DNA of 38,907 nt from Candidatus Zambryskibacteria bacterium RIFCSPHIGHO2_02_FULL_43_14. Lineage in GTDB: Bacteria; Patescibacteriota; Minisyncoccia; Phycocordibacterales; Zambryskibacteraceae. The position numbers and the translations under genes are program-made. Shown here one piece after another: positions 1 to 38,907 of the stretch (position 1 is the first letter of the stretch; every line of letters starts with the position of its first letter). A model generated the notes under the pieces. That model saw nothing but the letters and a program-made list of their open reading frames with translations, was not told where the DNA came from and did no database searches. The DNA is taken from positions 9,129-48,035 of the forward strand of contig MHVR01000014.1 in assembly GCA_001825315.1 (NCBI GenBank), given 5' to 3'.

Positions 1-1
1 C

Positions 2-1969
2 GCCGATCATGTAGCCCAGATCGGGACCTTTGGCACCATGATGGCGCGTGGCGCCGTGCGCGATGTTACCCGCGCGCTCGGCTTCTCATATGCTTTGGGT
101 GACCAGATTGCCAAACTTATCCCCATAGGCGCGCAAGGTTTTCCTATGACCATTGATCGTGCCTTCAAGGAATCCCCCGAGCTTAAAGTGCTTTATGAAA
201 AAGATGCGGACGCCAAAACTATTCTCGAAATGGCCAAGAAAATTGAGGGTAATGCCAGACACGTTTCTGTACACGCCGCTGGCGTTGTCATATCACCCAA
301 ATTACTAACAGAATACACACCGCTCCAATATGATACTAAAGGGGAACAAAAAATTATTACGCAATATGACATGTACTCCTTGGATCCAAATGCCGGAGGA
401 GAAATGACGGTAGGACTTCTCAAATTCGATCTCTTGGGTATCAGGAATCTCTCGATTATTGCCGAAACTCTGACCCGTATCGAAAAGATTGAAGGTAAAA
501 AAATCAAAATGGAAGATATCCCCATTGATGATAGTAAAACTTTTGAGATGCTTGCGCGCGGTGAGACCGAAGGCACTTTCCAACTTAATGGTAACGGCAT
601 GACACGCTCACTCATGGATTTGAAGCCAAACACTATCCACGACATCAACGTCATGGTGGCTCTTTATCGTCCCGGCCCAATGGATAACATCAAAGAGTAT
701 ATCGCGAGGAAGCACGGTCAAAGACCGGTCTCTTATCTTCACCCCAAGATGAAAAGTTTCTTAGACACAACTTACGGAGTGCTTGTGTATCAAGATGATC
801 TTCTGATGACTGCGATTGAGGTTGCAGGATATTCTTGGGGCGAGGTAGATAAATTCCGTAAAGCGGTGGGTAAAAAAATTCCTGAAGAGATGAGAAAGCA
901 ACATGTAATGTTCGTTGACGGTTGCATCAAACATGGTGATATGAGTAAAGAAAAAGCGGAAACGCTTTGGAAACTTTTTGAACCCTTCCAAGGTTACGGT
1001 TTCAATAAGGCTCACGCAGCGAGTTATGGTTATATTGCTTATATCACGGCATATCTGAAAGCAAATTTCCCAGCCATCTATATGTCCGCTGTGCTTACTG
1101 CGGAATCGGGCGACGTGGAGAAAATAGGAATCATGATTAAGGAATGCAAACATATGGGTATAGAGGTATTGCCACCCTCAATAAATGAAAGTTTTTCCCA
1201 ATTTACCGTGGTTAACGAGCCGCCTCCGCCAAAGGCTACGACAAGCCAACGTAAAATACGTTTTGGACTTACTACTATCAAGAATTTCGGCCAAGGTATT
1301 TCAAGCGCTATTACAGCCGAAAGAAAACTCAACGGCAAGTTCAAAGATTTAGCGGACTTTCTCGATCGTATCAAAGATAAAAACTTGAATAAAAAGTCTC
1401 TGGAATCCCTCATAAAATGCGGGGCTATGGATACACTCGCTGAACGAGGTGAGCTCCTCGCCAATGTTGACAACTTACTTGAATATCATCGCGAAAGGAT
1501 GAACGCGCCGAAAAATCAAGACTCCCTCTTTGATCTGATGTCTGATACTTCAACCCTGCCCGTCCTTCGACTTAACTCAGGACCTACGGCCACTCAAAAA
1601 GATAAATTATTATGGGAAAAGGAGTTGCTTGGCCTCTACATCTCCGGCCATCCGCTTGAGGCGTATAAAGACAAACTTCTTTCTGTCAAAACCAGTATAG
1701 AGAAACTACCCAATTTGAGAGAAGGTGATGAAGCCGTGATAGCGGGTCTAGTCGAAGAAACACGTGACATTTTGACCAAAGGAAATGAGCGTATGGTTTT
1801 TATGCGCCTGGCTGATTTATCTGGCATTATTGAGGTCGCCATCTTTCCCAGAGTACTTAGCGAGTTTCGTGCTTTCGTCCAGCCGGAAGCCTGTATCGCT
1901 ATCAAAGGCAAAGTATCGAAGCGTAAAGGCGAAACCTCCTTCATTGCCGAAAAGATTAAGGCGCTATAG
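2..1969 (+). CDS. dnaE: DNA polymerase III alpha subunit, 5'-truncated by window edge
   Basis: Replicative polymerase subunit that extends DNA at the fork. The reading frame is open from base 2, so the gene starts upstream; the PHP domain and the first two catalytic aspartates are outside the window. Visible parts in order: a VAQIGTFGTMMARG segment, the stretch KFDLLGIRNL (Asp codon at 428-430) matching the third palm aspartate of E. coli DnaE, a fingers segment with ALYRPGPMDN, a helix-hairpin-helix region near LESLIKCGAMD, and a C-terminal OB fold from about nt 1735 to the stop. It ends just after the OB fold. The last codons, reading AEKIKAL-stop, are repeated in altered form beyond the adjacent transposase (2679-2702). 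Identification is secure from several conserved blocks. Confidence 0.95.
   Translation, partial: ADHVAQIGTFGTMMARGAVRDVTRALGFSYALGDQIAKLIPIGAQGFPMTIDRAFKESPELKVLYEKDADAKTILEMAKKIEGNARHVSVHAAGVVISPKLLTEYTPLQYDTKGEQKIITQYDMYSLDPNAGGEMTVGLLKFDLLGIRNLSIIAETLTRIEKIEGKKIKMEDIPIDDSKTFEMLARGETEGTFQLNGNGMTRSLMDLKPNTIHDINVMVALYRPGPMDNIKEYIARKHGQRPVSYLHPKMKSFLDTTYGVLVYQDDLLMTAIEVAGYSWGEVDKFRKAVGKKIPEEMRKQHVMFVDGCIKHGDMSKEKAETLWKLFEPFQGYGFNKAHAASYGYIAYITAYLKANFPAIYMSAVLTAESGDVEKIGIMIKECKHMGIEVLPPSINESFSQFTVVNEPPPPKATTSQRKIRFGLTTIKNFGQGISSAITAERKLNGKFKDLADFLDRIKDKNLNKKSLESLIKCGAMDTLAERGELLANVDNLLEYHRERMNAPKNQDSLFDLMSDTSTLPVLRLNSGPTATQKDKLLWEKELLGLYISGHPLEAYKDKLLSVKTSIEKLPNLREGDEAVIAGLVEETRDILTKGNERMVFMRLADLSGIIEVAIFPRVLSEFRAFVQPEACIAIKGKVSKRKGETSFIAEKIKAL
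1946..1969 (+). repeat. dnaE 3'-end segment, left copy
   Basis: These 24 bases encode AEKIKAL-stop, the end of dnaE. A second copy at 2679-2702 encodes AEKINAL-stop in the same orientation on the far side of the transposase module. The copies differ mainly at third codon positions, so this is not a fresh target-site duplication. Confidence 0.7.
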
Positions 1970-2624
1970 CCCTCGTGTCAACATGCCACGTTGACACATC
2001 AGCTTCATGCATGAAATCCAAAAGCTCGTTTTCATACTTTTTTAATTCAGTATTAAACAAACTATAAAAGAGCTCTTTATTTATAATAAAATCTCTCCGA
2101 CCTTCTCCAAAATAATCTTTATAGCTAGACCAATCATAAGTCCTCAAGAAACTTTTTGCTTCAACTTTTCCCGGTCGATTACTTTTCCAATCTTTAAATT
2201 TTAAATCTAAGACATTTAAATCAATATAGAAAGGAATATAGAGAAATTGAGAATCCTCTTGAATTGGTACTATTTGAGCCTTATTTTGGAATAAATATCC
2301 GCTTCTACCTTTATTTTTAGTATTAAAATATTTTGTATAAGCATTTCCTAACCTCCTAATGTATTCTGAAATACCTCCTTCAATTACTTCATAAAGCAAA
2401 AGATGAAAATGGTTGGGTAAAATGGTCCATTTTAATACTTCTACTAATTTTTCTTGATTAAATTCTAATGGATTTAAATTTTCTTTTCTCCTGGTCCGGA
2501 TCTTGCCAGATTTGTTATTTATAAGAAATAGATCATTTGTAAATCTGAAATAGTCGTTTTTATCCAAAAAAATCTTTCTCTTGTCTACCCCTCTATTAAA
2601 AACATGGGCAATATCTCCAACCAT
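1956..2624 (-). CDS. REP-associated Y1/HUH transposase (RAYT), copy 1
   Basis: A 222-residue single-stranded-DNA transposase of the IS200-like Y1 family, expected to nick and rejoin hairpin-containing DNA. The HUH motif is in NHFHLLL (His72, His74). The nucleophilic tyrosine should lie in NAYTKYFN (Tyr96 or Tyr99), followed by the family-typical GYLFQNKAQ. The gene is AT-rich and converges on dnaE, overlapping its 3' end by 14 bp; its last codons (VSTWHVDT) are encoded by the left terminal hairpin. A TAGTAT box (2631-2636) lies 6 nt upstream of ATG and there is no Shine-Dalgarno site. Together with the terminal hairpins it looks like a complete RAYT/REP module; whether it is active is unknown. 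Confidence 0.85.
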   Translation of the reverse strand: MVGDIAHVFNRGVDKRKIFLDKNDYFRFTNDLFLINNKSGKIRTRRKENLNPLEFNQEKLVEVLKWTILPNHFHLLLYEVIEGGISEYIRRLGNAYTKYFNTKNKGRSGYLFQNKAQIVPIQEDSQFLYIPFYIDLNVLDLKFKDWKSNRPGKVEAKSFLRTYDWSSYKDYFGEGRRDFIINKELFYSLFNTELKKYENELLDFMHEADVSTWHVDTRAIAP

Positions 2625-2676
2625 GATCTAATACTATCCTAACACTCTGATGTGTCAACGTGGTATGTCGATACAC
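1975..2676. mobile_element. RAYT module 1 bounded by inverted REP-like hairpins
   Basis: The left end (1975-1997) is a perfect hairpin, GTGTCAAC / GTTGACAC around a 7-nt loop. The right end (about 2652-2676) is a related imperfect hairpin. A 17-nt arm, CCACGTTGACACATCAG at 1986-2002, is repeated exactly in inverse orientation at 2647-2663. Between them lies one transposase gene. This matches the known RAYT arrangement of a Y1 transposase between inverted REP sequences. Exact cleavage sites cannot be seen. Confidence 0.75.
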
Positions 2677-2678
2677 TA

Positions 2679-2702
2679 GCAGAAAAGATTAATGCCTTGT
2701 AG
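2679..2702 (+). repeat. dnaE 3'-end segment, right copy
   Basis: Encodes AEKINAL-stop and ends 9 bp before the thrS start. It is probably the remnant of the original dnaE 3' end that once adjoined thrS. It has no gene of its own in front of it, only the right hairpin of the transposase module. Confidence 0.65.
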
Positions 2703-2711
2703 GATAAAGCC

Positions 2712-3944
2712 ATGTCTGAATCAGAACGCGACCACAAGAAAATAGGAAAGGAGCTGGAACTGTTTACCTTCTCGGATATTGTGGGTAAAGGCTTGCCACT
2801 CTGGCTTCCTAAAGGAGCTACGGTGCGCCGTGAGCTTGAGCGCTTTATCATCGACGAGGAAATACGTCGCGGCTATTTGCATGTAAGAACGCCGGACATT
2901 GCCAAACTTGATTTGTATAAAAAGTCTGGTCACTATCCTTATTACAAGAAGGATATGTATGCGCCCATAATTATAGACGATGAGGAATTCATGTTGCGGC
3001 CAATGACCTGCCCTCATCATTTTGAGCTTTATTTGACCAAACCCCGTTCCTACCGCGACCTACCGATGCGCATAGCGGAGCTAGCCCAGCTTTACCGCTA
3101 CGAGCAATCCGGAGAGCTTATGGGCCTGCAACGCGTACGCACTTTCTGCCTATCCGATGCTCACATTATCTGCGCGGACGAGAAACAGGCGGTAGAGGAA
3201 ATGGGCAAGGCTCTCGATCTAATTGAATACGTCAACAAAATTTTCAATCTTGAATATGGCAAGGATTACCGTTATCGGTTATCACTCGGCGACAGAAACA
3301 ATACCGAAAAGTATTATCAGGATGATGCCGGCTGGGATAAGGCCGAGAGCTTGCTTCGTGATCTGATGAAAACAAGAGGAGTTGATTTTGAGGAAGCTAA
3401 GAATGAAGCCGCTTTCTACGGGCCGAAAGTCGATGTCCAGATGAAAAACGTGAACAGCAAGGAGGATACGGCTTTTACCGTCCAGTACGACCTCTCTTCT
3501 CCGCAGCGCTTTGAGCTAGATTACGTAGGAGAAGACGGCAAATCGCATCGCGCTTTCGTGGTACACCGTTCTTCTATCGGTGCCATCGAGCGTATCATGG
3601 CCTTTTTGATAGAAAAATATGCTGGCGCCTTCCCTCTCTGGCTTGCACCGGTGCAGGTTAAAGTCCTGCCAATCGGCGAAGCGCATTTTCTATACGCCAC
3701 GGAGATTTTTGACAAACTTAAAGCCGAAAATATCAGAGTAGAACTCGACGTATCAGACGAAACTCTCGGTAAGAAAATTAGAAACGCAAAGACAGAGAAA
3801 ATTCCTTACGCGCTTGTTATAGGTGACAAAGAAGTTTCAGAAAAGAAAGTGACTATCGAGAGTCGTGATAATGGAAATCTTGGAACATCTTCCGTAGAAA
3901 ACTTAGTATTGAAACTTAGGAAAGAAATAAAGGATAGGGAATAA
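2712..3944 (+). CDS. thrS: Threonyl-tRNA synthetase, short form without TGS and editing domains
   Basis: Charges tRNA-Thr. The 410-residue protein begins directly at the catalytic domain (DHKKIGKELELF, residues 7-18), where full-length bacterial enzymes (about 640 residues) already have N-terminal TGS and editing domains. The three expected zinc ligands are visible: Cys100 in MTCPHH, His151 in SDAHIIC and His285 in VVHRSS. Motif 2 (LYRYEQSGELMGLQRVRTF, 128-146) and motif 3 (SIGAIERIM) are intact, and an anticodon-binding domain fills residues 310-410. Without the editing domain, proofreading of Ser-tRNA-Thr must be absent or done in trans. A TAGGAT box (2700-2705) sits 6 nt before ATG. The start is supported by the immediate onset of conserved sequence. 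Confidence 0.95.
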   Translation: MSESERDHKKIGKELELFTFSDIVGKGLPLWLPKGATVRRELERFIIDEEIRRGYLHVRTPDIAKLDLYKKSGHYPYYKKDMYAPIIIDDEEFMLRPMTCPHHFELYLTKPRSYRDLPMRIAELAQLYRYEQSGELMGLQRVRTFCLSDAHIICADEKQAVEEMGKALDLIEYVNKIFNLEYGKDYRYRLSLGDRNNTEKYYQDDAGWDKAESLLRDLMKTRGVDFEEAKNEAAFYGPKVDVQMKNVNSKEDTAFTVQYDLSSPQRFELDYVGEDGKSHRAFVVHRSSIGAIERIMAFLIEKYAGAFPLWLAPVQVKVLPIGEAHFLYATEIFDKLKAENIRVELDVSDETLGKKIRNAKTEKIPYALVIGDKEVSEKKVTIESRDNGNLGTSSVENLVLKLRKEIKDRE

Positions 3945-3952
3945 AAAAAACA

Positions 3953-3992
3953 AATATTAACATTTCTAGCGATCGCTTATTTTGTTAATATT
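3953..3992. terminator. Bidirectional hairpin between convergent thrS and lysS
   Basis: Ten-base arms AATATTAACA (3953-3962) and TGTTAATATT (3983-3992) enclose a 20-nt loop that itself contains the palindrome AGCGATCGCT (3968-3977). A-rich sequence precedes and T-rich sequence follows. The position between convergent genes fits a shared terminator; the stem is AT-rich, so strength is uncertain. Confidence 0.55.
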
Positions 3993-4021
3993 ACTACATA
4001 TGTCATTTTTTCGTTAGATAG

Positions 4022-5380
4022 TCATGTTCGAGGTTTGAGAGTTGGGAAAAGAATTACTTCTTTAATATTTTTAACATTTGTGAGAAGCATAACGAGGCGA
4101 TCGATGCCGATACCAATACCGCCGTTCGGTGGCATGCCGTATTCCATCGCTTCCAAATACTCCAGGTCGGATGGTGAAATATCCTTCTCTCCCGCTTTCC
4201 CTTTTTTATCTTCTTCTAGATAGCGTTCTCTTTGGTCTATAGAATTATTAAGTTCAGAAAAAGCGTTGACTAATTCCAATCCCCCCATCACCAATTGAAA
4301 ACGGTCGATGAGATTTGGATTATCTTCTTTTCTCTTGGCAAACGGATTAGCTGAAACAGGATAATCAACAAGAAATGTTGGCTGGACTAAGGTTGGTCGA
4401 ATTTCCCTTTTGTATTCTTCGTCCGTAACTTCGGGATATGGCATTACTTTAAAACTCGGTTCAAGATTAATCTCTTGCCCTTGATACTCAAACTGCAATT
4501 TGCCAAATAGCCCCTCAACTACAAATTTGAAGAGCTCTTCTATAAATTCACGTTGGCTCTTGGCATCTGCATACGCCTCATTCGATTCGAGCATGGTAAA
4601 CTCCGGATTATGTGTAGTATCTATGCCTTCATTTCTAAAACGCTTACCTATCTCAAAAACCTTGCTCATGCCTCCAGCTAAGAGTTCCTTGAGATACAAT
4701 TCCTGAGCTATAGGTAAATAGAAATCCATATCAAGAGCATTGTGATGTGTCTTAAATGGCAGAGCGGTAGCGCCACCGGCAAGCGGCTGTAGATTCGGTA
4801 AATCAACTTCGATATATCCGTCATTGAGGTAAAACTGCCTGACGAGTTCAATGATCTTGGCCCGAGTAACAAATCTTTCCTTGATACCCGGATTGGACAA
4901 GAGATCGAGATAGCGTTTCCTGAATCGCTCTTCAATATCCTGTAAGCCATGCCACTTTTCCGGCAGTGGCAACAAGGATTTCGAGAGCATTCTTATCTCT
5001 TCGGCAAGAATAGTTTTCTCATTTTTCTTAGTCAGAAAGAAAGTGCCTTTCACTTCCACAAAATCGCCTATATCAAAAGCTTCTTCAAAAAGTTCGTATA
5101 ACTCTGAAGATAATGGTTCACTCTTCTTAAGCAGAGCCTGGAAACGGCCCGTACCATCGTCAAAATCAAAAAAAATAATTTTACCCTGCGCGCGTAAGGA
5201 TAGAATACGGCCGACCATAGATAAGTTTTTTTTACTCCCTGTTAATTCATCAAAGCGAATTCCCGCTTCCTTGCAAGTAATGTCTTGATGCGCGGTGGTA
5301 GGATAAGGATTAACGCCTTTTTTTATAAGAAAATTGAGCTTATTTAGACGAGCAGAGCGTATTTCTTCTATAGATGCCAT
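4022..5380 (-). CDS. lysS: Lysyl-tRNA synthetase, class II
   Basis: Charges tRNA-Lys. The 452-residue protein has an N-terminal OB-fold anticodon domain (about residues 50-135, with [10 protein letters not shown]) and a class II catalytic core. Motif 2 is [20 protein letters not shown] (246-265); motif 3 is [15 protein letters not shown] near the C-terminus. It is shorter than the usual 490-505 residues, mostly through a trimmed N-terminus. The start is followed immediately by a plausible N-terminal helix; upstream lies a CTAG-rich repeat with no Shine-Dalgarno site. It converges on thrS. Confidence 0.95.
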
Positions 5381-5391
5381 TAGGTTAGGTG

Positions 5392-5454
5392 CTAGGATCT
5401 AGGTTCTAGGGTCTAGGGTCTAGAATTTGCTAGCCACTAGTCCCTAGTAGCTAG
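5392..5454. repeat. CTAG heptad repeat between greA and lysS
   Basis: CTAG occurs nine times in 63 bp, at 5392, 5399, 5406, 5413, 5420, 5430, 5437, 5444 and 5451: two runs with an exact 7-bp period joined by a 10-bp step. The ends also form an inverted repeat, TAGGTTCTAG and CTAGAACCTA (5451-5460). It occupies nearly the whole greA-lysS gap. Function unknown; it could fold as RNA or bind a protein. Confidence 0.8.
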
Positions 5455-5457
5455 AAC

Positions 5458-5925
5458 CTATTTAATATCAATAATCTTATACGACATCATACCATTTGGA
5501 GTTTCGAAAGAGAATGTCTCACCTTTGGATTTCCCCATGGCAGCCATGCCTAGAGGAGAGCGGACGGAGATTTTACCCTTGGCAGCATCCGCTTCTTCAG
5601 AACCAACCATAGTGTAAGATTTGCGGGATTTGTCGCCCCTTTTTTCTACAGTCATGATTGAACCGACAGAGACAAGATTGGTACTTTGGGTGGAAACAAT
5701 CTTGGCCGATTTCAAAATAACTTCAAGTCGACCAATCCGGTCCTCCAATATCGCTTGATTATCACGCGCTTCTTGGTATTCCTGATTCTCGGAAAAATCT
5801 CCCAGAGATTTGGCGTACTCTAGAGCTTCTGCGATCTCTTTGCGCCTAGTTGTCTTGATATATTCAAGTTCTTTCTCAAGCTCCTTAAATTTCTCTTTAG
5901 TAAGATATTCTTCGTTGTTGTGCAT
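5458..5925 (-). CDS. greA: Transcription elongation factor GreA
   Basis: Rescues backtracked RNA polymerase by stimulating transcript cleavage. The 155-residue protein is of normal length. The N-terminal coiled coil (residues 8-75) carries the tip sequence GDFSENQEY with acidic residues Asp43 and Glu46, the pair needed for cleavage in characterised GreA. The C-terminal FKBP-like domain includes RSPLGMAAMGKSKGETFSF. A TAAAAT box (5933-5938) lies 7 nt upstream of ATG, suggesting a leaderless or near-leaderless transcript. It lies upstream of lysS and is separated from it by the CTAG repeat. Confidence 0.95.
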   Translation of the reverse strand: MHNNEEYLTKEKFKELEKELEYIKTTRRKEIAEALEYAKSLGDFSENQEYQEARDNQAILEDRIGRLEVILKSAKIVSTQSTNLVSVGSIMTVEKRGDKSRKSYTMVGSEEADAAKGKISVRSPLGMAAMGKSKGETFSFETPNGMMSYKIIDIK

Positions 5926-5932
5926 TAGTTAA

Positions 5933-5938
5933 ATTTTA
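5933..5938 (-). promoter_or_regulatory. Candidate -10 box of greA, near-leaderless
   Basis: On the minus strand TAAAAT is followed by 7 nt and then the greA ATG, so transcription would begin at or next to the start codon. No clear -35 box is seen. Confidence 0.4.
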
Positions 5939-5970
5939 AATTATTGGCAGACATCATACCTAACTATCTC

Positions 5971-5997
5971 TAAAAAATCAATCCCGCCAAGACGGGA
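5971..5997 (-). terminator. Intrinsic terminator after PBP2 gene
   Basis: Just past the PBP2 stop, the minus strand reads TCCCG, a 6-nt loop, CGGGA, then a T-rich run containing TTTTTT. The stem is short but placement and T-run fit a terminator. Confidence 0.55.
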
Positions 5998-6001
5998 CAG
6001 A

Positions 6002-7723
6002 TTACTCTAAATATTCTGGAGTATTGACCGACATCCAATCGAGAAGTTGACGGACTACCGACGTGGCTCCGAGAATATTTGAACTTGGTCCTCTCTCCAT
6101 AACGACTGCCCAAGCGTATTTGGGATGTTGGAATGGAAAGAAACCGACAGACCAAGAATTTACATAGAGTTTGGCCGAACCGACTTCTGCCGTACCTGTT
6201 TTGGCAGCGACTTCGACATATGGCACATTAAGACCAACCGAAGTGCCGTAAGTAACGGACTCTCTCATACCTTCCCGCACCACCTTCCAATCTTTATCAT
6301 CAAACTCAATGATATTTAGAACAGGTTCCGGACTACCTCCGATAATAAGTGACGGTTTCAAAACCTGACCACCATTGGCAATAGTAGAAACAAATCTCGC
6401 GGCGTTAAGAGGGGTGATTTGGGTACCATATTGACCAATGGCAGTGATATAAGTGTCGCCCAAACGCCAAATTTCGTTATTAAATTTCTCTTTTTTCCAT
6501 AGAGGAGTGGGAATGACACCTTCTACCTCTCCAAGAAGTTCAATTCCCGTCTTTTCTGTCAGGGCGAAGAGTTGGAAATATCTATCTAAAACGGTGATAC
6601 CCAACCCTTTCTGATCATCAAAACCACCACCAATAGAATAGAAATAAGTGTCCGAAGAGACCGCCAGTGCTTTTCTCATATCTGTCCAGCCATGAGCCTT
6701 CCAGTCCTTAAAGACCGAAGGTTTAGATGGATTATATGGATTGGGAACCGTGATTGAACCGGTACTTAAGATTTGTTTTTCTGGAGAAATTAACTTTTCA
6801 TTAAGAGCCGCCAAAGCAATGATGGGCTTTAAAATGGACCCGGGAGTATAGAGCCCGCCTATGGCACGATTAAGAAAAGGTTTTGACGGACTATTGACCA
6901 TAGTACTAATGGCGTCTTGATCGGTACCAGCAGTAAGTATGTTTTGGTTATATTCGGGGAAACTTGTCAACGCGAGAAGTTCGCCCGTCCTGACATCCAT
7001 AAGCACTGCCGTCCCACCGACAAAACCATTGCTTTGAGCAAGAGACTTGATGGTCTGATAGAACACCTCTGTTAAACGAGCGTCAATCGAGAGAATGAGA
7101 GACTTGCCATCAATTGCTTTCTCAATCACTGACTCCGAAGTTACCACTCCAAAAACGTCCGTCTCTCTTAATTTCAGACCATTTCGGCCGCGAAGAAGAT
7201 CATCGTAGGCACGTTCAACCCCGTCACGACCACGATAATTTTTCTCATAATAAACACCGGTTCGATCGGCTATAGGATATTTAAGATAACCAACCGTATG
7301 CGAAAGACCCTCGAAGGGCGGATAGAACCGACCAGCGAAATCACTATCTTCTTTCTTAATAATATTGGTAGCCAATTCATGCATATTTCTGTCATAAATC
7401 AGTCCCCTATTGGCAAAGATGAGAGTTTGTTCCAGACGATTATCTTCAGAAATTTGAGCGTAGATAGAGCCTTGTTTTATACTTAGCACCCAGAGTCTAG
7501 AAACCAAAGAAAGAATTACTACGACTAACACAATTTTTAAAATGAGAAAAATTTTTCGGCCCATTGGCCTCTCTATCCTGCCCTCAAAACGATGCTCCTC
7601 AAAGCCCGGTAGATTCGTTGAATCAAGAAAAATGTCTTCTGGATTAATATCTTGATATTTTCGGCCTACCTGCGCAGGTAAATCCAAACGTTTCTTTATT
7701 TTGCGTAAAATTAGTCTAAACAT
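6002..7723 (-). CDS. mrdA: Penicillin-binding protein 2, elongation transpeptidase
   Basis: Class B PBP that cross-links side-wall peptidoglycan. The 573-residue protein has a 50-residue cytoplasmic tail, one membrane helix (about 57-78), a dimerisation region and a transpeptidase domain. Active-site motifs are complete: SILK (Ser296-Lys299), SSD (356-358) and KTG (508-510). The gene is last in the mreB-mreC-mreD-like order, so it belongs to the elongation machinery; no rodA gene is present nearby. A palindrome within the tail codes for LPAQVG (residues 15-20). The start overlaps the preceding gene by 8 bp, supporting translational coupling. Confidence 0.93.
   Translation of the reverse strand: MFRLILRKIKKRLDLPAQVGRKYQDINPEDIFLDSTNLPGFEEHRFEGRIERPMGRKIFLILKIVLVVVILSLVSRLWVLSIKQGSIYAQISEDNRLEQTLIFANRGLIYDRNMHELATNIIKKEDSDFAGRFYPPFEGLSHTVGYLKYPIADRTGVYYEKNYRGRDGVERAYDDLLRGRNGLKLRETDVFGVVTSESVIEKAIDGKSLILSIDARLTEVFYQTIKSLAQSNGFVGGTAVLMDVRTGELLALTSFPEYNQNILTAGTDQDAISTMVNSPSKPFLNRAIGGLYTPGSILKPIIALAALNEKLISPEKQILSTGSITVPNPYNPSKPSVFKDWKAHGWTDMRKALAVSSDTYFYSIGGGFDDQKGLGITVLDRYFQLFALTEKTGIELLGEVEGVIPTPLWKKEKFNNEIWRLGDTYITAIGQYGTQITPLNAARFVSTIANGGQVLKPSLIIGGSPEPVLNIIEFDDKDWKVVREGMRESVTYGTSVGLNVPYVEVAAKTGTAEVGSAKLYVNSWSVGFFPFQHPKYAWAVVMERGPSSNILGATSVVRQLLDWMSVNTPEYLE
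7667..7680. repeat. Palindrome inside the PBP2 N-terminal tail
   Basis: TACCTGCGCAGGTA is a perfect 14-bp palindrome that encodes part of LPAQVG in the cytoplasmic tail of PBP2, a region under little structural constraint. Confidence 0.5.
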
Positions 7724-7955
7724 ACATTCTTAACCTATCTCGCAAGGGTAAAAGAATAATGAGTATAATCAAAGCAACGACGGCTGTTGTTATGCCATTA
7801 CCGTAAATAGCATCAATCAAAAATGCGAACAAAATACCTTCCCAGAAAAAGGAGATAAGTGCCATAGCGATAAATAAGACCGGAAGATAAATCCAGTATG
7901 GCAAAACCAATATGGAGACAAGCACAATCATAATCCCGAGAGTGCGGTGGATCAT
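7716..7955 (-). CDS. Small MreD-like membrane protein
   Basis: A 79-residue, strongly hydrophobic protein with about three membrane segments (roughly 5-22, 25-45 and 52-72) and a basic C-terminus. It lies where mreD is expected, between mreC and the PBP2 gene, and overlaps both by a few bases (ATG at 7953-7955 against the mreC stop). Typical MreD is about 160 residues, so this would be a half-sized version. Position supports a rod-complex role; sequence alone does not prove it. Confidence 0.6.
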   Translation of the reverse strand: MIHRTLGIMIVLVSILVLPYWIYLPVLFIAMALISFFWEGILFAFLIDAIYGNGITTAVVALIILIILLPLRDRLRMYV

Positions 7956-8734
7956 GGCGTTACAAATACAAATCGAATGGCGAAGATATTTGTCGGACTT
8001 TGAGCTAACACTTCTTGAAATGAGTCTGTCGATTGAGTACTTACTTCTGCCACTACAGCCAAGAGGCTTGGAGTAATACTAGGAGAAAGAATTCTGTCTC
8101 CCTTCTCCACTCTAATATCGCGCGGAAGAATAAATTTGAAACTCCCTCCACCAGTACCCTCGAGTACTATAGGCACATCATTCCTTTCAAGTATGGCGTT
8201 TGTTTCTTCTCCACTGGCAGAGAAAAGCTTCACTCTAGCCCTCTTGGGAAAGACTTCGAGGACTGCTCCTAAGATCGGCCCTTCTGGTAAAGATACTTCG
8301 GAGCCGAGAGTAACAGAATCCTCCGAACCGGCGTCGATAATAATAATATCGTAAGGCGTCTGTGGTGGATGAGTTAGCACTGCTGCCGCGACCATATTGG
8401 AATTTAGCCTCCGGCCCACCAGTTCAAGAAGAATGTTTTCTTGAACTCTTTTACTTAATAAGGAAAGAATTTCAGTTTCCAGAGAAGATACTTTTTCTTT
8501 AAGCACAACGTTCTCTGCTACAAGCATTTTCTGCGAACGTAAGTATATGAAACTATTTCGCAAACTCCGGGCAATAATATTCTCTGCTTTCCAAGCGGGA
8601 GAAACTATTGTGATAATTGTTCCGTCAAAGAAAGAAAAGACGAATATCCCGAACACAAAGACGACTGCAAGAACGGCTATCCGTCTAAAATACGGATGCC
8701 TCAACCTATTTTTTGGGAGGTAATTCGCTTTCAT
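7952..8734 (-). CDS. mreC: Rod shape-determining protein MreC
   Basis: Envelope scaffold linking MreB filaments to PBP2. The 260-residue protein has one membrane helix (about 19-38), a periplasmic coiled coil (about 65-100) and the paired beta-barrel region with conserved segments such as IIIDAGSEDSVTLGSEV and PEGPILGAVLEV. Length is near normal. The chosen ATG overlaps the mreB 3' end by 29 bp and no strong Shine-Dalgarno site is visible, so translational coupling to mreB is likely. Confidence 0.9.
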   Translation of the reverse strand: MKANYLPKNRLRHPYFRRIAVLAVVFVFGIFVFSFFDGTIITIVSPAWKAENIIARSLRNSFIYLRSQKMLVAENVVLKEKVSSLETEILSLLSKRVQENILLELVGRRLNSNMVAAAVLTHPPQTPYDIIIIDAGSEDSVTLGSEVSLPEGPILGAVLEVFPKRARVKLFSASGEETNAILERNDVPIVLEGTGGGSFKFILPRDIRVEKGDRILSPSITPSLLAVVAEVSTQSTDSFQEVLAQSPTNIFAIRFVFVTP

Positions 8735-9770
8735 TTTCTATAAGAATATCTCTGAAATTTTCTAAATCCTCAAGCACTATACCAGTGCCACGCGCTACAG
8801 CGGTAAGAGGATCAGTCGCTATATGTACCGGTATATTAAGTTCGCGCTCGATAAGTTCAGCAAGTCCCTTTATCAGCGCGCCTCCGCCAGAAAGATAGAC
8901 TCCTCGATGCATGATATCGCTAAGAATCTCGGGAGGAGTTGATTCAAGCACTTCGATGATGGTCTCGATGAGATTTTCTATTGATTGAGAAAGGGCATCG
9001 CGAACGTCTGTATCGGTAAGAATTATCTCTTTAGGTAAACCAGTTACCAAATCGCGGCCCTTGACTGGCATTTCAAGCGGAGCATGAGTTGGTAAAACCG
9101 AGCCAATAAAAGTTTTGATAGTCTCAGCAGTCTTCTCGCCCAAAAGAACCTTGAACTGGTTACGAACGTAGGCAATGATATCCAAATTAAATTTGTCTCC
9201 AGCGATATGCAAATTTTTGGATTTAACCACCCCGCCGAGTGAGATGATGGCGATATCAGAAGTACCACCTCCTATATCTATTACCATATTGCCAACCGGC
9301 TCATGAATAGGCAAACGCATACCGATAGCCGCTGCCATGGGTTCCTCTATAATATGCACTTCTCCAGCGCCAGCATTTCTGGTGGCATCACGTACAGCAC
9401 GTATTTCTACATTGGTTATACCAGAAGGTACGCCGACAATCACTCTCGGACTAAAGATTTTATTTGAACCTGCTGTAGCTCTACCAAGAAGATAACTAAT
9501 CATCTCTTCGGTAGTTTCAAAATCAGAAATAACACCATCAACCAAGGGTTTTATCGCGAGAATATGTTCGGGAGTGCGGCCAAGCATGGCTCTGGCTTCG
9601 GTGCCAATGGCCACGACTTGTCCAGTCTTCTGATTAATTGCTACCACTGACGGTTCGTTGATGATAATTCCCTTGCCACGCAGATAAACCAGAGTATTGG
9701 CCGTACCGAGATCAATTCCGATATCGTGGGAAAAGAAGCGGCGTAAATTTTCTAGACCGGGAAATTTCAT
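8706..9770 (-). CDS. mreB: Rod shape-determining protein MreB, actin homologue
   Basis: Cytoplasmic filament protein that directs side-wall synthesis. The 354-residue protein has a normal actin-fold ATPase layout: phosphate-1 loop IGIDLGTANTLVY (about 17-29), phosphate-2 loop VIDIGGGTSDIAII and the adenosine motif LSGGGALIKGL. A short amphipathic-type N-terminus (FPGLENLRRFFS) could contact the membrane. Its ATG overlaps the proS stop as TAATG, so it is probably cotranscribed with proS and the mreC/PBP2 genes. Confidence 0.96.
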   Translation of the reverse strand: MKFPGLENLRRFFSHDIGIDLGTANTLVYLRGKGIIINEPSVVAINQKTGQVVAIGTEARAMLGRTPEHILAIKPLVDGVISDFETTEEMISYLLGRATAGSNKIFSPRVIVGVPSGITNVEIRAVRDATRNAGAGEVHIIEEPMAAAIGMRLPIHEPVGNMVIDIGGGTSDIAIISLGGVVKSKNLHIAGDKFNLDIIAYVRNQFKVLLGEKTAETIKTFIGSVLPTHAPLEMPVKGRDLVTGLPKEIILTDTDVRDALSQSIENLIETIIEVLESTPPEILSDIMHRGVYLSGGGALIKGLAELIERELNIPVHIATDPLTAVARGTGIVLEDLENFRDILIENESELPPKK

Positions 9771-10987
9771 TAGCTTTTAAGTTCATTAATGAGATGCTCG
9801 AAAGTTATTTCTTTTGTTTTGCCGGAAGCTCGATCTTTGACTTCCAAGATATTTGATTCAATTGCTTTTTCCCCAATCACCACACACATAGGAATACCGA
9901 TCAAGTCGGCATCGGCAAATTTCTCTCCCGCGCGGACATCGCGGTCATCATAAAGTGCTTCAACCTCTTTTGTGATAAGAGTTTGGTATATCTCATCTGC
10001 AAATTTTTTTGTCTTATTTGATAAAGAAAGCAGGTGAACTTGAAATGGCGCAATTTCCTTAGGCCAGACAATTCCCTTCTCATCCGATAATACCTCAACT
10101 ACTGTACCCATAAGTCGGCCGAGACCGATACCATAAGCACCCATAAAAATTGGCCTCCTTTCTCCTTTTTCATCTTTGAAATGAAGTCCAAAAACATCTG
10201 GATATTTTGAACCATATGGAAAAATATTACCGACTTCTATTGATTTTCTTCCTTCCACACTTTTATCTTCGACTTCTTTATTTACCGCTCTTTTTTTATC
10301 CTCATCTGTTATATAAATGATGTCTTCGCCGGCTTCAGACAAGGTCTGAAACTCGTCGGTCAAATTGGTGGTAAATGACCCCCCGGTGGCAACCGTACGA
10401 TAAGTCCGGTCACCTAAACCGACTCGCGCAAATATCTTCATATAAGCGTTGGCACACTTTTCATAAAATTCTTTAAATTCTTCTTCAGTTTTGCTAAACG
10501 AGTAGAGATCTTTCATCAAAAACTCTCGTACTCGCATGATACCGCTTTTTGCTCTGAGCTCATTTCGAAATTTGGTTTGAAATTGATAAACATAGAGGGG
10601 CAAATCTTTGTAAGAACTTATGAATTCCGTAAGCATGGCGGTAATTGGTTCTTCATGAGTGTTTGCAATACCAAGCTCATTACCATTCACAAGTTTAGTT
10701 TTAAACCAATTATCTACCACTTTGTCATCCCATCTATTTGTCTTCTTCCAAATTTCCGAATCTTGAAGGGCGGTCATCAACAACTCTTGACCGCCTATGG
10801 CATTCATCTCTTCACGAATGATATTTTCTATTTTCTTTAAAACTCGTAACCCTAGGGGCAGATAAGAATAGACACCCGCAAACTCCTTATGGATAAAGCC
10901 GGCGCGAGTCAGAAGAATTGCATTTTTTGAGACTTCATCCGAAGGTGCTTCCTTGCGTGTCTTGGTGAAAAGTTTACTTTGTCGCAT
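9770..10987 (-). CDS. proS: Prolyl-tRNA synthetase, short form lacking the editing insertion
   Basis: Charges tRNA-Pro. The 405-residue protein follows the bacterial-type pattern: N-terminal YLPLGLRVLKKIENIIREEM, motif 2 with KFRNELRAKSGIMRVREFLM, motif 3 with GAYGIGLGRLMG, and a C-terminal anticodon-binding domain. Normal bacterial ProRS has about 565 residues because an editing insertion of roughly 180 residues lies between motifs 2 and 3; only a short linker is present here. Mis-charged Ala-tRNA-Pro would need another route of clearance. A TAAAAT box (10997-11002) lies 9 nt before ATG. Confidence 0.95.
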   Translation of the reverse strand: MRQSKLFTKTRKEAPSDEVSKNAILLTRAGFIHKEFAGVYSYLPLGLRVLKKIENIIREEMNAIGGQELLMTALQDSEIWKKTNRWDDKVVDNWFKTKLVNGNELGIANTHEEPITAMLTEFISSYKDLPLYVYQFQTKFRNELRAKSGIMRVREFLMKDLYSFSKTEEEFKEFYEKCANAYMKIFARVGLGDRTYRTVATGGSFTTNLTDEFQTLSEAGEDIIYITDEDKKRAVNKEVEDKSVEGRKSIEVGNIFPYGSKYPDVFGLHFKDEKGERRPIFMGAYGIGLGRLMGTVVEVLSDEKGIVWPKEIAPFQVHLLSLSNKTKKFADEIYQTLITKEVEALYDDRDVRAGEKFADADLIGIPMCVVIGEKAIESNILEVKDRASGKTKEITFEHLINELKS

Positions 10988-11082
10988 TATCGCACCATTT
11001 TACAGAAAATCTCTCCAAAAACAAAGGGAGTGCTTCACTGACCATCAATGGTAACTCCAAGATATCAGACTACTACGAATCA

Positions 11083-11111
11083 TTGACTTAATCTTCCGTA
11101 TCTCTTACGAT
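11083..11111 (+). promoter_or_regulatory. Promoter of the RHH gene
   Basis: TTGACT (11083-11088), a 17-bp spacer and TACGAT (11106-11111) form a good sigma70-type promoter on the plus strand. A CAGGAGG ribosome-binding site follows at 11119-11125, unlike most genes in the window. Confidence 0.65.
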
Positions 11112-11129
11112 TTATTATCAGGAGGCATA

Positions 11130-11339
11130 ATGGGAAAAGTTATCATGCAATTCCAGTCAGACCTGCTCAGGCGAATAGATGAAGTTGCTAGGCGCGGGCA
11201 ACGAAGTCAGTTTGTCCGAGAAGCAGTGGAAGAAAAACTGCAACGACTGGCACAAGCAAAACTTGCTGCTGAGTTGGAAGAAGGCTACAGGACGAACGCA
11301 GAGCGTATGATCTCTGAACATCGAGACTGGTTGATTTGA
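11130..11339 (+). CDS. Ribbon-helix-helix (CopG/ParD-like) DNA-binding protein
   Basis: A 69-residue protein. Its first half matches a ribbon-helix-helix fold: a short beta strand KVIMQFQSDLLRRIDEVA, then RRGQRSQFVREAVEEKLQRLA. The C-terminal half is a charged helical tail typical of antitoxins that bind a toxin. No toxin gene adjoins it: upstream is proS and downstream a terminator. It has its own promoter, a strong Shine-Dalgarno site (CAGGAGG, 4 nt from ATG) and its own terminator. One sampled 60-base line is about 55% GC, above many neighbours. It could be a solitary antitoxin, an orphan regulator or a cargo gene. Confidence 0.8.
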   Translation: MGKVIMQFQSDLLRRIDEVARRGQRSQFVREAVEEKLQRLAQAKLAAELEEGYRTNAERMISEHRDWLI

Positions 11340-11345
11340 TACAAT

Positions 11346-11391
11346 CACGCAAAGCAGACGAATCACGCTTCGTCTATTGCGTGGTTTTTCT
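11346..11391 (+). terminator. Strong intrinsic terminator of the RHH gene
   Basis: Arms CACGCAA plus AGACGAA pair with TTCGTCT plus TTGCGTG (11369-11383) with a small internal bulge and 6-nt loop, followed by GGTTTTTC. This is one of the strongest terminators in the window. Confidence 0.85.
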
Positions 11392-11433
11392 GTTTTTATA
11401 CACACCATCTCACAAACCCTTTCTATTCTAAAT

Positions 11434-11449
11434 GTACGATATATCGTAC
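11434..11449. promoter_or_regulatory. Operator-like palindrome, 3' side of the TrpR-like gene
   Basis: GTACGATATATCGTAC, a perfect 16-bp palindrome, lies 9 bp beyond the stop codon. The same sequence occurs upstream of the gene at 11937-11952. Including flanks, 22 bases are identical in inverted orientation. Confidence 0.75.
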
Positions 11450-11458
11450 AAATTCTTA

Positions 11459-11929
11459 TTATTTCATGGTCCTTCTTTTTCTTTCTTCTAACTTCTTGAT
11501 TCGAGAAGTAATGCGTTCTTTTCTTAATGAATCATCTAAAGATTTCCACCTTCCCTTACCTGATCGTGGAGGCATTATTCCTCCTACTGTTTGAATCATG
11601 TTGATTATATCCACAATATCAGTCTTTTTAAGACCACTTTTTATTACATGATCATAGCTACCGACTTCAAATCGCAAAGACATGATATCGGTAGTTGAGG
11701 GACTCATTGCCAAACTTAGAGCAATATCATGAATTGGAATATCTTGAGACAACATACTGATAACCGCTAGACGTTTCGCTAGCATGACCTTCTCGGTAGG
11801 AGTAAGAAGTTGGCTAAGTACCTGTCTTAATTCGCCTCTCCTACCCGCCCTTTCAAACACAGAAACAATTTCCAAAAACAAATCTTTGACATATTTATCT
11901 TCCAACTTTCTTTTTGATATATGGGGCAT
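11459..11929 (-). CDS. TrpR-like (YerC/YecD-type) transcriptional regulator
   Basis: A 156-residue DNA-binding protein. Residues about 35-95 resemble the TrpR/YerC helix-turn-helix fold: LTPTEKVMLAKRLAVISML followed by IPIHDIALSLAMSPSTT. A basic C-terminal tail (KKLEERKRRTMK) extends beyond the usual length of about 100. The start at 11929 (MPHISKRK) is preferred over an ATG at 11962, because the latter lies inside a candidate -10 box and upstream of an operator-like palindrome. Identical palindromes at both ends of the gene suggest autoregulation. The ligand, if any, is unknown; no tryptophan genes are nearby. Confidence 0.8.
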   Translation of the reverse strand: MPHISKRKLEDKYVKDLFLEIVSVFERAGRRGELRQVLSQLLTPTEKVMLAKRLAVISMLSQDIPIHDIALSLAMSPSTTDIMSLRFEVGSYDHVIKSGLKKTDIVDIINMIQTVGGIMPPRSGKGRWKSLDDSLRKERITSRIKKLEERKRRTMK

Positions 11930-11936
11930 GATACTT

Positions 11937-11963
11937 GTACGATATATCGTACATTTTATCATA
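11937..11963 (-). promoter_or_regulatory. Promoter and operator of the TrpR-like gene
   Basis: On the minus strand a TATGAT -10 box (11958-11963) is followed 5 bp later by the 16-bp palindrome GTACGATATATCGTAC (11937-11952), which would cover the transcription start and the 5' leader. A protein bound there would block its own promoter. Confidence 0.6.
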
Positions 11964-11988
11964 ACTTGAGTGATTTAAGACAGTGAGT

Positions 11989-13098
11989 TTAGAAAATGTT
12001 GCGGACATCGCGGAAAGTGATGAGAAGCATCAAGAAAATAAGCAGAGCGAAACCGGCAGTGTTTAGAGCATTAAAGATTCGTGGTGGGATAGACCGGCGA
12101 GTAACTCCTTCAATCGCGACAAAGAGCAGACGCCCGCCATCAAGCGCCGGAAAAGGTAGAAGATTGATAATGGCGAGATTAATAGAGATAAGCGCGATAA
12201 AAGTCATAAGATAAGAGAAACCGAGTTCGCGCACATCCCCCACCATACCCACGATTCCCACCGGTCCCGTCACACTGGAAAAATCGGCTTTGCCGCCGAG
12301 AGCTTGAAAAATAAAAGTCCCAATTGCTTGACCCGTCATCCAAGTCAGTTCGGAAGTAGTTTTAAACCCTTGCCAGAAAGCCTTATGAGGCGGCAATTTG
12401 ACAATACCTATTACATCCATAGAGATACCAACAGCCGGTCTATCCGCAAGAATATTCTTGGTAGGTATTAAAATCTTCTTGGAAACTTGTCCACCCCTTT
12501 CTATTTCGAAGGTAATGGGTTCGATAGACTGAGCAATGAAAAGAGATAGGGCTTCTGGGGTAAGTTCAGAACGGGCTACCCCTCTTGAGAGTGAGAGGAT
12601 AGCGTCGCCGGACTTCAGACCAGCTAGAGCCGCCGGAGAATCAGGCAAAACAGTGACAATGACGGTGCGAGCATTTTCAATCGGTAGTGCGATGTCTGCT
12701 GGCGCGGGCATTCCTGTTATAAATCCAAGTGAGATTAAGAGCCAAGCGAAGAGGAAGTTGCCAATCACACCCGCCACCAACACAGATGCTTGAATACCTC
12801 TATTTTTTAACTGAAAACTCACTCCGTTTGCCAAGCCCTCCCCTTGGTAACTACCAAGGGGAGGGCTTGGTTCATCGGCTATAGGATTCTCTCCGAAGAT
12901 TTTGACAAAACCGCCGAATGGCAACCAATTGAGAGTAAAGGGCGTATTCTTCCAGATAAAAAGTTCTTTGGCGCGAGGCGGGAAACCGAGACCAAATTCA
13001 TCAACTCTAATACCAAATTTCTTGGCAACCAGAAAATGACCCAATTCGTGGACAATAATAAGCGCGCTTAAAATGATTATAAAAATGATGATTGACAT
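11989..13098 (-). CDS. rseP: Site-2-type membrane metalloprotease RseP (M50)
   Basis: Intramembrane zinc protease that cleaves membrane-bound regulators. The 369-residue protein has the HELGH motif (His17, Glu18, His21) in the first membrane helix, a PDZ domain (about residues 140-215, with VLPDSPAALAGLKSGDAILSL) and the second zinc-ligand segment NLLPFPALDGGRLLFV near the C-terminus. A 40-bp palindrome inserted in the loop after FGGFVKIFGENP encodes residues 77-90 and looks like foreign sequence kept in frame. It sits 8 bp downstream of frr, in the order FKBP, delta', frr, rseP. Confidence 0.93.
   Translation of the reverse strand: MSIIIFIIILSALIIVHELGHFLVAKKFGIRVDEFGLGFPPRAKELFIWKNTPFTLNWLPFGGFVKIFGENPIADEPSPPLGSYQGEGLANGVSFQLKNRGIQASVLVAGVIGNFLFAWLLISLGFITGMPAPADIALPIENARTVIVTVLPDSPAALAGLKSGDAILSLSRGVARSELTPEALSLFIAQSIEPITFEIERGGQVSKKILIPTKNILADRPAVGISMDVIGIVKLPPHKAFWQGFKTTSELTWMTGQAIGTFIFQALGGKADFSSVTGPVGIVGMVGDVRELGFSYLMTFIALISINLAIINLLPFPALDGGRLLFVAIEGVTRRSIPPRIFNALNTAGFALLIFLMLLITFRDVRNIF
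12831..12870. repeat. Near-perfect palindrome inserted in frame in rseP
   Basis: Nineteen-base arms pair perfectly (12831-12849 with 12852-12870) around a 2-nt centre. The left arm begins CCAAGCCCTCC and the right arm ends GGAGGGCTTGG. The element encodes PSPPLGSYQGEGLA in rseP without breaking the frame, as the Rickettsia palindromic elements do in other genes. Confidence 0.85.
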
Positions 13099-13106
13099 GG
13101 TTCTGG

Positions 13107-13658
13107 TTATTCTAAAATCTCTTTTTCTTTCTTCAAAGCTAATTCCTCGAGTCTCTGATTTACATCATCGACCAATTTTTGCAACTCACTTTTGAATCGA
13201 AACTTGTCGTCTTTACTTAGTTCGCCCATATCCACTTTGCGGTCAATTTCGCTCAAACTTTTCTCGCGTTCCGTGCGTATTCTGATACGTCCTTCTTCAA
13301 GTTTTTCTCTTACCACTTTTATCAATATGGTCCGACGTTCACTTGTTAATTCTGGAAAAGAGACTCGTATGCCCTGACTGTCAAGCGAGACCGACAGACC
13401 AAGATTCGATTCTCTGATTGCTCGATCAATATTGGGCGCCACACTTTTGTCCCAAGGAGTAATCAAAAGAGATTTCGGTCCTGCCACCAGAACAGAAGAT
13501 GTCTGATTAATAGGCATCAAGGAGCCATATACTTCAACAGACACCGAATCAAGAATATTAGGTGTAGCTTGACTCGTACGAATGCTAGCATACTCCTTCT
13601 TAAGCCAAGTAAGAGTTGACTCTCCCAACCGCCTAAATTCGTTAAAGTCATGTGCCAT
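13107..13658 (-). CDS. frr: Ribosome recycling factor
   Basis: Splits post-termination ribosomes together with EF-G. The 183-residue protein has normal length and the expected order: helical N-terminus, IRTSQATPNILDSVSVEVYG, the beta domain with INQTSSVLVAGP and ITPWDKS, then two long C-terminal helices including SERRTILIKVVREKLEEGR. It lies 6 bp downstream of the delta' gene and 8 bp upstream of rseP. Confidence 0.95.
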   Translation of the reverse strand: MAHDFNEFRRLGESTLTWLKKEYASIRTSQATPNILDSVSVEVYGSLMPINQTSSVLVAGPKSLLITPWDKSVAPNIDRAIRESNLGLSVSLDSQGIRVSFPELTSERRTILIKVVREKLEEGRIRIRTEREKSLSEIDRKVDMGELSKDDKFRFKSELQKLVDDVNQRLEELALKKEKEILE

Positions 13659-13664
13659 AGAATT

Positions 13665-14294
13665 CTATTGTAACACTAAGGATAAGTGCTCAATGACTAG
13701 CCGCGGGAGAGTGGCGGGATCGTCCGTGAAGCGTCGGAGATTATAAACGTTCTCTATAAGAGTTCGTGTTTTTCCCTGTTTTTTTAATAATAGGAGAATA
13801 CTATCAAGAAAACTTGACAAGTTCATATCTTCATCTGTAAATTTTTTGGCAAATAAGAGACGCTCTTTAATAGAAAGCAGGAGAAATTTTTCTGCCTCTT
13901 GTGTCAAGGTTGAACCTTGATAATTAGGACTCAACCTTGATATTTGCATGCGAGAACGCAGTGTGGGTATGATGAGCGCCTCTTCTCGCGCTACCAGAAA
14001 AAAATAGGTATCGAGAGACGGGTCTTCAAATATCTTGAGTAGAGCATTCTGTGCCTCAAGCGTCAGATGCGCTGAAGAAATGAAAAAAATTTTCTTATGA
14101 ACTATAGCTTTACGTGTGGCAAGTATCCTCAACTCCCGAGCCTCGCCAATACCAAATGTCTCCATCTTGAAAGTAATGAAGTTTGGGTTGTTTGCGAGTT
14201 TTAGGCCAAGATTGTCACAAAAAGAGCGCAAGTATGACTCCGCCAATTCAAATGAGCCGATTAGTAAATTAGCGTGATGAAGGTTTCTGGTCAT
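13665..14294 (-). CDS. DNA polymerase III delta'-like clamp-loader subunit, short
   Basis: A 209-residue AAA+-type protein related to delta' (HolB). The recognisable block is the Walker B to sensor 1 region: [37 protein letters not shown] and IPTLRSRMQ. There is no Walker A P-loop, as is usual for delta', and the N- and C-terminal domains are reduced compared with the usual 300 or more residues. The start at 14294 (MTRNLHHA) is preferred to 14318 because it reduces overlap with the FKBP gene to 26 bp. A REP-like palindrome at 13902-13922 is read in frame (QGST). Confidence 0.8.
13902..13922. repeat. Solo REP-like palindrome within the delta' gene
   Basis: TCAAGGTT (13904-13911) and AACCTTGA (13913-13920) pair around a single G. 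The flanked 21-mer matches the palindrome bordering RAYT module 2 at 17 of 21 positions by my count. A second AACCTTGA lies at 13933-13940. Confidence 0.65.
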
Positions 14295-14745
14295 CCAAAA
14301 GTTCAACCATGAAAACAAGAGTCGAATTGGGCGGAATAGCTCCTACTCCTTGATCGCCGTAGCCATATTCCGGGGGCACGGTGAGCAAACGTTTACCTCC
14401 AACACGCATGCCGATAAGACCTTCGTCCCAACCACGAATTACCTGCCCCACTCCGAGAGTGAAGGAAAATGGGACATTTCTATCGAGCGAACTGTCAAAA
14501 ACCCTACCATCAGTAAGAGTGCCGACGTAATGAACGGAAAGAGTATCACCCGGCTCGGTTATAGAACCTGTACCGACGGCCACTTCTTCCACGCTAAAAC
14601 TTGTCTTTGACGCCGATGTTTGAGATTGTGAATTTCCGATAGAAGGATTAAGAAAGTTCATGATAGGACCAGTGAATAATATATAACCCAATAAAGCTAA
14701 ACTCACAAACACGGCAATCCATTGATTTTTGTTTAAATTTTTCAT
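14269..14745 (-). CDS. Membrane-anchored FKBP-type peptidyl-prolyl isomerase
   Basis: Predicted extracytoplasmic proline isomerase. The 158-residue protein has an N-terminal membrane anchor (about residues 9-27) with no lipobox, a Ser/Thr-rich linker and a full FKBP domain from about residue 50: [59 protein letters not shown] and LVFMVELLD. Key active-site positions (Tyr, Phe-Asp, Trp, Tyr) are present. It is the first gene of a minus-strand run with delta', frr and rseP and is divergent from the LOG gene across 49 bp. Confidence 0.92.
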
Positions 14746-14782
14746 ATTTTTCTAATATTTTATACTGGTACTCGTTATATGA

Positions 14783-14788
14783 TATGAT
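14783..14788 (+). promoter_or_regulatory. Candidate -10 box of the LOG gene, leaderless
   Basis: TATGAT lies exactly 6 nt upstream of ATG at 14795 with no Shine-Dalgarno site between, so the transcript would start at or next to the start codon. Confidence 0.45.
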
Positions 14789-14794
14789 AGCGCC

Positions 14795-15523
14795 ATGAAA
14801 GAATCAACTGAAAATATCTTGACACTAGACCGAGTAGAGATGCACAGACTCGCCCGCAGACGAGTTTCGGAAATCTCAAAGGAATTCACGGAAGGATTCG
14901 AATTTCTCGAAGACTATCAGAAATCGGTCACTTTCTTCGGCGCAAACCAGTTTAAGGAAGATAATCCGCATTACGCTGACGCTAGGAAACTCGCTTCGCG
15001 CATAGTTAAAGAGCTCGACTACTCCGTTCTTTCCGGTGGCGGTCCCGGTATCATGGAAGCGGCCAATCGGGGCGCTTTTGAAGCAGGGGGAGATTCGCTC
15101 GGACTCTTGATTAAGCTTCCTAGCGCGCAAGTCACAAATAAATACATCACCACATCATCTTCCTTCTACTACTTCTTCGTACGTAAAGTATGCTTAACTT
15201 TCTCGTCTGAAGCTTTTATCTTCTATCCCGGCGGGTTCGGCACTCTTGATGAATTTTTCGAAATCCTGACCCTTATTCAGACAAGGAAGATTACTCATAT
15301 ACCTCTAATCTGCGTGGGTTCCGAATATTGGAACGAACTAAAAAAATTTATGGAACGAGAAATACTTAGACGAGGCGCTATTGAACCTGAAGATATTAAT
15401 CTTTTTCATATTGTTGACGATCATGACAAGATTATAGAAATTATTAAGTCGGTGCCAGTACATATGAACATACCCTTTAATGGAGCAGGCGCTACAACCA
15501 GGATAGATGAATCTCGACCGTAA
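14795..15523 (+). CDS. LOG-family nucleotide phosphoribohydrolase-like protein
   Basis: A 242-residue cytosolic protein of the LOG (Lonely Guy) / TIGR00730-type Rossmann fold family. Characterised members remove ribose-5-phosphate from adenine nucleotides, including cytokinin precursors. The family motif PGGFGTLDEFFE is present at about residues 147-158, and the glycine-rich LSGGGPGIMEAANRGA segment at about 79-94. The N-terminal 35 residues are an extra charged helix. It is transcribed alone and divergently from the FKBP gene. The substrate cannot be told from sequence. Confidence 0.88.
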   Translation: MKESTENILTLDRVEMHRLARRRVSEISKEFTEGFEFLEDYQKSVTFFGANQFKEDNPHYADARKLASRIVKELDYSVLSGGGPGIMEAANRGAFEAGGDSLGLLIKLPSAQVTNKYITTSSSFYYFFVRKVCLTFSSEAFIFYPGGFGTLDEFFEILTLIQTRKITHIPLICVGSEYWNELKKFMEREILRRGAIEPEDINLFHIVDDHDKIIEIIKSVPVHMNIPFNGAGATTRIDESRP

Positions 15524-15576
15524 ACTCGTAAACTTTAGAGCGATACTGGCCAAGGAGTCGGGATGTGGGATTGTCC

Positions 15577-15605
15577 TTGCAATTTCATATAATATGTGAT
15601 ATAGT
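15577..15605 (+). promoter_or_regulatory. Promoter of the SPFH gene
   Basis: TTGCAA (15577-15582), 17-bp spacer, TATAGT (15600-15605) with an extended TGA just before the -10 box. The spacer shares AT-rich sequence ending in ATGTGA with the promoter of the lysozyme-like gene at 18505. Confidence 0.55.
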
Positions 15606-15663
15606 TGTCGCCGGACAATTGTACCTAACTTACTGCGCTGACAAGGCGCTAGGGAGAACAGAT

Positions 15664-16707
15664 ATGGCAGAAAAATATAAGGCGAAGGCGGAGACAGAAA
15701 CGCAAGGTCAGCTTGTGTTGCCCGACAAAGCAGCCAATCCCCTCCGGATCAAACCCCCGGAGGGTCAGATGATGACCATCGTGAAGAGCAACAAAGACGG
15801 CGCGCTCGACAAGTTTGTCGCGTCGGTGTCCGGCTGGCACTTCAAGTGCCAGGAGAAGGGATTCGTTTCCCAAAACGAATGGGATAAGTGGGAACTCGTC
15901 GAAGACGTCGACAACCAGGGAAACAAGCTCTACACGCCCAATCCGAACATGCCTGAAAAGGAGTTTGGCATCATCTTCGTCGGGTTTCTCAAGGCTCTGC
16001 ACATTCCACACATACGCTACACCAAGTGGGAGCTCAAGCCGGGCGAGACCAAACCAAGCCTCGTCGGCAAGGACAGGAGAGAGCCGTTCTTCTACTTCCA
16101 GTACACCATGAGTGTACCAGTGGTCGACGTTGAGTCGATTGGGAACTTCAACACCACCATCAACATGAACGTGGTAGTGCGCCTCGTCAATCCGTACAAA
16201 GCGCTGTTCCTCGCCGGAGGATGGGAAAGTCTCTTTGATGCGGCAGTTCATGGCGCAGTTCGGGAAACACTCGGACCGCTCACTGTTGAAGATGTCAGGA
16301 AGCAGGAGGAATCCGGTAACCTGACAAAACGCATCATGCGGCTCAACAATGATGTTGGTGGCGAGGAAGGGTTCAGAAAGAAGTTTGGCGTTCAAGTCAT
16401 CGATGTCAGATTCGTCGGCTTCGAGATCAAGGGTAGCCAGAAAGTTCAAGATGCCCTTGAGGCTCAAGAGGTCAACCGGCTCATGGCCGATGCCGCGGTC
16501 CAGAAGAGCAGGGAGATCGTGACATTAGCCAATGCCAACGCAGAGGCCGCAAAGATTACTGTGGAGGCATACAAAAGCGGTGGCGCGGCGGCGGCAGTGC
16601 GGCAGATGGAACTTCTCAAGGAAGCCTTGCTCGGCACTCCGGCGAAAGTGATCTCCCTCGGCGGCAACATTCCCATCGCGGTCACCGCGCCGACAGAAAA
16701 GGAGTAA
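15664..16707 (+). CDS. SPFH/band-7-like protein, GC-rich, no membrane segment
   Basis: A 347-residue protein. The central part resembles an SPFH (stomatin/prohibitin/flotillin/HflK) domain, with FGVQVIDVRFVGFEIKGS leading into an Ala/Glu-rich helix (VNRLMADAAVQKSREIVTLA and following) and a terminal hydrophobic segment. Unlike classical SPFH proteins no N-terminal membrane helix is seen. The start at 15664 is set by AGGGAGA just upstream; an upstream TTG-type start is less likely. Sampled sequence is about 60% GC against 25-45% in many neighbours. With its own promoter and terminator it looks like an acquired, independently expressed cassette. The role is uncertain: a membrane scaffold or a phage-type protein are possible. 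Confidence 0.75.
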   Translation: MAEKYKAKAETETQGQLVLPDKAANPLRIKPPEGQMMTIVKSNKDGALDKFVASVSGWHFKCQEKGFVSQNEWDKWELVEDVDNQGNKLYTPNPNMPEKEFGIIFVGFLKALHIPHIRYTKWELKPGETKPSLVGKDRREPFFYFQYTMSVPVVDVESIGNFNTTINMNVVVRLVNPYKALFLAGGWESLFDAAVHGAVRETLGPLTVEDVRKQEESGNLTKRIMRLNNDVGGEEGFRKKFGVQVIDVRFVGFEIKGSQKVQDALEAQEVNRLMADAAVQKSREIVTLANANAEAAKITVEAYKSGGAAAAVRQMELLKEALLGTPAKVISLGGNIPIAVTAPTEKE

Positions 16708-16728
16708 CGAAAACCGACATAGTCGGCA

Positions 16729-16755
16729 GGCCGGTCCACACGGACCGGCCTTTTA
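16729..16755 (+). terminator. Intrinsic terminator of the SPFH gene
   Basis: GGCCGGTCC (16729-16737) and GGACCGGCC (16742-16750) form a perfect 9-bp GC-rich stem with a 4-nt loop, followed by TTTT. Confidence 0.88.
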
Positions 16756-16762
16756 CATGCGA

Positions 16763-17044
16763 TTACTCTTCTTCGTTAGCCAAATCTTCCGCTTCTTTTA
16801 ACATCAGTTTATCCAACTCATTTTCAGCTTCTTCTTCTGCTTTATCCAATTCAGAATAAATTGTTTCAAGTTTCCCTACCGAGTCATTGACATCTCTTTC
16901 TATACTATCCATCTCCTTTTCAGCACTTTCACTGGTCTCATCTATATCCTTGCTGATAGTCTGCGCTTCATTAAGTAAACCGTCGAGCTCATCGGTCAGG
17001 CTCTGGACACTTTGGTCTTTTTGGTTGTTTTGATCGTTAGTCAT
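16763..17044 (-). CDS. Acidic coiled-coil protein, unknown function
   Basis: A 93-residue, very acidic protein made almost entirely of heptad-like helix, for example ELDKAEEEAENELDKLML. It has no signal peptide or membrane segment. It overlaps the stop of the preceding coiled-coil gene as TAATG, so the two are cotranslated and may form one complex. I do not recognise a family. Confidence 0.7.
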   Translation of the reverse strand: MTNDQNNQKDQSVQSLTDELDGLLNEAQTISKDIDETSESAEKEMDSIERDVNDSVGKLETIYSELDKAEEEAENELDKLMLKEAEDLANEEE

Positions 17045-18447
17045 TATATTTTATTTCTTACAATCTCCAACATTTCAATAAAACCATTAGCTTCGGCATT
17101 TAGTTTGCCTGTAGGCATTTTTTTCAGTTTATAATATCTGCCTAGAATTTTCATAAAATCACTTGGTTCGAGCTTATAACTTCCTGCCAATCCTGTCGTC
17201 TTGATGAAGTCTTGAACATCGACCATCTCTTTGGATGCATCATTTTTGTATTTATCTTTAAGCACTGCGTTCCAGTCAAAAACATACCTTGATACCTCGA
17301 AATTTTCTGCTGTTTCGTTTGATTCCTCCCCTTCGGCAGGTTCCGGAACCTCCTCAAATTTTCCTGATGGAGGTTCCTCGCCTTCAGCTCTGGTGTGACC
17401 TCTGGTTTGTTCTTCGAACTTATTGTCCACGCCTCTCTGCCTTGCCGACATGTTCATTTCTACAGGTCTACCCTGCTTAATACGAACGAATTTTTCTCGC
17501 TTGTCTCTGTACGGATTCGCCTTCTTGTCCACCTTGGCAACTGTTTTGTTGATTTCGGCTTTCCTGCGCGCTAAATTGGCCATCTCTTTTTTCATCTTTT
17601 CACGGCCATCGACAATAATTTTATCGAGCGCCTTTACTGCCTCGAACTTCTTTATTTCTTTTTCCGACCTTCCAATACTTCGCAAAGCCTCTTCGATCTG
17701 AACCTTTCTTTTCTCCACGCCGGACAATCGCGCTTTCTCCTCTTTATGTTTGGCTTCCGTAACGGCAACGACCAAACCAACTCTGTCTCTACAAGTTTCC
17801 AAATTCCCCAACTCCTTCTCCATAGGGGCCATCCTCTCGTTATAATAATCTATAAGCTTGTCAGCCACCCTATCTCTCTCATTTGTATATAATTTAAGTT
17901 TATTATCCCTCTTCTCAAACTTGCTTTGATACTTATCTCTTTTGTCTAATAAGCCACGTCTCTGATTTTCAATATCTCTCAACTGCACTTGAAGCGACTC
18001 GGCACCGGGCATTTTCTGCTGTTTTAAGCCTTCTATAGTCAATCCTATCTGCTTAGTTGCCTGGTCGAAAGTGCCAAGTTGTATATCTACACCGTCAGCT
18101 TTCTCTTTGAACTTGATGGCTTTATCTTCATGACGGTCAGCCCAAAATTGGTTATATGCAATTTCCATCTTCCCTACCAACCTATTCACAACCGGTACTT
18201 TATAAAGACCTTCATAAGCCCGACTGGCAATATCTCGCCCTTTGTGCGACATTTTTTCAAAAATATTTCTGTTGCTATCGTTCAACTGTTCTGCTACTAC
18301 AAAAGGAATTTCCGGGCCACCTATATCTTCCACCCCCGCCTCGACAGCAATTCTTGGACCCGCATTAGTTTCAGCCGCATTATCAGTATTCAAATTTTCT
18401 GCGTTTGATCCCGGTGTCGGTATTCCTCGTGGTCCTTCTTGAGACAT
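17044..18447 (-). CDS. Large coiled-coil protein, unknown function
   Basis: A 467-residue cytosolic protein. Residues 1-60 are low-complexity and Asn/Gly/Ala-rich; about 95-320 is a long charged coiled coil (KFEKRDNKLKLYTNERDRVA, MKKEMANLARRKAEINKTVA); 325-385 is an acidic Pro/Glu linker; the last 80 residues form a folded-looking domain (DVQDFIKTTGLAGSYKLEPS). It forms a two-gene unit with the acidic 93-residue protein. It lies divergent from the lysozyme-like cassette. A cytoskeletal or scaffold role is possible but speculative. Confidence 0.75.
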   Translation of the reverse strand: MSQEGPRGIPTPGSNAENLNTDNAAETNAGPRIAVEAGVEDIGGPEIPFVVAEQLNDSNRNIFEKMSHKGRDIASRAYEGLYKVPVVNRLVGKMEIAYNQFWADRHEDKAIKFKEKADGVDIQLGTFDQATKQIGLTIEGLKQQKMPGAESLQVQLRDIENQRRGLLDKRDKYQSKFEKRDNKLKLYTNERDRVADKLIDYYNERMAPMEKELGNLETCRDRVGLVVAVTEAKHKEEKARLSGVEKRKVQIEEALRSIGRSEKEIKKFEAVKALDKIIVDGREKMKKEMANLARRKAEINKTVAKVDKKANPYRDKREKFVRIKQGRPVEMNMSARQRGVDNKFEEQTRGHTRAEGEEPPSGKFEEVPEPAEGEESNETAENFEVSRYVFDWNAVLKDKYKNDASKEMVDVQDFIKTTGLAGSYKLEPSDFMKILGRYYKLKKMPTGKLNAEANGFIEMLEIVRNKI

Positions 18448-18504
18448 ATGTTTGTCATATTCATAGTATTAGATAATAGATAATAAGACAAGAGAGAATC
18501 ATGA

Positions 18505-18533
18505 TTGACAAATGTAATATAATGTGATAGGGT
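18505..18533 (+). promoter_or_regulatory. Promoter of the lysozyme-like gene
   Basis: Consensus TTGACA (18505-18510), 17-bp spacer, TAGGGT (18528-18533) preceded by TGA. The spacer resembles that of the SPFH gene promoter. A strong AGAGGAGG ribosome-binding site follows at 18570-18577. Confidence 0.6.
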
Positions 18534-18581
18534 CACAACAGATTGTACAACAATTCCGCCTGAAAAGGCAGAGGAGGTTCT

Positions 18582-19727
18582 ATGAGTTGGTTCATGAGAG
18601 AGTGGTTTATTGTCGCCCTCATTATCGTTGTGGTGGCTATCATCATCTCCAGTTGGCTAAGAGGATCGGACTGGATCGAAGAGTGGTGGCATGTGACGCT
18701 TTTGGTAGTGTTCGCTGCGGTAGCATTCTTCGTATGGCAAGCATGGCAATCAGCCGTGCCTGCAGTCAGTGCTACCGACGCCGGAGACAGCACGGGAAGC
18801 TGGTGGTATCTTGTTTCCATTATCATCGCAACGGTATGCATCCTTGCCTACCGCTGGTTGAGAGGAGACGAGCCGCCGATATGGGTTACGGTAATAGCGA
18901 TCTGCGCTCCCCTCTTTCTATGGGGATGCTGGCTGATCCAGCCGGAATGGTATCTTGAGTGGCGACACTCCGGATACTTTCTCTGGACGATAATCGTGGT
19001 TGGAGTCTTAGGTTGGCTTGCCGACAACGAAGAAGAGGTGGTGGCGCGGGTCGCAAGAGTCGGGCTACTTCTCCTGCTCCTCATTGTCATGGGTATTGGC
19101 GCCTACAGCAAGTGGCCGAATACGGGCATTCCTCTGACGGCGACAACAACTACAACACCGACGCCTGGTCCGCCAACACGCCTGCCAGCCAACATGGTTC
19201 TCCCGATAATCGCAGAATGCGAATCTGGGGGGCAGCAGTTCGAGGCAGACGGCGTGACTCCCAAACAGAACCCGACGAGCACGGCGATCGGCAAGTACCA
19301 GATCATGTCTTCCCTCCACGAGGAAAAGGCCAAGGGTATGGGCATGGATATCCGGACTCTCGAAGGGAACGAGGCGTACGCCAAGTTTCTCTACGAGACA
19401 TCTGGCACACTCCACTGGGAAGCAGATTTGGAATCGAAAGCCTGCTGGGAGCCCAAACTCCTGGCATTCGGCTACAGGGCCACTCCAACTACCCTCTTTA
19501 CGGACTTCAACCTGGTCGTTAAGCCAGGTGAGCCGGGGAAACTCACAATCCCTGTGATGTGGCGGTGGGACTGGGCCGGGCCCATTCCCAAGGGGTGGAC
19601 CACCAATGCCTACATGGATACAGTAGGCAACCGTATACAGATGTTCGAAGTGGTATCTCCAGCAACGGAAGTGGTGTTGCCGGTAAGACTCATCAAGTGT
19701 GCCACGCAACAAGAATGCGCGTGGTAG
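18582..19727 (+). CDS. Polytopic membrane protein with lysozyme/transglycosylase-like domain
   Basis: A 381-residue protein. About six membrane segments fill residues 7-175, followed by a Thr/Pro-rich linker (185-200) and an extracytoplasmic domain. The domain has the lytic-transglycosylase pattern: IAECESGG (Glu214 as likely catalytic residue) and IGKYQIMSS (237-245). Cys213 and Cys288 could form a disulfide. It presumably cuts peptidoglycan from a membrane platform. GC is about 55% in a sampled line. Its own consensus promoter, AGAGGAGG site 4 nt before ATG, and strong terminator mark it as an independent cassette between minus-strand operons. A polytopic anchor on such a domain is unusual. 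Confidence 0.75.
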   Translation: MSWFMREWFIVALIIVVVAIIISSWLRGSDWIEEWWHVTLLVVFAAVAFFVWQAWQSAVPAVSATDAGDSTGSWWYLVSIIIATVCILAYRWLRGDEPPIWVTVIAICAPLFLWGCWLIQPEWYLEWRHSGYFLWTIIVVGVLGWLADNEEEVVARVARVGLLLLLLIVMGIGAYSKWPNTGIPLTATTTTTPTPGPPTRLPANMVLPIIAECESGGQQFEADGVTPKQNPTSTAIGKYQIMSSLHEEKAKGMGMDIRTLEGNEAYAKFLYETSGTLHWEADLESKACWEPKLLAFGYRATPTTLFTDFNLVVKPGEPGKLTIPVMWRWDWAGPIPKGWTTNAYMDTVGNRIQMFEVVSPATEVVLPVRLIKCATQQECAW

Positions 19728-19743
19728 ACTCGACAGACACAAA

Positions 19744-19774
19744 GGCGCCACGTTTGACGTGGCGCCTCTTCTTT
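19744..19774 (+). terminator. Intrinsic terminator of the lysozyme-like gene
   Basis: GGCGCCACG (19744-19752) and CGTGGCGCC (19758-19766) form a perfect 9-bp stem with loop TTTGA, followed by TCTTCTTT. Confidence 0.88.
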
Positions 19775-19816
19775 ACCCCGAGCAGAGTTGAGGGGTTATT
19801 TCTTATTTATTTTTTT

Positions 19817-20083
19817 CTAGAAACCTGGGTAAGACGGTCCAGTAATGCCGAAGGTGCCGAGAATCAGACGAATTAAGCCATAGGTGGAAATCATAATGAA
19901 AATACCGAAAAGTCCCCAGAAAATTTTCCTCTTACCTTCGTCGCGAGTAGCATCAGCAGTCTCTGATGAGATAAATTGAAAGATACCCCAGAGAAACACC
20001 ACAAATGCAACAGCGAAAGCAAGTCCAATCAGAGGATTCAGTATCAACCGACTTATACCCTTAAGGAGAGTCGTAATATCCAT
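19817..20083 (-). CDS. Pilin-like two-helix membrane protein (array member 6)
   Basis: An 88-residue protein with two membrane helices (about 17-38 and 54-75) separated by a charged loop (ETADATRDEGKRK). It shares the pattern FLWGIFQFI, loop, then FWGLFGIFIMISTYG with the proteins encoded just upstream, consistent with the T4SS-pilin/VirB2-like small membrane proteins of Patescibacteria. There is no signal peptide. It is the last member of the operon. Confidence 0.7.
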   Translation of the reverse strand: MDITTLLKGISRLILNPLIGLAFAVAFVVFLWGIFQFISSETADATRDEGKRKIFWGLFGIFIMISTYGLIRLILGTFGITGPSYPGF

Positions 20084-20100
20084 CGGGAGCTAACCAGATT

Positions 20101-20445
20101 CTAGAGACCTGGGACCGTTGGAACAACAACTGTATCTCCTTGACCAATGCCGAAAGCGCTACCGATGAAGTTGACAAGACCCCAGACAGAAACCATCACG
20201 AAGAGAGCGATAAGACCCCAGAGCATGATTTTCTTGGCATCTGCTTTCGACTCTTCATTACCTTGAGCAAAGATGAATTTAACAAGTCCCCAGAAGAAGG
20301 CGAGAAGTGCAAGACCGACCACGATAGGCAGGGCAAGATCCACCAAGGTGCCGATTGACTGCACCAACGTCTGAAGATTGCCGAGCGACTGGGCGAAGGC
20401 AAACGCCGGAGTAAACGCTAGGGCGGCAAGGATAACTTTTTTCAT
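20101..20445 (-). CDS. Pilin-like two-helix membrane protein (array member 5)
   Basis: A 114-residue protein with an N-terminal signal peptide (AFAFAQ end, cleavage likely near residue 19), two membrane helices (about 37-57 and 75-96) and the shared block FFWGLVKFIFAQG, charged loop, MLWGLIALFVMVSVWG. It is very similar to array member 4, so they are recent paralogues. The leader carries the conserved AGTTCGA...CTCACT element on the minus strand (20451-20480). Confidence 0.75.
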   Translation of the reverse strand: MKKVILAALAFTPAFAFAQSLGNLQTLVQSIGTLVDLALPIVVGLALLAFFWGLVKFIFAQGNEESKADAKKIMLWGLIALFVMVSVWGLVNFIGSAFGIGQGDTVVVPTVPGL

Positions 20446-20450
20446 TTATT

Positions 20451-20480
20451 TAATTTACAGTGAGCCAGTCGAACTGCTGG
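20451..20480 (-). promoter_or_regulatory. Conserved leader element, copy in front of array member 5
   Basis: Minus-strand AGTTCGA, CTGG, then CTCACTGTAAATTAA, about 6 nt before ATG. It matches related leaders at 21240, 21678 and 26888. Confidence 0.5.
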
Positions 20481-20568
20481 CTACATTATTTTTAATATAC
20501 CTATACGGTATCTCTGAATAGTACGGTAAAAGAGAGGAGGACGCAATGCAGTTATCCCCTATAACTTC

Positions 20569-20916
20569 TTAGAATGTAGGTAAGGGAGGAGCGTCAAAAT
20601 TAACGCCGTTTAACAATGCGTCCTGCATAAACCTAACTATCCCCCATACAGAAACCATCACGAAGAGAGCGATAAGGCCCCAGAGCATTACTTTCTTTCC
20701 GTCTGCCTTTGCTGTCTCGCTGCCTTGGGCAAAGATGAATTTAACAAGCCCCCAGAAAAAAATGAGTAGGGCAATGCCCACTAACAAAGGTATGGAAAAC
20801 CTTACTAGCATCTTTGCTTCACCAAGTAAATTTCCAAGACCGCCAAGTTGGGCGAAGGCGACCATTGGAAAAGTTACCAGGGCGTAGGGTAAGAAAGTTT
20901 TTATCAATTGCTTCAT
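20569..20916 (-). CDS. Pilin-like two-helix membrane protein (array member 4)
   Basis: A 115-residue protein with signal peptide (VAFAQ end near residue 23), two membrane helices (about 40-60 and 76-98) and the same core FFWGLVKFIFAQG, KADGKKVM, LWGLIALFVMVSVWG as member 5. It ends in a Pro-rich tail. A 123-bp gap separates it from member 5. Confidence 0.75.
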   Translation of the reverse strand: MKQLIKTFLPYALVTFPMVAFAQLGGLGNLLGEAKMLVRFSIPLLVGIALLIFFWGLVKFIFAQGSETAKADGKKVMLWGLIALFVMVSVWGIVRFMQDALLNGVNFDAPPLPTF

Positions 20917-20956
20917 ATGACTATATATTACTGATTATGCCGTACATTATAAGCTA

Positions 20957-21238
20957 CTAAGGTAATAAGGGAAGGCCGAACGTTTTGCTGAAACCAAGGC
21001 TGCTGTAGAAAAAACGCAATATCCCCCAGATTGAAATCATCACAAAAAGCGCAATAAGGCCCCACATCATAAGCTTTTTCCCATCCGTGACTGCTTTCTC
21101 ATCCCCACCCGCACGGGAAATAAATTTAACTAACCCCCAAACAAAAACTAAAAGAGACAGACCCATAAGTAAGGGGAGGGTCGCCTGGATCAAGTTGATA
21201 AATATATTTACCAATTCGCCGAAAGTGGTTGGGGCCAT
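20957..21238 (-). CDS. Pilin-like two-helix membrane protein (array member 3)
   Basis: A 93-residue paralogue without a signal peptide. Its core VFVWGLVKFISRAGGDEK, TDGKKLM, MWGLIALFVMISIWG is nearly that of members 4 and 5. The first helix (about 17-38) follows a short amphipathic start. The conserved leader element lies directly upstream at 21240-21267. Confidence 0.75.
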   Translation of the reverse strand: MAPTTFGELVNIFINLIQATLPLLMGLSLLVFVWGLVKFISRAGGDEKAVTDGKKLMMWGLIALFVMISIWGILRFFYSSLGFSKTFGLPLLP

Positions 21239-21239
21239 G

Positions 21240-21267
21240 TTATTTATAGTGAGTTCATCGAACTATT
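21240..21267 (-). promoter_or_regulatory. Conserved leader element, exact copy A
   Basis: A 28-nt stretch is identical to 26888-26915, 5.6 kb away. On the minus strand it reads AGTTCGATGAACTCACTATA and continues AT-rich to the ATG. AGTTC and GAACT can form a small hairpin; the TATAAA part could act as a -10 box. Confidence 0.7.
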
Positions 21268-21672
21268 TTATGCCGGACACGCCGGCCCGCCCAATTGCGC
21301 GATAGTGTTGCAGATTACGTTTGCCAAGACCCATGAACCGAGAAGTACTGCCGTGCCTACGGACGTGTAGAGGAGCGCTTTGTGGGCTTCCTTTATCTTC
21401 GACTCATTGCCTTGCGCCATGACATAGAGAAAGCCCGAGTAGACGAAAGCCAGCACTGCAAGCACTCCGCCAATAGGCAGAATGATTTTATCGACAATCG
21501 TTTTCATTAAAGCAAAGAGCGAACTACCACCGCTGAAAGGATTAGGAAGAGAAGCACTTACTCCTGGGTTACCACCAGGCCCACCAGTTACACCGCCTTG
21601 GGCAGAAACTAAAAACGCTCCCATGACAAAAAAGATTGAGAGTGATAATAAAACGACAGATAATTTTTTCAT
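21268..21672 (-). CDS. TrbC/VirB2-type pilin-like protein (array member 2)
   Basis: A 134-residue protein with a signal peptide (GAFLVSAQ end near residue 25), a Gly/Pro-rich segment (GGVTGGPGGNPGV) and two membrane helices (about 55-80 and 97-120) joined by a charged loop (QGNESKIKEAHKAL). The layout matches TrbC/VirB2-type pilins of type IV secretion systems. The start at 21672 (MKKLSVVLL) is favoured by the signal peptide; an upstream TTG at 21711 would add a non-natural extension. The conserved leader element lies just upstream. Confidence 0.78.
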   Translation of the reverse strand: MKKLSVVLLSLSIFFVMGAFLVSAQGGVTGGPGGNPGVSASLPNPFSGGSSLFALMKTIVDKIILPIGGVLAVLAFVYSGFLYVMAQGNESKIKEAHKALLYTSVGTAVLLGSWVLANVICNTIAQLGGPACPA

Positions 21673-21677
21673 ATTAC

Positions 21678-21700
21678 TTGTAGTGAGCATGGTCGAACTA
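21678..21700 (-). promoter_or_regulatory. Conserved leader element, copy in front of array member 2
   Basis: Minus-strand TAGTTCGACCATG followed by CTCACTACAAG, shortly before the ATG at 21672; a variant of the elements at 20451, 21240 and 26888. Confidence 0.5.
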
Positions 21701-22024
21701 TGGCGCACCAAGCAGAGAATACCCGGAATTAAGTAAGGTGCTCGTTATAGTGTAGACCAAAAGCCACGCTCCGAGTATCCACAGGTAGCCGATAAGCACT
21801 TTCTTGAAAACTTCTTTAGCCTTCGTCTTGCCTGATTCACTACCGCCAGATGTTAGCAAAAGAAATCCAGCGTAAGCAAAAGCGGCTGTAGCCAGAAATG
21901 TTGAGATGATTACCAGAGCGGTTATAAGATTTTTAGCAAGTTCTATAAGTTTGGCGAAAGTGCACGGGGTAGTTGTACCGTCACAAACTATCAAATTAAA
22001 GCTTTGGGCCAATAAATCACTCAT
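21698..22024 (-). CDS. Pilin-like two-helix membrane protein (array member 1)
   Basis: A 108-residue protein without a clear signal peptide. Cys14 and Cys21 flank a short extracytoplasmic-type segment; two membrane helices (about 32-57 and 75-98) enclose the charged loop SGGSESGKTKAKEVFKK. The ATG overlaps the stop of the solute-binding gene as ATGA, so the two are translationally coupled. Confidence 0.72.
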   Translation of the reverse strand: MSDLLAQSFNLIVCDGTTTPCTFAKLIELAKNLITALVIISTFLATAAFAYAGFLLLTSGGSESGKTKAKEVFKKVLIGYLWILGAWLLVYTITSTLLNSGYSLLGAP

Positions 22025-23304
22025 TTGATTAGCGCATCAACTTCCTTATTGATTTTGTTGACCGCTTCAAAAGTGCGGGCGCGGCCACTGGTAACAGAAT
22101 CTATAGCGTCGCTGAAAATTGTTTTGGTTGCCACATTATCCGGGTCAAGCCAGCCTTTAGACTGAAGCGCCGCGTCATAAAGGACGGAAAAAACAGCGGT
22201 AGTAGGACGATCGGAGAGAAGATCGCGTCGCGGCGGCGGAAGAGCAAGAATTTTGGAGAGAGAAAAGGACGATTCCTTCGAGACAAGCTTAATCGCCACG
22301 GTGAGCGTGGCGCTTACATTCTTGGTGCCACGGGAGATAGCCACTCCTCGAAGACGTCCGAAGGTGATAATTTTGCCAGATACTCTCGACTGCGGCACCG
22401 GTGCGACTCCGAAGTTGAGAGTTGGATTTTTATTGCTAAGAGCCGTAAATTCGGAGGCAAAACCAAGATAGTAAGCGCTGTCGCCGGAGGTAAAGTGGGT
22501 TTGAGCGTCGATAAGAGAACGGTTCCAGCTGTAGAAAGTCTTGGTCGGATTTGAGAATTGGGTGTAGAAATCGAGAGCCGCTTCTCCAGTGGAAACCGGA
22601 AGGCCGAAGCTGGCAGAAATCTGTGAACGCAATTCCGAACCGACATAGCCGACGATAGGCGTGCCGGCTTGGAGCAAAAGGAGGGAGAAAATATCTTTGG
22701 CATTACCGACATTGCGCGCTTCGCCCAAAGCCATAACCGACGATATTAAATTACCAGCGGCATCTCTCTTAGAAAGATTGAGAGCTGCTGCGTATATTTC
22801 ATCCCAATACTGAATAGGTCGGGCATGACCTGCGGCTGAAAGTAAATCCCTGTTGTAATACAACACTAACGGGTCAATAGAAAGAGGTAGAGCATAGATA
22901 CCATCTTTGTCTATAAACAACTCGCTTTCTTCGATAAATGTTAATTTGAAATCACGCTCATTAATGCTCTCGTAAGGAATACTTATGAGCTTGGGTCTCA
23001 TTTTCCAAAATTGGTCTTGAGTAATGATGATGAGATCGGGACTTTCTCCCCGTGCCAGAGCTTCGGTAAATTCTGTTTCGATTGTTTCCGCATATTTCTC
23101 AACATATCTTATGGTTATGGTTCGGTCTTGGGCCAAAGTAGATGTATTGATTAGGAGGTTAAAGTCTTGTAGAGTAATATCTCCCCAAATAGTAACGTAG
23201 TAAGTCGCAGTGCCGGACGAGCCACGGTAAATAGAAAAAACTGCTACCGCAATGACAATGAAGATTCCGAATACCGACAAAAGGATGATTTGAAACTTGG
23301 ACAT
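22021..23304 (-). CDS. Membrane-anchored extracellular solute-binding protein
   Basis: A 427-residue protein resembling family 1 (sugar-type) solute-binding proteins: PDLIIITQDQFWKMRPKL, YALPLSIDPLVLYYNRDLL and LGFASEFTALSNKNP. An N-terminal helix (about 5-27) without lipobox cysteine serves as an uncleaved anchor. No ABC permease or ATPase gene accompanies it; instead it heads an operon of six pilin-like proteins, the first coupled by ATGA. Either it captures ligand for a pilus-like structure or it has been recruited for another envelope role. The family assignment is good; the function is not clear. Confidence 0.82.
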   Translation of the reverse strand: MSKFQIILLSVFGIFIVIAVAVFSIYRGSSGTATYYVTIWGDITLQDFNLLINTSTLAQDRTITIRYVEKYAETIETEFTEALARGESPDLIIITQDQFWKMRPKLISIPYESINERDFKLTFIEESELFIDKDGIYALPLSIDPLVLYYNRDLLSAAGHARPIQYWDEIYAAALNLSKRDAAGNLISSVMALGEARNVGNAKDIFSLLLLQAGTPIVGYVGSELRSQISASFGLPVSTGEAALDFYTQFSNPTKTFYSWNRSLIDAQTHFTSGDSAYYLGFASEFTALSNKNPTLNFGVAPVPQSRVSGKIITFGRLRGVAISRGTKNVSATLTVAIKLVSKESSFSLSKILALPPPRRDLLSDRPTTAVFSVLYDAALQSKGWLDPDNVATKTIFSDAIDSVTSGRARTFEAVNKINKEVDALIK

Positions 23305-23400
23305 AGACTAATAATAACATGATTTAAAATTTACAATTTATAATTTCAGTCAATTTTCAAGGTATAGAGAAATGTATAGAAACAAAAATGAGCCAAGGAT

Positions 23401-24079
23401 TGTCAAGGGTCACCCTTGACATATAATAGAGGGATGAAGAATAGAGACTTCAAGCAATTTGCAAGAGATTCGATACAACATGTATACAACCGCGGAGATA
23501 ATCGAGAAAATATTTTCCGCGACGAAGAAGATTATCGGGCATTTATTTATCGTCTTGGATTAGGACTTGGATTTGAAGCTGATGAACTTAATAAACATCC
23601 CCTATCTTCCATATCTAAATCCCGCATTAGAATCACAAAAACAAATAAAGATAATTTCCGCTTACATGCCTTTAGTTTGATTCCTAATCACTTCCATTTA
23701 TTGATTGAACAATGTACTGAATTGCCTATCTCAAGCCTTATCCTAAAAGTCTGCACAAGTTATGCCATGTTTATAAATAAGAAATATAAAAGAGTTGGAC
23801 ATATTTTCCAAGATCAATATAAGTCCGTCTTAATCAAATCGCATCCGCAATTAATGTGGATACCTGGATATATTCATATGAATTCAGTAGAAGCCGGAAT
23901 TGTGAAGCATCCGGCAGATTATAAATGGAGCAGTTACAACGATTATGTCTCCGATAGAGGTCTACCTATTACTCACACTAAATTTCTTTTGGAAACTTTC
24001 GAGGGAAAGAAGGGCTTTGAAAAGACGACTCTTGACGCTCTTAAAGATATGTCAAGGGTGTCAAGGGTCACCCTTGACA
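23401..24079. mobile_element. RAYT module 2 bounded by identical palindromes
   Basis: The same 21-bp palindrome, TGTCAAGGGT and ACCCTTGACA around a single C, stands at 23401-23421 and at 24059-24079, with an extra half copy at 24050-24059. A Y1 transposase gene lies between. The right palindrome is inside the transposase reading frame. This is a RAYT/REP module with a REP sequence different from module 1. Confidence 0.8.
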
Positions 24080-24099
24080 TGTGGGGTTTTCACTCATAG
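23434..24099 (+). CDS. REP-associated Y1/HUH transposase (RAYT), copy 2
   Basis: A 221-residue Y1 transposase. The HUH motif is NHFHLL (His86, His88); the likely nucleophile is Tyr110 in [12 protein letters not shown], followed by [24 protein letters not shown] and [10 protein letters not shown], all typical of the family. It is clearly diverged from copy 1. The start at 23434 (MKNRDF) lies 6 nt after a perfect TATAAT (23422-23427); a TTG at 23416 within the palindrome is unlikely. The last codons (SRVSRVTLD) are encoded by the right palindrome, and the stop overlaps the gyrA 3' end by 6 bp. Confidence 0.85.
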
Positions 24100-26550
24100 A
24101 CAGATGAGAGATGCAAGAGTATCTCCTTCACGAAGCTTCATGATACACACCCCTTGGGTCTGGCGACCTAGTACCGGAATTTCCTTAAGGTCTACCCGCA
24201 CTACTTGGCTTTTTTTCGAAATAGCAATAACTTCTTCTTGAGTAGTCACCACTTGCGAAGCTATAACAGGACCCGTCTTCGATGTTACCTTCGAAGTCAA
24301 AATCCCGGAACCTCCCCTACCTTGCACTTTATATTCAGAAAGTTCTGTACGCTTACCAAAACCGTTGGCAGAAATAACCAGAAGATGACCTGACTTGCCA
24401 GCCGGTTTTATAACATGCGCTCCTACAACCATATCCCCTTTGGTAAGTTTAATACCTCTTACTCCTCCGGCATTGCGACCCATCTCACGGACACCCGATT
24501 CTTTGAACCTTATCGATTGGCCCTTTTTCGTCACTATAGAAAGATCATCGCCTTTCTCAACCAGCTCTACCGATATCAGTCTGTCCTCGGGCGCCAACTT
24601 GATAGCGATGATGCCTGAAGAACGCACATCATTAAAACTCTTGGCAGATACTTTTTTGGCAGTGCCATTTTCAGTAATCATAAAAAGAAAACTCTCTGTA
24701 TCTTTGGCATTTTTTGGTACAGCTAAAATAGAAGTTACCTTCTCGGAGTCGGAGAGTGAGATGAAATTCATGACAGATTTACCACGAGTAGCGCGCTTCC
24801 CTTCCGGAATGTCATGCATCTTAATCTGATAGGCCTTACCCTTATCAGTGAAGAATAGCAGATTGGCATGAGTACTTGCGGTCAAGAAGTTGGTGACAAA
24901 ATCTTCTTCTTTAGTATCGAGATCTACTACTCCGACGCCCCCGCGCTTCTGGCGCTTGTATTCGCTCGGATTGGTGCGTTTAATATACCCGCCAGACGTC
25001 AAAACTAAGGCATTATCTTCGTCCGCGACTAAGTCTTCGATCGAAAGCACCTTAACCCCACCCTTAATCATTTTAGTGCGACGCTCGTCGCCGAACTTAC
25101 TTTTAATATCTTCCAGTTCGGTTTTGGCTACTTTCAGAATTTTAGCGGGCGAAGCAAGCAATTCTTTCATTTCTTTAATAAAAGCCTGCACTTCTTTAAG
25201 TTCGTTCTCAACCTTCTCTCGTTCAAGCCGGGCTAGTTTCTGAAGTCTCATCTCGAGTATGGCGTTGGCCTGGAGAATGGAGAGTTTGAACTCTTTCATC
25301 AAACCCGCGCGGGCATCATCGACGCTCGAGGAAGCGCGAATGAGTTTGATTACCCTGTCTATATTGTCGAGAGCTATCGCAAGACCCAAGAGGATGTGTT
25401 CACGCTCTTCCGCTCGCGCGAGGTCGAAGGCTGTACGGCGCTTGATTATCACATCTCGGTGTTTGAGAAACTCGACAAGCATACTCTTAAGCGATAGGGT
25501 TTGCGGCACACCATCGACCAATGCCACGAGATTGAAGTGAAAAGTATCTTCGAGCTGGGTATGTTTGTAGAGAGCGTTCAAAATTTTCTGCGGCTGGGAA
25601 CCCTGTTTTAAATCGATGACAATACGAATATCCTTGGTGGATTCGTCTCGCAAACCCTTAATACCTTCAATCTTCTTCTCGCGGACGAGGTCGGCGATTT
25701 TAGTAATCAAATCAGATTTGTTTACTCTGTAAGGAATAGCAGTAATGATGATTTGGAATTGGCCGGCTTTGTTTTCGATAATATCCGTCACTCCGCGAGC
25801 CACCACTCCGCCCCGACCGGTAGCATAGGCATGATGAATATCCTTCTCATTAAAAATGATGCCACCAGTTGGGAAATCTGGTCCTTTAATAAACTGAAGT
25901 AAGTCCTCGGTGGTGGCTTCGCGATGGTCAGCCAGATAAATCGTCGCATCGACCACTTCATTAAGATTATGAGGAGGGATATTAGTGGCCATGCCGACAG
26001 CAATGCCGAGCGTCCCATTGAGTAAGAGGTTCGGCGCTACTGACGGCAAAACTACCGGCTCCGCCCTCGTGCTATCGTAATTGGGTCGGAAATCTACGGT
26101 ATCCTTATCAATATCTTTGAGCATTTCACCTGCAAGACGGCTCATCTTTGCCTCGGTATAACGCATAGCCGCCGCATTGTCACCATCTATCGAACCGAAA
26201 TTCCCTTGGCCAACAACTAACGGGTAACGCATTGAAAAATCCTGCGTCATTTTGACCATCGAATCGTAGACTGCTACATCACCATGCGGATGATACTTAC
26301 CGAGTACTTCGCCTACCACTGTCGCCGACTTCCGCGTCTTGGCGCCATAATTGAGTCCTATTTCATTCATGGCAAAAAGAATGCGACGATGCACCGGTTT
26401 GAGACCATCACGTACATCAGGCAGAGCTCGGTCTGTAATGACCGACATGGCATAATCGATAAACGATTCTTTCATCTCACTCGTAATTGAGCGGGAGATG
26501 ACTCTGTCAGTATTTTTTTCGTTTTTGTCGTCCTTATTGACCATAGACAT
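24094..26550 (-). CDS. gyrA: DNA gyrase subunit A
   Basis: Breaks and rejoins DNA to introduce negative supercoils with GyrB. The 818-residue protein has a normal winged-helix/tower core with catalytic Tyr131 in AAMRYTEAK and a C-terminal beta-pinwheel. A GyrA-box-like QKRGGVG is present, close to the consensus QRRGGKG, so gyrase rather than topoisomerase IV is favoured. In the quinolone region, [12 protein letters not shown] has Val92 where E. coli has Ser83; Asp96 matches Asp87. The start overlaps the upstream one-helix gene by 17 bp. The 3' end meets RAYT module 2. Confidence 0.95.
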
Positions 26551-26878
26551 CGAGCGCTTTTTCTCTCATATCTTTGTATTCGGTTTCAAGATCTACCGCT
26601 TTAAAACCTGCCTTCAATTCATCAACACTATCTTTAAGAGCCTCGAAACTTGTTGCCAAAGCCATGCGCAATGACTGAAACGGACTGACTTCATTTTTCA
26701 CCATTACAGAATCGGTAGGAATCTTTTCGTTCTCGGCGATCATTGTTCCACCGGTACCAAAAGTGACCAGAGACCAAACTCCAAAGATAAATAGAGTGAT
26801 AGTGCTCGAAGCAAGAAGCGCGAAACGTTTCTTGTGATGCGGAGGTTGTTTATGGAGCGTTGAAAGATATTGTCTCAT
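26534..26878 (-). CDS. Single-helix membrane protein, unknown function
   Basis: A 114-residue protein: a basic cytoplasmic N-terminus ([10 protein letters not shown]), one membrane helix (about 19-40) and an extracytoplasmic helical tail with a heptad-like stretch. No family recognised. It overlaps gyrA, so it is cotranscribed with it, and its leader carries an exact copy of the element also found before a pilin-array gene. Confidence 0.65.
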
Positions 26879-26887
26879 AAAATTTAT

Positions 26888-26915
26888 TTATTTATAGTGA
26901 GTTCATCGAACTATT
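26888..26915 (-). promoter_or_regulatory. Conserved leader element, exact copy B
   Basis: Identical over 28 nt to 21240-21267, and positioned just upstream of the one-helix membrane protein. It overlaps the last codon region of the MBL-like gene. Confidence 0.7.
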
Positions 26916-27477
26916 CTTCTTTTAATACCACAATTTCACATTCTTTGTCTTCAAGGTCTTTCTTTTTTACCACGAACTTATCCAATGATTCTACCCTCTC
27001 CTCGTCGCCCTCTTTTATAAATTGTCCCAAGGTCTCTTTTGTATAGTACATTGGGATAATAACAGATGGTTCAAGTGATACCGCAAGTTTGTAAGCAGAT
27101 GCTGGGCCCAGCATATCGGAGTTACCAATGGGTATAAAGAGAATGTCAACATCTTCTATCGCTTCCAGAGTCTCATCAGGCAGTGCTGCATCTGATAGCG
27201 CGCCGAGAAAACAGAGATTCATCCCTTCGAAAGATATAAGATAAATCGTATTTATTTTCTTGTTAGGTCCGACTGAAAAAAAACCTTTAATAAAAATGTC
27301 TTTGATTTCATATTCGCCGGGACCATCGATAATAAATCCGGATTTCTCCGCTATCTCATTTCTGCCCGTGGTAAAGAGGGTGATATCGGCACTCATCTTG
27401 GATTGGGGATTTAAGACCAAGGATAGGCTACCTTGGGAAATTTTAAAGCATTCAGTGCCGTGATAACTGATTATCAT
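26911..27477 (-). CDS. Metallo-beta-lactamase-fold protein with lost metal motif
   Basis: A 188-residue protein resembling the small MBL-fold hydrolases of the UPF0173 kind: start IISYHGTECFKISQG, GFIIDGPGEYEIKDIFIKGF, and a late segment DVDILFIPIGNSDMLGPASA. Where active members have the HxHxDH zinc motif this one reads LFTTGRNEI, so catalysis by that mechanism is unlikely. The start at 27477 (MIISYHG) fits the family better than the ATG at 27507. It precedes the one-helix protein and gyrA in the same direction. Confidence 0.75.
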   Translation of the reverse strand: MIISYHGTECFKISQGSLSLVLNPQSKMSADITLFTTGRNEIAEKSGFIIDGPGEYEIKDIFIKGFFSVGPNKKINTIYLISFEGMNLCFLGALSDAALPDETLEAIEDVDILFIPIGNSDMLGPASAYKLAVSLEPSVIIPMYYTKETLGQFIKEGDEERVESLDKFVVKKKDLEDKECEIVVLKEE

Positions 27478-27619
27478 TCCCTCTATTCTAGTACAAATCG
27501 CTTGCATTTACCAGTATTTCTTGGTAATCTAACAAGGTTCTTTATTAATCCCCGTTTTCGTTACCCCCGCCTCTCTGGCAATCATTCTTAAGAGACAGGA
27601 CCGGAAATGGCCATCTAAT

Positions 27620-28690
27620 TTGACCACCAATACCATAGAAGTTGATGCATTCTTAACGAGTCTTCCTAATCCCCCTTCTATCGATGAGCTTGTCGAAGGG
27701 CCGGTTATTTCTATTGACAAAGGAGCGGTCTATATTGATTTACCACCTTTTGGCACCGGTATTATCTACGGCCGTGAGTTCATAAACGCTCGGGATATCA
27801 TCAAGAAAATTAACGTTGGCGACATTGTAGCCGGTAAAGTCGTCAGCATCGGCGGGAAAGAAGGTTATATTGAAATTTCCCTCAAGGAAGCGCATCAAGC
27901 ACTCATCTGGAGTGAGGCCGAGGATGCCATTCGCGAGAAACGAACATTTGAACTACCAATCACAGATGCCAATAAGGGCGGTCTGATTATCAATTGGCAA
28001 GGTCTGACAGGTTTCCTACCTGCCTCCCAGCTTAAACCAGAACATTATCCACGCATTTCAGACGGAGATAAAGACAAAATCCTTGATGAACTAAAGAAAC
28101 TTATCGGAGAAAAATTTTCGGTCACCATCATTGGTATCAGTCCCAAGGAAGGAAAACTTATCTTCTCCGAAAAAAGTCCTGAAACAAAAGATAAAGAAAA
28201 CATAGTGGCCCATTACACGCTCGGTGATGAGCTTGTGGGTGAAGTCACAGGACTCGTTGACTTCGGCATTTTCATTAAGCTCGAGGAAGGACTGGAGGGA
28301 CTGGTGCACATTTCTGAAATTGATTGGGGCCTCGTAGATAATCCAAAAACTATGTTTAAGATAGGTGAGAAGGTACGGGTTAAGGTTATTGAAATTAAGG
28401 ATGACAAAATCTCTCTATCTATCAAAGCACTAAAAGAGAATCCTTGGAGAGAAGCAGAAAAAAAATATAAGAAAGACGATATTGTTCAAGGCATCATTAT
28501 TAAATTTAATAAACACGGTGCTCTGGCTTCTATAGAAGAGGGTGTGGCGGGTTTGGTGCACATTTTAGAATTCGGTTCCGAAGAAAAATTGCGCGAGAAA
28601 TTGGAAATGGGTAAAGTTTATACTTTCAAAATCACGCTCTTCGACCCCAAAGAGCAAAAAATGGCCCTTTCGTTCGTAGAGAAAAAGTAA
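27620..28690 (+). CDS. rpsA: S1-domain RNA-binding protein, ribosomal protein S1-like
   Basis: A 356-residue protein with four S1/OB repeats (about residues 22-92, 105-180, 195-270 and 285-356). The third repeat is the most typical: GDELVGEVTGLVDFGIFIKL and EGLVHISEIDWG. This is shorter than six-repeat S1 and resembles the four-repeat forms of Gram-positive-type lineages. No ATG is available in frame near the N-terminus; TTG at 27620 is the best start, with a stop in the upstream ATG frame. It likely assists mRNA binding to the ribosome. Confidence 0.85.
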   Translation: MTTNTIEVDAFLTSLPNPPSIDELVEGPVISIDKGAVYIDLPPFGTGIIYGREFINARDIIKKINVGDIVAGKVVSIGGKEGYIEISLKEAHQALIWSEAEDAIREKRTFELPITDANKGGLIINWQGLTGFLPASQLKPEHYPRISDGDKDKILDELKKLIGEKFSVTIIGISPKEGKLIFSEKSPETKDKENIVAHYTLGDELVGEVTGLVDFGIFIKLEEGLEGLVHISEIDWGLVDNPKTMFKIGEKVRVKVIEIKDDKISLSIKALKENPWREAEKKYKKDDIVQGIIIKFNKHGALASIEEGVAGLVHILEFGSEEKLREKLEMGKVYTFKITLFDPKEQKMALSFVEKK

Positions 28691-28692
28691 AA

Positions 28693-29184
28693 CTAGGAAT
28701 TGAACTCCGTCATGGCGCGAGTGAGGCCCTCTCCCACAATTATTTGAACTGCCTCATTTGCTTTTTTAAAAACTTTTTTTAAAGTTTCTATTTCAGATTT
28801 TTTAAATTCACCGAGAATATGTTTCTCTACATCATTTTTTTTCCCAATCCCGATTCTTATTCTAATAAATTCTTTGGTTTTCAAAGCTCGAATTATAGAT
28901 TCAACTCCCTTGTGTCCACCCGAGCTTCGGTTGTAAGAAATTTTCATATTACCAAGTGACAAATCTAAATCATCGTGAATTACAATTAACTTTTTTGCCG
29001 CTGTCTTATTTTTTACCACTTTCACTATTGCAAGTCCGGATTTGTTCATAAAGGTATCTAAATGAACCAGTTTTACTCCTTTTAATTCTTTTTTTTCTAA
29101 ATACGCAAGAGCTAAACGACCTGTATTATGTCTGGTCTGTAAATATTTTTCTCCTGGATTACCTAAACCCACGATGATATACAT
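28693..29184 (-). CDS. pth: Peptidyl-tRNA hydrolase, shortened
   Basis: Recycles peptidyl-tRNA by cleaving the ester bond. The 163-residue protein is about 30 residues shorter than E. coli Pth, the loss lying between YLEKKEL and the FMNKSG loop. Asn9 (GLGNPG), catalytic His19 (TRHNTGR), Asn47 (FMNKSG) and Asp71 (VIHDDLD) are present. The residue equivalent to Asn114 of E. coli is Lys92 (GGHKGVES). The gene converges on the S1 gene with 2 bp between stops. Confidence 0.92.
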   Translation of the reverse strand: MYIIVGLGNPGEKYLQTRHNTGRLALAYLEKKELKGVKLVHLDTFMNKSGLAIVKVVKNKTAAKKLIVIHDDLDLSLGNMKISYNRSSGGHKGVESIIRALKTKEFIRIRIGIGKKNDVEKHILGEFKKSEIETLKKVFKKANEAVQIIVGEGLTRAMTEFNS

Positions 29185-29231
29185 ATTGCTATTGTGTCAA
29201 ATCAAATTAGATAATACAATCTTAGCAAATT

Positions 29232-29771
29232 ATGAACAAAAATTCTTCAGACTTTTGGAAAGAACTCATTAAACTCATTCTACTCTCTCTTCTTATAGTA
29301 GTACCATTCCGTCTCTACATAGCTCAACCCTTCATTGTAGACGGCGCATCGATGGATCCGACATTTGAGACGGGAGATTATCTTATTGTCGACGAGATTA
29401 GTTACCGATTCAAAACTCCGGAACGTGGTTCTATTCTCATCTTTAAGTATCCAAAAGATCCCAGGAAGTCTTTTATCAAGCGTATCATTGGTCTGCCGGA
29501 AGAGACGGTCTCGCTCTCCGCGGGACTTGTTACAATCATCAACACACAAAATCCGGAAGGATTCGTTCTAGATGAACCGTATGTAAAATTACACAAACAA
29601 GATAGTGTGGACTATGTTCTTGGCATAGGCGAGTATTTCGTCATGGGAGACAACAGACTCGGTAGTGCTGATTCGCGCATCTGGGGTCCAGTGCCGGAAG
29701 AAAACATCATCGGCCGACCAATTATTCGTCTTCTCCCCCCAACACTCTTTCCCGGTAACGTGACACAATAA
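29232..29771 (+). CDS. lepB: Signal peptidase I
   Basis: Membrane serine protease that removes Sec and Tat signal peptides. The 179-residue protein has one N-terminal membrane helix (about 12-30), catalytic Ser40 in DGASMDPTF, general base Lys83 in KSFIKRIIGLP, and the box GDNRLGSADSR. Length is typical for small Gram-positive-type enzymes. Its stop overlaps the next start as TAATG. Confidence 0.95.
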   Translation: MNKNSSDFWKELIKLILLSLLIVVPFRLYIAQPFIVDGASMDPTFETGDYLIVDEISYRFKTPERGSILIFKYPKDPRKSFIKRIIGLPEETVSLSAGLVTIINTQNPEGFVLDEPYVKLHKQDSVDYVLGIGEYFVMGDNRLGSADSRIWGPVPEENIIGRPIIRLLPPTLFPGNVTQ

Positions 29772-30919
29772 TGCTGAAACAAAGTACGCTACTAGATAGA
29801 CAACTGAGTGAATTTGACAGAGCTCTTGTCATTGCGACCTACTTCGGTTTCTTCCCTATTAACGCTCCGAGAATTAATAAACATGACATTGAACTGACTA
29901 AAGACTGCGCGGAGCATCCGCACTATGACGCTACCGAGAAAGTCTCTGTTATCCGCACGTATTTGGAACAAAATTTTGCCTCCTTGCCACATCCTTTAGC
30001 TCTGATTTATAAAAAACCCGCTACCAGAAAAAAGTTCGGCGGTTATGCTCTCCATTTCATCGGTTCAACTTCCGGTGTTGCGGAAGCGATTCTTATCCGA
30101 GCGGCGTTTTCTATTCTCTCGGAAGAAGGACATAAAAATTTGAGGGTGGATATAAATTGTGTTGGTGATAAGGAATCTATAAACGCCTATGAGCGCGAGT
30201 TGATAAACTTTGTTCGTAAGTTAGGCGCAGGATTATCGGATGAATTGAGGTTAAGTATCAAAGAAGATATTTTTAATCTCTTTAAACTGGATGCTCCGGA
30301 AGCTCTTCGTCTGCGTGAAATAATACCTTCCTCCATCACTTTTCTTTCCGCGCAGAGCAGACTCTATTTCAAAGAAGTACTTGAATATATTGAGGCTCTA
30401 GGCATAGAATTCCGTCTGGCGCCAGAACTCGTCGGTGAAAAAAATCATACTTCCCACACCATCTTCGCTATCAAAGACATTGGAAATGATGAGAAAAATA
30501 CTTTGGCGGTCGGCTACCGCTACTCGCGGTTGGGACGTTTCCTTGGGTTGAGAAAAGAGATTCCCATGGCCGGAGTAACTATTTTCTCCACGGCTAATAA
30601 CTCTCATGGTCGAGTCTACAAAGAACTGCCGAAACCGAAATTTTACCTAATACAACTGGGCCGAGAAGCCAAAATCAAAACTCTTTCCATCTTAGAACTT
30701 TTGCGTTTGCACCGGATACCAGTGCATCACTTCATTGGAAAAGATAAAATCACTACTCAACTTTCAAATGCAGAAAATCTACAGATCTCTCACCTCATCA
30801 TTATCGGGCAGAAAGAAGCTCTCGACAACACTGCCACTGTAAGAAACGTGGTTACTCGCGCCCAAGACACTATCAGTATGACCGACCTTCCGCGCTATCT
30901 CAAAAATATCACGCTCTAA
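29771..30919 (+). CDS. HisRS-like class II synthetase paralogue with altered motifs
   Basis: A 382-residue protein resembling histidyl-tRNA synthetase: RVDINCVGDKESINAYEREL (125-144) matches the HisRS insertion-proximal region, and residues 290-382 look like the anticodon-binding domain. Catalytic motifs are eroded. The motif 2 arginine of FRxE appears as YKKP (80-83), and the HisRS signature RGLDYY is replaced by VGEKNHTSH (221-229). Histidine charging by this protein is therefore doubtful. It could be a regulatory or HisZ-like paralogue, but no histidine biosynthesis genes are nearby. It is translationally coupled to lepB. Confidence 0.7.
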   Translation: MLKQSTLLDRQLSEFDRALVIATYFGFFPINAPRINKHDIELTKDCAEHPHYDATEKVSVIRTYLEQNFASLPHPLALIYKKPATRKKFGGYALHFIGSTSGVAEAILIRAAFSILSEEGHKNLRVDINCVGDKESINAYERELINFVRKLGAGLSDELRLSIKEDIFNLFKLDAPEALRLREIIPSSITFLSAQSRLYFKEVLEYIEALGIEFRLAPELVGEKNHTSHTIFAIKDIGNDEKNTLAVGYRYSRLGRFLGLRKEIPMAGVTIFSTANNSHGRVYKELPKPKFYLIQLGREAKIKTLSILELLRLHRIPVHHFIGKDKITTQLSNAENLQISHLIIIGQKEALDNTATVRNVVTRAQDTISMTDLPRYLKNITL

Positions 30920-30978
30920 CTACGTAACTATTGTCTCCGCTACCATGTTGTGTTAGAGTGGCTCTCGCAATGCAATCA

Positions 30979-31227
30979 ATGATTAATATAGAGGTGGTAA
31001 AGGGCGCCAATGAAAATAATTTGAGCGTTTTGCGGCGCTTCACCAAACGTGTCCAAGCATCGGGAGTTTTGCCGCGTGTTCGTTCCAAACGCTACAGCCA
31101 ACGCACTCCTTCTAGGAATACTAGACGAGCTAAGACTATCATTCATCTCATGAAGAAAGAAGTCACCGCCGAACTCATAAAGCTTGGCAAAATAAATGAA
31201 ATCAGTAAATTCTCGCGCCGACACTAA
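30979..31227 (+). CDS. rpsU: Ribosomal protein bS21
   Basis: Small-subunit protein near the anti-Shine-Dalgarno region. The start at 30979 (MINIEVVKGAN) gives 82 residues and matches family N-termini such as V-KV-ENE; an ATG at 30970 is the alternative. The core LSVLRRFTKRVQASGVLPRV is characteristic, followed by a basic C-terminus. It overlaps ybeY by 32 bp. Confidence 0.9.
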   Translation: MINIEVVKGANENNLSVLRRFTKRVQASGVLPRVRSKRYSQRTPSRNTRRAKTIIHLMKKEVTAELIKLGKINEISKFSRRH

Positions 31228-31540
31228 AAATTTCGAGAAAATAAAAAATAAAGTCCTAGGAAGTGACTATGAACTTTCACTCGTCTTTGCTTCTGACACA
31301 CTGACACGGCGTCTTAATCGCACTTATCGCGGTATTGATAAGCCAACAAACGTTCTGGCCTTTCCACTCTCGAAGACAAGCGGGGAAATTTTTATAAATC
31401 GTACGCGCGCGAAACCTTTTAGCGTCAAATATCTCTTTATCCACGCCTGTCTACATTTGAAAGGAATGGAACACGGAGATACAATGGAGCAAGCTGAAAA
31501 AAAATTATTAAATGACACGTCAAATCGTAGTCGGTATTGA
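31196..31540 (+). CDS. ybeY: Endoribonuclease YbeY, rRNA maturation
   Basis: Zinc-dependent RNase for 16S 3'-end maturation and quality control. The 114-residue protein is short for the family (about 150) but keeps the zinc motif as HACLHLKGMEH (HxxxHxxxxxH) and the upstream block LNRTYRGIDKPTNVLAFPL. It overlaps both rpsU and ftsA, so the trio is tightly coupled. Confidence 0.93.
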   Translation: MKSVNSRADTKNFEKIKNKVLGSDYELSLVFASDTLTRRLNRTYRGIDKPTNVLAFPLSKTSGEIFINRTRAKPFSVKYLFIHACLHLKGMEHGDTMEQAEKKLLNDTSNRSRY

Positions 31541-32714
31541 TATAGGAACTTCTCTAGTCAAGGTAGTTATTGCCGAGGGGCTAGTTGAGCATGGACATTT
31601 CGTACCAAAGATCATCGGCACAAGTTCCGCTGAATCCAGAGGAGTATATCGGGGCTATATTACTAATACAACCGAAGCGGCAAAAAGTATAGAAACTGCC
31701 GTAGCGCGGGCAGAAAAGGTTGCTGGTGTTAAGGTGAAGCGCGCCTATATCTCTTTTGGTGGCATTGGTCTCGCGAGCGTTGTAACATCAGGCTCCGTGG
31801 CCATCTCTAGAGCAGACCTTGAAATTACCGAACGAGACCTTGCTTTGGCTCTCGAGAATGCCGAGGCCGCCATATTACCAACGGCTACCATCAACAAAAA
31901 AATAATCAATACTATTCCTATTGAATACAAAACGGATGGCAAGACGGTTTGGGGCCGGGCCCTCGGACTTAAGGCGCAGAAGCTGGAAGTCAAGGCGCTT
32001 TTCATAACATGCCAAGAACAACATCTCATTGACCTGATTAGTGCAGTGGAAGAAGCGGGTATAGAAGTTGTTGATGTGGTGGCTTCGCCGGTAGCTTCGA
32101 GCTTTGTCACTCTTTCCAAGAAACAGAAACGTGTTGGCTGTCTATTGGCTGATATTGGCGCCGAAACATTCTCTATTGTCATCTTCGAGAACAATAATCT
32201 GATTTCACTCGAAGTTTTTCCTGTCGGCGGCAATGATATTACCAACGATATCGCCCTCGGCCTAAAGATTTCACTCGAAGACGCGGAACATATCAAATTC
32301 GGCGATGACAGAAGAATAACCTATTCAAAAAAGAAACTGGAAGAAATAATATCAACGCGGCTCGGCGACTCGTTTGAGCTGGTCGAGACGCATCTCAAAG
32401 CAATTGGTCGTGATGCTCTCTTGCCGGCGGGCGTCATCTTGGCAGGTGGTGGCGCGGCTATAAACGGTATCAAAAATGTTGCGGAAGATTTTCTCGAACT
32501 ACCCGCTCAATTGGCAGAAATTTATTTCGGCACTACATCGGAAGGCAAGATCAAGGATCGCAGCTGGGCAGTAGCATGCGGCCTCTCGATAGTTGGCTTC
32601 AACGCTGACAATGAACAACGCTCCGTTGGTATCCGGAATGGTTCTCTCATGACAGCAGACGGCAAGCGTTGGGGCAAAATAATTTTGCGCTGGATTTCTC
32701 AATTTTTACCTTAA
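31512..32714 (+). CDS. ftsA: Cell division protein FtsA
   Basis: Actin-like protein that tethers FtsZ to the membrane. The 400-residue protein has phosphate-1 loop VVGIDIGTSLVKVVI (about 6-20), the FtsA-specific 1C subdomain, phosphate-2 loop LLADIGAETFSIVIF and the adenosine motif LAGGGAAINGI. It ends in an amphipathic helix (RWGKIILRWISQFLP) fit for membrane binding. It overlaps ybeY by 29 bp and precedes ftsZ by 109 bp. Confidence 0.95.
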   Translation: MTRQIVVGIDIGTSLVKVVIAEGLVEHGHFVPKIIGTSSAESRGVYRGYITNTTEAAKSIETAVARAEKVAGVKVKRAYISFGGIGLASVVTSGSVAISRADLEITERDLALALENAEAAILPTATINKKIINTIPIEYKTDGKTVWGRALGLKAQKLEVKALFITCQEQHLIDLISAVEEAGIEVVDVVASPVASSFVTLSKKQKRVGCLLADIGAETFSIVIFENNNLISLEVFPVGGNDITNDIALGLKISLEDAEHIKFGDDRRITYSKKKLEEIISTRLGDSFELVETHLKAIGRDALLPAGVILAGGGAAINGIKNVAEDFLELPAQLAEIYFGTTSEGKIKDRSWAVACGLSIVGFNADNEQRSVGIRNGSLMTADGKRWGKIILRWISQFLP

Positions 32715-32823
32715 ACCCCGTCACGACGGGATAAAATAAAGAAACATCTACTATCTGAAGTCAACGGCTTTCCTTTTTCAAATCCTCTGGTAAGATAGTC
32801 GCATCTAAAATTAATTAAAGAGC

Positions 32824-33999
32824 ATGCCACAAATCAAACCAGAGGTAGAATCTTTCGCTCGAATCAAAGTCATCGGAGTAGGTGGTTCCGGCAAAAATAC
32901 GGTTAATCACATGATTAATTCTAAGGTTAAGGGGGTCGATTTTATTGCGGTCAACACAGATGCCCAAGATCTCCACCACTCGCTCGCCAAGAAGAAAATT
33001 CACATCGGCAAGAACCTAACTCGTGGCCTTGGTACGGGTATGAATCCAGAGCTCGGTAAACGCGCGGTCGAGGAGACTAAGGAAGAAGTCCAGGAAGCTA
33101 TTAAGGGTGCAGATATGGTCTTTATCGCCGGAGGTATGGGTGGAGGTACTGCATCGGGCGCCGCGCCAGTTATAGCTCGCACCGCCAAAGAGAATGGGTG
33201 TCTGACCGTGGCAGTGGTAACCAAACCTTTCCTCTTCGAAGGCGTACAGAGAATGAGAGTGGCAGAAGCGGCGATTGAAGAACTTAAGCAAGCTGTGGAT
33301 GCTCTTATCATCATCCCAAACGACCGTCTACTCCAGACGGTAGATAAAAATATTACTGCTAGAAATGCTTTCGCCATTTGCGATAATATTTTGAGAGAAG
33401 CAGTCGAAGGTATTTCTGACCTTATTACCACCCCCGGAATTATTAATATCGATTTCGCGGACATTCGTTCGATTATGGAAAACGCCGGAGCCGCCCTTAT
33501 GGGTATTGGTTCTGCCTCTGGGGACAATCGCGCTGAAGAAGCTGCCAAGGCCGCCATCAGTTCTCCTCTCCTAGAAATATCAATTAACGGCGCCAAGGGC
33601 GTGCTCTTCTCCATCGCTGGCGGAGACGACCTCACGATGTTTGAAATTCAGGATGCAGCCAAGATTATTACCGAGTCAGTTGACCCTAACGCCAAGATTA
33701 TCTTCGGTACGGTCCGCGACGATAAACTTAAGAAAGGTGAAGTCAAGATTACGGTTATTGCTTCGAACTTTACCGACAATTACCAAAGGAAGGGTGGTTC
33801 GCTTTTCCAAACCTTTGGCAACGACGGCAATAAAGCTAAAACTTTTATTCCTGTCTCCCAACCACTCAAAGATGTACCAAAGTCGGCAGTAGCAGACGAG
33901 AAAAAAATCGAGACTAAACAAAGTCCTCCACCAGTCGAAGACAATAATGATGACTGGAGTGCTGTACCGGCGTTTCTCAGACGTTCGAAATTGAAGTAA
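32824..33999 (+). CDS. ftsZ: Cell division protein FtsZ
   Basis: Tubulin homologue forming the division ring. The 391-residue protein has an intact N-terminal GTPase domain, the T7 synergy loop NIDFADIR, and a C-terminal tail ending SAVPAFLRRSK, which fits the conserved FtsA-binding peptide. The tubulin signature GGGTGTG is GGGTASG here (106-112). It has a 109-bp upstream region, separate from ftsA, containing the short hairpin CCCG/CGGG near 32717-32730. Confidence 0.96.
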   Translation: MPQIKPEVESFARIKVIGVGGSGKNTVNHMINSKVKGVDFIAVNTDAQDLHHSLAKKKIHIGKNLTRGLGTGMNPELGKRAVEETKEEVQEAIKGADMVFIAGGMGGGTASGAAPVIARTAKENGCLTVAVVTKPFLFEGVQRMRVAEAAIEELKQAVDALIIIPNDRLLQTVDKNITARNAFAICDNILREAVEGISDLITTPGIINIDFADIRSIMENAGAALMGIGSASGDNRAEEAAKAAISSPLLEISINGAKGVLFSIAGGDDLTMFEIQDAAKIITESVDPNAKIIFGTVRDDKLKKGEVKITVIASNFTDNYQRKGGSLFQTFGNDGNKAKTFIPVSQPLKDVPKSAVADEKKIETKQSPPPVEDNNDDWSAVPAFLRRSKLK

Positions 34000-34002
34000 A
34001 AT
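33997..34002 (+). promoter_or_regulatory. Candidate -10 box of trxB, leaderless
   Basis: TAAAAT overlaps the ftsZ stop codon and lies exactly 6 nt upstream of the trxB ATG at 34009. Confidence 0.4.
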
Positions 34003-34008
34003 AGTGGA

Positions 34009-34929
34009 ATGTTCGATTTGGCTATTATCGGTGGAGGGCCTGCTGGTGTTGCCGCCGGCGTTTATGCGGCGCGCAAGCGCCTCAAGACTCTTTTAATCAC
34101 AGAATCTTTCGGCGGGCAGAGCACCGAATCAACAGGAGTCGAAAACTGGATTGGCACCAAAAATATTTCCGGTCCAAAATTCGGAAAAATGCTAGAAGAC
34201 CATCTTCGATCATATGCTAGTGACTCTGTAGATATTAAACTTGGTGAGCGGGTTATAAATGTATCAAAGATAGATAATGGTTTTGAGACTAAAACTGAAA
34301 ATAATTCTTATAAGTCTAAGACAGTACTTGTAGCTACTGGCAGCGTTAGAAGAAAACTTGAAATACCGGGAGCTAAAGAATATGAGAACAAAGGGATAAC
34401 TTATTGCGCGTCGTGTGACGGACCTCTCTTCGCCGGACAAGATGTGGCAGTTATAGGTGGTGGTAACGCCGCATTTGAAACTGTCGCCCAACTCCTAGCT
34501 TATGCCAAATCTGTCACTTTATTACATAGAAGCGAGACCTTCCGTGCAGATGAGGTAACGATCAATAAAGTTCTTTTGCATCCCAATATGAAAGTATTAA
34601 AAAATGTTGAACTTATAGAAATACAAGGGGGTCAATTTGTTGATGGTATTTATTACCAAGATAAAATGACTGGTAATAGAAATCGATTGAAAGTCACGGG
34701 TATATTCATCGAGATTGGACTCTTGCCTACCACCAATTTTGTTAAAGATTTAGTGCCTCTAAACAAGATCGGTCAGATAGTCATTGACCCCAAGACCCAA
34801 AGAGCCCAAGTAGACGGCATCTGGGCCGCCGGAGACTCTACAGACGGTCTCTATCATCAGAACAACATCGCCGCCGGCGACGCCATCAAAGCCCTCGAAG
34901 ATATCTACCTATACTTGCACGCCAAATAA
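34009..34929 (+). CDS. trxB: Thioredoxin reductase
   Basis: FAD enzyme passing electrons from NADPH to thioredoxin. The 306-residue protein has the FAD-binding motif IIGGGPAGVAAGVYA (6-20), the redox-active disulfide Cys133/Cys136 in YCASCDG (usually CATC), the NADPH motif VIGGGNAAFE and the terminal FAD segment IWAAGDSTDGLYHQ. It starts 9 bp after ftsZ and may be transcribed from its own promoter or read through. Confidence 0.93.
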   Translation: MFDLAIIGGGPAGVAAGVYAARKRLKTLLITESFGGQSTESTGVENWIGTKNISGPKFGKMLEDHLRSYASDSVDIKLGERVINVSKIDNGFETKTENNSYKSKTVLVATGSVRRKLEIPGAKEYENKGITYCASCDGPLFAGQDVAVIGGGNAAFETVAQLLAYAKSVTLLHRSETFRADEVTINKVLLHPNMKVLKNVELIEIQGGQFVDGIYYQDKMTGNRNRLKVTGIFIEIGLLPTTNFVKDLVPLNKIGQIVIDPKTQRAQVDGIWAAGDSTDGLYHQNNIAAGDAIKALEDIYLYLHAK

Positions 34930-34939
34930 CTTAACTTAG

Positions 34940-35013
34940 TGGGCGATGCAGAATTCGAATCTGCGACCTTCCGAACGTCAATCGGACGCTCTAACCAACT
35001 GAGCTAATCGCCC
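34940..35013 (-). tRNA. tRNA-Val (GAC)
   Basis: A 74-nt cloverleaf on the minus strand: acceptor GGGCGAT pairs with ATCGCCC, discriminator A, T-arm GCAGATTCGAATTCTGC, and anticodon loop TTGACGT with anticodon GAC. The 3' CCA is not encoded. Confidence 0.95.
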
Positions 35014-35041
35014 ATTGTGACCCATTATACTGAATTTCTGT

Positions 35042-36436
35042 TTAGATTAAATAACGACTCAATTCTTCCAGATCAGAAAAATGTATGGTCTTGTCTTTAA
35101 ATATTTGACAAGTTTCGTGCCCCTTACCAGCCACTAAGATTATATCGCCAGAATGAACCATACCACAAGCTTTTTGTATTGCTTCAGCTCTAGCTGAAAT
35201 ACATTCATAATTTTTAGCTCCCCTTGGAACACCGGCCACTATATCACTCAAAATGACATCTGGATCTTCAGTTCTTGGATTATCCGAAGTGAAGATAACG
35301 TAGTCAGAAAAAGTAACAGCTATTTCCCCAATTATGGGACGTTTTGCCTTGTCCCGATCTCCACCGCAACCAATTAAAGTTATAAGTAATCTGTTCTTTT
35401 CCTTTAAACCTTTTAGTGTTTTTAATACATTTTCCAGAGCATTAGGCGTATGAGCATAATCCACCACCCCATATATTCCTTTTTTTGATTTTACCAACTC
35501 CAGACGCCCGGGTGGCGGATCTAGTTTGCTCAATATTTTTTTAACTTTATCTTTTGGAACACCCAGAAGAACAGCGGTAGCATAAACAGCCAAGACGTTA
35601 TAAGCATTGAAGCGTCCGATTAACTTAGTCTTAAGCACACTGATAAAATCAGCAGATGAGTTGAGCGAGAAAAAATATTTGTGAGCGGAAGTTCCACTAA
35701 GTACATAATCTCCTTTCTGATCATCAGCATTAGCTAGAGCAAAAGCGTTTTCTGGTAATTTATCGAAGAATTTCTTTTTTACTTCTGCATACTTTTCAAA
35801 TGTTCCGTGGTAATCAAGATGGTCAAGAGTAAGATTGGTAAAAATACCTCCGACAAATTCGAGCCCAGCAATTCTTTCTTCTTCAATACCATGAGATGAG
35901 CATTCCATGAAAGCATACTCCACACCCATAACTACAGCTTCTTTTAAAAAACTGGTTAAAGTTATGGAATCTGGAGTAGTATGATCAGTAGAATAAATCT
36001 TATCATCAATTCTATTTTCTACAGTGGAAATTAGAGCAGTATGGTATCCCAATATTCGAAACATTTTAAATAAAAGAGTTGCTACGGTAGTTTTCCCATT
36101 GGTACCGGTAATCCCAACTAATTTCAAATGACGAGTCGGGTAACTATAGAAATTTTGAGCAATTATTCCTATGGCCTTGCGACTATCTACCACCTTTACA
36201 TAAGTGATTCCATTCGCCTTTTTCTTAACATTATTTTGATGAACTACGGCCTTCGCCCCCCTTTTTATGGCCTCTTCAATATAATCATGACCATCGTCCT
36301 CAATTCCCTTCGCAGAGATGAATAATGATCTAGAAACAACTTTTCTGGAATCGAACGTCATCTGATCAACTGAGATTAATGTATCACCTACTATTTCCAA
36401 TATATCTAATCCCGATATAAGATCTTTAACCTTCAT
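35042..36436 (-). CDS. murE: UDP-MurNAc-tripeptide synthetase MurE
   Basis: Adds the third stem-peptide residue in the cytoplasm. The 464-residue protein has the ATP loop GITGTNGKTT (108-117), the MurE TVENR and DHTTPD segments, the carbamylated-lysine region YAEVKKKFF and the C-terminal DNPRTE motif (385-390). DNPR-type motifs are linked to meso-diaminopimelate, so mDAP is the likely substrate. It lies alone between tRNA-Ser and tRNA-Val. Confidence 0.94.
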   Translation of the reverse strand: MKVKDLISGLDILEIVGDTLISVDQMTFDSRKVVSRSLFISAKGIEDDGHDYIEEAIKRGAKAVVHQNNVKKKANGITYVKVVDSRKAIGIIAQNFYSYPTRHLKLVGITGTNGKTTVATLLFKMFRILGYHTALISTVENRIDDKIYSTDHTTPDSITLTSFLKEAVVMGVEYAFMECSSHGIEEERIAGLEFVGGIFTNLTLDHLDYHGTFEKYAEVKKKFFDKLPENAFALANADDQKGDYVLSGTSAHKYFFSLNSSADFISVLKTKLIGRFNAYNVLAVYATAVLLGVPKDKVKKILSKLDPPPGRLELVKSKKGIYGVVDYAHTPNALENVLKTLKGLKEKNRLLITLIGCGGDRDKAKRPIIGEIAVTFSDYVIFTSDNPRTEDPDVILSDIVAGVPRGAKNYECISARAEAIQKACGMVHSGDIILVAGKGHETCQIFKDKTIHFSDLEELSRYLI

Positions 36437-36452
36437 TTTTTATATTGATAGG

Positions 36453-36537
36453 CGGAAGGGGTGAGATTTGAACTCACGGTACCTTGCGGCACGCCGGTTT
36501 TCGAAACCGGTGCTTTAAACCACTCAGCCACCCTTCC
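36453..36537 (-). tRNA. tRNA-Ser (CGA)
   Basis: An 85-nt tRNA with a long variable arm, as expected for serine. Acceptor GGAAGGG pairs with CCCTTCC, discriminator G, anticodon loop TTCGAAA with anticodon CGA. The 3' end continues as CCT, so CCA is not encoded. Confidence 0.95.
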
Positions 36538-36592
36538 AATTCAAACAAGGTCATACTACCAATCTTTACTAAATCTTTCTACCCAAACATTC

Positions 36593-36868
36593 TTATTCCA
36601 ATGTTCTGCAGAACTTAAGAATATCTTTACCACGCTTAGTTAGAGCATGACGCACTGAACTACCATCACTCCGCTTCATCACAATACCAGCAATAGTGAG
36701 TTTACGCAGATGTTCAGATGTGGTTCGGAAATCAATATAAACGTGTTCAGCAATGTCAAAGACTGATAGTTCGGACTGTTTATCAAGAAGGTCAACAATC
36801 TGAATTCTTCTATGACTAGCAATCCCTTTCAATATTGTTTCAAGCTCTCTGTATCTTTTCTTATCCAT
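36593..36868 (-). CDS. ArsR-like winged-helix regulator
   Basis: A 91-residue protein with the ArsR winged-helix order: IASHRRIQIVDLL, SVFDIAEHVYIDFRTTSEHLRKL (recognition helix) and IVMKRSDGSSVRHALT (wing). There is no obvious metal-binding cysteine pair. The start at 36868 (MDKKRYREL) is preferred because the upstream ATG at 36877 overlaps the TATAAT -10 box. Palindromes containing TTCTGCAGAA lie at both ends of the gene, suggesting self-regulation. Confidence 0.82.
   Translation of the reverse strand: MDKKRYRELETILKGIASHRRIQIVDLLDKQSELSVFDIAEHVYIDFRTTSEHLRKLTIAGIVMKRSDGSSVRHALTKRGKDILKFCRTLE
36603..36614. promoter_or_regulatory. Operator-like palindrome in the 3' end of the ArsR gene
   Basis: GTTCTGCAGAAC, a perfect 12-bp palindrome within the last codons. 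It shares the 10-bp core TTCTGCAGAA with the promoter-side palindrome at 36887-36898. Confidence 0.5.
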
Positions 36869-36875
36869 CACAATC

Positions 36876-36898
36876 ATTATACCTTAATTCTGCAGAAT
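36876..36898 (-). promoter_or_regulatory. Promoter and operator of the ArsR-like gene
   Basis: A consensus TATAAT (36876-36881) sits 7 nt before the preferred ATG, so the transcript is nearly leaderless. The palindrome ATTCTGCAGAAT (36887-36898) lies where the promoter spacer should be, a good place for a repressor. Confidence 0.6.
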
Positions 36899-36910
36899 AT
36901 TGGTATAGAC

Positions 36911-36939
36911 TACACAAAAATGAAATAATGCCATATAAT
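36911..36939 (+). promoter_or_regulatory. Promoter of tRNA-Glu
   Basis: TACACA (36911-36916), a 17-bp spacer and consensus TATAAT (36934-36939) end 10 bp before the tRNA 5' end. Confidence 0.6.
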
Positions 36940-36949
36940 CTGGACTTAA

Positions 36950-37021
36950 GGCCCTATCGTCTATCGGTTAGGACACAAGCTTTTCAAGCTTGGAAGCCGG
37001 GTTCGACTCCCGGTAGGGTCA
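36950..37021 (+). tRNA. tRNA-Glu (TTC)
   Basis: A 72-nt cloverleaf: acceptor GGCCCTA pairs with TAGGGTC (one G-T pair), anticodon loop TTTTCAA with anticodon TTC, T-loop GTTCGACTC. CCA is not encoded. The recombinase element begins directly after its 3' end, so the tRNA is a candidate attachment site. Confidence 0.95.
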
Positions 37022-38547
37022 CAAATCGAAACTTCAGCAGGTGAGAGCAAAAAATCGGAGCGCGCCGAAGGCGCGCTGTATGGTGAAAGCATGGAATCCA
37101 TCTTGCGGACGCGGGCGAAATCGGAGGGCGGGCAAAATGAGATTGAGATAGTTTTGTCTTTCATCGCGGGGTTCGTTCCGAAGGAACGAAGAAAATCTCT
37201 CATCTCATGGAGATTTTCACTGGTTGCCAGAAACCCCGCGCGTTTTGAATCCAAAATCCATTTCCGCAGGGGTTCGACCCAATTCTTTCTCTCGGCTTGG
37301 ACAGATGAAGATTTGGCGTGAAGCGAAAGTTTTTGACGCATGAGAACGTCTTTTTTCACTAAATATATTTCACGCTCAATATCTTTGTTTAAGTAGAGGT
37401 CAACAAGTGCGTCAAGTTTCGCTTCAATTCCTTTCAAATCTTCCTTCATCTGTCCAAGACGACTCCCCGAAGCGTGGGATTCTTCGGACTGTAACACATC
37501 AACTTTTTGTAACATGTATTCTGCCCACGATTCGGGAAGGGACACTCCTTGAAGCTGTTCTCTGACTTGGGAGACGAGCAAATCTTCTCGTAAATATTTT
37601 TGCAAACAAACACCGTGCTTTTTCGAGCACCGATAGTACCGATATCGTCCGCCAGATTTTCCAGTCGCCCATTGTGCAGAAATCATACTGTCACATTCGG
37701 CGCATCGAAAAAGACCGGTGAAGGGAAAATTGTGAGATATTTTGGAATGTCTCGGATGTGCTCGTCTCTCCAAGACTTTCTGCACAGCTTCAAAGAGTGT
37801 CGGAGAAAGAATTGGCGCAAAGCTTCCGGGAAAATATTCACCATGATGATTGACGAAACCGAGATATGCACGATTGGTCAACATTCTTTTCACGGAAGCT
37901 TTGACAAGTGGCTTTCCGGACTTTTGCGTCACCCCATGGAGAGCCAGAAACTTCGACAGCGAAACGAGGGTATGTGAACTTTTTAGATATTCTTTAAAAG
38001 CACGAACAATAATTTTAGATTTAATCGGATCAGGTTCAATATTGCGCGTAGTGGGATTGTTCACATACCCGAATGGAGCGTTTGTCAGCCACTCTCCCCG
38101 TCGCAGTTTTTGGCGGAAACCTCGCTCAACATTTTGTTTTAAGTTGTCAGAATAATATTTACTTTGTCCGAAAGCCACTTGTAACATAAACAGCCCCTGC
38201 GGTGTTGGTTCAAACCAAAATGTCGGAAAACGCAAAGAAACTATTTTGGAAGTGTCTACGGCATATATGATGCGACCTCCGTCAATACTATTTCTGGCTA
38301 AACGGTCTGGATGCCACGAAAGAATACCTACACCGTCTAACTTTTCAATTTTGAGCATCATTTTGCCGAACACTTCTCGTCCAGGTTTTTTTGCGCTTTT
38401 CGACTCTTGAAATTCCTCCAGAATTTCAAGATTTTCTCTGCTCGCAAATTCACGAAGCTCAAACAGTTGTGATTCAATAGACATGACTTGGTGGTCATCA
38501 TCTTCAGTAGACTTGCGAGCGTAGAGAAAATATTTTGGTTTTAACAT
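36961..38547 (-). CDS. Large serine recombinase
   Basis: Site-specific recombinase acting through a serine nucleophile. The frame can start at 38571 but MLKPKYFLYARKSTED at 38547 fits better. Numbered from 38571: catalytic domain with Ser21 in YARKSTED and arginines in HPDRLARN (90-93); recombinase domain about 165-270 (APFGYVNN); zinc ribbon 285-340 with cysteines in LFRCAECDS and YYRCSKKHGVC; coiled coil about 370-420. The last 60 or so residues are read through an inverted repeat and then antisense to tRNA-Glu (GSRTRLPSLKSLCPNR), so they probably are not an evolved domain. The inverted repeats on both sides of the gene suggest an integrase or invertase. Confidence 0.88.
   Translation of the reverse strand: MLKPKYFLYARKSTEDDDHQVMSIESQLFELREFASRENLEILEEFQESKSAKKPGREVFGKMMLKIEKLDGVGILSWHPDRLARNSIDGGRIIYAVDTSKIVSLRFPTFWFEPTPQGLFMLQVAFGQSKYYSDNLKQNVERGFRQKLRRGEWLTNAPFGYVNNPTTRNIEPDPIKSKIIVRAFKEYLKSSHTLVSLSKFLALHGVTQKSGKPLVKASVKRMLTNRAYLGFVNHHGEYFPGSFAPILSPTLFEAVQKVLERRAHPRHSKISHNFPFTGLFRCAECDSMISAQWATGKSGGRYRYYRCSKKHGVCLQKYLREDLLVSQVREQLQGVSLPESWAEYMLQKVDVLQSEESHASGSRLGQMKEDLKGIEAKLDALVDLYLNKDIEREIYLVKKDVLMRQKLSLHAKSSSVQAERKNWVEPLRKWILDSKRAGFLATSENLHEMRDFLRSFGTNPAMKDKTISISFCPPSDFARVRKMDSMLSPYSAPSARSDFLLSPAEVSICDPTGSRTRLPSLKSLCPNR
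37059..37145 (+). repeat. Inverted repeat A, next to tRNA-Glu
   Basis: Starts with a perfect hairpin AGCGCGCC / GGCGCGCT (37059-37077), then a 56-base block (37080-37135) that matches the reverse complement of 38604-38659 at 46 of 56 positions by my count, and ends near AATGAGATT. It lies inside the 3' end of the recombinase frame. Confidence 0.8.
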
Positions 38548-38586
38548 ATATATGTTTTTGGATTCAAACAAAGCTAAACTATTAAA

Positions 38587-38679
38587 ATCTCATTTCTGCA
38601 TCCTTGCCCGCCCTCCAAATTCGCCCGAACCCACAAGGCGGATTCCATTCTCTCACCATTTTCCGCGCCGACGGCGCGG
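38587..38679 (-). repeat. Inverted repeat B, upstream of the recombinase
   Basis: Read on the minus strand it has the same order as repeat A: hairpin CCGCGCC / GGCGCGG (38663-38679), the matching 56-base block (38604-38659) and AATGAGATT. It is 8-9 nt longer than A near the last motif. Confidence 0.8.
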
Positions 38680-38907
38680 GGCAGGTTGGGGCTTTCAGAA
38701 CCCGAAGTCTCTAATTGCGGACTAATCCTATCCTTTGCTCTAACTTTTTTCCAAAATGTAAGTGGTGACGTGACAATGAATTCCGTCACGCCGTAGCGTC
38801 CACTCCACCACACTGTCGGGTACGACAGTGTGTCTCCGTTCCCGCTCCGTCGTCCGCCCTCGTCCCACCGCTTCCCATGCATGGATTTGTTTTGCGCGGG
38901 AGTTTCT
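38680..38907. other. Non-coding GC-rich region with hairpins at window end
   Basis: No convincing gene is seen from the recombinase start to the window end. A 102-residue minus-strand frame (38574-38882) is mostly translation of repeat B and low-complexity GC-rich sequence. The region holds the hairpin described at 38809 and a weaker one, CGTGAC / GTCACG near 38769-38790. The far end of any recombinase element probably lies beyond the window. Confidence 0.5.
38809..38832. repeat. Perfect 10-bp hairpin
   Basis: CACACTGTCG and CGACAGTGTG pair around GGTA. No T-run follows, so it is not an intrinsic terminator; it could be a recombination or protein-binding site. Confidence 0.6.

Follow-up and report, generated by a model that had tools for sequence, protein, structure and literature searches.

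TrpR-fold proteins of Patescibacteria and the palindromes that bracket their genes and recur through their genomes

The gene of a TrpR-fold protein in Patescibacteria is bracketed by two copies of a perfect palindrome, and the palindrome varies between lineages together with residues of the recognition helix of the protein. The bracketing, its conservation, the covariation of protein and palindrome, the mostly class-matched dispersed copies and the presence of copies in coding sequence without change of length can be read directly from the genomes. Because the palindrome covaries with the recognition helix, the TrpR-like protein very probably binds its bracketing palindromes directly. Our explanation as a whole, to which we assign a probability of about 0.6, is that a dimer binds both brackets, represses its own gene, blocks transcription downstream and occupies the dispersed copies as protein-bound marks. 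Few transcription factors have been characterised in Patescibacteria, a phylum of tiny and mostly uncultured bacteria, and experimental manipulation of these organisms is difficult. From sequence alone, the family described here yields natural pairs of protein and DNA specificity by the dozen, in effect a recognition code for the TrpR fold. We know of no description of a TrpR-fold gene bracketed by its own palindrome, and none was found in a literature search, which had subscription papers mostly outside its reach.

The gene and its two palindromes

The window, the whole stretch of 38,907 nucleotides that was analysed, contains the palindrome GTACGATATATCGTAC in exactly two copies, which flank the TrpR-like gene, one per side. 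The gene (11459-11929, minus strand) has its ATG at 11929, its last codon at 11462 and its stop at 11459-11461, and the coding part (11462-11929) encodes a protein of 156 aa. Since it lies on the minus strand, the true upstream copy is the one at 11937-11952, a probable operator located 7 bp before the start codon, and the downstream copy at 11434-11449 starts 9 bp after the stop codon. Both are exact, and the coordinates and sequence of the two 16-bp palindromes given in an earlier note on this DNA were confirmed. The 22-base inverted identity which that note had described between the two copies and their flanks also holds (TTGTACGATATATCGTACATTT), as does its TATGAT ahead of the upstream copy, a -10-like box by sequence at 11958-11963 (minus strand, read from 11963 to 11958) that ends 5 bp before the palindrome. 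TATAAT is present at the same place in G007, a genome of the same genus. Over all loci no consistent -10 signal was seen ahead of the upstream copy, the signal being weak and confounded by the AT-rich arms of the palindrome.

No further match to GTACGATATATCGTAC with up to 3 mismatches exists elsewhere in the window, and the shuffled window sequence gave a mean of 0.05 matches to the pattern. Genome-wide palindrome counts, here and below, come from pattern searches. In the 618-kb genome a third exact copy is found within a glycosyltransferase gene (contig C20). Matches carrying 2 to 3 mismatches number 3 there, about the level of the reversed-pattern control (2).

A ribbon-helix-helix gene adjoins the unit at 11130-11339, on the plus strand. 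It is solitary, RelB-like antitoxin by a weak match, with no recognised toxin partner, and it sits in the rseP-proS gap of the window genome only, being absent from G007 and G008. The palindromes were considered as an operator of this gene, and this was rejected: both lie past its end, and G007 and G008 keep the brackets without a ribbon-helix-helix match in the retrieved flanks. A second, unrelated coding palindromic element is located nearby, a 40-bp hairpin (CCAAGCCCTCCCCTTGGTAACTACCAAGGGGAGGGCTTGG, 12831-12870) in frame within rseP, which adds residues that are missing from rseP of G008.

The bracketing extends well beyond the window. A perfect palindrome of at least 12 bp with the same centre flanks the gene on both sides, at a distance of at most 200 bp, in 73 of 112 distinct homologous loci of Patescibacteria; among 203 other genes from these loci, none is flanked in this way (Fisher 3e-42, with relatedness not removed). 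The two sides of a locus share a palindrome of at least 16 bp in 54 cases, versus 1.5 for pairs taken from mismatched loci. Among the 39 remaining loci, 25 have an imperfect pair, a level reached by 29 of 200 mismatched pairs, which leaves 14 of the 112 with no pair even when imperfect matches are allowed. The palindrome core varies by lineage (CGATATATCG, CATATATG, CAGTTAACTG, CAGTATACTG, CAGCGCTG, CTTTAAAG, ATTTAAAT and others). More than two copies were observed in two places: tandem palindromes stand upstream of the TrpR-like gene in G114 (L348 557-738), three spaced by about 51 bp and a fourth at a further 62 bp, and six copies surround one paralog in G072 (L076 2151-2981).

Homologs were detected in 31 of the 148 related genomes searched; across the class, a profile search found them in 98 of 384 genomes. 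They also occur in 80 loci titled Patescibacteria or just 'bacterium', and none was found in viral contigs. In 12 of 15 genomes of the genus proS follows rseP with no such unit in the gap, and the unit lies between them only in the window genome, G007 and G008. The neighbours of about 110 units are diverse, falling into 168 clusters, with no conserved neighbour and no nearby trp or his operon. The restriction of the unit to few genomes of the genus, together with its diverse contexts, shows that it was gained in different places. Neither a transposase nor element ends at the palindromes were seen at the units.

The protein and its covariation with the palindrome

The proposal that the gene encodes a TrpR-like protein was borne out by profile, structure and fold comparison. 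The window protein matches PF01371 at 1.2e-5 (25.7 bits, just below the curated cut-off of 27), a family matched by 58 of 59 aligned relatives, and in a PDB profile search TrpR-like proteins come first (3frw at 9e-10, 3kor, 3g1c). Its AlphaFold model has a mean pLDDT of 87.6 and a helix at residues 77-88. The best Foldseek matches of the model are TrpR-operator complexes (1tro), with a TM score by target of 0.75-0.79 and a probability of 1.00, although the E-values are only 0.03 or more. No nuclease or transposase domain, including Y1 (HUH), was detected by Pfam, PDB profile or fold comparison.

The protein is unlikely to be a tryptophan regulator, because it scores only 14.1 bits against the TrpR equivalog TIGR01321 (cut-off 67.25) and has Ile82 where TrpR has Arg84, a contact to both tryptophan and DNA (alignment by eye); most relatives of the same class keep an arginine at this position. 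No NCBIfam model, TIGR02531 included, matched the window protein at E 0.01, and TIGR02531 (HisR/YerC) was weakly matched by 32 of the 59 relatives.

When protein columns were compared with half-site bases, the mutual information peaked at residues 77 and 78, the first of the recognition helix (z 12 to 14), which were joined at the top by position 82 and by position 3 in the N-terminal arm. Residues 77 and 78 covary with half-site bases +4 to +6, and in an alignment made by eye they correspond to Ile79 and Ala80 of TrpR, which contact the operator (PMC9413887). The predicted recognition-helix codons of the window gene, assigned from the model helix and this covariation, lie at 11666-11701 on the minus strand (residues 77-88, with Pro77 and Ser78 as the putative specificity residues). 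Within the CGATATATCG class, T at +6 is paired with Pro77 without exception (25 of 25 loci), and the other bases are paired with a residue other than proline in 13 of 14. Ser78 is found with TATCG in 38 of 39 cases and Gln78 with TATCA in 4 of 4, while Ala or Thr78 accompanies most of the other sequences. A tree was made with the recognition-helix columns left out, and along it base +6 underwent no fewer than 8 changes and residue 77 no fewer than 7. In 200 rounds of random pairing, 2.8 of the 3 independent pairs with good support were concordant on average and none was ever opposite; 3 pairs are too few for a significant sign test. G072 has three paralogs with three different palindrome classes, each class bracketing one of them, and solitary copies of all three classes are present in the same genome. 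The covariation over the 73 loci upholds the earlier suggestion that the palindrome is the site of the TrpR-like protein, very probably so.

The nearest known protein family is HisR/TrpR. With E. coli TrpR and the trp operator the system shares the fold, the helix-turn-helix, a palindromic operator and the aligned specificity residues. The core of the site of the G049 homolog (ACTACAGTTAACTGTAGT) resembles the trp operator, and the outer TGTAC/GTACA is shared with the TrpR motif TGTAcTnGTnnACnAgTACA (PMC9413887). Unlike TrpR, the protein falls far below the equivalog cut-off, has Ile in place of Arg84 (by eye) and carries an extra C-terminal extension, and its sites lie on both sides of the gene with no trp genes nearby. 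HisR (YerC/YecD), of the TrpR superfamily, binds 20-bp palindromes with lineage-specific consensus, and about half of the hisR genes have one upstream autoregulatory site (PMC9413887). The palindromes described here likewise have a lineage-specific consensus and an upstream copy, and the weak TIGR02531 matches point the same way. However, HisR acts on histidine genes from promoters, whereas here the brackets are two-sided and sites lie in coding sequence and at gene ends.

Solitary copies within and between genes

Beyond the brackets, palindromes of the same classes are dispersed through many genomes. The 12-mer ACGATATATCGT reaches up to 28 copies per genome and occurs in 38 of 148 genomes, being missing from most related genomes, and the reversed pattern never occurs in the same 148. 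Exact copies of ACTCCAGTATACTGGAGT number 11 in G055, and those of TATCATATATGATA number nine in G022, whereas G431, G061 and G018 have the bracketing pair only; the number of solitary copies per genome ranges from 0 to about 26. Class-typical sites without a detected gene were found in G047, G134, G091 and G012, some such genomes being incomplete. The earlier note had allowed that the palindrome might be a common repeat, dispersed without relation to TrpR-like genes: it is a dispersed repeat, but not an unrelated one, as its classes track these genes. Searching the genome and its relatives, as the same note had proposed, yielded mostly class-matched dispersed sites, the majority of which do not have the placement of operators.

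Among 121 distinct solitary sites, 59 lie in reading frames of at least 100 aa and 62 are intergenic. The gaps that hold them are convergent in 20 cases, co-directional in 31 and divergent in 4 (convergent versus divergent, p = 0.0015). This bias is opposite to that expected of promoter operators, and with half of the sites coding it makes a classical regulon doubtful. Perfect arms extend up to 24 bp per side in intergenic copies and do not exceed 17 bp in coding ones (p = 4e-4). The outer arms differ from place to place, and template switching and selection for hairpins are candidate origins of the long ones. When the solitary copies of one genome are compared, their flanks have essentially nothing in common outside the palindrome, and a longer mobile element around them (transposon or MITE) was rejected on this ground. 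In L325 (G062:C13) a 120-bp perfect palindrome runs up to the contig end, probably a fold-back made in assembly. A contig end is likewise no more than 200 bp away from several other sites, some of which are probably fold-backs as well. Reverse-transcriptase-like genes with a palindrome were noticed in five genomes (L323, L316, L117, L094, L110, L111), twice per gene in G003 and G014.

The same genes are hit repeatedly. In the N-terminal region of argS the palindrome is found at the same place in G111, G104, G007, G012, G091, G004 and G010, and the protein length is unchanged relative to orthologs without it. In the window's genus this site tracks the class of the resident protein (TATCGT in G007, TATCGA in G010 and TATCGC in G004), and it is decayed in G058, where no gene was detected, and in G114, whose protein is of another class. 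Such recurrence of a short sequence at homologous positions in coding genes, following the resident protein, is what functional sites should show, and inside essential genes it is unusual. Six genomes of the genus (L264, L266, L267, L269, L273, L274) have a different hairpin, CACTTGGAGGCTGAGCCTCCAAGTG and variants of it, at the same argS spot, as though palindromes of any kind were tolerated there.

Eight genomes have the site inside miaA, and in a ninth it lies 123 bp 3' of the gene. Its positions (about residues 85, 75 and 192) and reading frames differ, and all are gapless in the alignment. The recJ-rnhA-comEC stretch, with gene names assigned by eye, holds a site in rnhA (G111), just 3' of recJ (G022, G055) or just 3' of comEC (G051, G062), and uvrBA is also among the recurrent site-bearing genes. 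Many other site genes encode aminoacyl-tRNA synthetases, tRNA-modification or DNA-repair proteins, as assigned by eye without an annotated background set, so that functional enrichment is only a lead. At the 3' end of recJ, the sister genome G133 lacks about 160 bp of G055, including the palindrome, right after the recJ stop (L427, L428). The segment in G055 is bounded by repeated GTTTGA, and the difference is compatible with insertion or deletion.

Possible roles of the palindromes

In the explanation that we prefer, a TrpR-fold dimer would bind both palindromes that bracket its gene, with one recognition helix per half-palindrome. At the upstream copy, between the -10-like box and the start codon, binding would repress transcription of the gene itself, and this autorepression is the likeliest consequence of binding. 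At the downstream copy it may block transcription at the far end of the compact unit. The same protein would also occupy class-matched palindromes elsewhere in its genome. These copies, at tolerant coding positions and gene ends in a REP-like manner, would be protein-bound marks more than a promoter regulon. Autorepression alone leaves unexplained the downstream copy, the dispersed copies and the long, place-specific palindromic arms.

The roles under consideration for the dispersed sites are regulation, genome marking and selfish repeat. The nearest known architecture is that of RAYT genes, which are always flanked by two inverted REPs (PMC2817692) and each of which has its own REP class (PMC3116915). 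Here, too, the gene is mostly flanked by its own palindrome pair (73 of 112 loci), each paralog has its class, and solitary copies are dispersed. By analogy with these REPtrons, gene and brackets might form a selfish mobile unit with the dispersed palindromes as its non-autonomous offspring, and the helix-turn-helix protein might bind the repeats in partnership with a transposase or with recombination machinery acting in trans. The many contexts of the unit, its gain in the rseP-proS gap of 3 among 15 genomes of the genus and the preference of solitary copies for convergent gene ends agree with this. We nevertheless consider it unlikely, the partnership in trans included. The protein has a TrpR fold rather than a Y1/HUH transposase, and no nuclease or transposase domain. 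The palindromes are perfect, and their copies have nothing in common but the palindrome itself. REPs are many, usually more than 100, and extragenic, whereas here at most 28 copies occur per genome, only 0 to about 26 of them solitary, and 59 of the 121 solitary copies are coding, without length change in those examined.

An ordinary regulon, in which the dispersed palindromes are operators or roadblocks for the genes that hold them or lie nearby (miaA, argS, recJ-rnhA-comEC, uvrBA and others), seems rather doubtful. The hits on miaA in 9 genomes, at several places and in several frames, the recurrence of the other genes and the argS site that follows the protein class in one genus would fit such a regulon, but the intergenic copies stand in 20 convergent and only 4 divergent gaps, few copies lie in promoters, and the targets vary between genomes. 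A chromosome organiser resembling Noc, SlmA or ParB would account for dispersed sites, many of them coding without length change, and their density, from a few to about 25 per genome, is of the same order as that of Noc and SlmA sites. This role is quite improbable for a system whose sites and specificity diversify fast, with the sites absent from most related genomes and homologs of the protein found in 98 of 384 genomes of the class, and which in some genomes has bracketing copies only. Looping across the gene between the two operators, raised in the earlier note from two identical sites about 500 bp apart, is very improbable. The arrangement itself is conserved, but the spacing is not fixed, ranging from 426 to 667 bp across loci, and Rayleigh tests for helical phasing, with turns of 10 to 11 bp, found none (p 0.09 to 0.9).

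A wider picture can be proposed tentatively, as a possibility well short of probable. In this picture, a repressor-fold protein and its palindrome would co-diversify across Patescibacteria as a mobile unit, the palindrome being written by substitution or overwriting, not by insertion, into conserved genes (miaA, argS, the recJ-rnhA-comEC stretch and uvrBA), which might constitute a protein-specific genome-marking or gene-targeting system without known counterpart. Rickettsia palindromic elements are likewise palindromes within coding genes of small-genome bacteria. Those elements are insertions that add tens of residues to the protein, whereas the coding copies described here replace about 5-8 residues and leave the length unchanged.

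Follow-up and report, generated by a model that had tools for sequence, protein, structure and literature searches.

A gene for a serine recombinase that lies between two inverted repeats, one of which touches a tRNA gene, raises the question of what the enzyme moves. The locus is located close to the end of the window, i.e., the whole stretch of 38,907 nucleotides analysed here from the genome of Candidatus Zambryskibacteria bacterium RIFCSPHIGHO2_02_FULL_43_14. The initial annotation, made from the sequence of the window, offered three answers: an invertible switch, the end of an integrated element, or a family of repeats moved by the enzyme. The comparison with relatives makes it very probable that the window contains part of a small mobile element that integrates into the chromosomes of Patescibacteria and is composed of two mirror-repeat modules; the part in the window is the one next to the tRNA.

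The recombinase gene and its surroundings

The recombinase is encoded on the minus strand (36961–38571), with a TTG start and an in-frame ATG at 38547. Its frame is intact (536 aa, zero internal stops). The protein contains PF00239, PF07508 and PF13408, all over the curated Pfam cut-offs, in the order Resolvase, Recombinase, zinc ribbon. The nearest PDB chains by sequence are 3guv (E 5e-6) and YokA, 9dxh (E 1e-5). The last codons fall within the antisense strand of the tRNA-Glu (UUC) gene (36950–37022, plus strand; ARAGORN, Rfam), so the overlap originally described is real. Comparison with empty sites identifies this tRNA gene as the integration target, with its T arm and 3' end as the B' half of the attachment site.

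The two similar inverted blocks of the initial annotation are also present, including the 56-base segment and both GC hairpins, and they are longer than was noted. A repeat search of the window returned two inverted pairs, 37022–37135 with 38604–38717 (114 nt, 70%) and 37135–37154 with 38576–38595 (85%). Both pairs are merged by local alignment into approximately 37022–37161 versus 38570–38717, with 68% identity over 149 columns (E ~2e-16). These arms of ~140–149 bp are referred to as P arms. The right P arm (37022–37161) is joined to the 3' end of tRNA-Glu, where one repeat had been placed from the start, and encodes the C-terminus of the recombinase. The left P arm (38570–38717) abuts the start of the recombinase gene and is an inverted copy of its own C-terminal coding region, the match covering residues 472–518. 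It is followed by the start of a further arm, the near P' (38718–38760 for this first part, plus strand), which opens a cargo module and carries a conserved motif at 38725–38744. The cargo begins past the end of the window, after a 19-N gap, with a helix-turn-helix gene leading.

The window's own genome (G000; 23 contigs, 618 kb, with the window on C14) was searched for extra copies of the 56-base block. There is one full second copy, namely the left arm, and the next match is a 28-nt hairpin on contig C16, located at another element end. In this genome, the copies were thus found only beside the recombinase, apart from that fragment. The idea of a repeat family moved by the enzyme comes close: the repeats are the attachment-site arms of the element itself rather than a dispersed family.

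Other features of the window can be mentioned here. A domain search revealed a gene for an ArsR-type regulator at 36593–36907. Palindromic repeats that contain TTCTGCAGAA lie on both sides of it (36594–36623 and 36878–36907), and these palindromes are perhaps the gene's own operators. Two ORFs (1956–2624 and 23416–24099) presumably belong to the REP-associated transposase genes, which they resemble.

Relatives and the layout of the element

A scan of a contig collection covered 80 loci of 305 confirmed relatives. Their contigs belong mostly to Patescibacteria groups or lack a group assignment, and the 3' end of the gene lies at a tRNA in 60 of the 80 loci. A typical family member was also found on a contig titled Deltaproteobacteria (L063), which is perhaps a mis-binned Patescibacteria contig. 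Together with loci from further genomes, and after the removal of duplicates, 132 distinct recombinase loci were obtained, the window's own copy being excluded. Inverted P arms are present in 107 of them, and in 64 of the 68 loci with at least 400 bp upstream and at least 300 bp downstream; the 25 loci in which no P arms were called are mostly short-flank ones. The P arms have a median length of 131 bp and a median identity of 98% (103 loci with arms of at least 70 bp). They also accompany recombinases that are only 30–45% identical and occur in single-contig genomes. By a loose criterion, which accepted any tRNA starting between -150 and +350 relative to the end of the gene match, a tRNA was located on the 3' side of the gene in 104 of the 132 loci and on the 5' side in one (L018). 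By a strict measure, P overlaps the 3' end of an ARAGORN tRNA by 3–11 nt in 72 of 76 loci, a set that omits L016 and loci with less than 40 bp outside the left arm. Within the class, 113 of 285 genomes carry the recombinase at E <= 1e-60, and the count is 107 of 250 when only the more complete genomes are considered; these are recombinase counts, with the arms confirmed in part only. Among viral contigs, seven pattern matches included zero relatives. All matches in phage records (244 with a match; 23–28% for the ten listed) and in plasmid records (53 with a match) were below 60% identity.

The conserved sequence does not end with the left P arm. In most loci with enough flank, it continues into a core and the conserved second arm P', and P' recurs in an inverted orientation further out in 28 of the 46 loci that have P arms and at least 4 kb upstream. 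In the other 18 long-flank loci, the far P' was not found within the available flank. In 30 measured elements (a minus-strand row of L081 was dropped as a fragment, and far arms shorter than 55 bp were not counted), P' is 61–297 bp long with a median identity of 99%, and the P' arms are spaced 0.8–6.7 kb apart with variable cargo inside. Whole elements span 2.6–9.0 kb (28 with both ends). Their layout is tRNA, P, recombinase, P, then P', cargo, P', then the chromosome; L014 and L015 do not fit it cleanly. In L015, an apparent P|tRNA junction beside the cargo was discarded, as it adjoins an NN scaffold gap. In L151, L141 and L153, elements have accumulated at a single tRNA or lie back to back, and in such tandem accretion, the newer element sits between the tRNA and the P arm of the older one.

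Empty sites in relatives are known for three loci, which bears out the proposal of an integrated element end. For the G216 element, the empty site that was predicted gives gap-free alignments with G340 (126 nt, 83%) and G345 (128 nt, 82%). The far flank of the G110 element adjoins tRNA-Ser(cga) in G283, G460 and G402. Two further flanks were rejected: that of the G040 element matched only paralogues without a nearby tRNA, and that of the G245 element is itself the P arm of an older element, which indicates tandem accretion rather than an empty site. The core 4-mer at the tRNA border is identical to that at the far border in 18 of 23 elements (one far border being N), compared with a mean of 2.1 and a maximum of 8 in shuffled controls, and 84 of 92 letters match in the core versus 29 of 92 at control positions. 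This far-border test replaced a comparison of the tRNA border with the P|P' border inside the element (61 of 72). The latter was dropped, since the same alignment had also defined the repeat end, which made the comparison partly circular. The elements thus end at tRNA 3' ends, have empty sites and carry a direct core repeat, as integrative elements do.

Two-module layout, core direct repeat, empty sites, variable cargo and many tRNA targets can all be read from the aligned sequences. From these we infer a circular intermediate, the recombinase as the catalyst, a zinc domain that reads a T-loop motif, and a control of directionality. The recombinase would insert the circular form of the element into the 3' end of a tRNA gene. 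Each P|P' border would be a complete attP-like site, and given the integrated layout, the circle should hold two inverted copies of it. Integration would split one attP between the tRNA (P side) and the chromosome (P' side), while the other would stay intact.

The cargo is diverse. A small helix-turn-helix gene often comes next after the near P'. A Pfam scan of 30 proteins, out of 113 listed cargo ORFs and three of C16, left four without a Pfam family. Restriction-modification systems of type II (L135, L184, L146 and the window genome's own C16) and type I (L189) were found, as well as an SNF2 helicase with DUF2779 (L182), an aromatic amino acid lyase (L056), a sodium:solute symporter (L070), an ABC transporter (L078), a glycosyltransferase (L088), a dihydroorotate dehydrogenase (L173), a DHDPS-like protein (L174), PurD (L177), a class I tRNA synthetase (L147) and a nitroreductase (L152). 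Patescibacteria exchange genes by carriers that are little known, and the elements examined bear defence systems and single metabolic genes. According to a term search, recombinase, integrase, plasmid and tRNA are all absent as words from the main text of an article on gene exchange in Patescibacteria (PMC12455944).

The window's own copy and the orientation of the module

In the window's genome, P adjoins tRNA-Glu on contig C14, whereas contig C16 contains a P' border at a gene that we take to be tsaD from the resemblance of its protein. In G302 and G296, tsaD directly follows tRNA-Glu, which is the empty site for the window's element. The far end of this element is probably the P'|tsaD border on C16. 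The near P' on C14 is unlike the far P' on C16, and the two ends possibly belong to two elements in tandem. For this reason, and in view of P arms with no more than 68% identity, it would go too far to claim a single intact element for this genome. The family may be mobile while the copy in the window has decayed into an old, immobile remnant. This is a serious possibility, although we lean against it: the divergence of its P arms from the family median and the mismatch of its P' arms fit decay, but the frame is intact with all three domains, and a gene that is 91% identical occupies a different tRNA in the congener G296. That gene resides in tRNA-Ser(cga), a site that is free in the window's genome; the reverse holds at tRNA-Glu, which is occupied in the window's genome and empty in G296.

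Two other observations concern the same genome. Positions 3720–5856 of C16 (L092) form a second element end at tsaD, with a helix-turn-helix gene, an MvaI/BcnI-type endonuclease and a methyltransferase. Additionally, contig C1 opens (1–408; L091) with the N-terminal part of another family recombinase, which is 65% identical.

The suggestion of an invertible switch finds support in a single contig pair. L016 and L018 share 4,952 identical flank bases, tRNA-Glu included, and contain a recombinase module of 1.7 kb that is 99.8% identical but oppositely oriented at the same tRNA-Glu. The pair suggests that the other orientation exists, at low coverage. According to the contig records, k-mer coverage is ~1.6 for L016 and ~1.4 for L018. 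In addition, the L018 contig stops precisely at the arm, and a misassembly is thus possible. If P × P recombination flipped the recombinase gene in place, arms as similar as those of the family would be expected, yet of the 105 loci that have a tRNA at one end of the gene or the other, only one shows the other orientation. Recombination between P|tRNA and P|P' would also be unexpected for a serine integrase. Such a switch is therefore unlikely, and so, to the same degree, is its supposed effect, in which the 5' end of the flipped gene would face the tRNA promoter and expression, and hence excision, would be turned on.

The integrative element with two mirror-repeat modules, in turn, requires an extra rule. 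Two equal attP copies predict both orientations, yet the ratio is 104:1 across the 132 loci, and the cargo is divergent from the recombinase in 27 of 30 elements. Either the circle keeps one of its attP copies masked, or elements in the other orientation disappear because read-through from the tRNA would turn on the enzyme. A more far-reaching proposal, which we regard as doubtful, is that the inverted duplication of attP is functional and makes the element a two-state device. A flipped module, as in L018, would come under read-through from the tRNA promoter and lead to excision, and the usual antisense arrangement would be silent. The circle would integrate by the convergent attP only, which would fix the orientation of gene and cargo, and the reading of the T-loop would open almost any tRNA gene to it. 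If this were true, the element would be a general gene-cassette carrier of Patescibacteria.

An IS-like transposon, with the P arms as terminal inverted repeats moved by a serine transposase, is very improbable: the P-recombinase-P unit is compact (~1.7 kb) and several family copies occur per genome, but the unit continues past the left P arm into the conserved core, P' arm and cargo, the other end is a second P', and the targets are tRNA 3' ends rather than random sites. The mobile unit is thus not bounded by the inverted repeats that flank the enzyme gene, and the P' arms and empty sites largely refute this reading. An assembly artefact, in which misjoined contigs created the mirrored repeats, has next to no chance and is refuted for the family, since, despite contigs that stop within 700 bp of the gene on its upstream side in 42 of the 80 scanned loci and an N gap just outside the arm on the window's contig, the layout recurs in most of the 132 distinct loci with arms diverging from locus to locus and in the single-contig genomes G255 and G284, and near-identical inverted arms would themselves break assemblies in this way. 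Given such breaks, it can be expected that metagenome-assembled genomes will under-report the cargo.

Target recognition and comparison with known systems

The target of the element appears to be encoded in what tRNA genes have in common. The tRNA T-loop appears as CGAAC when the strand is read from the core, and P' carries a similar motif. Of the 76 loci examined, 61 have both motifs, and in 59 of these, GAAC in P' is displaced outward relative to its position in the tRNA, by 6 bp in 41 loci and by 5 bp in 18; in the remaining two, the offset is 19 bp. For the Glu cases, the distances between the last shared core base and the end of the motif are 24 and 18 nt. According to PMC3783163, the motif bound by the zinc domain of serine integrases is placed at half-site positions 16–24 in attP and is shifted by 5 bp toward the centre in attB, which would give positions 11–19. 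The short shared core and the motif lying about 5 bp further out on the element side correspond to the attP/attB relationship of serine integrases. By analogy with this shift, the zinc domain probably reads the T-loop motif (GTTCGA/TCGAAC), and the enzyme would recognize the T-loop together with the 3' end, both of which are common to nearly all tRNAs. On a tree of 96 recombinases with 13 tRNA types, the type changes 32 times (minimum possible, 12; shuffled, 61.8), which is consistent with the reading of shared features. If a serine integrase site is indeed built on the T-loop, it represents a targeting principle that was not found described, and the enzyme might serve as a tool for many tRNA landing sites.

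Several known systems share individual properties with this element. Large serine integrases (A118/LI, phiC31, Bxb1 and YokA of SPbeta) have the same order of Resolvase, Recombinase and zinc ribbon, the same motif shift of ~5 bp between attP and attB, and a short identical core; here, however, insertion is at the 3' ends of tRNA genes, with many isotypes among them, and attP is duplicated and inverted within the element. Integrons are defined by the tyrosine integrase IntI and attC sites, whereas the enzyme of the window is a serine recombinase. Genomic islands borne by tRNA genes use tyrosine integrases and share the insertion at the tRNA 3' end, the tandem accretion and the cargo. In the present elements, the recombinase is unrelated to theirs, the core comprises a few nucleotides, and the tRNA remains intact without a supplied 3' end. 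SCC elements are likewise moved by large serine recombinases (Ccr), carry cargo and have inverted repeats at their ends, but their target is rlmH, the terminal repeats are short, and they are not known to have a separate mirror-repeat cargo module. The yeast 2-micron circle, a free plasmid with the tyrosine recombinase FLP, resembles the putative circle in that two unique regions are parted by inverted repeats with a recombination site; here, the recombinase is of the serine type, and the circle would follow from the integrated layout. Streptococcal rumA-type ICEs are conjugative, have a single serine integrase and target a protein gene, and the 3' end of their integrase gene is similarly exchanged with the target gene; two-module mirror repeats are not described in the sections of that article covered here (PMC4701971). 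Searches of the open-licence PMC literature, judged by titles and the beginnings of abstracts, yielded no description of the element. By its domains, the enzyme is an ordinary large serine recombinase, and it is the combination of a two-module mirror-repeat layout with T-loop targeting that seems to be new.
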